A stretch of DNA of 64,000 nt from contig WIXG01000172.1 of assembly GCA_009869945.1 (NCBI GenBank), forward strand, positions 62,001 through 126,000, read 5' to 3'. Made by a program: the position numbers and the translations under genes. This DNA comes from Mesaphorura yosii. Its lineage: Eukaryota > Arthropoda > Collembola > Poduromorpha > Tullbergiidae. The notes beneath the pieces were generated by a model that saw only the letters and a program-made list of their open reading frames with translations, was not told where the DNA came from and did no database searches. Positions 1-64,000 of the stretch are shown piece by piece (position 1 is the stretch's first letter; every line of letters begins with the position of its first letter).

Positions 1-680
1 GCATGAGACGTTCGTTTTGAATTGATTCCAAAAGTTAATCTTCCCGTGTACAGGATGCGAATAAATCTGGGATTTTTTAACCTATTCATCCGATCGCCAT
101 ATTCTCAAGCTTACGCATAGATTCTGACATTGACTCGATTAATCAGTTGATTGATATGCTTCTTTCGAGGACGGATGACTTGAATGCTTTGAGATCACTC
201 CTATGCTTATCGCAGATGCTTCAGATCGATCACCACCGCTGCTGCTGCATTGATTGAGAGTTATCGCGATTGATACAATACTAATTACAGTTATAAATTA
301 TAATCACAGATTCCCAGCCCAGCAACCGTTGCATTATTAAGTTTGTCTTTATTACATAATTTTAAGAAGGGAAACAGCGGCTAGAGAATAATTTTAGTTG
401 AAGTTTATCCTCAGATTTTCAGGCAGCAAAAACTCAAACACTGCAAAATGCGCCGAAATCAATAATTTGTCGTGAAACGCCCCGCATGCATCACAACGTG
501 CTTCCTTGCAGTCACGTATCTCGTTCGCCTTTGTAGAGGCTCTTAATTATTGGCCATAACACTGATAGCGTTGTTTTGTGTAGCTTTTAGCAGATTCTAT
601 TGACTCTTGATTCATTTTATTATGAGCATATGTTAACAATGAAAATATTAAACTAATTAAACACAAGTTACAAATCTTGA
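1..680. other. Non-coding left edge
   Basis: I see no convincing coding sequence. The right part should be the 3' untranslated region of the minus-strand phosphatase gene: a minus-strand AATAAA lies at about 621-616, roughly 60 bp past its stop codon. Confidence 0.5.
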
Positions 681-1738
681 TCAATCGGTGTATGCAGACT
701 CTTTTGGGAATTTGACGTTCTTATTCGTCTCAAATTCCATCTGCGCCTCAATTTCATCAGCAGTGGTCCAGTACACGACCTTGCAATTTAGGACGATTGG
801 GCATTCACCCAGTCGCTTCTCAATAAGGGTTCCTTCCAGTGCGAATCCGCGACGGACGAAAAGCGTGTCTTCCGCTCCCAGGTACATGGCCGGGCATACA
901 TCGTTGAGTCCATCACCTACGTAGTATGTCTGAAAATATTGGAGTCCCTTGCATCAAAGAGACTCGACGCTGACGCTGGGCTCATACATGTGAAAATGGT
1001 CCTTGAGTCATCATGTATTTCGTCAGCGCCTTCCCTTTGCAAAGATTAAATGGACAGAGTCGGCAATCAGTTTGTTCTTCAAACGGGCGCAACTTCATGT
1101 AATTGATCGGATTCGGTTCATTTCCAGTTTGGATTGGGAGCATCGCTCGACTGTGAACACAATCTGAAATCAGCAGGTTAGCAATCCAGGCGGTAATAGA
1201 AGTTCTCACTTTGTGAAGACTTTATTCGGCTCGACATTCGGAACCAGTTTTGACATGATCGTGCTTATGAAGAAATCGTTCGAGTCGGAGATGATAATGA
1301 AATGGTTGTTTGGATCCTTCTCACGCGCTTCGCTTATCCGATGAATTAAATGCTCCATACCTTAAACAAACGAGCAAGAATCATCATCGTTGTGCCCTTG
1401 CAAATAATTTGCGGACCTTTCACAAACTCCAGCTGCTTCAGATGCTCTCGAATCTTGTCAATGTCATTGCCACGAGATCCAATGCACTTCATAACTTTGT
1501 CCTACGAACGAACTATTGTTTTAAAGCAATTTGGTGGTCACACGCAAATTCGGTCTTCTTTTTGTACCATCCAAGGGACCCAATTCTTGCCATTGTAAAA
1601 TTCGATAATGTCATCAGGAAGTGGTTCGGTTATCAGCTTCATAACAGCGGTGTCAGAATTTTCGTCGATTATCGTGTGGTCAAAGTCAAACGCGTACAAG
1701 TGATTCACTTTAGCGTGCAGCTTTCGCATTCTACGCAA
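681..1738 (-). CDS. PHOSPHO2: PHOSPHO1/2-like HAD phosphatase
   Basis: HAD-superfamily phosphatase of the PHOSPHO1/PHOSPHO2 family, whose members hydrolyse phosphoethanolamine/phosphocholine or pyridoxal phosphate. The N-terminus carries the nucleophile motif DFDHT followed by NSDT (about 1690-1665). A middle exon (about 1500-1365) is followed by a segment with IIISDSNDFF, the second HAD motif. A later exon holds the cysteine-rich CRLCPFNLCKGKAL, matching the family's CNRCPKNLCKK. The last exon begins near YYVGDGLNDVCPA, HAD motif IV, and ends at 681. About five short exons are needed. The start at 1738 places the catalytic Asp 18 residues from Met, a few more than usual. The next gene upstream, Ku80, is on the same strand, with nothing suggesting a shared function. 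Which substrate it uses cannot be read from the sequence. Confidence 0.85.
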
Positions 1739-2223
1739 CTGCCAATTATAATCGAAATGTCACACGGTTTTCACGATCTCCTTTTTTAATCTTGCTATAA
1801 GAGCAAAACCTACTTTCCTCTGGCGGCGTATGAAGTTTCTCAGCTCAAAACACATTTTGCTAGCCTTGTCGCGGATTTTTGGATTGTGGATGCTTGCTAA
1901 TACGAAATTTGTGTGAACGTTGGATTGGAACTTGGAACCCGAACCAATTCAGAAAATTTTGACCTTTCTAATACTTGGCTTGGCTGACGAATTAAGCAGA
2001 GCGGTATAGTTATTAGTAGAAGCCCGAGTAATTTAGACAGCAGCATGGTTGCTAGTTAAATGTTTGCAATGATCAGTCAAAAACATCAGTTGGCATGAGG
2101 TCATTACCTGAATACTGTAAGCATTCGTTCGTAACGTGCAAAAATTCATTCGTGATCTGGAGTTCGGTTGAGGATGTTTTTAAATTAGTGACATTAGCTT
2201 GTTAATACAATCTGGAATTTGTT

Positions 2224-5044
2224 TTACATAGAATAAAGTACTGCAGTTGTGTGAAGATGATGGCTGTTTATTTGCACCGGCTTTGGTAATCTGTATAAAA
2301 GAAATGCACAAGGCATTGGCATTAGAACGAAGTCCCCGGGTTGTTTCAGAGGTCGTCCAACTGTAAACGGAACAGAAATTACATTTATGAGTGAATGAGT
2401 CAGATCAGCCAGATAGTAACCACGACAGTTACATTCTGTACTTACCAAGTTATCGACATCAAATTGATCAGCGTTGAAAGCTTCTTCATTCAAGTTCTGG
2501 TCAACGTTCAAACTTGGTGGCTCCACCTTAATTTTCTTTTCTTCCTCCTCGGGCTGCTCTGAAGAACTCAAATTGCGTTTTCTGAAAACGTTCACTCCAG
2601 CCGCTCTTTCGGCTCCTTTTGTTTCGATTTCTCGACACGGGAAGGTCAGACACAATTGCTTTTGAACACTGGGAGGAGGTTCCATGACGGCCGAATTTTG
2701 TTTAACCAAAGCATCAAAATATGCCAGAATATTGTCCGCTTTCTTTGGGTCGAACGTTTCTACAGCTGACGTGGTTGGCTTGCCCACAATTTTATTGGCG
2801 ATATTCTCGCGGAACTGTTGAACTGCTGGATCGACTGGCCCGCCGAATGGTACAAATGTGTCGATCGATCGCGACATGATAAATTGATCCATTAAAGTGT
2901 CTTTGTCGCTCATGTTGGTTTCAATTTCCTCGGGCTTGAATAACAGTGGAAACTTCGGCATTGTGATATCGTCGGCGAAGCAGAGATTCACGTACACCAG
3001 GCACTATAATTGGGAAATGCGGAAATCAATTTTGCAAATGTTTCATTTCTAATTAGGAAGCTGTTAGAGCTATTGACTTACTTTTCGTTTAAGGTCAGGA
3101 GCTAAAACTCCAATGGACAACTTTGCGTTCTTTTGTCTTATCTTACGAACAACTGCAACTTTGCCACTGTCGTGCAAGACTTGAACAAGGGCAGTAAATA
3201 TTAAATCCGAATCCTAAAAGGTCAATGATCAATTTTCACATTCCGTCATACAGACTATAGCAAGAAAGAATCAACCTTTTCTCCTTTCTTCGCAAAGAAT
3301 AAATCTGATCCTTCATCCACCAAGTAGTAAGGAATAATTTGCTCCTTGGGACAAAACAGTAATACTTTGAAGCATTTTTCGCCGGTGGTGTAACTCTCAC
3401 TCTGCTGAATTTCTGAAGGATAATTTGACAGTAATTATTAACCACTTTCTTCCAGCAATGTTCGGCGGTTCGATTGAAACTTACCGTCGAATGAAACCAA
3501 TTTGTCCCCGTAATAATATCCATTCACAACATTTTCGGGGTTAACAATTGTGCCATCATTTTGTTCCCAGCGTTCTTCCTTGCTAATTACTTTCGAGGCC
3601 AATTCAACTTCAATTGCATCTTGTTTCTGTGCTTCTGGTCTGAAGCTGGACCCGACGGCACCAGTTCCAGTTAGTGCAACAGCGCTCGTGGATGATGTAG
3701 ACTCATTTGAAGATGTTGGTGCAGGCACTTTTTCAACCGCCTTCATAAGTGCCTGCTTCGTTTCACTTGATTTATTCTTTCTGGAGCAAACATATCCCGA
3801 GACATTCAAAGTTAAATCAGCCCCAATTTCCATTGTGATATTCCAAGGCGTTGGTCGAACTGCTTTCTTGCACACGGCGTTGTTCAATTCGGCACGAACA
3901 TCATCAAAGGGAAGAATTGAAACGTATTCACCATTCTCACACTCGTCCTTAAGAGCTTGAAGGTTAGCAGACTGAAATTCCGTAAACTTGCCTTCGGGTA
4001 CACTGAGAATTTAAAGAACCCGATCATTATTGAATGAGCACAAATGCGCAGACGTCTAGAACGACTTACACAAAATTGACGTAGACCTTTTCGGCAGTGA
4101 TATTCTTAACCAACTTTGCAATTTCTCCCTCTGGGAGCTTTGTTTTGAATTCGCTAAAGAATAGAATCTTCTTTACATTGTAATTGTCTTCCCTAAAAAG
4201 TAGAATTTGTAATATAAGTGAGACCTTTGGAATTTGAAAACTAATTATTTTAGAAGCTTCAAAGAACTACTCTGCTTCGGCATCCATTAAGGCGAATACC
4301 GTCGAAAATGCTTCTAAAATCGATCTCTTCGCAGACCGCGATCGGGGGTCAGTATCTGCTTGTAGGAAAGCTTCAAGCTCCCGAAGCGTATCCCAATTAA
4401 TACCACTGAACCCGAGTTTGTCGACCGCGTCTATTCTCAGAAGTGATAGCGCATCTCTACTGACTGAAAATATCTAAGGTTCAGAAAATATTCATTAACC
4501 TAGGGCTCAAATCAAGCACACGTGTAAAATTGTATCATATACCAGTCCTCACCTTCTGTTGGATACACTGACGAAGAAGTGCCCCGACATCATGTTTAAA
4601 AGTTCCAGTAGTATTGATTTCATTGCCAAAATCAACTGCATACACGAGCAGAGCCTACGTAGAGCAGCAGAAAGATTAATTTTAACATCTACCTGCCTGC
4701 AGCTGAATGAGGGGCATTTATTTATGGTCATGAGTTAATTACCTTCTCCTCAGGATCGGCTTCTTTCCTCTTCGTCAGTGAAGATACCTTAGACGTAGGC
4801 GTGAAGTACACACTTCTATCCATTTTCTTGACCAAATCCAGAAAACCAAGGACCACGTCAGCCTTCAAGATACATTTAATCTAAAAACTGCACTAAAATG
4901 CGATCTACTCTAGCTAAAGCTTATAATTAATAATTATAATAAAAGATAACTTCTGACTCCGTGCAGTGAATAGGATGAAAACGCTTCTTGTTTCGAGACA
5001 GAAGTCAAGTGGATACACACTTGAGCCGACTTCGCTCTGTTCAT
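2224..5044 (-). CDS. XRCC5: Ku80 (XRCC5) DNA end-binding subunit
   Basis: Larger subunit of the Ku heterodimer, which binds broken DNA ends for non-homologous end joining. Exons in order from the right: a proposed first exon starting MNRAKSAQVCIHL (ATG at 5044; phase-0 join across a ~95 bp intron), ADVVLGFLDLVKK (about 4869-4743), ALLVYAVDFGN (4654-4553), then SRDALSLLRIDAVDKL and KKILFFSEFKTKLP, all vWA-like. The core Ku beta-barrel follows: RPTPWNITMEIGADLTLNVS and YYYGDKLVSFD (family: GFRYGSDIVPF), then SGKVAVVRKIRQKNAKLSIG and LVYVNLCFADD, as in Ku80 rather than Ku70. The C-terminal part is acidic, has a KKIKVEPP stretch, and ends shortly after a PGDF segment. It appears to lack most of the helical C-terminal domain of vertebrate Ku80 that leads to the DNA-PKcs-binding tail. 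Sequence is divergent. The first exon is the least certain part. Confidence 0.82.
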
Positions 5045-5696
5045 ATTGAATTAGCAAGGAAACGCATCTTCTGTCTCCTTCCTCTCATCTTGTTGGTTTT
5101 GGCCGTGCTTGGTTGAGATCGGCGGACTGCGAACGCGAATTAATCCGTCGGACCGCTTCCCATTAGAACGAGCATCCCCATGAATGAGTCACCGTCCACA
5201 TGCCGTGTCGAAGAGGTTTTATAACTCATTGTTTGCAAATATTTATGCAATTTCCATACTGGAATTTCCTTGAGACGCCTTTCTACGTTGATGGTCATCA
5301 AAATGCACATTTGTACAAGCTTTATGTAAGTTTAGTCATGAAGAATGATTAAGCAGGCCGGAATCCGTCACCAAGCTGAGCATGCCCATGATCTTAGCTC
5401 ATAAATTCATGATTAAGTACTTTTCATCCAATCTATCTTTCCCTTCGTTTCTACTTTTATTATGGAAATTCAATTGAACGCGTGGGATGTGAAGCTCCAC
5501 GCGCGTCGCATTCTTCTGACTAGAAAATTCTTCTCTGGGTTGAATTATCTTGCCAATTTGCATCAATTTGATGATGGGGCAATCGAGTCATCGTGTTCGG
5601 AAGGAAATTGGCAGTCTCGTCAAGGCGTCATAACGGAAACAATCTTCGTGTTCGAGGCGTGGGTTCCCCGAAATCGCTCCTCTGTGATTCCTGCGA
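4871..5696. other. Divergent intergenic region Ku80 / gustatory receptor
   Basis: Apart from the proposed Ku80 first exon near 5044-4962, I see only intergenic sequence here, expected to hold the promoters of both flanking genes. The reading frame open from 5462 on the plus strand is out of frame with the receptor and looks fortuitous. Confidence 0.4.
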
Positions 5697-7207
5697 ATGT
5701 CGGTGCCCAGCCGCCCGCAGATGGAGAATCCAGTTCATTACCTGCACATGTATTTCTTTATGGCCTATTACGTCGGCGCAGTACCCTTTCGACTGAAACG
5801 AGACACCGAAACTGGATTAATGGAGATTCACGAGAATATTTTCCAAAAGGTACAGTGAATGACATTCTCGCGTCGGAGTAGAGATATACTTGAACTAGGA
5901 ACCTTTCCTCCTTTCCAGGTTATTTGTGCTGCGATTCAACTGTACGGGCTGTATCAATTCATTCCTGCCCTGCTCGTGATAGATTTGTTCAACACCGAAA
6001 ACAATTCCATCGCCGTATTTGACCTGTCTGCAATCTTTGCCGGAATTGGGTACCAAATCGCGCTGATTCATGCCCTTTGGTTTCGCAAGCAAACATTTCT
6101 CGATATCTGCGATGAAGTGCATGGAGATGAGCTTCTCATTGCACGAATCGGTGGTAAACGAAAAGTAATGCACACATTCTGCTTCAGATAGCAAGCAATC
6201 AGTGTCAGTCAAATGATTCAACTCGTCCGTTTTCAGATTCAAGTTGTGATGATCATTCTCGGATTCGTCTTTGGTCTCACGGCCATCTTTTACGTGGTCA
6301 TGGCCAGCGGCCTTGTGAAATCCTACGAGTATAGCCCACGCGCAGCATTTGAGGAGTATGTGAATCGAGCTCGGCTAATGATGATCTGGTCACCCCAGAA
6401 AATTAAACCGGACGAGGCCTTCACACCTTTGAACTACGCACTAACGAGTATTTACCTGGTCCTGAAAGTGCTCAGCAGAATTCAGTTCCACTTCTCTGAC
6501 CTCAGCATTTTGCTGTTTGCCATGATGCTTCATCATTTGGCACGGGATTTCGTTCAGCACATGAAAACGGGTGGTGTCAGCACTGGAGTCTCATTCGAAA
6601 AGGTCAGAATTGACAGGCGGGTCTAAAATTCTGCTGCTTCACTTTAATTTTGCACTGTTGCTTCGCAGATGCATAACCACTTTAACGCAATCAAGAGTAT
6701 TGTGGAGTCAATCAATAATGTTTACGGTGGAGTATTTTTGTGGTGGATCTTCGAGTCCATGCCTTACTACGCCGGGCACTTTGACGAAATATTTCGGAAT
6801 CCGGACCCGCTTCAGCAAGTGCGGCATGCCCTGTACTTTATCGATTACATGTGCATACTCGTAATCGCTGCGGACGGTCACTGCAAAATTGGTCAGTTCA
6901 AAGACTGGTTGTCGGACGAAGAAAATTATGCAGTGATTGACATCGGACACTTGACCGTCCTCCTTAACGAATTATCGCAGCATTCGATCGGAATCAATTG
7001 CAAGGACTTCATCACAATTCATTACGATTTCTTCGGTGCTGTGAGTTCAGACATTTTTAATCCTTTGACAGTCAAGATTTGAAAGGAAATGCATGCATGT
7101 TTTTCTTTATCACTTAGATGGTGAGCCTCATTTTAACGTACGCGATTATCGTCGTAGAATTTCGATCGGGTGGAGCGAGCTTCTCGGCCTATAACAATAT
7201 ATTGTAA
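5697..7207 (+). CDS. Gustatory receptor (7tm_7 family)
   Basis: Seven-transmembrane chemosensory receptor of the arthropod gustatory family, a ligand-gated cation channel in sensory neuron membranes. Five exons join in frame: 5697-5849, 5919-6150, 6244-6602, 6669-7040 and 7118-7207, giving 401 residues, a normal size. Exon 1 encodes MYFFMAYYVGAVPFRLKRD, a typical first helix and loop. The last exon carries the family signature TYxxxxxQF as TYAIIVVEF, with Glu in place of Gln. Just before it, SIGINCKDFITIHYDFFG matches the usual end of TM6. The start at 5697 is chosen because an in-frame stop lies 12 bases upstream; a second in-frame Met follows eight codons later. Its stop codon is 20 bp from that of the opposing aminopeptidase gene. 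The ligand cannot be predicted. Confidence 0.85.
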
Positions 7208-7227
7208 CCATTCTCCCTTTTATAATT

Positions 7228-10200
7228 TTATAATCGAATCTGGTAGTAAATGTGATTCTGGAGCCAGTTGTTGATCGGCTCATAAAACCGGACAACCCAG
7301 TCGTGATTGTGCCGCACTCTTTGCATGGACGTCGTGAACTGCTTCTTGCTCGCTTCCATTACCTCCTGATCAGCCTTTGATTTCATTCCTTCTGTGTACG
7401 TGTTGACTAAATCCTCCATCTGCCTCAACTCAACTTGTGAGTGGAGGTAGTAGCTGAGAATTGTTACAATGTCAGTGACTGGAACGTCCGTGCCCTCGTG
7501 ACCGTCACTGTCAACTTCTCCGGCACTGTTGACAACACGATTCATGTCGTACGTCTTCTCGTAGAGAAAATCCATGAGCACTTCACGAGAAGCGGGCGAA
7601 CTGCTGGCGAAGTTCTCGTATATTCGGTTGATGCTCTTTTTGTCGTAACCGGCCGCGACCAGCATGGTTGGCTTCATTGTTTCATGCAGCAGCCTGAAGA
7701 CAAAAACAAATTGTCCAGGAATTGCCCAATGCCAATTCCCAATCCGACTTCTGTGTCCCTTTGTTTACCTCCTCAGCAAATCTTTCTCCTTCGTGCATGA
7801 AAGTGCTGCCAGCAATGCTTGTTTTCTCGTAGGACTTGTAATGGGATTCTTGCCTTCAACCTCATAAAATTCGAGTACTTTATCCCATGCTGTCTTTCCC
7901 TTCACCTTGATGCTTCCGCAGAGGACTGCCGCTTGCAAGTCGGTTGGGATTCTGCATATTGTTTGACGCAAATTACAGAAAATGTTGAGTAAATTAAAGC
8001 ATTGACTTGAGCATTTAAGCATTTTTGCTTACTTATTGCCGACCGGATCTTTGACCCAAGCATCGAAGAGTTTCTCGGTGTACTTGAGGCTTCCCTCATC
8101 TTCCAGCACAACTGCGAACCCAAGCAAATGGCTTCGTGCAAGGACTGTGGTTCCCTTCTCGCCCGGCTTCTGTTCGAATCCGAGTTTGTTCAGGGCCGAA
8201 TTCACACGTGCGGTGAGATAAATCTGTGCGCGAGAGGAAATAATTAGCATGTGCATTTCGAGATTGATTGGACGCATTTCAGCCCGCATTATGAACCTGA
8301 AGTTTGTTGTACGCCTCAGTTTTCCCGAATAATCGCAGCGTCTTTCTGAAGTTGGAGTATGTCGTTGCCCAAACATTATATTCAGTCTCCTCGCCGAGAT
8401 AAAGCGTAAAATCCAGCGCATTGTTGATGTGGGTGTAATCTATTTCCGAAGTCAGTCATGGTTAGTTAATAACTTCCGAGTAGACAATTGCAGCTCACCA
8501 GAAAATGCAAGTGTAAAATAGTCATCAATGAATTGCGCACGAGCAGGCGGACTCATGACGGAATGCCCGGTGGATAATTGCTGGAGAATTCTTGATGTCA
8601 TCTCCTCGTCGTAAAGAACTCGGTAGAAACCTAGCCAAAAATACAGGCTTTGTATTTTCTCATTGCGTTGTCCAAAGTACGGACATTTTAGGCAGTACCT
8701 GCAGCCTTCGGATTCACTGCAATCCATTTGCGATTGGTCACGTCCAAGTTATAATACATTTTCGTCTTAGAAGTGCTTGGAATCCAGAAAAGTTCAGATT
8801 GACCTTCGTCCGAAGCAACCTTCACTGGGACCCACCAACTTTGAGCTGGTGCACTCTTGATACTTGGTGTGTCGCTGCTGTTTACCGCAGCTGGCGCAGA
8901 TTTTTCAGAATATTGGAACGGCTCCTTCAAAAAAGATCACAAGGTTCACGGTGCACGATCCATGCGTACTGTTTCAAAGGACCATGCCTCAAACCTCACC
9001 TGAGTCAGCAATAGCCCTTCTTCGGCCATCTTGATCCTGACCAGCGGATAACCTTTCTGCAGGGTCCATGTGTCCATGATTGTGCCCAGGGTTTGGTATG
9101 AGTTTGCCAGCGTTGGGTCGTATTGAAGGGCGATCTCGTTCAGGACTGAGTAGAGATCATTTTGATGCGCATTTCCAAAAGCACTAAATACGCACGGACA
9201 GTTGTTAAACTTTCGTCAAGCCGTCAATGCCTGTCCGTACCACTGACTTACAATTTCTTAAGATACGCTCGAAGACCAGCTTGGAGCACCTTTTCGCCAA
9301 GGAAATCCTCCATCATTTTGATAACGGACGATCCCTAAACGGGACTATTAACTCAAATATCCTGTACATGTAAGTCCAACTTAACTAGGAAGTTTACCTT
9401 TGAGTACGTAATTCTATCAAAATAAGCGACGTCAGGATTCGTATCGTTGACAATCGGATGTGAAGTTTCTGGAATTTGGTCATTCAGCAGTGCGATTTGT
9501 AGTTTATTCGTCCCGAACATGTTCCATACGGCATATTCAGGGGACACCGCGTGAATGCCCAGATTCTCTACGTACGACGCAAATCCTTCGTTCAGATAAA
9601 TCTGGGACCAGGTTCGGCAAGTCACCAAGTCCCCAAACCACTGGTGGGCGAGTTCGTGGCCAATCACTCCCGTGATGTCCAACCGCTCACGTTCGCTGGA
9701 CTTGCCTGGGAAGTACAGCAGATACGGATACCGGTACAGGTTCAGGCCGTAGTTCTCCATCGCCCCGGCTCCAAAATGCGGGATAGCAGCGGAATCCATT
9801 TTAGGCAGCGGATACTCAATGTCAAAGTAAGACTCGTAGAAGTTTAGGATTTTTGCAGCGACTTCTGCTCCTAACACCCCGCCTTCAGCATCAATCTGAT
9901 GTTTAGCTGCCCAGACGCGGACTGGCTTCCCATTGAACAGCGAAGGGTCGGCCGTCGCGCTCGTAAATTCGGAAACGGTAAGCGCAAGCAAGTACGTTGA
10001 CATTTTGACTGCAGTTGTGTTGTAATGGTCCCAGTACCAGCCATCGAGGCCCTTTCTGCAGACATAAACATGAATTCAGGATTCATTAGTAAAAAATCTA
10101 GAGTCAGGACGAAATTCTCATTCGTATTACATTGGCTCTGTCTTGTAGACTTCCATGTTGCTGAGAGTGTTGTACTTTTCCCGTCGTCCAATGCTAATTT

Positions 10201-10976
10201 CGAATGTCGCCTTCTGATCAGGGTAGTCAAAGCTTGGAAATGACTGCCGGGCGTCTTTCGGTTCGAAATGCGTGGCAACCAGGTACTTCATCTCACTTGT
10301 GGCTGGATCCGTGTAATTACTCAAATATATTCCTGACAACCTGTCCCTGAACACTTTGGCCACGTAATCCATGCGAAGCTGATAAAATTCTCCAGACACA
10401 AGCTCCGTTGTCAGTTCGATTATGTACTCTTTGTTGGATTCATCGAAGGTTTGTGATTTTATCTTCAGAGGCTGTGGATTGTCTCCTTTCGTTGGGACAA
10501 CCTGTCACAGGACAAAATGCTATGAGCATGACGCAAACAGTCAATAAGATTAGTCTTCTAACCTTTACAGACGTTGTGTCAATATTGATCAAGACCGAAT
10601 TCAGCACGATTTTGTTTGTGGCCGTCACCGCTTCAATCAAAATGTCTGCCGAGCTCGGAATCGTGAACCGGCTCGCTTCGTCGTCTGCCGGGTCAAAAAT
10701 CGGACGAATTTTGTAGTTGTAATGAATTGGCTTCACAGAATAGTCTTCCTGGCCATTGGTATAGGGAGTCACAACGTCCTGAGCTGAACCCAAATGATTC
10801 CCAGCTGGTCCTGTCTGCGTCTGTGAGTCTTTAGATTCATGTTTGTCTTCCGGGAGCAACGTGAACGGGCTTCGCACGACGTACGGATTCACGATGATGT
10901 CCTGCGAATTCACGCTCACGTCAACGCAAGTTTTTAATACGATTACGATTTTAAGAAGCAGCCGAATAAACTCCAT
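7228..10976 (-). CDS. M1 family aminopeptidase (aminopeptidase N-like)
   Basis: Zinc metallopeptidase that removes N-terminal residues from peptides. It begins with a signal peptide or signal anchor (MEFIRLLLKIVIVLK) and a roughly 60-residue polar stretch. The N-terminal M1 domain follows (DARQSFPSFDYPDQKATFEI, about 10250-10190). The catalytic exon (about 10003-9398) holds the exopeptidase motif GAMEN, the zinc motif HELAHQWFGD and the third zinc ligand in LNEGFASY. The next exon boundary is at ITYSK|GSSVIKMMEDFL, containing the transition-state Tyr. An ERAP1_C-like helical domain fills 9180-7228 over several exons. The C-terminus (LQNHIYYQIRL) shows no clear GPI signal, so the protein is secreted or N-terminally anchored. 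The residues flanking the zinc motif (DLVTCRTWSQIY) differ from the common NLVTMKWWNDLW, so this is a divergent paralogue, but all catalytic residues are present. Confidence 0.92.
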
Positions 10977-12325
10977 TCTTGTCTGAAATTGAGTTCAGGA
11001 AGCAATCAAGTCAACAGTAGAGGAGGGCTGTAAGGAAAGGCCGCGATGCGGAATCTGCGTGACGAGGAGCGACTGAGTAAATGAATCGGAGCAGTCGGAG
11101 GTTCTGACAACATTGTTCACGATTGATTACAGTTATTCAGACATTCTATTAATAATTATAACCTCCTGGCCTGACCAGAAGAATTGAGTGGCTATTAATA
11201 CAAATTACGGTACGGTATTCAGCGGAATCTCTCCAGTCCAGTGCACGAAGGAAACGCTGCTCATATAATCCATATCATGTGCCGGTGCCTGACAAGTGCC
11301 ATAACGGCTTTCATCGTTCAATTTTGAGAAAGCTGATTACAATCAAGCTGCGGCGTTGGCATTGGCTGAGGACAAGGCTTCACAAATAAAATGCGTCGTC
11401 TCAATGCAGCTTCTTGGAATTAACCGATTAATAAGGCAATTAAATATGAGAATGCCTGGAAAATGCAATGCTAGACAATTAGATTGGCCAGACTTTGGGC
11501 GCTTTCAATGAACGCATAATGCATTATGCAATTTATGCAATCTGCTGCAGCAATTAAAAGATGAATGACCGCATTCATCTGCATCACATCATTTGCAGTC
11601 TGCAACCTGCACCAAGGTTTTCACAGGCAGAGCGTTCAGAGGCAAATTGAGATCCACGCTCTGAAGTCCAAGTCGGATTCTTCCAGTTTGAGGCAATCTT
11701 CCTTAGAAATCCGTGTAATCTTCTCATACTTCATGCCATCATTCCCTGTAAAATCGACATTCACGTGTAACGTGCTAACGTGCAGTGCATTGCGTGGGCA
11801 GTGGAAGTGGAATGTAGGACAAAGTCGTAGCTAACTGAAGGCACAAGGCACTGCTCACTCGGAAGAAAACGAACAGATGAGCAGCGAACACAAACATGCG
11901 AGCCAGTGCCAGCAAGTAGCAAGTGTTTACCAGATGAGACGAGAACACAAGAGCCGAGCCTGAATTGAACCACTACTGCCACGACACGAGCTATTTTTAC
12001 ATTTCATAACAACGTTACGTTACATCTTTCCGGGACACATCCGAGTGCGAGTCGCGAATGCAACTGTTAACACTTGACTTGACTTGAAGTTTCCATCTTG
12101 TCTGTGATAAATATGACTAACGCTTTTATTTTATTCGAAATACTGGCAGTACGGCTTTAGAGGGTGAAATTTAATTATTTGATGCAGGTATAAAGAGATT
12201 GTCAACACCGGATTGAACGACTGACAGATTCGTGTTCGTTTACTAGTTCATTCAATTAACGTGCAAAGTGCAGGCAGTGTTCGTTTTTTTGCAATACCAA
12301 CAAAAACTCGATTCGCAATATCGCG
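10977..12325. other. Divergent intergenic region
   Basis: This separates the start of the aminopeptidase gene (-) from the start of the GrpB-GNAT gene (+). I find no supported coding region. It should hold both promoters and 5' untranslated regions. The open frames at 11565-11982 show no family resemblance. Confidence 0.4.
12189..12194 (+). promoter_or_regulatory. Possible TATA box of the GrpB-GNAT gene
   Basis: TATAAA lies 137 bp upstream of the ATG at 12326, leaving room for a ~105 base leader if transcription starts about 30 bp downstream. The sequence match is simple and could be chance in AT-rich DNA. Confidence 0.35.
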
Positions 12326-13825
12326 ATGGCTTTCGCACAATATCCACCGGCCAATGTAAGTGACCAAGATTATGCAATGTAATTAGTACTCTCCTTTTTG
12401 CTCTGGATTATGTAATGTTCTTTGGATGCTTGATTTTGCGCTTGCAGCAACATATCATCAACGTGAATCACAATTCAAAGTGGAAAGATTTGGACTCGTC
12501 AGACGATTATCCCGAAGAAATTGATAACCAAGTTGACGCTTCCGTTCCAGGCTCATGGAAGGTGAATAACGGGACCTGTTGTTGGGACCGGGTTCCACCA
12601 ATAATTAGACCAACAGAACGTGTTCCTGAGTTCAATCCGACTGTGGGTGCGCCGCCCGTCTTGCTTGCACCCAAAATGCAAATGCCGTCATTGGCGCAGT
12701 CGTGCGCGTCGTCCTTATCAGCAGCAAAGGCCGCAGCGGCTCCAGGTAGGCTGCAACTCTTAGCTTCAATTGTGTAACAATGTTGAGATTGAATCGTATT
12801 TTAGTGGATGGAGTTGCAGTAGAAATCCAGCCGTACAATCCTCAGTGGGCGACCGCATTCGAAGAAGAGGCCAACCAAATCCAAGCAATTTTGGGTCCAG
12901 ACATTGTAATCCAGATCTACCATATCGGCTCCACATCTGTTCGTGGTCTTCCCGGTTAGTGACAACTACATTGCAATTTTGCATACATTTCGATTCTGGA
13001 ACACTCGTCTTCGTTATTTTCAAAGCAAAACCAATCATTGACATGATCCCTGTCGTCAAGAACATCCTGGCGATGGACACACCCATTTGTCGTTCAAAAA
13101 TGGAGGCGCTTGGCTACGAGTACAAAGGCGAACTTGGAATCCCATTTCGTCGTTTTTACACAAAGGACGACTCGTCTCCTTCCGCCGCCGCCGCTTCCGG
13201 TATGATTCGGCGCAGGACACATCATTTACATGTGTTCCAGGTTGGAAACCCAGAAATCGAGCACCATCTTCAGTTTCGCAGTTATCTGTCTTCTTCAGCC
13301 GCGCAGAACAATAACGACTTCAGAAAATACGCACAACTAAAAATGGAATTGGCAGCCATGTTCCCAAATGACATGGGGAACTACTCCCTCGGGAAATCCA
13401 ACTTCATCAGTAGTCTTCTGGCCAAAATCAATTTCGGTGGCATTCTCTTCAGAAATTGCCATACACGTGAAGAGTGGGATGGCTATCGGCGAATCATGCG
13501 ACGGAGTCAGTCCAGTGGGAACGAAATCGACGAAAAGTTGCCAAATCATTACCAGTTCGTTCTCGTCTACGGTGTCCATGCTGTCTGCGCAAGCCACGTG
13601 ATTCTCGACAAGGCAAACGGGTACTTTCAAATTCTTGATATTCAAGCTGACGAAAACTGGCTTGGGCAGGGCTTCGAGCAGAAAATGGAACAACTTTTAA
13701 TACAGTGGAACAGTCACCAACAATTCCTCGCCAAAGTTGAGAACGAGAGGAACGCTGACCTGGGAAGGCACTTCAGTGGGCTGAGCTTATCATCGAATAC
13801 TCTGCAAGGACACCCGTTTATGTAA
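12326..13825 (+). CDS. GrpB (UPF0157) nucleotidyltransferase-like / GNAT fusion protein
   Basis: Four exons (12326-12355, 12448-12745, 12805-12954, 13026-13825) join in frame to 425 residues. Residues 1 to ~109 are a low-complexity acidic then Pro/Ala-rich leader with no recognised domain. From ~112 comes a GrpB domain, a nucleotidyltransferase-fold family common in bacteria: IQPYNPQWATAFEEEA, then YHIGSTSVRGLPAKPIIDM with the active-site-like GSTS and the D in PIIDM, then EYKGELGIPFRRFY, HHLHVFQVGNPE and a closing Y..LK.ELA..FP...GNYSLGKS. After this, a region starting GGILFRNCHTREEWDGYRRI leads into YQFVLVYGVHAVCASHVIL and DIQADENWLGQGFEQKMEQLL, which resembles a GNAT acetyltransferase core with its acetyl-CoA loop (consensus Q/RxxGxG/A). 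Bacterial GrpB proteins with this extension are known, and the gene looks like a horizontally acquired bacterial gene that has gained introns. The biochemical role is unknown. An AATAAA follows at 14054-14059. Confidence 0.85.
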
Positions 13826-15104
13826 TGCTCGATGAAAACGGAATGCATCTTCCGGTTCTTCCATATTTGAAGAAACTGATCGTCTCGTCTCAACTCGCAC
13901 CTTCCCCATTCCGCTGGCCACCACTACACAAACATGCAAAATGCAATCTTCCGACCTATTCAATCAACTATAGCTTTTAATGTACAAAGAATATTTTACT
14001 CATAATTTAGCAACCCGGCCCCGACCCTGATTCCTCCGTCTAGTAAACTAGTCAATAAATTAGGTGTAATATCTCAGAATGTCGCATGGAGAATTTGGAG
14101 CAAGAGGAAGTGGAGAAAGCAAGACACTTCGGAGTACGTACGTAAATTATTTCTGGGCTCCAGCATAATTAATTCATGCACATATTTTAGTAGCAAAATT
14201 CTGTAGCGAGTATTTATTCTTATTCTTATGTATCGTATATTTCGAATTTGAATGAATAAAATCATGCTTTCACTGAAGTTTTCTTGAATCCTGCATAAAT
14301 TGTTCGTCTTTTCATTGTGGGTACTCAATAGCTGATAACAATGTTACCAGCGAGTGTGCCAGGACCGAAGATAGCAGAAAATACTATGCATCAGGCGAGT
14401 GAAGACGCAATAATGTTATCACTTCAGCGTTATGGAGAACAATGATATCATTTTACAAAGGAAAAGACATAAGTCAGTGTAAAAAGTCTTGGCGTACGCG
14501 TACGAGAATTGAAGGAAGTGTTATACACTTAATACAAAAGACGCAGTACAGCTGTAATGGATAGCAAGTTATCTGGCGCATTTTCCTGTATTTGAAGTTG
14601 TTAACTACTTTCTAAATTGAAGCCATCCTCGCTAAAATTATAATTTGAGTTATTTCATGACTTTCATTAATAATTTTACTTACACTAAATTAACCATCAC
14701 AAAATACATTTTTCCATCAAGTCAAATGGCTTTTGTTCATTTTCTCGAAGGCTGCACGATGGATTGCCGATGTTACATATTAGGAATATATATTCGTGCT
14801 TGCTCTACATGAATCAGAAGTCAGGCCGGCCTTCCCGTGCGTAATTTCAACTTCCCGAGAATTTTTCAATAAAGTTGTGATTTTGGGACCCTTTCGCACC
14901 ATAATCTGGCCCTGAGACCAAGATCAGGGTCTCGGAGACCAAGATCTGTCGCTGTGGGGCCCAATTCTGGGTCACACTGATTAGGTTCCTAAGGACCCAG
15001 ATCAGAGGTTTGGTACTGGACTGTTATAAATTCTCACACTCCACGGTAGAGGAATCAAATCAAATCGACTAAAAATTAACAATTACGCAAGAACATCTGG
15101 AATC
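13826..15104. other. Intergenic region with a short repeat
   Basis: The first ~230 bp should be the 3' untranslated region of the GrpB-GNAT gene (AATAAA at 14054-14059). The rest is AT-rich and non-coding. At 14914-14946 the 12-mer GAGACCAAGATC occurs twice with a 21 bp period, and the first copy also pairs with GGTCTC at 14928-14933. Confidence 0.4.
15025..15030 (+). promoter_or_regulatory. Possible TATA box of TM2D2
   Basis: TATAAA lies 80 bp before the ATG at 15105, a distance that fits a short leader. It is a simple match and not proof of promoter function. Confidence 0.35.
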
Positions 15105-15932
15105 ATGACTCTCGCGGAACTTATTGGCCGACTTAACCCACGATTTAGTACAAAAACTATCGTTCTAATCATTCTCCACCAGTTCATATTAATACTGGTA
15201 CCATCTGGCCAACAACAGCAGACTGCAGCGCGGAGATTGACAAATAATGCAACTCATTACAATCACCATCTTTCACAAAGTTTTGACCACTTTCTACATA
15301 CGAATGACGTTGGCTTCAATCCGCTTGGTCCGTTGGTTCGGTGTGACTACTTGCCAATGGATTTCTTAGAATGTGATCCACTAGTCGACCATAAAGGAAA
15401 TGATACCGCACAGAAGCGGGATGGCCATGGTTGTTTAAAGGTGAGATGGCAGTTAATTAGTTGTCTCTTAACTTCTCTTACGATTGACCTCTTCTGAATA
15501 TTCTGTGTAGCTTGGCGGAGAAAGATTCGAAGACGTGGAGCACGCTGCACGAATGTGCAAACCACTTCCTGGAATCGAGTGTTATGGCCAAAGCGGCCCT
15601 AAGTTCAAGAAATATGGATTTCCCTGCGTGAAATACACGGGTCACTATTTTCTCTCAACACTGCTCTTCAGTATATTCCTAGGGCTCTTGGGAATTGATA
15701 GGTTTTGTCTGGGACACACTGGAACAGGTAATTATCAAATAACCTGACTATAAACAATTCGGATGACGGTGGAAGTCATCCCAATTTCATACTTAATTAC
15801 TCTAATTCCGTAGGAGTCGGTAAAATGCTCACCTTAGGAGGAGCTGGTATTTGGTGGGTCGTAGACATAATATTGCTAATAGAAGGGTATCTGACGCCTG
15901 CTGACGGAAGCAATTGGATGCCCTATGTATAG
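15105..15932 (+). CDS. TM2D2: TM2 domain-containing protein 2
   Basis: Conserved two-pass membrane protein of the TM2D family. In Drosophila, TM2D proteins act with Notch signalling at gamma-secretase-dependent cleavage. Three exons (15105-15440, 15511-15727, 15814-15932) give 223 residues. There is a signal anchor ([17 protein letters not shown], residues ~18-35). The cysteine-rich ectodomain starts at [19 protein letters not shown] and continues with [15 protein letters not shown], the TM2D2 hallmark. The TM2 domain begins [17 protein letters not shown], has [16 protein letters not shown] between the helices (the DRF motif of this superfamily), and ends SDGSNW-like as [11 protein letters not shown]. 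Length and order match human TM2D2. The 3' end converges on the methyltransferase gene; an ATTAAA lies at 16093-16098. Confidence 0.93.
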
Positions 15933-16217
15933 ACGGCAATGGATAATAGAGTACCAACTCAAGCCACCTTGTCATTTTTCGCAGAAGTCATGAATGGAAC
16001 TCGGATTATTGCACTAAATTAAGATGAAGATTACTAGTAGATAATGTAAATATTCTTCAACGCTGAACGCGTAGAGTAGGCAGTTTGTACGCATTAAAGT
16101 CAACCAACTCCACAATTTATTTACAAAATTACGATGTGTCAATTGTCCGCAAGTGTACAGACGCATAGCCACACAAACGATAAACGAATTCAATTCAGAA
16201 GATTATGCATGCAGTGC

Positions 16218-19129
16218 TCATTGTAAGGGTTTTGAAGCCGTAAATAAACCCCAAGCCTGGTCTCCCGAGCTACATCGTTCGAGCTTCGACTTCCAGCCAT
16301 CCACAATGTAGTCAAAGTCGACCTGCGAAAATCTGCTCCGGAAGTCGTGCTTTTTCTCATGGAACCGCTTGAGTTCAGTCTGGAGAATCTCCATAAATTG
16401 ACCCGTTTTCTCCTGTGCATCAACGTTTGTGAAGCCGACCTGAAAATACATACATCATTTATGGCATTTGCATTAAGGTATGTCACAGAAGAAGAAAAAA
16501 GTACTGGAAATCCCAACCTTCTCTAAGAGTTGGCCATACTCAGGAACTGTGAGCATCAGGTAGCAGCGTTGAAGCACGTACTTCAAGTAGGCTTCTGAAT
16601 GTTGTTCCTTTTCTCCGTGACAGTAATCGGTTATCAGCAGTTTGCCGCCTGGCTTGAGCCATTCCTGGTATAGAATCGGTCACTGGTTATGAGGGCATGC
16701 TGACACTGATAGTTTAGTATCCAGACTGAAGTACCAGAAACTTACAAAAAACTTTGTGAATAAGGCCTCCTTGTCACCAATATGAAGAATGGTATCACGA
16801 CTGTATATGACATCGAATGTATTTGGCTCGAAATGTTGCTTGGTAATGTCATTCATTTCAAAGGTTACCTTTTCAGAAATTATAAAAGGTCAACACAAAA
16901 TTCAAAGGCATAGGCATAGTCAGACCAGACTTTCGATGATAACGTTGTTGACTGTTAAGCACTCACATTTTTCCGAATTCGTTCTTCCATCTCGCCTTGA
17001 TACTTGATTGCCATTGAAATCATGTTTGTCGATAAATCAACTCCATGAACTTTAGAACCATATTTATCGGCAATGTAAAATGCTGACCCACCAATTCCAC
17101 AGCCAACGTCCAGCACATAACTGCTTGGTGTCAGGTCAAGAGTCTTTACGAACTTCTCAGTGGTTTCTTGACCGCCGGTGGACACGTACGTTTTGCCAAA
17201 GATGAACTCGTACCGGCGGATCCCTTCTTCCGTGTACTGATTCCCGTCGAGGAAAGCCTGCAATTGTCAGCAGTCGTTATTTCATTGTCCTGCAAGAATT
17301 CATTAAAACCAATTCACAAAAGATGCTTACTTGGAAGGAATCGTACGAGTCTGGAGACTTGCCCATTTTCTTGAGGATGAATCCTAATTGGAACGGATTC
17401 CCGTAATGCTGCGAGATGACAGAATATAAAGAAGTTATGTAAGATGTAACCTCCTGTGACGACGGCACGACAGGAATGAAAAGGACAAGAAACGATTAGC
17501 GATGTAAAATTCAAAATTCCGAACACATGCCTTAATGAAGTTTTATCTCGCACTCGAGACTATACAGACTATCTATATTAAAAGTTCAAAGCTACTGGGC
17601 TATTCTTAAGACGATCTTTGACATCTGCCGCACACACACATGACATGTTGTAGCTTTGACCGCTTCGAAACTTCGTCTCAATGGAAAATCCGTTCATGGC
17701 TCTAGAACCTCTTTGCCTCTTCTTAACCTTGTAACAATGTATGAATAAAGTACTCTTTATCAGTTATGAATATCAAAGCTGGGTGGAATAAGTTCTCTAA
17801 TGGCTTAGTGTGCATATGCTTGAAGCGTGCCCATCACAAATTCGGTAGACGATTATATTCGTCGAAGTCGAAGGTCAGAAATTTCAATGTCAGGGGCAGA
17901 CGTCCAAAATAGTATCGTTAATCCTTCGCTTTGCCTGCCTGTATGGGCGATTAGCAAAAGGTTGACAGGGTGACACTGATAGCGTGGCCGACTCACACAC
18001 GGTGACCGAATGCCCGGCCAGACATCGAACCATACAACTATGAGTACGAATTACGAAAATGCAAGCGTGAGACAACAACCGTCTTTGTGAGATGACATGT
18101 CACGTCAGCGGATTTCGACACAGCGATGACTCATTGCTTACCCGGATATAGGCCTCGATGGAAAGCGCCCGTTCACATACAAAAGAAAATTCTTTCCCGG
18201 TCGCATTGACCTGAAAGTTGTTTTGCAAGAGTCTGAAGTACTCCAAGGGTGAGCGATAGAACGTTGGGTTACTTTCGCGTTTCTTGTCACCTGGAATATA
18301 ACGTGGACATGAACTTCACATCCACGGTTTTGCTCGTACTGCCAGTAATGCAATAACGATCATTATAAATACCTGACTGACGATAGCAGGATTCGCGTAC
18401 GAAAAGATAACCGTGGGGCTTTAACCATCGTAGCATTTTGATGACAAGTCTCTCGAGTTCCTCGTCCGAGATGTACATTAGAAGCCAATTGGAGAAAATA
18501 ACATCGTACCTGTTATACAGAGACACGAATAAAGTTTGTAATGATTGTACTTCGATTCACTGCAGCGTGACCGAAATGTGAAGCTGGTGATATGATTATG
18601 ACATACTGATTTTCCTCCAACTCCAATTCTGTGACATCCCCCGCAATAAATTTTACGCTCTGATTGTGTCCATTTCGAACTCGGTTCGCTTCGACGTAGG
18701 TCTCCATGAAGTCTACTGCCGTCACAGATTTTGCAACCTTCAAGAGCTCGGTCGTGAATCGCCTAATCCAAAAATTAGCAATTGGCGATTAGGTAAGCGT
18801 CGTAAGCTCTTAACTGTTGCGTATCTTTTTATTTCTTACCCGATTCCTGCTCCGAGCTCCAGCACATTTTTCCCGGCCAAATTTGGGCATACTTTGAGCA
18901 CCTGCGCTCGGTCATCTGAGGCCAGGATATCATTTGCGGCTGAGCATAGCATCATGGACTCTTCGGATGCTTCATATTGCCTCCAGTACTGCTTCATTTG
19001 CTGACGGACAACGGCAGGGTCACTAGATTTCGTCTTCCCGACAGCCACAGCCGCGTACCCATTCTGCAGCCCATTCGCGTGGCCACAGGTCCCGTTTTGT
19101 GTGGAGCATCCAACAATTTGTACGTCCAT
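16218..19129 (-). CDS. Tandem-domain phosphoethanolamine N-methyltransferase
   Basis: SAM-dependent enzyme that methylates phosphoethanolamine stepwise to phosphocholine. About nine exons run from 19129 down to 16218. After an N-terminal leader, the first methyltransferase domain has [25 protein letters not shown] (motif I), [12 protein letters not shown], then [35 protein letters not shown] and [15 protein letters not shown] (exon 18292-18141). A ~0.6 kb intron follows. A linker exon leads to the second domain: [37 protein letters not shown] (motif I), [42 protein letters not shown], and [12 protein letters not shown] near the end. This is the bifunctional layout of plant and fish/frog enzymes, whereas nematodes split the two domains between two proteins. 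Both SAM motifs are intact. Minus-strand AATAAA at 16121-16116. Confidence 0.92.
17560..18135 (-). other. Intron of the methyltransferase gene
   Basis: The ~0.6 kb between the exons coding the two methyltransferase domains is the largest intron of this gene. I see no coding exon or repeat in it beyond a short (CA)n tract near 17630. Confidence 0.5.
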
Positions 19130-19719
19130 GTTTACTGGGGAGGGTCAAGACACAGAATGAAGCACAAGCCAAGAAATCGACAGCGGATCAGCAAACAAGT
19201 TTTTGTCTGCACACACAAAGTAATAAGGTCTCGAAAACAGAATCTGTTAACACCCGAAGCTGACACTACAGTAATGACTACTGACTGACCTGGACCTGAC
19301 ACTGATTACGCGCACAAAAAGTGCAAAGTGCACGCACGCAGAGCGAGAAAAATCATCCTGTTTTCACGACCCTTTCTTATTTTTACATTCCGAATGTACC
19401 TTGTGAGTGCCATTCCATGAATTAGACGCATATGAGAGCGATAGGGTCAAGATTAAGACACTTTTCTGGAATATCCATATTTACATATCTTTGGGGCACT
19501 GCACGGAAGAATGATAGCGCACTTTTAATTGTATGATGCATGGAATCTTTTTGTGTCCGCGTTTCGCAAGATTTGTTGCCACATTGTTTTCGATTTTCTT
19601 CGAGAGGGTCGATGCCCACACGCCCTCGCCCTGGCAGTGGTTTCATTTTCAATGAGGGTCAGCACTTGACCCTTCATATCGCAACAAAGCAATGTGGCGC
19701 GGTATTGGGAAAATTTTTT

Positions 19720-19948
19720 ATTCAATAACTCTGTCAGCCATCATTGGTAGAAAAATTAATGAACGCAGTTGTATAATGTACAATTTATTGTCTCAATATT
19801 TTGATCGGAAGCAGTTGAGCGTTTCCGGTTAATCTTGAGGCAAAATGATGAGTTCCCCTGACCGAGGTGTCAGTCGACATCCCGACGAGACATTTTTCGT
19901 CGTCCGGCTGATCTGCAGTTTTTACGGCACTAATTCGGGGCACCGGAC
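19720..19948 (-). CDS. Orphan terminal exon of an unidentified gene (partial)
   Basis: On the minus strand a pyrimidine-rich acceptor (TTTGCCTTTCCCAG) is followed by an open frame of about 52 codons from 19948 to a TAA near 19792. It includes PRISAVKTADQPDDEKCLVG and STDTSVRGTHHFASRLTG, which is complex, non-repetitive protein sequence. About 65 bases after the stop is a minus-strand AATAAA. This is what a last coding exon plus 3' untranslated region looks like. I did not find a convincing upstream exon between here and the RNF26-like gene, nor do I recognise the protein. It could instead be a chance open frame. Confidence 0.3.
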
Positions 19949-19959
19949 CTGGGAAAGGC

Positions 19960-20676
19960 AAACCAAAAATATGATCCTTACAACTTTGGGTAATAAGACA
20001 TAAGAAGAAACATTTCAGTTTCTATGAATGACTTGGGTTCTGAGTCTCCTGTCACGAAAATCTCAAACCAACTTTCGTTTACAAGCTGCAGCTGTTTTAC
20101 GAGTTGCAATAAAATCATGCATTTTTTCTTGTGTGTACGTGTGTCCAATTCACACACGACCGCGACGTTTTCTTGTGTTTTGAATTTTATTCCAGTTATT
20201 AAGGGATTAAATATTAAATCTTAATTAAATCCAGAACCAGAACCACCTTAACAAATAATTTGGCTAACTTCCTGGTGAAATAAGTAGTCTATGAATTAGC
20301 GCAGTAAGCAGTTAAGCAGTTAACACAATTTATCGAAGCTTGACAAGCTTGTGACATTCCATCAGTTGTAAGTTCAAGAGTACTATTTAACTTGATTCTA
20401 AATACTAGAATGCATTAATTGTTTCAGGTGGAGAGTATTCAACGTCTAACGGAAGTATTAATCTCCTCAAATGCACCTTACAGTGTGAGATGAACCTGTA
20501 GTATGATAGTAGGTAATTACCGTTCTAAATATTGGTGACTGCTTGATTGAGAAAATTGAATAATTGATTATTGATTGATTGCTCTTTAGGATCTGAAGAC
20601 ATGCTCCGAAGATGACCTGACACTTGGCACTACATGTGAAGTCGACTAAAAGTAGAACTTCAAAGCGACGAACAAA
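19960..20676. other. Intergenic region upstream of the RNF26-like gene
   Basis: AT-rich sequence with short runs of TAAGCAGT-type repeats near 20300. No supported gene. It should include the promoter and 5' leader of the RNF26-like gene and any upstream exon of the orphan minus-strand exon. Confidence 0.35.
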
Positions 20677-21750
20677 ATGGACGTAGAAGACGAGTATTTG
20701 AGCGCGTTTCTACAAGACGTGAAGGGAATTGGTGATGGAATTGCTACGTTTTTGCAGTTTCTGCTCGGAATCAGTTATGTAGCTGGAAAGTACTTAACGG
20801 AAGCAATTACCTGGACTTGTAGCTTTATCTGCTACAGTTTGGTACAAACAAAACTTTTCATTGAGGCGTTGGTTGAAGCTATAGTTGACATTTGGAGCGC
20901 TGCGTTTCATGGTGTATTACTTACATACTACGGTATTGGGAAAATAGTCGAAGGTAAACTCTTGCGCCATTAATTACATGACGTTTTTGTTTAAGCTCAT
21001 GCTTGTACAATAAGATGGCTTTCGGCTGTAGCTTTTCAGGTCACCGTTTCGGATCTTCTGACATTCGTCATCAATGTGTACAATTTCATGGTTCAACTTT
21101 TCGTGTCCAGCGCACAAATTTTTATTCAAGCGTTGTCCATGCTGACAATTATTCCATCACAACTTAACACAACCCTTGGACTTATTGGAGATTTGTCAAT
21201 ATCAGTTCTCAAGCAAACATTGGTCATACTTCGACAGTTTCTGACAACGCTGATTTGGTCGCCAGTCTACGCCGTTGGTGTTCTCTTGTCATGGGTCTGG
21301 GTAGTCTGCATTCAAGTTACAAAGGCAATTATTCAGTCCGCAGATAAAATAACTTTATCCGCAATAGTTGGTCTACTCGTGCTTCTGTTCTCAGCGTATC
21401 TTTACTCAAAGCTCTCATTTGCGCAATTAGCTTCCAGGACTTGGCATTATTCGATCATTGCCACTCGCAGAACATTTCTGTTTACCATGTTTCTATTTAA
21501 GAAAATTAAAGCAAAACTCAAGTTAAACAGACAGCTTGTGGAGGAGGCCGAAAACTTCGAGGACGAAGATGGCGAGCTCACGAAAGGGATTTGTGTCATT
21601 TGTCAAGTTAACCATGTTTGCTACATCTCCTCTCCGTGCAATCACGTCTGTTTATGTAACGATTGTGTTCACAGGCTTGTTGAGTACGACAACCGCTGTC
21701 CGATGTGCAGGAAGGTGGTAGAATACTTTTCGAGAGTTTACATATCTTAA
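20677..21750 (+). CDS. RNF26: RNF26-like multi-pass RING E3 ubiquitin ligase
   Basis: Membrane-bound E3 ligase. In vertebrates RNF26 sits in the ER membrane and controls endosome positioning and STING turnover. Two exons (20677-20953 and 21032-21750) join in frame to 331 residues; the AG at 21030-21031 rather than 21038-21039 keeps the frame. The N-terminal two thirds hold about five hydrophobic segments (for example IGLLVLLFSAYLYSKLSFA). Then comes a basic patch (KKIKAKLKLNRQ), an acidic linker and a C-terminal C3HC5-type RING: CVICQVNHVCYISSPCNHVC, then CLCNDCVHRLVEYDNRCPMC. The protein ends VEYFSRVYIS, typical of RNF26 tails. It is somewhat shorter than the human protein (433 residues). 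AATAAA at 22056-22061. Confidence 0.85.
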
Positions 21751-22604
21751 TTGCGCAAACTTTCCTGTATATTATGCTTTACAGATTAACGATGTAGATT
21801 TACGAATCTTGTTTTTCGGACCGATCCGTGTTTAGCCGTTTAGTGTGTTATGATCTGGCTAAGTTAGTCTTATCTTTCTAGTTCTTGTAATTTTTTTTGT
21901 ATGATACATTTTTCTGTTTACACTTTGTTACCTGTTAAGTGAAATGATAAATATTTTAGCTTGAGTTTGAGAAAAGTACAATTTAACGGATAAATTTAAG
22001 TGTAAGTTGGAAATTGCCCGGGTTTTGTATCAGTTCGTTATCGGACGCGTTATCGAATAAATTACAGAGATTATGCGTGAAATTTTATTAAACTTTCTCC
22101 ATTGCTGAATTCATTCTCCGATTTTTGGTGCAAGAATCAACAAAGATCTTTGTATAAAATGAATAGAATCCTTGCTGCTACAAGTGGAATGCCGAAACGA
22201 ATGTTCAAAATGCCGTATCTTATTACATAAGACAGAAGTCAAACAGTAGTCCATCACAGGCGTATTCTTCATATGCGATGAACTGAACTCTAAAGTATAA
22301 TTGTCAAAGTTAATTAACCGTGTCTAATTTATTATTTCCAACAAAGTGTACATCTCCTTCTGTTTCATTGGCTTTGTACGATGTACTGATGACACGAGAT
22401 TCGAGTGTGAAATTCCAGTAGCCTGTTTAAAACATTCTGGCAATATTGACTCGTAAAAATTGGGGAAATCACTATCACTGCGTATCCGGCGTCTATCTTA
22501 AGTCGTGGTTATTTAGCAGCAAAACTATGAGGTTTCTTCCAAGTAGAGGCTCTCGGGATCACTAATCATTTAATTATCTGACGCATCAAGCCGATCCGAC
22601 TACA
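21751..22604. other. 3' untranslated and intergenic region
   Basis: The first ~310 bp up to the AATAAA at 22056-22061 look like the 3' untranslated region of the RNF26-like gene. The rest is the presumed promoter and leader of the GPR107-like gene. No other feature is visible. Confidence 0.45.
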
Positions 22605-32612
<10,008 letters not shown>

Positions 32613-33601
32613 CGGAGTCAGAAATGAACAGACTTGACCATTATCTTGCTTAAAGCATTGAATCGAATCCTGCTACTGCTATTCAAACGATTTTCTCATA
32701 CTATTCGCATTTTCAAACCAAATCGTGCAAACTCCTCTGGGAAATAGATTTGCCAGGCAAAAGTGAACTATTTTTAAGTACACAAGATTGCACTCAATAA
32801 AACTTAACGATAAGTAAAGCATAGCAGTAAGCTTTTAAATGCTAATTTTACATTTTAGTTTCTCCAAAGCGTAATAATATTAAGGTGCAAAATTGCAAAC
32901 TTTATTGCAGAGTCTCCAATAAGAATCTGTTAACACAGAAGCTTGTGACGTCAACGAAATGAAATAGCTGTGATTGTTATGAGTAGTTGGTTCCTTTTGT
33001 AAGTACTTATATAATTCCTTAATTTATTATTGCAGTAATGCGTAATGATAAGGCTTGTTGTACACATTACACAAGAATTCACGGAATAAAACAAAGCGCA
33101 GTCGATATTCATGCCACGCACGCGTACGGTTTCCTTTGCTAGAGGAGGAGGCAGGCGAAGCATAACGAGTACGACGCGACGTTTCAGTTCCAGTTGACAA
33201 TAAATGAAGCATGGCCACCGGATGTCATACCTCGTACAATTTCTTCCGACAATCAATTATCTCTGCACGTTTTTTACGTTTCTCTGTTACTTTACTTACT
33301 TTGTGATTGACGCATACTCCATCGCATGGCTTGGGATTTTCACCGTGAAATCTTTGCCTTTGCAAGGCCCTCCGACGACTGACTCCATGGAGGGCTATTT
33401 ATAAAACTCCATGAAATCGTCGCGTAAATTGTGACGATCACATTTAGAAATTACATCAATCAACTCGAAATGCTCTGCTATAAATACTACCAGAATGACC
33501 CTCGTCGTCTTTAAATCATATTCCACTTTCATATCACAAAGATCATTTCTTGTGTGGAGTTTTGCTTCGTCCAGCCAAGCTCAACAAGAAACAAAGGCAA
33601 A
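32613..33601. other. Intergenic region upstream of the glycine-rich gene
   Basis: Begins with the GPR107 3' untranslated region (AATAAA at 32796-32801). The right part holds two TATA-like boxes in front of the glycine-rich gene (33396-33403 and 33479-33486). The open frames near 33000-33260 look fortuitous. Confidence 0.4.
33479..33486 (+). promoter_or_regulatory. TATA box of the glycine-rich gene
   Basis: TATAAATA lies 116 bp before the ATG at 33602, so transcription would start near 33510 with a ~90 base leader. A second TATA-like element, TATTTATA, occurs 83 bp further upstream at 33396-33403. A strong TATA box fits a small, highly expressed secreted product. Confidence 0.55.
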
Positions 33602-34317
33602 ATGAGTAAACTGCTGCTGGTGAGTTCGACAGATCTACTTGTAAATTAGGATGCCTTGATAGTACTGCGTACTGTTGATCTCATTTTAGGCGTTCTTCGT
33701 CCTCACAATTGTGAGCACCGTTGTATTCCAAGCGTCCGCAGGAGGCGGCTGGGGAGGTTGGGGCGGTGGTGGGTAAGTTGGGGATTATGAACATACATCT
33801 GATAACTACTCAAAAGCTCACTGCAGGTCTAAGGTCAGGTTTCTCTTGTCTCTAGTTTCGGTGGTGGTGGGGGAGGTTACGGTGGAGGTAAGAGCCCACG
33901 CTACGCTTAACGTAATTTGATCTCACAACCTAATCACCATTAACAGACATTCCTTATCTTGCAGGAGGTAAGCGATGGAGACTGATTTAATTTGAGTAGC
34001 GTATGCCACTGAAGACCTGTTCTGCAGAGCCTGTACTACCTTTTATCTCGTATCTTACAGGATGGGGTGGCTGGGGTGGTGGAGGAGGAGGTAAGGGAGG
34101 TAAGCTTTCAGCATTTAACAGCTCTTCCTGATTCGGAAATTCTATTTTGTAACAGAAAACGAGAAGTATAGCGAAGGTGGTGGTGGTAAATGATTGTTCA
34201 ATGGCTTCGCGTTTCTTATTGATTTAATCTCATCTGTACATGGTTAAGAACTCTTTTCTCGTCACAATTTCAGGCGGATACGGCGGTGGTGGTGGTGGAT
34301 GGGGACGCAGAAGATAG
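33602..34317 (+). CDS. Secreted glycine/tryptophan-rich small protein
   Basis: Six tiny exons (33602-33619, 33690-33772, 33856-33887, 34061-34090, 34156-34185, 34274-34317) join in frame to 78 residues. The first ~23 form a clear signal peptide (MSKLLLAFFVLTIVSTVVFQ then ASA). The mature part is mostly Gly with regularly placed Trp, Tyr and Phe (GGGWGGWGGGGFGGGG), a short charged break (ENEKYSE) and a basic end WGRRR. Such proteins are known as cuticular or silk-like structural proteins and as glycine-rich antimicrobial peptides; the sequence cannot decide between these. Exons 2-5 end in phase 2 or 1, so the Gly repeats are cut inside codons. A 3 base exon (GAG, 33965-33967) flanked by AG and GT could be added in frame, and exon 4 has a second donor 9 bases on. 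AATAAA at 34491-34496. Confidence 0.8.
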
Positions 34318-36114
34318 GCCGCTGGAACTCGTGCCGGAATATGTCCCTGTTCTTGAAGGCACCGCTTCCCGCCCTCTGTTGATTGAGTACATTCTGTGAC
34401 GACTCGAATCTCACTTGATTTGGCTTCGTTTCTTCGTTTCCTTCTCTCTTTGATTTGTGAAACGTAATTTGCATTTTGCGTGTGAAATTCAATAAATCTT
34501 TCCAGCATCTTTGGTGCTTCTTGTTTATTCGATTCCGTATAAAGAGTACCCCAGCGGAGTCGGCGCGCGTGTGTACATAGCCATCAAATAACACATCGAG
34601 GCCAGAGATATTGATATCGTTGAGTGGTACACGAAGTAGAAGAGCTCTCCACGTTGAAAGACGCGAGTGCTGCCCAACAAAGGAATGTCTGTCCGTGTGT
34701 TTTGTGCGACTGGAACGTACATCATCCTGACAAACACAAATCCAAGCCGAGTAAGCATTATTATCCTGTCGCGTCGGACGAATTGCATTTGTTCAGTTTT
34801 CCAGATTTGTAATCTAGTTAAATATAAACCTTCTGTCAACACCAAAGACGACACGGAGAAGGCATTCCATGAGTTCCTTGAGCCAGTACAACAGCAGTAC
34901 GAATAAGCCAATGAGGCCGGCACGGACGTGTGTATTGACAGATTCGCTTTGTAGCAGCATCTTGGGCAGTTACTTTTAGATTACAGATACGGTCCCAATA
35001 TTAAGAAGGACCATGTTTTCGCCCTGTTTAAGAGGAGGTGAAAGCCCCATGACGTTCGTGGCAACAGGAATTTAAATTTTGTTAACACTAGCATGACAGA
35101 ATTTATCTTTGACTCTTCGCTCAAAATTTTCAGATTCCCTTAATTGTACCAGGCAAGCAATAGCTTAAAGTAATCAGTGAAATCTACTGCATGAACGACA
35201 GGGCTGAGCCTTGTGTACTTAACTTTCAGTTCGTAGTAAATTACTGGTAAAAACTGTAGCTGCTACAAATTGGAACCTAGTCAAACAACGCCAAGCCCTA
35301 ACGTTCATGCAGTAGACTTCGCTGATTAATTTAAGCTATAGCTTGGCTTGTATAATTAAGCCAATCTGAAATTTTGAGCGAGGAGTCAGAGCCTGATCAT
35401 CAGTTTACCTTGGAAATTGTCTGATTAAAATAATACATATGAATGCGTGGCATGGGCATGGGCATTTGGCATTGTCGATCTTTAAAGATTTACATAAATG
35501 CAGTGACCTTGCTTTGCTCAGATTCTGAAACCAGGCCAAGTCGCAGCTCATGCAAAGTAAATCGTAGAGCCGGAGCCGATTCACCATGCATCAGGACGTG
35601 TAGGTATGAATTATTTTGATTCTGTCAGTGGGCACGGCGCAAATTAGCATGAAACTGTGCGCACGGTTAGAATATTTCCATGATGCGTGCGAGTGGAAAA
35701 ATTCTGAATCCGATTCCATGCATAGCGAATTACTACGAGTGATACATTTGCACATTTACTGCAGAAACAAAAACATGGGCTGATGCGATGCTACGATTTG
35801 TTCCACATTATCAGTTGGAGACTGCGCTTGAAACCGTGAAAAACTCGAAGTAGAAGCTGAAATCGATTAAGCATTAAAATTCTCAAACCTGCTCCATTCT
35901 CTGCTCTGAACCGTGACGGCTGTGTCGTGTCGTTTTCTAGTGTTGGGATGCTAATAAATTACTTGATAACTGATAACAGGTTCCAGCGTATTCGATATTC
36001 CCCAATACCCACAAACACGTCAGAACTGCCCCACAAACCTACAAGAGTTTAATAAGAAAAAACGATAAACTATTCTTTGGTTCCACGAGTTCCAACATTA
36101 AGAAGCGTCTGCGC
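34318..36114. other. Intergenic region with a foldback element
   Basis: Starts with the 3' untranslated region of the glycine-rich gene. Minus-strand open frames of up to 132 codons at 34230-34923 resemble no family I know. A 285 bp foldback repeat lies at 35107-35391. The rest is AT-rich intergenic DNA before spermine synthase. Confidence 0.4.
35107..35391. repeat. MITE-like foldback element with ~95 bp inverted arms
   Basis: The left arm (about 35107-35205) and the reverse complement of the right arm (about 35391-35293) match over ~95 bp at an estimated 80-85 percent. Shared blocks include GACTC(T/C)TCGCTCAAAATTT, AATAGCTTAAA against TATAGCTTAAA, and TCTACTGCATGAACG. The spacer is under 90 bp, so nearly the whole unit can fold into one hairpin. 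It holds no coding sequence. I see no clear target-site duplication, so the superfamily is unknown. This looks like a miniature inverted-repeat DNA transposon; a long structured non-coding RNA is a less likely alternative. Confidence 0.7.
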
Positions 36115-37832
36115 TTGAATTTCAACACACATTGGGTTAGCGAATTCTCCCGTATTCCGGGTTATCCCTCAACAATTTTGGACAAGATGACCATCCACAC
36201 GTTGCTGCTTGAATTTCCGATCCCTGCACATTCAAACCGTAAGTTCATAATTGCTGTAAAACTGGAGTTCACTTCGCTATGTTGCGTCTTATTTAGGTCA
36301 AGCGGGCATTCCCGACTTGGTTCTCGCAACACTCAAGCATTTTGACCACTTTGACAGTGGATCTTTGAATCTACTCGCAACATCAGCTGGAGAAGTGGTC
36401 AGCACGCACGTTTTCAGTGGGCCAAGAGATTCGTTTCTGACCATCAGAGTTTATACACGCAAGTTAGTGTGCACGGTCACTTTGGAATACGAGTTGAATG
36501 ATGGAGACACAGAATTGTTGACACACGAGGTACCACTGCAGTTTTAGTCGTCCTTGACCATCGTTTAAAATTGCATGCCCCTTGCTCTACTTGCAGGAAT
36601 GTCGGGACCTGGAATTACACTGGACTAAGAAAATGCGTGGCATGTGGACGAAGCGTTCCACAACAATCCCATCAGTCCTGCGAGGAACTTCGTTCGACAT
36701 TTACTTTCCGAGCACAGGTACAGGAAACAAAAATTCTAATGCGTTGTTGCTTCCAGTCTATTTCTTGTCTATTGCCTCTATTTTGAAGCGAAATTCTTAA
36801 TCCCTGATTAGACAAGAGGATTTTGCAGTATGACATTGACGAGATGCTCTACAATGCAATTTCTCCATTTCAACATATCCAAATTGCGCATTCCAAGACG
36901 TACGGGAATATGTTGATTCTGGATGGAGACCCAAGTAAGAATCCTTTTGCGTATACACAGACGTTTTTCTCAAAACTGTATCGTTTTGCGATTTCTGGCA
37001 GATCTTGCCGAATCAGATCTGATTTACACTGAATCAATAATGAGGCGCGGAGTGGAAGTCTATGAGGGAAAGGAAATTCTTCTTTTGGGCGGAGGAGACG
37101 GCGGACTGCTTCGAGAGCTTTTGAAGGAGAATCCGAAGCAAGTAACCATGATTGAGGTAGGAAGATTAAAATATCATTTGTGACTCGAGTTCAAGTGCCT
37201 AATTAATGATGCCGCATATTGCGTCAATTCTAGATTGACGAAATGGTGATTGACGCGTGCAAGAAACATCTACGAAGTGTCTGCGGCGACGTGCTGGACA
37301 ATCTGTCTAGGGACAATTACGAGGTAAATTGATAAGTACCCCACACACTGAGGATTCCCGAGGACTCCAATATTTATTCGTTCACTTTAATTAGATAATC
37401 ATTGACGACTGCCTTCCTCATTTACTTCATCTGCGTGAGGCGGGCATCACATTTGACTACATTTTTGATGATCTGACAACAATCCCTGTCAATGGAAATA
37501 CTGATGAAGATGTGAGCACATATTTTACGTAATCTGGTAATATTCGCGAAGCGGGATTTTAATTTGACGCGTCTGTCTAGAAATCATTGCTGGAGCTCCA
37601 GCAAAGTGTCCTGCAGTCTGCCTGCGCCTTGCTCAAGCCAAACACTGGAATACTGATGGCCCATGGACCCGGAGCGTCAGGCCTTGATTCGACGAAGCTT
37701 TTCGAGGAGATTCTGTACAAGTCGGTCGGACCAACGTCGAAAATCAAGCTGAATAAGCAAACTGTTTTTGTGCCGTCGTTCATGGAGAATTGGAGCTTTT
37801 ACAAAGTCGAAGTTCAAAGTATCTACGCATAA
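36115..37832 (+). CDS. SMS: Spermine synthase
   Basis: Cytosolic aminopropyltransferase that makes spermine from spermidine and decarboxylated SAM. The N-terminal dimerisation domain spans the first exons ([19 protein letters not shown]). The linker is [20 protein letters not shown], matching YDIDEVVYDEDSPYQNIKI of human SMS. The catalytic fold follows: [40 protein letters not shown] (nucleotide-binding loop), [40 protein letters not shown] and [13 protein letters not shown]. The catalytic Asp pair corresponds to the DDC and DDLT aspartates. The C-terminus ([15 protein letters not shown]) also fits. Eight or nine exons are needed. Met at 36187 is the better conserved-looking start; an in-frame Met at 36115 extends it by 24 residues. 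Confidence 0.93.
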
Positions 37833-40800
37833 AATTATCGCCAAGCCAAAACATCACGTATCGAACGCATATGATTACCATTAACTTTACCACTATTATC
37901 TGTATTATTTTGCAGTTGATTAAACTTTGTACCATATTCATTCAGTTTCTTTCCGTGTTTACTGACTGAATTTCCTCAATACACGATTGCGGGTTGTTTT
38001 CAGCCATGTGTTTGTATTTACTTTTTGCCGTGCCGAACCATTTACTGTCTTGCCTGGTCTCCGTCAATCACTCACAGCAGCAGAACACAAACACAACAAT
38101 AACAAAAGAATACCGCAACAGGTGTACTGATAAATATTTGCCTTAGAGTCATGGCTGTGCTTTGTAGCAATTGTTTTACTGCTGCAGGCAAAAGAAACCC
38201 AGCTCAACTCAGAACTCCGCCTGCATTGAGACTGAGTCCAGAGAGTACCCAATTTCAATAAGGAATTTAAATGCGTCTGGCTCAGGCTGGCCTCTCGGGC
38301 ACTTAAGATACTTAATAAGCAAGGCGAGTACAAGAGTACAAGTACAGCAGGTAAGAAAATTCTTCAGTTCAAAATCTCACGATGGTAATCGCAATCGTAG
38401 CCTCACTTTACGGCTGACACTGCTTTACAACAAGCAATCCACCTTCTTTTAATGAGACACTCAACAGCATCGGCATCAGCACCAGCATGTTAAAAGCTAG
38501 TGGATTCATCGTAGCAGAGATTCACTGCCACGGTCATTCAACTACCTACGCGAAACGCGACTCATGCACTTGTACAGGATCGGAGCATCCGTACAACGCA
38601 TGAATCCAAAATCCGCATCCCTCAGCCCAGGCATTGCAATTACAATTTCAACCTGTTCATCATTTTAAAGCTCTGGCCGTGGCCGTAGCCATAAACCATA
38701 GCCATAATCTGTTAGTCTTCAGCCGCTGCCCTGTACTGTGTTGTACTGGCAGAATAATTTTGACAGATTTCCATTTATTTGTGAGCCTATTCAGTTAAAT
38801 ATTGACGATACTCGGCTACCTTCAAGTGTTACGTGAGTGTATTTCAAGCTTTAGTTCTGACAATGCATAGAACATTGAATTTAAATCAGGGCAGAGCAAG
38901 CAATTAAAAGAAGTCATTCATTATCGCCGCAGCAAAGTTGCCGACAAATTGAATGAATATCACATCATATGTTCAATTAGTTCATCGGTGTCCGTGTGTA
39001 TTGATTAACCAATTCACCAGAATCAAGAATTGAACACCGCCTCAGCCTCCTATTAATAATTCACCGAGAAAGGTGGCCAATTACATAATTTGGAGCAGTC
39101 TGAGAGTTTGAATCCTTCATTAAGAGAAGAATCAGCAGCAGGGAATCAGAAAATAGCGTTGTGTCCATGAAACGTTGCAAGAATCTCGTCTTCTCAATGT
39201 AATTTAAAATCTTACGCATTTACAAAAGAAACGCAGCGACGACGCCGGGAACTGAACGGGAACAAAACCTGCGTCAGTGACATTTCTGACTGAAAAGTCA
39301 AAGTCGTGACTTTGGGTTAGCGTTCACGCATTGATCAAAACAGGTTGTTGTTATTGATCGCAGTCGTACTCGGACAGTCTATTGTTTATCATCGTGCGAG
39401 AATCGTTTGGGGAATAATTAATTAAAATTACAGACAGCAGCAACAGCAGACGCCGTAAATCTAAGAAGTGTATGACCAAGCCAAGTTTCTATCTCATCTC
39501 AGCCCATACTTCATCCTCCGATTGTCATCTCCTTCGTCGTATCGCCAGTCACCGCATCGTATCTTCGTGTGTCGTGTCTTCATATCATATGCTCATATGT
39601 GATGGTTTATTGCTTTGCGGATGCTGCTGCTTGTGTCTTTTGTCCATTGACCTGACTCTGACGATTCCACACACTTGAAGCCTGAAGACTCGTACACAAA
39701 AAGAGTACGCACATTCCTATTGCCGACTATTGTTGCAGTGATTCTCGAGTGCAGTGCATATTTTGATTGTTGTGTGTTGTCGGCTGGTTCATTCTTAAAC
39801 TCAAAGTGTTAGCCTACTTTTACTCCACATCGCAGCACGGCGCGGCACGGTTTGCTCAAGAAATTTAAATTAATATTTTCAACAGTGCAGCCACCACTCC
39901 AAGAAAGTTGTTTCCCGGCAGTATTGTTTAACATTGTTGTAATTGTAAGAGTAATCGTAATTTAATATGTAAAAGGGAAACGCGTACTCGTACTCGTCCT
40001 CATCGCGTAGTTCGTATTTGTATTATTCACATTTCGCATTCCAACCAGCCACGCCAAGCCACGCCACGCGGACGAGCCTTCGATTGAGCTATTATTTGTA
40101 ATTTGTATTACAACAATGCAATAATGAAGCATGTGAAACTCAAGAAACACGATACACGAACGGCCTTAGCAGGGCACGGCAGAGCAAAAGGAAGAAGCGA
40201 AATTTTGAACAAGTGAATGGGATTTCGCATCGAATTCCTTTCTGTACAAGTTTCACTCACGAAACTCGCAACGCAGCGCAACACATGTCTGGGTACATTG
40301 TGCATGTGTTACAAATTGACATGAATCTGTTTACATTTACATTTTCATTTCACAAGTGCTTGTAAAATCAGCGTACCGCACCAAAGAACAAGTGGAAGAA
40401 GCGCAGTCACCAGTGTTCTTGTGAAACGGTTCCTTTTCCTGTGAAATTTATCCGGAAAGAGCCGGAATCGAAAAGTGCAGGCGCCCTTCTGACACAACCC
40501 GGCAGCAGCACGGCAGTCCACAGCCCAGAATTATTTTTAACAGAAGAAGCAGCAGGAACAGCGACCTTTTTGTCATGGTCCTTCGTCCGTTCGTCCTCAA
40601 AAGGGTCGTACAAAGCATTTATTGAGGCAACCATCCTCGTCAATGGTAAATTGAATTCATTGACCATAATTGTACGTCTTGGCTTGAGGCTTGGGTCGTC
40701 TGCATAATAACGGTTGAGTTCTCAATCACGACTTTTATGGAGATTGGCCACTGGCGTCCCTGAAATTCTCACATTACATTGCATTGAATTCATAAAAATG

Positions 40801-42016
40801 CTTAGTGCTTGGACTTGGAAGAAGCTTCTTTGTGCGTGAAAACATAGAAATTCTGTGAACAGATTAAAACATTCCGTGCTTCATGCCAAATGCTAAATGC
40901 CATGCGTTTGGCATTTGAAAACTGATTGACACAGTTTACGAGTAGAATTCAGTGCGTAGGCACGCGAACTCTGTTAAGTCATGAAGTTAAGCTGAGTTTG
41001 CACTCGCTGGAAAAAATTACTGGAGTTTTGAAGGCCAGATTACCTGCTGACACTGATGCTGAAGCTGCCTTAATTGCCCTGCCAAGCCATAACCATAATA
41101 ATAAATTGCAATTACGTATTATATGCCCTTATACAGATAAAAAATCTCACTACTACGCTTACAAAGTACAGCAGGGAATAATACATTCCACATGTGCGCA
41201 CGCTATACACTAATTTACATACGGAATAAGTATAAGTACGTTCATGTGAATCTGTGAATGTAGAATTCGAATTCACAACTTAGCCGAGCAGAGCAGGAGC
41301 AAAACTTGATTCTGATTTGCTGTTTCTTGTTTGTGCTGTGGCCGAGTTCAGACATTCAGAAATTATCGAAGAGGAAAGACTTCTTTTGTTTTGTTTCTTC
41401 GTAATCGCAAGAAATCGCAATCAAGCTTGAAAGACAGGACAAGTGAAATACAACACTAACACGACGATCGACGACGAGATACAAGTTGTAAACGAAAGTG
41501 AACGTGACAAGAGGTCTCACCAAGACTACAAGACGTCCGCGTCAGCAGCGAATCCAATCGACAGAGTCAGTCTGCCTTGACTAGTTGTTGTCGTGCATAT
41601 GTTATATATGCAGTATTGTGCGGTGCAGTAATTAACAGATTTCGAAGATTACAACACGGAATCAGAGAGCAGATGGATTATCGAAAGTGAAAATTAAATA
41701 ATTAATAAGAAATTATCGATATTTGATATTTATGAGGCGAAGTGTTCAATAAATCGCCAACTGGGAGCTATCAACTGAAATCTCAAGAGTGAGTCTCAGG
41801 AGTCAAGCTCTACAAGCCAGAAAAAGTGAAAGCAGTCGGTGGTCGGCGCAGTTCACATCGATAGTTTGGAATCGATCAACTGTTCATCTCAACTCGGTCT
41901 GGTCGGGCAAAACTGGCAATAATCACTTATGTATGGATTTGACAAGGAACCTGGGTTCGGAGGAGTAGTCATTGTCTTCCAGGGGTAGAAGCACGTGAAG
42001 GATTCTTCCAATTCCA
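37833..42016. other. Long gene-poor region upstream of the RalGDS-like gene
   Basis: About 4.2 kb without a gene I can support. It contains simple tracts such as CAGCAGCAACAGCAG near 39440 and CGTACTCGTACTCGTCCTC near 39985. Open frames here (for example 38064-38452 or 40407-40707 on both strands) resemble no family. The right end is probably 5' leader and promoter of the RasGEF gene, whose proposed first exon starts at 42017. Confidence 0.4.
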
Positions 42017-45000
42017 ATGGACCCGGCGGATTCTCCAAATCCAGGAAATGTAAGTGCGTCTCAATTTTCGAAACCTGCAACCTTATCCAGAGACAATGAG
42101 TCATAGCGACAACAGCAGCAAACAGACGTGATTCATGTTGTATGAATAATGAGGATCTAATTAGTTATTTTTATCATTTCCCTGAAACACTGGAGGAAAG
42201 ATACCTATCGCGCCAGCCGAGTGTCGTGCGAGGCTTTATCATAAAGCGTGCACTGCATGAAAACCATGAGCCCAGACTAATTATGACATGACATGTAATT
42301 AAAGAGTCATGTTGACTTTGACATGTATTCGTGAGAATCTGCTGCGGCTACGCGGATGATGAGAACCAGAAAGGCCAATCTGTCATCCACTTCATGGGAA
42401 ATGATTCCAGACAACTTCCCAAAGACAAGACTATATAAGAGGTCTCACATTAGAATTTTATTATTAGCCTGAGAAGAGTTTATAACTTTCAAGAAGGATA
42501 ATTTACAAAGAGAAGGTTTTATAACGATTACATTACAGTCAAAGTTTTGAAGGTGATTCTCCAAACCGCCGGGCGTCTGATGTTGATTTTGAACGAAAAC
42601 ATCTTCTTTCTAGCTTCTGTGATTCTGCGCTCGTTGGTGGGACTCTTCATTGGGCCGTATGCTAAGTTCAGTTAAGGGTCGGAACTCGATCCAGCCTCAG
42701 TTGAATGCGCTTCTTCGCAGTAGCCTTGATTCCTCGAATTGATTTCCAAGCGCGTTTGGATTTCTTGAAGAGGGAGTACTTTGTTTCTGCGAACAAGTTT
42801 TCCGGTGGTGTAGATGGTGCAATCAGACACTTAGTTTCAGAATCATTTTCCAATTGCAACATGTGAAAATAAATCAATTCTTCTGTCAATTCATGCGCTA
42901 GTTGTTCCAGAACCAGGAGCTTCCTCATTTGCTCAGTGGGATCCTTCACCTCCTCGAGGTTTCTCTGCTTTCTCAACCGTGCCCGCAAGAACACTATTGT
43001 CGAGTTTGGCGTCTCCGATTCCGACGTCATAAAACCCAAATTCAGTCGATGGTAGTTTCCAGTCTGAACTTCTTCAACCAACTTAGAATTCGGCGTGATT
43101 TCCGGAGAATCCGCTTAGCAGCGTCCTTAACTGGTCGTATTCATACTTCAAGTGCACGTGCTCCGTCGCGTGCCTTGCGCAAGTTTGTCTTGGCTCAATC
43201 GTGATCTGCTCTGTTCGCCTTGCATCGGGTTTAAGTTTCTTCTCGGCATAAACAATCGGCGGTGATTGGAGAATATTCCACGCCGGGACAACTGGAACCT
43301 CTGTTAAATTCTGAGCGGACGGGGTTGAACTGTCTTGAAGCGCATGGCCATGGATGGCGGAGGTCGACCAGGTCGATGATGAAAGACGTTGTCCACGTTT
43401 CCAATTTGTGCCAACCTTCTCTTCTTGATAGGCGACTGGAGCTGGAACACAATCTAATAGTTTCTGAAAGGATGAGGTGTTGGACGACTTGTCCACGATG
43501 GCGCTATTCTAGCCTTTTACCTTTTCCCAACTCCACTTCATCTTCAGGAGTCTGAAAATGCGATGAATGGCCATGTACTATTGCGGCCGCTGGCCCGGGA
43601 ACCGGAAGTTCTGTTTTGTTGACATTGACATTCCTTCGAAATGCGGGAGGCTTGGGTTTAGGCGCAACCCAAATCGACTCCATTTCACGTGTGTGCGGGT
43701 GAAGAAAACTTTATCAGTTTGCCGAGTACCGCTCCACAGCTTGCTTGCAGTTATTCAAAGTCGTTAGAGCTAGTAAAATCATGCAAGATAAGAGCTGAAG
43801 TAGCATGGTTTTTGGTCCACCCAAAATTAATGAACGCTACGATGCAGTTAACTCGCCTTGGAGACAAAAAATACAGGTCCCCCATATCATACCAGGAAAT
43901 TATACGGCAAAATGAAAGATTAGAAGAGAAACGACGGCACCAATAACTTTATTACAAGTGAGCGTTAATTAACAACAATGAACAATTTATTAACCACAAC
44001 TTATGCCAATATAAGTTAAATATAAATGTGTCACGGGCTTCAGAACTGCTCCATGCTCTCCTCCAAATTGATTCACTCGAAAAAAACATTTTCCGCCCAG
44101 TTGGGAAAAATGTTGTTTATTTTCACGCTAATTGGTAAGTGAGCGAACTTTATTATATAATTTACTAGCGTTCATTAACTTTGGGTCCACCCCTGTCTCG
44201 AGAATGTGCAAGTACAACAAAATGTACCAGTGAATAGTTACTAAGGTTGTCTCATTTTAATTATTGAACTCCTCCTCCTCAAGAGCACATTGAATTGAGC
44301 CAAAATATTTCATATTTTACGTCTTGTTGCAGGAAGGCTCAAGGCACTGGGGAGAAGAAGTCGAGGAGGACGCTGTCTGGGGAGTGTACTTAAAGAAAGT
44401 CCGCTACCAGAGACCTTCGTCAATTGTGCAGATTGTGCAGCCTGCCGGTGGGCACCATCATGGTGGAAGGCATAATAACTACAACACGAACGGGACCAGC
44501 AATCTCGGAGGCCATGTCCTCGTCTATAATCACCAGCCTCATGTTCAAAGAAAGCCCACTACTCGCCCGCACAAGAAATACTCGACATCAACCTCAGATT
44601 ACACTCATGACGGTGGTCGTGGCGCCGGGAGCGGACGAGCCATGCGAGAAATTGGCGAAGATCAGGTGGACGGGCCAGGGGATGATGACAACGGCGAGAT
44701 TGCCCACTTGATGTGGGAAACCGTCAAGATTCGTGTACTTCGAGCTGGATCCTTACGCAAAATTATTGAGGCCATTGCAAACGAAGACTCTGACGTTCAG
44801 GTCAAGCCCGTTGAACTTGAGAAAATTGTAATTGAGCAATTGAATTGATTCAAATAATTCAATTGCTTTCTTGGTTTCGGTATTTGCAGGCTACGCACTT
44901 GAGCGTCTTTCTAGCAACTTACCGTGCCTTCGCCACTCCACAAGATGTGATTCACGATATTTTCCAGATTTATCGGGGCTCGAAGTCAGAATTGCTGACA

Positions 45001-47157
45001 AAGTAAGATTTTTCACTCACGCCTCGGTTCATGCGATACATTTCCCAAAATAATCATTTTGGTACACCTTTTCAGGGCAATGCTGGACTGTCTCAACGTC
45101 TGGCTCGACTCGTACTCTGAAGACTTTGAACCGGGTGCCGACGGCTACGATTGTCTGCGAAAATTAATCCTGCCTTTTGCTCAAGAAGAGTCTCTGACAT
45201 CGTTAGCACTCAAAATTCAATACAAACTGCGGTCGAGGAGAAAAATGAAGAAGTCCGTCTCAGTTCATTCACTGCGCACATACTCGCCTTTGAATATTAA
45301 ACTCTACACGCTGCACGCGATACCCGAAACTCATTTCGCTCAACAATTAACCTACTCTGATAAGGAACTCTTCTTGAATTTGCGTGTGTGGGAATGCCTT
45401 GGTGGTCTGTGGAAGCGAAGATGTGGCTGCGCCTCAGTTGTGGCGACGGTCGAACAATTCAATGCTCTCAGCGGGCGTGTCGTAGCCACAATTTTGCTGG
45501 ATGGGCTCGCAACACTTCATCAAAGAGCGAAGATTGTGGACAAATGGATTCGAATTGCACAGGTAAATTGCCCTTTGCCTTTGCCCGAAAAGAGCCGTTT
45601 CTAGAAAATTTATGACAAATCATTTTGAATTTTAGGAGCTTCGCGTTCTCAAGAACTTCTCATCACTCAAGGCCATAATCTCCGCGCTGGAGTCAAACCC
45701 AATATTTCGCCTCACAAAAGTGTGGCAACTGATTTCAAAAGACAGGCTTGTAATTTACTCACAACTCGCGCAGATATTCTCCGAAGAAAATAACCGCATG
45801 GCACAAAGAAGCATTCTGGAAGCTGAAGGCACTGCAAAGTTTTCGACATCAGCCGTTGCCGTATCGAGAAATCCGAAGGACAAAAATCGTTTCTTCTCCC
45901 GTGCTGTTAAGGGTGGTGCTGGTGGCCAAGGTACACTGACCAGAGACCACGGGAAACGTGGCCCTTCAATTGAGTATGACTCGCCCAATGGTACAATTCC
46001 TTACTTGGGAACATTTCTGACTGATTTGACATTCATCGACGCTGCCATTCCCGACCGAGTTCGTAATAATCTGCACAACTTTGACAAACGAAAGAAAGAG
46101 TTTGAGATTCTTGCGCAGGTGAGTCAAATTGTTTGGTCTTTGCAACTGTTGGAGAGTTTCTCGATGTTGAATTTTCTTCTGTTACAGTTAAAATTACTTC
46201 AAGGCTCGGCCAAAGGCTATCGATTGGAAGAGGATCCTTACTTTACATTATGGTTCAATTCGCTAATGGTGCTGGATGACAAGGCCGCGTACGAGCTCTC
46301 TTTAACAATTCAACACGAAAAGACGCCAATTAAAGGGCATCGTAAGAGCGATTCATTTGCTTCAAACTCGTCGTCTGAGAATCCGGATGGAGTAATACAG
46401 AGAAAGGTACGTGCAAAGTGTTAGTGAAAACTTAAGTTTGTTGCACATGAACTAAATCACGATCTCGCCTTGACTTTCAATTCGCAATTCGCAGGGCTCA
46501 ATTCCAAGCTCAAACGAGAGCTCGTCGCTGTTTTACACAAACAACGTAATCACAAATGGCAACGTAAGCGTCGCAACCAGAAATAGCACTGGAAGCAACA
46601 ACAGCAGCAGCAACAGTCTGCTTTCTCCGTCAACGTCCTCTGCCAACATCAATGCAAAGTCACCTCCGCCTCATGCAGCAAGCCCTTCCGGCTCCGCTGC
46701 GGCGGCGAGTGCAATACTACCACCGACCGAGACATCAATCGTGGTCAAAGTCTCGTCCCCATCGAAAGATGCAATCATGTACAAATCAATTTTGATCGGC
46801 AACTCTGACCACACACTTCAAGTTATCAGCCAAGCGCTTGACAAACTCGACTTGACACCAGCTGACCCGAAGAAATACAACCTCGTTCAAATCTTGCCAC
46901 ACAAAGAACTCAAGTTTCCTATCAATGCTAACATATTTTATGCGCTGGACACGTCGAGCTCAACGCCCGGAGATATTAGACTGGAAGTCAGAGCGATTTG
47001 CGGCAACATGGGCGCTCCGAAACCACCGGAACCAATTCTGAGTTTAAGCGGCAGCAATAATAATAATGATGCTCAGAAACTTTCACTTAACAGCAGCCAC
47101 ACGAGCAGTGGAAGTGGATTGACGAACGGAAACGCTACAAATAGTAAAAGCTATTAG
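42017..47157 (+). CDS. Rgl: RalGDS-like guanine nucleotide exchange factor (Rgl)
   Basis: Ras effector that activates Ral GTPases. A short first exon (42017-42049, MDPADSPNPGN) joins in phase 0 to the exon at 44333, which begins EGSRHWGEEVEEDAVWGVYL, the RGL N-terminal signature (human DWGEEVEEGAVYNVTL). A His/Asn/Gly-rich insertion follows. The RasGEF N-domain has LRAGSLRKIIEAIANED, THLSVFLATYRAFATPQDV and LDCLNVWLDSYSEDF. The catalytic Cdc25 domain has LNIKLYTLHAIPETHFAQQL, FNALSGRVVATIL, ELRVLKNFSSLKAIISALES, FSEENN and IPYLGTFLTDLTFIDAA, with FDKRKKEFEILAQ at the end. A Ser/Asn-rich linker leads to a C-terminal Ras-association domain (MYKSILIGNSDHTLQVISQA). The first exon is inferred and could be wrong. 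A minus-strand gene lies within the first intron. AATAAA at 47336-47341. Confidence 0.9.
42668..43683 (-). CDS. Unrecognised gene nested in the first Rgl intron
   Basis: I do not recognise this protein. Exon 1 starts at 43683 (MESIWVAPKPKPPAFRRNVN) and runs to about 43522. An intron of ~60 bp ends at the AG near 43463. The next exon begins KLLDCVPAPVAYQ and continues through YEYDQLRTLLSGFSGNHAEF before a stop at ~43083. An overlapping frame then gives VEEVQTGNYHRLNLGF and ~120 more residues rich in Leu, Lys and Glu (likely helical; VLEQLAHELTEELIYFHMLQ), ending with a basic tail at 42668. The two frames abut within ~30 bases with no room for an intron, so there is a one-base slip: a sequencing error, an allele or a genuine frameshift. 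The donor of intron 1 is also uncertain. Confidence 0.5.
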
Positions 47158-47406
47158 GAAATACAATTAACTCAGGTGGAATTCTCAAACCTTAAAAGGG
47201 ATCTGTGATAAATTCTTTGAATACTGAGTACATAAATGAATTTATCAATGAATGCAAGTACCTCAGGCTTAAACATGCTGTTAGAATATATTAGAAATGA
47301 GAAATAACTTGTATTTTGTTTAATGAAGTATACTCAATAAAAATGACATTCTATATTGACTGTAACATTGCTTGTTAATCATTTCACCCTCTGGCGACGC
47401 AAGTGC

Positions 47407-48189
47407 CTATAATTTTCGTTGCTTCTTCGCACGTGGAGGATAAAAGCTTATTCTAGTTGTATCAGTCACTGAAACTACGTCCATTCCAGCCATTTGGAGG
47501 CCTTTTACTGAGCTAATGCGTCCTGGCCCCAGTCCTTGTACTACGACGCGAATAGTTTTAACGCCTTTCTCCTTCAGCATCTGCAATTTGAACGGAACTT
47601 GAAGTCAGACGAATAGCGCAGCCAAAGCTGTAAAAACTGAGATGGATCGCTGGTTGACTTACATTAGCGTGTGTAATTGCTGTGGCTTGGGCTGCAATGT
47701 TTGTCCCTTTCCTTGTATTCTTAAAGCCTTCCAGCCCACATGTCCGAAGAGCTAAGTGCTTGTGAGAGTGAGCCTTCACGGTTAACATGATTGTGTTATT
47801 CGGTGTCGCCTTGATGTGGCAAATTGGCAGGTCGTCGAATCTGATGCCATTAAACACTCTGTTGGGTGTCAGGTGGTCAGGAAACATATCGTCTTTGCTG
47901 TAATTAGAAAATTGCCAGTTCAACTGCTGTTGTGAAATGAAACCTTCATGAAGGCCAGCCAGCAAAATTGAGAACTTTACCTTCTAGAAATTAGGTCAAT
48001 GTCCATTACAGTTTCTCCTTGGTTGCCCATGTCTTTGCGAGGAGTGGACTGGATCAGTTCTCTTCTGTCGTCTGCCTTCCACCGCATGGAGCCGATCGGG
48101 CTTAGGCAGGAATTGCATAACGCACCGTTGACTTGAATTAATGAGGAAAGTGCGCGCGTGTATTTTGTTAACATCTTCTGGACAATCAT
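47407..48189 (-). CDS. MRPS11: Mitochondrial small-subunit ribosomal protein uS11m
   Basis: Mitoribosomal protein of the 28S subunit platform, lining the mRNA exit channel. Three exons. The N-terminus from 48189 is basic and lacks acids (MIVQKMLTKYTRALSSLIQV), as in a mitochondrial targeting peptide. The uS11 domain begins ICHIKATPNNTIMLTVKAHS and RTCGLEGFKNTRKGTNIAAQ, and ends in IRVVVQGLGPGRISSVKGLQ and VVSVTDTTRISFYPPRAKKQ then RKL. This matches human MRPS11 throughout. It converges on the RasGEF gene and is head to head with the SNX3 gene ~0.84 kb away. Confidence 0.94.
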
Positions 48190-49030
48190 TCTCTCTTGAT
48201 GCTAATACTCCGTGAACTTAGTTAACTAACATCCAAAAGTATAATCCGCTTCTAGTCTCACTTCGACCCAAAGTCACTGAAAAATGCAACTCAAATTAGA
48301 TTTCGACGCAGGTGCAGTGCTCACGCATATTTCAGTTGATTCTAGAAAGCGTTACTGAATTCTCTTCGTTCGGAATTAGATTAAAGGAGATAAACATACA
48401 GGGTAAGCGTTTCACTGGTTAATTATTGCAACTTGGAGTGGAGAACTTTTGTCACTTGCCAACAAGAAGTCTGCTAAAGTTTAGCAATGGATTGTGTACG
48501 GTTTCGCCGCTTTTTGTTCTTTTCCGCTCGCAGGCTTTAACACGGAGAGCATTGGACTTTACAGTTTCGCAGCGAATCGCATAGCACCGAACAGATGGAT
48601 TGTTCTACGAAAGTTAAATGGGCGGTGCAGCAGGAGCAGCAGCACACAATTTACATTTTTGCTGCATAATTCGTCTACGTAGACTTGTGCTCGTCATCAG
48701 TGTAATTTATAATTAATTAACTTGTTCAGAGGTTAACAGGCTAATGCTCGCAGTTCCCCTTGGTTTAGGATTTCAGCAGAGACGTGCTGCTTTTTAGGAA
48801 AGCAACACCCAAGTATTAATCGCTTGCAAATCGTAAAATACAGTAAACGGTTTGCGCATTCTGGGCTAATACGTCTCATAATTGTACTTTAGATTAGATT
48901 CAGATAAGATTTTGCTGCTTACTATTAACAAGATCCTGTGCGTACCTTACTAGTTCTTACTTTTTCTACTACTTACTGAAATTCAAAACTGCTGGCACCA
49001 GTCGAAGGATCCAAGATCTAGGCCTAAATC
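48190..49030. other. Divergent promoter region MRPS11 / SNX3
   Basis: This 840 bp stretch separates two housekeeping genes in head-to-head order and must hold both promoters and leaders. I see no TATA box that stands out and no supported coding sequence; the 62-codon frame at 48494 looks fortuitous. Confidence 0.4.
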
Positions 49031-51475
49031 ATGGAAGCGACCAGACGCCTGAATGTAAAGAAACAAACCTTAGACGACGCGTACGCTGCACCAGCGAATT
49101 TTCTGGAGATTGATGTCATAAATCCAGTAAGTGAAATATTTATTACAAATGTTAGTAAGTAAACGTATGAGTAACTAATAAGTGAAATAATAAGCAACCC
49201 AGACTGAAACAGTAAGTAATTGAAACCTTACATTAACCTAATCTTTCTTGAGCACGTAATAGTCGATTTTAAGCTGCTTGTTTGGTTTAGGCTTTCCATG
49301 TTCATGTTCCGATCTGCTCTAGCTCTCCAACCGCTCTGTATTTCGGGTTTCCGAGTAGTGTGTAAGCAGGGGTAGTATTTTAGTCCGCATTCATCCCAGG
49401 AGACAAAATAGGGGCAGTTGTTCGGCAGCTGATTTAGCGGTTGCAAATTCTTGTAAAGTCATTCCCTGTTTACGGCCATTCTTCTCGATTTTAATTAACC
49501 ATGACGAAACGGCACGTATTTTCATGATGTTGATAGGTGGAGGAGTATCCCAAGAAAAGTTGATATCCCAATGTACACCAGTAAGTCGTAATTAGTATTC
49601 CATTTGGACCTCATGAACTTCCAGACATTGTCCAACGCAACCGTAGGCAACATCAGCAGAAAATATACTGTTCGTTTGCGAGTGTTACTGGCATTGCTCG
49701 GGGCCGACATCATGACTTTGAAGTCCCTCTTCACACCTTCAGTGTCGACCGGAAGCGGTCCATTTTCTTGTGAGTTGAAGATGATGCTTGGGCACGGTTT
49801 AATTGGACGGAGAGGCTATTGTCTTTAATCTTCTGCAATTTTGCCTGGTACCTGCGTCATTTCAAGACCTGTTTTAATATTTCTCCTAGTCATAATGTTT
49901 GTAGTATTTTTCGTTGGTATACTTACGAGCTCACGCTTGTTTCCATTCAGTTGTGCCTTAAGTTCTGGGAAATGGCGCTTAACATGAAGTATCATAAGAT
50001 TTTGATTGGCGATTTTAGTCGAGAAGCTGCACTTAACCCCATTCGCGACCACTTCACAAATCAGTGCTTTTATCTTTGGAGTAGTGGTGGTTGTATGAAC
50101 CTTGTAATTGTGATTTACCTGGTTGGGCCATCCTTATGAAAATTAGGATACAGAAGCTGCTCGTAGATTTATTCACTAAATAACAAGTAGTACTGAATTA
50201 ATATTAATGCACCGGGCCTGAACAGACAGACGCGCAGAGTAATGAAGATTAATCTTCAGCTGAAAATTGGTTCAGAGAACTTTGTTTTTCATATTCTTCA
50301 CACAATCACTCCATTCTTTCAATTCTCCATTCATTCATCCAAGAATGTTCATTTCGAATTCAATCACTTGCGAATTCATTTTAAAAAGTTTGCGTATATT
50401 CGAGAAGCATATCCATTTTATTATATCATGTTTGTGTTTGTTACAGGTCACGCATGGAATTGGAAACAAGCGATACTCAGACTATGAAGTCAGGCTGAGG
50501 GTAAGTTCTAATTGAACGCTTCAAAGATAGAGTAGACGCCATAAATTTCAATTTAGCCATCCAGTCGGGTCCATCTTCCGCGGCTAGTTTTGAACTCATG
50601 CTTTAGAAGGTTGAAAGAATTTACAAGAAAAAATAGTTATATTATTGAGGAGCTTGAAACGATTGAGGTTGAGTGTCTCAACTTGAGAATTGAATTGGCC
50701 TAAGAATCGGGCGGAAGCCAAGAGCCGGATGACAGATAAGAAAGAACCGAGTAAGAAAATTAAGAATTATGAACTGATTACAGAAGTATTTGCGTATGCT
50801 CGTTGAGCTCAATCCATTGATTGAGATCTAGGAATTTTGGGATAATGCTCTGACAGTTCTGATTCTGGTAACCTTTTAAGTTTTTACTTGTTTTGCTTTA
50901 GACTAACCTACCTGTATTCCGGATTAAGGAATCTTCTGTACGGAGGAGGTAAAATAATGACAAAGTCCATTTCCATCAAGGTTTTACTGCAGGAATCTTC
51001 TTATTTAATTGCAACTTTTGTTAATTGCTCCAGGTACTCAGATTTCGAATGGCTTCGGGGAGAGCTGGAAAGAGACTCAAAAATTGTCGTGCCCCCACTT
51101 CCGTCGAAAGCGTGGAAGAGACAATTGCCATTCAGGTATTCGCAATTTGCTTAATGGGTTTGTTGGTTGTTGGATCGCATGTTAAATTGCGATGGTGCCG
51201 TGTCTCTTGCAGATCTGATGAAGGAATTTTCGACGAAGATTTCATTGAGGACCGGAGAAAAGGACTAGAAATATTTGTCAACAAGTATGACATCGAAAAT
51301 ACTTTCTGCTTTGTCCAGTTCACGGCATTTCACCTTGAAAACACTACTTTTATTTCCTGCTTTCAGAATTGCCGGACATCCTTTGGCTCAGAACGAAAAG
51401 TGTCTGCATATGTTTCTTCAAGACCCAATCATCGATAAAAACTACGTTCCCGGAAAGATGAGGAACGTACAGTGA
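49031..51475 (+). CDS. SNX3: Sorting nexin 3/12
   Basis: PX-domain protein that binds PI3P on early endosomes and works with retromer (in flies, in Wntless recycling). Six exons: 49031 start MEATRRLNVKKQTLDDAYAA, then NFLEIDVINP; after a 1.3 kb intron, HGIGNKRYSDYEVRLR; TNLPVFRIKESSVRR; YSDFEWLRGELERDSKIVVP; PLPSKAWKRQLPF; DEGIFDEDFIEDRRKGLEIF; IAGHPLAQNEKCLHMFLQD and a C-terminal RNVQ. The PI3P-contacting RRYSDF and the PPLP..A..RQLPF loop are intact. About 163 residues, the usual length, with no BAR domain. AATAAA at 51668-51673. Confidence 0.95.
49228..50139 (-). mobile_element. Decayed BED-finger DNA transposon-like remnant in SNX3 intron 1
   Basis: Antisense to SNX3, one frame reads ALICEVVANGVKCSFSTKIA, then NQNLMILHVKRHFPELKAQL, resembling a BED-type zinc finger (Cys pair, then NL..H...H.PEL) as found at the N-terminus of hAT-type transposases. 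It stops soon after, and a neighbouring frame continues STHKKMDRFRSTLKV, like the usual post-finger linker. Further open frames (49522-49734, 49228-49446) follow without a recognisable catalytic core. Several stops separate the pieces. No terminal inverted repeats were found. It could also be a decayed host BED-finger gene. Confidence 0.35.
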
Positions 51476-53426
51476 ATTGAATGAGCGATGGAATGGAACA
51501 ATCAGCCCTCCTCCTTCGGACTTTTTTTTTCGATTGTAATAATGTGTAAAAGCGTGGATCAGGAGCTCTTACATGTTTATTGAATTATTTTTGGGCATTC
51601 CAATCAAATAATTGTCCACGTACTACAATTTTCTCGACTTATCCAAGTTTCGGTTAGTAGGAACTCTAATAAATCCTGAACATTGTTTAGGTTAGTTAAT
51701 TAATTACATGAAAAGTTAATAAACCAAAAATTCTATGGTCTTGTCATCATTGTGACTTGGAATTTCCGAATTCCTAGCTCGGCTGTGGCTACTAGGTAGT
51801 TGGCTGTTCGCGCCCGACGCCTGAAGCATCGTTCGTTTCTCATACAAACTAGGATTGAAGATATCTGGATGGCGTTCGTAATTTCATTTCCTGATGAGTT
51901 GATCGCTTAATTTTACTGCTTGAGCAATTCTTCAAAAAAAAAATTCACTCTTCACCAGGATTAACATGAGCTCATTTTTAAGCATGCAACGCACTGAATG
52001 ACTTGACTGCACATTTTTGCAGGTGATCCCATTCTCGCATGGACGTATTACGAAACAGCGTGTGAGATTTGAGATCATTAAACGCACTTATGACTCATAA
52101 ACCTTATGCACATGATGCACTGAATAATTTTTGTGCATGCCTTCATGTTTCTCAGGCTTGCTCGGTAGTCGACAAGTCGACGCGGCAAGTTCCTCGACTG
52201 AGGTAGTAAAATGAAAGTTGGCGAGAGTTTGCTTGAGACGCATTGCGCAGTGTAGTTGTAAAATTTAATTTGGACTTCGCGTGCTTATGCCATAATGCCG
52301 TGCACTGTGCGCCTTCAGCCTCAATTCACTGCTTTAAGATGCATTTCTACCTTTTATACAACACTTCCTTCGCTTTCACATTTTGACGTAACAACGTCCA
52401 TGCCGTGTCCGCAACACAGCGGCGGCTTGCATTACGCTTACGCACTTAATTGTTGGGGAAAAAAAATGAAATATGGGCATGAGGTAGGCCGAGGGTCTTT
52501 GGTAAGACAACATTTGCTAATGTGCATCAGTCTAATCTGAGATTTGGTTCAGTTCTTAGCAATTCTGCTGAATTCTCCGAGTTTTGTCTCATTTTACTAC
52601 TTGTTGTTGCTGAATCTGCCTCGGTTCGTGTTGCGTATTCGTAATTCGTATGCTCATACCACGCGACGCGACTAGAAACAAACGCAACAAGCGATTACGA
52701 CCTGTCATCCGCGTCTGCAGGATCGATGAGTGATTGAATCCATGAATATCGAACACTTTGCGAGTTGAGGAGTTTTCCGCATTCTTCTGTGTAATCAACA
52801 CTTGTTCCTAGTTCCTGTACATCGGACCATAAACCTTGATTAATAATTCACACGGCTTACGTTCAAAAGCCTTGGTGACGCTAAATATCGACGTCGACGT
52901 CAAATTTACGATACAAACTGAGCTGGGGAGAACTCATATTGAATATTTGCTTTACGGAACCGGGGATTATTGGGACAAGACTCTGACGTGTCACAACACG
53001 AACAGCCTTGAGGAAGAGAAAAAGAACCCATTTGCGAATTATAAACCCAAACACGTCAAATACCAAAGCTTGACAAGAGCTGGAGGAATTTTGCATTTGC
53101 ATATAACGGCAACCGGTTTTAAACAATCCACGTTCGCATTTCGCGTACTTCCATCTGCGCTGGGGCTTGGTTGGTTCCGGCTTTTCATCTTGACAAACGG
53201 AGCAGCTGCCACACACGTAGACGACTGTGGAGTGTGGAGTCTCAACTTTCGCTAGGCGTAGAATCGCAGAGCAAGTCGGTGAGTCATTCATTCAGTTGTT
53301 GCTTGCGTGCGAGTCGTCGCACATCAATCTCATAATCAACTATTTTTATTTTTTGTGCGCTATGGATTCACATTTCTTGGAATCTGTAGCACGTCGTGTT
53401 CGTGTCGTATATTCATCGTTTCGTAA
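51476..53426. other. Intergenic region between SNX3 and the ABCA gene
   Basis: The left 200-250 bp are the SNX3 3' untranslated region. Overlapping open frames on both strands at 52836-53291 (139 and 136 codons) resemble no family; at most one could be real. The right end should be the ABCA promoter and leader. Confidence 0.4.
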
Positions 53427-56400
53427 ATGAATTGCTGTGATCTGAGCCTAACCAAACCATTGCTGGAAGGCGGTGATTCACAAAGCAGTAGTGCACATAC
53501 CAACACAAACAGCGGCCGACGCAGGAAAAAACAGTCGTTCTTTAGTGGTGGGCGGAGGAGGTTGCGGAGTTCTAGTCTGGGCAATAATTCATACTTCAAT
53601 AACAACAATACGAAAAGACGAAGCAACAATAGTGGAGACTACTCCGAGTTTGAGTTGGAAGAGGACGACGACGAAGACGTCGAATTCGTGATGGGGATAA
53701 ACAAAGGTGAGTTCTGGAGAGAACGGTGACAGTGACAACCAATTGCAGGTGTATTAAAAGCCTTTATGATGCTTTATGCAAGTCAAATGCTGAGTTACTG
53801 TTTGGAGTTGAGACCGGTGTGTGTGAGCTAAAATTAAAGTTGTTCAGGTTGAGGAGCGATGCACGAAAGAAAGCGAGTGTGCAAACGCTCCCGGCGTCAT
53901 ACCTTCGATTTTCAACCCAAGCGAAGTATCGATTTCGCCTTTCCACAAGCTCTGCATTCTTGAATAATCTTTAGTTTGAAGAAATATTTCAGTATCATGA
54001 AGTTTGTTGCACCCGGCAGCGGGTTACTCACTTCGGGTTCGGGCTGCTCCTTTGCGAATCCACGACAGAATCCCTCTATCAAAATCCCCCCGCGACAACG
54101 TTACGCTCCTTCGCAATGGTGCATGACTCACGTTTCCCGTCAAGACACAAGAAAATAGTAAAGGTGCAGGAGAAATGGCAGGCAGATGATCACTCATTTC
54201 TCTTTGTTTCCAGAATCATGTATGCTGACCTTCCGGAGGATTTATCTCCTGTTATGGAAGAACTTCTTGTTTCGTCGTCGTCACTACATTGTCACTGCGT
54301 GCGAAATTATTCTACCAACCCTGTTTGCGATACTCATGGCTTTCATCCGAACGCAAGTACCTGAAGGACAAAAGGCAGACTTTCCGAATGGGACCACTTA
54401 TCCGCTAGTCAGCGAAACAGTACGTTGAAGTGGCTCGGCTCAGGCTGTCCGGTTGTCCCATGGTCTCGAGTTTAAATACCATTTCCTTCTAATTGTCCAT
54501 GTTCATAGGCGATGCTAACCAGTACAGGTCACGTATTCTCTTGCCACAATGGCCATGGCTGCACAATAGCGTATGCTCCGAGAAACGCCCGTGTGGACGA
54601 TATAATGAACCGAGTGCGAGAACACATTCCTGTATATAGTAGCCGGGAAAAATTTGGTAAGTCCTTGATTCCTAAAACCTCTCAATGTAATGCCAAGCCA
54701 AGTAGCTTGCGACACCAAACCAGGACCAACATTTTAATATACGTGTCAAGTATTGCATGCATCCCGACTCGAGTTCTTTGAATTGCAAAAAATTGAGTTG
54801 GCCGACTTGGATATCAGATAGTCATGATCGGGAAACTTTCAGCATGTATCATTAGTCATTGGTGATTAAAATCGTATTTGCGTGCTGGTTTGTGCACACG
54901 CAAATCGACCGCGTCTCGCATGTTCAGATTTCCGTACAATGCGTTTAGATGATGAGCATGCGTGGAAACTCGGGGTAGCATGAGACTTCAGATTATCACC
55001 GACTACGGATTATATTGGTCTTGTTGGTTAATTTTTGCATTCGGCCCTGTCATTTAATGCCGATTAAAGTCCCGTCGGTGTCCAGCTTGGCTTTATCGTC
55101 CGGTCCTGATTCTCTTAACTTTCGCATTTGTCACTTCCTGCAGGCCTGATGAGCTTCGAAACAGAGGCAGAAATCGAGCTTTACGTGTCGGAGTCTTCTC
55201 TCAACAGTACATACGACCATATAAAAGCAGCGGTCGTTTTCACGGGAGGAATACCTGACACAAGTTTGCCTTTCGAGTCCAAAATATCATATAAGATACG
55301 CTTCGTTGACAATTTCGCGTTGCCGAGCACTGGAGAGCTTGTTGAACGGTTCCAGTTTCCGGGCCCAGTCGACCGTAAGCCAATTATTGCCTATTGTGCT
55401 GGCGCACCGGAGCACGCTAATTTAAATGTGGTGTTTTGCTTTTGCTCGTGTTCACAGAAAACATTCTGACGTACGTTGGTGAGGGCTTCTCTGGACTGCA
55501 AATTGCCATTGACAAAGTCCTCATAAGCAGTATCACGAATGAAACTCCAGCAGATGTAAGCCGCATGCCAAATTTTTTCGTATCATGTTCCGCTAGTCAC
55601 TACAACTGGCGAACTGGCCTGCACTGATTGAATTTCAGATTAATACGCAAGGATTTCCTTACCCGCCATTTGTTCGCATTCTTGACTTTAACATGATTTA
55701 TGGAATCCTGCTCCCACAACTTTTAGTGATTGGATTCATTTTCATCGTGCCGTCAATTATACGAAATGTGGTTTCGGAGAAAGAGACCGGAATAAAGGTG
55801 TCGGTTCCAGCACTTCCAAATTTCAAGCGCACGCGTTAATTGTGACTAAATGAAATGAACAGGAACTCATGAAAATGATGGGATTGCCAAATTGGATGCA
55901 TTGGCTTGGCTGGATGCTGAATTCATTAATTATTCTCGCGCTGAGCGTAACCATCGTCATTTTTCTCTACTTCATTCCATTTAACGAGAAAACCGGCGCC
56001 GTGCTAATTCACAGCGACCCTACGCTGTGGTGGTTTGTGTTGATGCTTTATGCTATGTCGGCGACATCGTTCTGCTTCTTTGTGTCAGCATTCTTTCAAA
56101 GACGTAAGTCATCATTGAGTAAGTTGAATTGATTATGAGGAAATGTTTATTTATTGTTTATATTAAAACAGCAACGCTGGCGATTACGGCTGGAACTGTG
56201 CTGTGGTTAGCAAGCTACTATGCAATTTCACAGCCATTGGATCAGAAATATCAAAACCTGGCTTTTTCGACGAAAATGCTGTCCGCTTTGGCTCCTAACG
56301 CGGCTTTGCATTGGGCGATTAAGGCAATGAGTGCGTTGGAAGGAAAAGGTTCGAGAATTTATTCAGAATCTCATGAACCATAATCATGAGCCGAATATCT

Positions 56401-59400
56401 TCATGTTTAGTAAATGTGTGTGATTGATTTTTCTTCGTATTACAGCGGCTGGGGCAAAGTGGAGCAACCTCTTTCAACCTTTGAGCTCAATCGATGATCT
56501 TTCAGTGGGTTACATGTGCGTCATGTTCGTTGTCGACACAATCATGTACCTGGCATTGACAATTTACTTTGAAAACATTATCCCAAGAGAATTTGGTGTC
56601 CGAAAGTCGTGGTATTACATTTTCAAGGTGAGTTGTATGTTGAATATTTCATGCACCCGAACAAATTACTAGAAAGGAATTAGTTCTTAAGAAGTTTAGG
56701 CTGACCTTTAGAAGTAATATGTTTTAGCTTGCGTGTACCATTACGAAGTTCAGGCCATACCTCTATGACGCTTTAGAAAATGACATGGAAGATTGCTGCA
56801 TAAAATTGTCACGAAGAAGGCTCACGCGAAAATATGATGTACTACGCTTCTATTTTGCAGCCATCAACCTGGATTGGCCATAGGAAAATTGGGCCTAGTA
56901 GAGCAGCGTCAAGCGAAAGCCGACGAAGAAGCTTTAGTGAAGGCCGACCTGGCTTTGAACCAGAACAGAATGGACTCGTCCCTGGAGTTGTAATTGATGG
57001 ACTCACGAAGAAATTCAGCGGTGGAAAGATGGCAGTGGATGGAGTCTGTTTGAAAATGTATGACGGAGAAATCATGGCTCTTCTTGGGCACAACGGAGCC
57101 GGCAAAACAACGACCATGTCCATGTTAACAGGTAATTGTACTGTCGGTTCTTTCGTCAGTTAAGATTGTGAGCAGTATCAAGTTACAGTTGAATATGTTC
57201 GTAGGACTTTTTGCTCCAACAAGTGGAACAGCCATTGTGCACGGGTACGACATAAACAATTCGATGGATAAAGTACGACAAAATTTGGGCTTGTGTCCCC
57301 AGCATAATATGCTTTTTGACAAGCTAACCGTTGAAGAACACTTGGTATTCTTCGGACGGGTAAGAAACTGCCTCAATTTGAAATCTTGTGGGTGGTTTGT
57401 ATGACTAATTCATTACAATGCATATTATAGTTGAAAGGTTTGACTTCGTCACAAGCAAAAGGAGAAATGAAGTCACTGCTTGAAAAATTACAACTACGCG
57501 AAAAGCGCAAAACTCTCTCGGCAGCACTCTCCGGAGGACAGAAGAGGAAGCTGTCACTTGGAATAGCGTTGATTGGTGGGACCAAGGTAGTAATTCTAGA
57601 CGAGCCGACTTCGGGAATGGACCCGGAAGCCAGACGCGCGATTTGGGACCTTCTGCTCGAAATGCGTGGCGAAAGAACTATAATTCTCACGACGCATTTC
57701 ATGGAAGAAGCTGATGTCCTTGGAGATAAAATTGCGATAATGGCCGCTGGAAAAGTCAAGTGTCACGGAACAGCCATGTTCTTGAAGAGATTTTATGGGG
57801 CTGGCTACACCTTGAAGATTTCCACAAGTACAAAAGTCGCATCCACAAAAGATAATATCCTGCAGACCGTGCAGAAATATATCCCCAATGCAAGCTTCAG
57901 ATTACAACAATCGTCTAACGCTGCAGAAATGGCCATTGTCCTTCCGAGCGAAAACAGGGACGCTACAAGACAATTTGCTCCAATGTTCACTGAGCTTACA
58001 CAAAGAAAGGCGGATCTTGAGATTCAGACTATTGGAATGTCGTTAACTACAATGGACGAAGTATTCGTAAAGTGAGTGGACAGAAAAGGAACTATAATCA
58101 ATGCCAAATTAAGATTACACCAATGTGTTGTGGTATAAATATTTTAGGGTTGGAGAACTGGAGCAAGAAGAGTCGGAACCTGTCTCGAGCAGAATGGAGA
58201 CGTCCTGTGACGGGACACGTAACGGAGATAGCCCCAATGGTCCACCGCCATGTAAGTTTCAACGCTCACAATGCGTCATCAAACTTTTATGATGACTAAT
58301 TTTATTTACCCCGTACAGTGATCCGCCAGCCTAAAATATCTGGGCTTGCCCTGTCAACTCAACAGTTTTGGTGTCTCCTGGTCAAACGATTCCTTTACAC
58401 TTTGAGAAGACGGACACTCTTCATTAGCCAGTTTGTCATGCCCATTCTGTTGCTGATTTGTGCAATTGTGCTGAGCAATCGTGGTTTCGTACCGACACAA
58501 AACCATCCACCCTTAAAAATGAGTCTTGACGCGTACAAGGATCCAAGAGCACCTTACAGAGACACTGATAAGGTAAAAAAAAACACCCGTTTTTACTTGA
58601 AGACATTGCAAATTTTTCTCATTTTCAAATTATTGAACACTATTAATTTCAAAATGACCGAAAGTCAAGCTGATTAGTGCTAACCCACTGATTTTATAAG
58701 GATTTTTAACTGACCAGATACTGGAGCACTTGCGGCTACTTGTTTTTTCCAAAATAAACAACTCCAGACTTGTTTATTTTGTTCTTGTTTATAAAGATCT
58801 CGCGCGGCTGATTTTTTAAACTTGTTTAAAATTTTCGTTGTTTATAAGCAGAAAGTTGTTTAAAAACAACTGGCGTGTGGTGTACTATTGCTAATGGTTA
58901 TAAAGGAATGATTTTTTTAGGAAATGGGAAATGCATACGGTAAAATTGTTGGATCGGCTGGTGTACCCCTGGGCGGTCCAATTATAGACGAGCTAATCCA
59001 GTTTGGGAAAGACGATCTAGCCAGTTACCGAGAACGCTACATCGTTGGAGCAGAATTTAACAGTTCATCAAATGCAACAGCTTTATTCTCGTCCATTCCT
59101 CTTCACGCGTCGCCGCTTGCCATTAACCTCGTCTCCAATGCTATTCTAAACTCGATAGCTGCAAAAACTGGAAAATCTGACTACTCAATCGAAATGACGG
59201 TGCACCCAATGGAGACCAGTACCTACACAATTTTGGAGGCGGCCAAACCCGACCCAATCTTTGCTACTACATTCGTTCCAATACTGTTTGGAATATTCCT
59301 GCCTATTGGTTTGGCACTTTTTGCAGCTACATACATCGTATTTCCTATCGAGGAAAGATTGTGCAAGGTAAATGCGCTCAATAACTCACTTGAAATTTCA

Positions 59401-61609
59401 AGAAGTAATTAACATGTTTTGATTAGGCCAAGCAATTGCAAATGATGACTGGTGTGAATCCTCTGACGTTCTGGGGATCGTCATTCGTGTGGGACTTCTT
59501 TGTGATGACCATCTTGATATGTCTCATGTTGCTGTGTTTCCCGATTTTCCAAGACTTTGGTGCATTCACTCCGAATGGTGGCGGCGGTGTAATTTTTCTT
59601 ATCCTCATGGTGTATGGATTCTCAGCGATCTCATTTTCTTATCTGGTCAGCCTCTTTGCCGGCACAGTTCCGGGCGGATTCTCGCTGGTCACAACCATCC
59701 ACATATTTACGGGTACATATATTTCAAGTTTTTATCACGGAATCTTCACACCATATTTCATTAAGTTTTGTAAATACCAATGTAATAATTTTTATTCACC
59801 TGCACCATTCACTACAGGAATGATTATGTCATTGGTTGTGTACATCTTGGAAACAAATGGCTTGGCTGACAAAACCTGGACTGCGCGCCACATCGGAAGG
59901 CTATTTCCAACGTTTGGAGCGTCCGTCTGTTTGATGAGATACACATCGATTGCCACAGCCAACAGCCGCTGCAATATCTTGTCCGACAAGGCGAAGGAAT
60001 TAGTTTGCAATCCTCACTTAACAATTGACCCCACTCTGAGACAGTGCTGTGCAAACTGCGCAGAATTTGGCAGCTGCTTCGAACCACAAGCATACTTAAA
60101 ATGGAAAGATGAAAGCCTCAGATTTATGCAAGACGTACCCGGAATTGGGCAAGATCTCTTCTACCTGTTCCTGATTGGAGTTGTATACAAGATATTGCTT
60201 ATCATCATTGAGTATGGTGTTCTCAAAGTTGTTCTTGGGATGATTTTCAAGTCAGACAAAGATTCGTTTCAATTAACAACTGATGACGAGGATGTCATCA
60301 ACGAGAAGAGACGTGTTGACGCTCTTGTTAGACAAGGTGAGCTCGAAAAATACCACCGGTGACTTGTGCCTTAAATTTAAATTGCGAATAGTTTAAAATG
60401 GTCTAATTTTCACAGGTCGAACTGGCGAAGATGTCTTCATTGTTGAAAACTTATGCAAGAGTTACGGATCCTTTGCTGCCGTCTCAAACTTGAGCTTTGG
60501 CGTACATCATTGCGAGTGCTTTGGATTGCTTGGAGTAAACGGAGCCGGCAAGACGACAACGTTCAGAAGTAAGCGAGCACTGGTAATGGGAGAATGTTTT
60601 GTAGTGCTGAAATCTAATACATTGCTGACATATGATTAACTGACAGTGTTGACTGGCGACGAGATTCGATCCGACGGAAATGTCTATAGCATGATGTACA
60701 ACTTACTCAGGAATCGAAAGTCATTCCTGGCAAACATTGGCTACTGTCCCCAATTCGATGGGATCGTCGGGGTGCTGACTGGCCGAGAAATGTTACAGCT
60801 GTTTGCAAGATTACGTGGAATTCGTCCCGAATACATTGCGCGTGAAACTGACAAATGGCTGAATAAGCTTGGACTTACTGAAAGTGGCGACGTTCAGTGT
60901 AGAAAGTACAGCGGAGGCATGAAGCGACGTCTGAGCGCGGCGATGGCGATGATTGGAGACAGTCCGATAATTTTGCTGGATGAGCCTACTTCTGGGGTAG
61001 ACCCGATAGCAAGAAGACAGTTTTGGGAAGTTATCAACTCGGTCAAGGAAACAGGTCAAGCCGTGATCCTCACTTCTCACAGTATGGAAGAGTGTGAAGC
61101 ACTCTGCTCGAGGTTGGGAATCATGGTCAACGGACAGTTTCAGTGCTTGGGTGGAGTGCAGCATCTGAAGAATAAGTTTGCACAAGGATTCAGCTTGCTG
61201 ATTAAGCTAAAACCGTCCATTCCGCCAAACTCGCCTGAATTGACAACTCTTTGCCATGATATTAGCAATAAGTTCAATCCTTGTGTTCTGAAAGATCGAC
61301 ATCAGGTAACTTACGCTTGCTCAATTACTGTGCCTATTAGAGTGAAAAACAGTTTGATAAAATAATTTCATTTTTTTGCAGAACATGTTGCAATATCAAG
61401 TGCTCAACACAAACATTCCGTGGGACATGCTCTTTAAGACAATGGAAAGTCTGAGAGATCAGTATGAAAACCTAATTGAAGACTACTCCGTCAACGAGAC
61501 GACGCTGGAAGAAGTATTTTTATCCTTCGCCAGGCAGCAGTATCCCGAGCGACAAGCTAACGTTTCATTTCTTAAGAAATTAGTGACCTGCCAATGTTGT
61601 AGCAAGTAG
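53427..61609 (+). CDS. ABC subfamily A full transporter (ABCA3-like)
   Basis: Full-length lipid exporter with two halves, each a membrane domain plus nucleotide-binding domain, over about 20 exons. Exon 1 (53427-53706) codes a ~93-residue cytoplasmic extension rich in Arg, Asn and acids, and joins in phase 1 to 54214, which opens TM1: [21 protein letters not shown] large extracellular loop follows, then [19 protein letters not shown] and the other TM segments ([20 protein letters not shown]). NBD1 has Walker [10 protein letters not shown] (about 57088-57114), [12 protein letters not shown], Walker [14 protein letters not shown] and H-loop TTHFMEEAD. The second half starts near 58319 with a loop around 58920-59220 and TMs to 60260. 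NBD2 has [35 protein letters not shown] and [10 protein letters not shown]. All catalytic motifs are intact. The long N-terminal extension is unusual for ABCA. AATAAA at 61806 and 61817. Confidence 0.93.
58575..58919 (+). other. Enlarged AT-rich intron of the ABCA gene
   Basis: Most neighbouring introns are 50-120 bp; this one is ~345 bp. It holds repeated TTGTTTATAA and TTGTTTAAA words and the near-palindrome GTTGTTTAAAAACAAC around 58855-58870. This looks like decayed miniature-transposon or simple-repeat sequence, but no clear ends can be set. Confidence 0.3.
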
Positions 61610-62083
61610 TGGCTTTGAATCTCATTCACTCTGTCTGGTGCGTATCTCATTTAATTAATTTAACGTTCCTTTTTTAGTGTTAGCAACTCTTTGCTTAAGA
61701 GAATGGTGCCAGATCCTAATTAATTGTGATAATTTTCCTGGCCAGACTTGTATTCGTGTGATATTTCTTAGATCTTGTCGTTTATCATTTTTCTATTCAC
61801 GAGATAATAAAATTGCAATAAAATAGTAAGTTTATTCTGTTTATACATCATTGGACCAATTCGTCCTTAAGTGGTGACAGCAACACCTTACCTATAGAGT
61901 TCTCATGATAAAGGTGCTATGAATTCTTGTGTTTAACGGCTTTGAGCTGCTTTACTAGCCAGACAGCACAACTAAAAGTGTCGCGGTCGCAGTTCAATAC
62001 TTTTGTATTTATTCATTGCTGCGAGCTGGTTCTAACAACCAAAATTTGACTAACCAGTTAATCAGTTTCATCGTTAATCTCTA
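61610..62083. other. Convergent 3' ends
   Basis: Space between the ABCA stop and the stop of the minus-strand zinc-finger gene. Plus-strand AATAAA signals lie at 61806 and 61817, and a minus-strand AATAAA lies at 62013-62008, so the two transcripts should end ~190 bp apart without overlap. Confidence 0.55.
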
Positions 62084-64000
62084 CTATTTCTGACTTTCTG
62101 TTTCTATTTCGGCATTGGGCGTTGATTCTGGACTTTGGCAAGTCAGCGGGGGAATGGAAGTCTCGTCAAGTCGCGCAGGACCCACTGGAGTAAGAGTGGC
62201 AGTTGCTGTATTAAGTTCTACGTTAATAAACTGTGTCCCCAACTTGTCCGTGTTGTCTATCGTGGCAAAAGCAACTTGGTCCAAGTTCGTCATCATTTGA
62301 TACGAACCATCCGGACCTCGTACTTCAATCGCTTGGTTGTCTTCCAATGTCACGGTAAAAATGGGCAGATTCTCGGGGTAGATGTAGATTACTTGCTGAT
62401 CTTGATCGTCAGTACAAGCTGCAGAAGTCTGAATAATCGTCGGACGAATTGAAATGGCTTCCGTTGAAACTCGTTCCAGACTTTCTTCTTGGGGAACTGA
62501 TGCATTCAATGCGCTTTCTTTATTCGGTTCACTTGTTGCTACTGGCGTCGGCGGCCGCGAGTCGTCCTCTGTGTGAATCTTCTTGTGTTTCTCACAATTT
62601 GCACTGTTGCTGAACGATCTTTCACAAATGTGGCACTTGAACGGTTTCTCACCGGTATGAACCCGCAGGTGAATCTTCAACGCGTCCTTTGTGATGAACC
62701 CTTTGTTACATATATCACACACCACGTCTCGTTGATTGTGATGGCGTTTCATGTGATGTTTGAATGATACCGAGTGACAAATCCCTTTGCCTGTGCAGAA
62801 AAATGTCTGATTTAGCACAGATGTCCACGAGTCACAAACAAATGCAGAGAGGGAAGATAAACATACCGCAAATATCACAGAAGAATGACTTGATGTTGTT
62901 GTGACTGTTCTCGTGCATCTTCAGCTGAGTGGACGTGACGAATCGCTTTCCACAGTCCGGCCACTTGCACTGATGGCGTCGTTCTCCCGTGTGCGTACGC
63001 CGATGCTCCCGCATGTTACTCAGCTGGGTAAATGCTTTATTGCAGAAGTCACAAACGTATGGTTTCTCATTCGTGTGAAGCCTCATGTGAGCCTTCAGAC
63101 TGGAGTTGAGAGTAAATTGGCCACCACAAACGTCACACCGAATTGCGTTGGATTTTTCACGGTGAGTCGAAGCTCTGTGTGTGTAAAGACTTGACCTGAA
63201 AGTAATTACACGCTTACATTCTGGATTAATATTGAATATTAATATTCATTTCACATTTCTTACTTGTTTTTAAACTTGGCTGTGCAGAGATCGCATTTGA
63301 AGGGTTGTTCAGTGGAATGGGAGTGTATGTGATTGGCTAACAAAGTCTTGCTTACGAAAGGTTTGCCACAAACTTCGCATTTGAACGGGATGCTTTTAGT
63401 TGGGTCCCCATGATGCACGGTGCGGTGATATTTTAGTGAGTCTTTGCGCACAAATGCCTTATCACAGTCGTTACATTTAAACTTGGCTCGAGTGTTGTCT
63501 TTCCTTTTGCCTACTCTTCTTCCACCTCGCTTGCCAAAGCCAAGCTGCTTCATTTGAGAACGAATTTTCATGTGACCTGTTCGGACATTTGAGTCACTTT
63601 CATCTTCACTACGGATGTCAGGCTGTTCGTCGTCGTCGGCAAAACTTATCACATTCTCTCCGTCAGTCTTAGTTTGTATCTCAGTTGTTTGTTTATCATT
63701 GTCATAATTTCCCGAGTCATTCTTCTCTGAATGGATATCAATATTTTGTTCTGAAACTTCTTCTATAAATCCTTCAAGTTGTTTTTCTTCAACGAACACT
63801 GACGCTGAATAGCGTTGTGGAGCTTTGCTGATTCTTTTTGGCTTTTCCGAACGATTTGGCTTGGGTTCCAAACTTCCAACACTAGTCCCAGCCGTACTGC
63901 TGGAAATCTGTCCACTCTTCTTAGGTCTTCCTCTCCTTCTGGGGAGAGTTGGAGGATCCGCGTTTGTCTCATCGCGTCTAACCTCCTGAGCACAGGAACT
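62084..64000 (-). CDS. C2H2 zinc-finger protein with AT-hook (partial, runs off the window)
   Basis: Probable nuclear DNA-binding regulator; its start lies beyond the right edge. From the edge the frame reads into an AT-hook, [12 protein letters not shown], then an acidic serine-rich region and a basic patch ([12 protein letters not shown]). Nine C2H2 fingers follow: [45 protein letters not shown] (split by an intron at 63257-63195), [49 protein letters not shown] (split by a second intron near 62870-62790), [12 protein letters not shown] and [18 protein letters not shown]-type linkers join several. The ~170-residue C-terminal tail is acidic and Thr/Ser-rich with a [20 protein letters not shown] segment and no DNA-binding motif, perhaps an activation region. 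The orthologue cannot be named. Minus-strand AATAAA at 62013-62008. Confidence 0.9.

Follow-up and report, generated by a model that had tools for sequence, protein, structure and literature searches.

At positions 12326-13825 of the window, by which we mean the whole stretch of 64,000 nucleotides analysed here, lies a gene whose predicted splicing (12326-12355, 12448-12745, 12805-12954 and 13026-13825) gives a 425-residue in-frame product, in agreement with the four in-frame exons proposed in a first-pass annotation. Its three introns, of 92, 59 and 71 bases in that order, are all of the GT-AG type with a GC content of 35-37%, and the two introns of the neighbouring TM2D2 gene measure 70 and 86 bases. 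The features of the locus and its flanks are as follows, where P0001 denotes the top relative of the product, a JGI protein from a contig of 1,222 bases.

9353-10075, minus strand: exon of an M1 aminopeptidase (Peptidase_M1, 5.9e-49), upstream of the GrpB gene
12326-12355, plus strand: predicted exon 1, residues 1-10, with the start codon at 12326, a GTAAGT donor and an in-frame join; outside the span of P0001
12448-12745, plus strand: exon 2, in frame, holding most of a leader of about 110 residues whose second half is common to P0001
12746-12804, plus strand: intron 2, 59 bases, GT-AG, at residue 110; P0001 is unbroken there
12810-12954, plus strand: first part of the GrpB (UPF0157) domain, with HIGSTSVRGLP, residues 112-159 (PF04229 at 2.5e-9 for the exon alone)
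12955-13025, plus strand: intron 3, 71 bases, GT-AG; P0001 is unbroken there
13026-13426, plus strand: second part of the GrpB domain, from AKPIIDM to residue 293 (PF04229 at 5.5e-24 for the exon alone)
13427-13732, plus strand: GNAT remnant, degenerate and truncated, residues 294-395; no Pfam GNAT match
13733-13825, plus strand: C-terminal tail, ending in the stop codon at 13823-13825; P0001 has the same residue at 18 of 28 positions
14054-14059, with a second at 14255, plus strand: candidate polyadenylation signals (AATAAA/ATTAAA)
15105-15932, plus strand: TM2D2, complete, three predicted exons, 1.3 kb downstream of the GrpB gene

The polyadenylation signal claimed earlier is thus present in two candidate copies. 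Intron 2 lies about five residues ahead of the start of the Pfam GrpB match (residue 115), while intron 3 falls after GLP and before AKPIID, within a motif of high conservation; P0001 reads through the positions of both. Exon 1 and intron 1 are predicted from splice-site logic alone, P0001 starting near residue 63 of the window protein. The frame of exon 2 is itself open from 12364 through most of intron 1 (12364-12447, plus strand), where an ATG at 12415 in the same frame is followed by a hydrophobic stretch, and this ATG inside intron 1 may alternatively be the start codon.

Animal genes, namely the M1 aminopeptidase and TM2D2, stand on both flanks of the GrpB gene on the same contig, so that its placing between ordinary animal genes stands as first described, and RING-finger, RasGEF, ABC-transporter and zinc-finger genes occur further along the window. 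The closest named relatives of TM2D2 are from the springtails Orchesella cincta, Orchesella dallaii, Allacma fusca and Folsomia candida, then from crustaceans, insects and mites, which makes the host a springtail and not an insect. The GC content of the GrpB core is host-like (0.48, and 0.54 at third positions, GC3, compared with 0.45-0.49 and 0.42-0.57 in five neighbouring genes). Codon usage was tried as a signal of origin and set aside, being uninformative because its correlations between the GrpB core and the five neighbours (-0.01 to 0.25) are no different from those among the neighbours themselves (-0.14 to 0.50). Around the gene no direct repeats were found, and bacterial-type promoters and terminators occur there at the level of shuffled sequence. 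A search of the animal's own 93-Mb assembly (1,127 contigs) returned two matches, which are two exons of this one gene, and no second GrpB copy was found in it. The gene therefore sits among host genes and carries host introns, as a horizontally transferred animal gene would.

The identity of the GrpB half is secure. Pfam GrpB/UPF0157 (PF04229) matches residues 115-292 at 1.3e-43, scoring 149.4 bits where the cut-off is 25.5 and covering profile positions 2-158 of 159, and is the one Pfam domain above cut-off in the 425-residue protein; a comparison with the solved GrpB structure 2nrk gives 1.3e-25, and the window protein has the GrpB fold. The identification made from motifs at the outset is thereby confirmed, and all three of the GrpB and GNAT-like motifs then quoted occur in the spliced product. 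This half is the best-conserved part of the protein: it keeps 57 of the 71 columns that are conserved in at least eight of nine chosen full-length bacterial fusions, and retains every one of the residues that are invariant (G151, S152, T153, K161, D165, Y261, K265 and K283, in 279/279 aligned rows) or nearly so (H149 and H228, in 278/279).

This half has a nucleotidyltransferase-type fold. The whole structural model of P0001 gives weak Foldseek matches to Cid1, CutA and Pol mu (E about 1e-3 to 2e-2), and GrpB is named among proteins with the nucleotidyltransferase core in the accessible text of one source (PMC7288161).

The active motif of such enzymes, which we take to be hG[GS]...[DE]h[DE]h, is incomplete here in that D165 is present and the second acid of D-x-[DE] is absent, position 167 being isoleucine. 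The position two residues after D165 holds I, L, M or V in all but one of the 279 rows, and the missing second acid thus belongs to the family and is not peculiar to the springtail member. In five relatives (P0040, P0046, P0144, P0157 and P0160), GrpB stands beside APH-like (PF01636) or RibD-like (PF01872) domains, and fusions with APH-like, RibD-like and GNAT partners hint at small-molecule modification. Five others (P0008, P0009, P0011, P0016 and P0101) form a separate group with two GrpB-like domains in tandem, as judged by eye from their sequences.

The GNAT-like core recognized in the first-pass annotation survives as fold ancestry and not as a working domain. Pfam GNAT gives no match in the window protein (E up to 10) or in P0001 (E up to 1), whereas the same scan finds it in two full bacterial fusions at 3e-10 and 2.2e-13. 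After residue 293, 11 of 31 conserved columns are kept, with the nine chosen full-length fusions as reference; a glycine conserved in all nine is E377 in the window protein, and the conserved GNAT columns towards the C-terminus are gaps in it, so that neither the acetyl-CoA motif nor the C-terminal strand-helix half is present. Where the tail lies, bacterial fusions carry the latter half of the GNAT fold. Residues 236-330 of the P0001 model match the first 100 or so residues of GNAT structures. Judged from sequence, this part is a domain that has kept its fold ancestry, has decayed and is truncated at the C-terminus, leaving no working second domain. As the C-terminal portion of the GNAT half and the majority of its conserved residues are gone, acetyl transfer by the springtail protein appears very unlikely. 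Bacterial ORFs of 252-282 residues with a short GNAT occur in five of 40 fetched loci (L088, L091, L106, L107 and L110, of which L110 is short through a stop inside the match and L107 is the same gene as L003), and these end at about the point where the springtail relic ends. The GNAT half may have been lost repeatedly and, given similar short forms in bacteria, its decay may predate the transfer, having already begun in the donor.

The top relative, P0001, matches the window protein at 1.1e-170, with 73% identity over 85% and 80% over the core; identical residues number 152/176 in GrpB, 73/101 in the GNAT relic, 30/47 in the leader and 18/28 in the tail. Its sequence runs in the same order, from the latter half of the leader through GrpB to the GNAT remnant, and, lacking interruption where introns 2 and 3 fall, it reads like a spliced transcript from a related animal, an intron-free reading that would imply expression of the gene. 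The leader matches only itself, in exon 2, when searched against its own genome, and appears to be lineage-specific; it is probably disordered, the pLDDT being about 40 in the corresponding part of the model of P0001.

Relatives were gathered by a protein search (393 proteins at E up to 1e-3, the best 120 of these being used) and a profile search (the best 120 of 7,969), which together gave 200 proteins. The organism names among these 200 best GrpB relatives are bacterial throughout, most rows being without a name, and comprise Legionella, Rickettsiaceae, Trichorickettsia, Holosporales, Simkania, Chlamydiales and general proteobacterial entries. No named animal was found among the 200, compared with dozens, four springtail species included, when the same database was queried with TM2D2. 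After P0001 come P0002, second at 41%, and P0012, twelfth at 43%, both with a decayed GNAT, and both uninterrupted ORFs that start at the GrpB domain and have no leader; P0122, added by the profile search, starts inside the GrpB domain. R302 and C304, derived residues common to the window protein and P0001, recur in all three of these, and H239 in P0002 and P0012. The remaining best relatives are mostly bacterial GrpB-GNAT fusions or two-GrpB proteins, and the domain layout is of bacterial type, as was first supposed, the named kin being fusions with the same order.

A scan of bacterial and archaeal genomes gave the same picture. Among the best 80 of 550 matches, the top ones are fusions of Alphaproteobacteria, Legionella, Chlamydiota and a Rickettsiales symbiont, and the lower ones, from Bacillota and others including two archaea, are mostly GrpB alone, a form that is widespread in bacteria and present in archaea. 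Near-full matches, defined as those that begin where GrpB begins and reach position 240 of the 278 in the model or beyond, counted from rows and in a few cases with an internal stop, were found in 27/306, 44/232, 27/42 and 53/143 genomes of the orders centred on a Rickettsiales genome, a Parachlamydiales genome, an unplaced alphaproteobacterial genome and a Legionella genome, respectively. In two comparison orders there were none, in 0/293 genomes of the one and among the matches listed for 198 genomes of the other; a GrpB match occurs in 30 and 165 of these genomes, and the longest rows listed for the second order reach position 239 with stops inside. As four orders were chosen for their hits and two for GrpB alone, these figures give a contrast and not a census. 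The orders that carry the fusion are generally known as mostly intracellular groups. At least six Legionella plasmid records hold a match annotated GrpB-GNAT or GNAT, so the bacterial gene can sit on a mobile replicon. Two of three scans of viral contigs were without a relative, the third gave two GrpB matches at 33-39%, and phage records searched with P0002 gave three matches; a viral carrier has no support from these scans.

Trees were built from the window protein and the relatives gathered above, with no GrpB known to come from fungi or other eukaryotes among them. Rows more than 62% identical to a kept row were removed, which retained 89 of 279, and the short ORFs L018 and L080 also went out. 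Chosen by hand were the alignments of 16 of the best 120 relatives, 61 of the 200 proteins and the nine full-length fusions used for column counts. In the 89-row tree, whose bootstrap was unsettled, the window protein has P0001 as its sister (100/100), and this pair groups with P0002, P0012 and P0122 (100/97) within a 51-row clade (95/87) of GrpB-GNAT fusions, some of them with a short GNAT. With GrpB columns alone, the five-row group still falls among the fusions with an SH-aLRT of 81, deeper support being weak, at 52 for a 50-row group. When the 40 fetched bacterial loci were added in a 96-row tree, the five-row group had an SH-aLRT of 95 and none of the added loci joined it; L087, L093, L096, L107 and L118 of the 40 repeat genes already included, and several Legionella loci are equal in score. 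Two constrained trees, in which the other bacterial fusions form a clade that shuts out either the animal pair (p-AU 0.535) or the whole five-row group (p-AU 0.651), are not rejected and both scored above the free tree, so the pair may nest in the fusion clade or be its sister. The tree proposed as a check on transfer thus places the pair on the side of the bacterial fusions. Descent from bacteria and a phylogenetic position among them are supported.

Several other histories have to be weighed against a direct bacterial origin. The one that survives best, though we judge it unlikely, is that the gene came through or from another eukaryote, such as a protist, a fungus or a soil animal, P0002, P0012 and P0122 then being eukaryotic. 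The derived residues and GNAT decay that these three have in common with the pair would fit, as would a GrpB-domain gene on record for the fungus Fusarium graminearum in the accessible text of PMC10826363; however, P0002 and P0012 begin at GrpB and are unbroken and leaderless, like bacterial ORFs, and short-GNAT ORFs are found in bacterial genomes too. A second possibility, very improbable in our estimation, is that the gene is decaying and without function, as the state of its GNAT half could suggest; yet the frame is open in all exons, the splice sites are canonical and the GrpB part is 86% identical to P0001, against 73% over 83% for TM2D2 and its best JGI relative, which need not come from the species of P0001. 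Slighter again is the chance of vertical inheritance of an ancient animal GrpB lost in most lineages. A 2009 paper places the family in all kingdoms, flies, mice and humans included, in the part of its text available (PMC2765170), and this statement, with the Fusarium graminearum gene, means that eukaryotic GrpB members may exist; against this, named animals are missing from the 200 best relatives as they are not for TM2D2, and the closest named kin among the best matches are bacteria with the same fusion. Contamination or misassembly, with a bacterial stretch placed in an animal contig, has no evidence in its favour and can be practically dismissed, given introns within the domain, of which one breaks a strongly conserved motif, the host-like GC, the animal genes on either side and the same leader in P0001, which is independent data.

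Horizontal transfer into the springtail lineage is, by contrast with these alternatives, highly probable, and it is very likely that what we observe is an old bacterium-to-springtail transfer whose product today is a GrpB protein bearing a lineage-specific leader. The domesticated bacterial transfer first suggested for this locus is in this way upheld by bacterial kin, by host introns and flanks, and by a leader common to P0001. A GrpB-GNAT fusion of the type carried by bacterial orders of intracellular habit would have entered the genome of the springtail lineage, the donor being most likely among the kinds of bacteria that live inside cells; it has since gained spliceosomal introns and been joined to a new leader, steps visible in the anatomy of the gene, and its GNAT half has lost the C-terminal part and most conserved residues. 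The GrpB half, meanwhile, would still do what is proper to the family, acting on a nucleotide or small molecule, the GNAT remnant might serve as a platform for structure or dimerisation, and the leader could be a flexible segment for localisation or interaction. Since the GrpB half is the most conserved and keeps the near-invariant residues, the function of the GrpB family is what would most likely have been retained, and we consider such retention reasonably probable. The activity would be of GrpB type, or ligand binding, towards a nucleotide or small molecule and not acetylation, and that the reaction is nucleotide transfer we put forward only tentatively, as somewhat doubtful. A long shot is that springtails have made a new animal enzyme for nucleotide signalling or for antimicrobial/detoxifying use out of an intracellular bacterium's nucleotidyltransferase-fold protein, without the acetyltransferase half and with a new disordered leader, possibly used against bacteria of the donor type.

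GrpB is a family without an assigned reaction, and a transferred copy with a decayed acetyltransferase offers a natural experiment: the better conservation of the GrpB half beside the decay of GNAT suggests that the former is useful without the latter. The gene also adds a case in which orders known for living inside cells stand on the donor side, and its intron near the junction of leader and domain bears on how foreign domains turn into animal genes.

The setting is a familiar one, since the accessible text on Folsomia candida reports 809 transferred genes, 39.9% of them bacterial (PMC5490193), and that of a 2026 survey by Kapoor et al. reports 104 independent fusions with foreign domains in arthropods; Folsomia has the most of any species, and 37 of the 62 bacterial intervals have known symbionts as relatives (PMC13389597). 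The springtail GrpB gene fits the pattern that transfers are common in springtails, as far as the available text of the former describes it (PMC5490193). The word 'GrpB' is absent from the main text of PMC13389597 and was not found in that of PMC5490193, supplements being outside this scope, and among the titles and abstracts listed from the open-licence literature there was no report of a springtail GrpB transfer.

Among known systems, the closest likeness is to the bacterial GrpB-GNAT fusions of Legionella, Rickettsiales, Holosporales and Chlamydiota (PF04229 with PF00583), which have the same domain order, mostly 33-45% identity among the best 120 of the 393 proteins, and the same residues invariant over the 279 rows; the two full fusions that were scanned have a complete GNAT and no leader, whereas in the springtail protein a leader precedes GrpB, the GNAT is truncated and degenerate, and the gene has introns. 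EF_0920 of Enterococcus faecalis (PDB 2nrk) differs in being a single-domain GrpB without GNAT. In mycobacterial CoaE (PDB 6n39), UPF0157 is fused to dephospho-CoA kinase and is reported, in the available text, to help CoaE fold (PMC2765170), the one bench result on the domain that came to light here, and the springtail protein has no such kinase. To Cid1-type and other nucleotidyltransferase-fold enzymes there is a weak likeness of fold, GrpB keeping one acid (D165). The arthropod chimeras (PMC13389597) and the Folsomia candida transfers (PMC5490193), as the accessible parts of these sources present them, share with our gene a bacterial domain set in an intron-bearing animal gene of few species; the former chimeras by definition also contain, in one reading frame, a segment of metazoan origin, and the springtail gene, whose leader matches only itself in its own genome, is at most a candidate for one.
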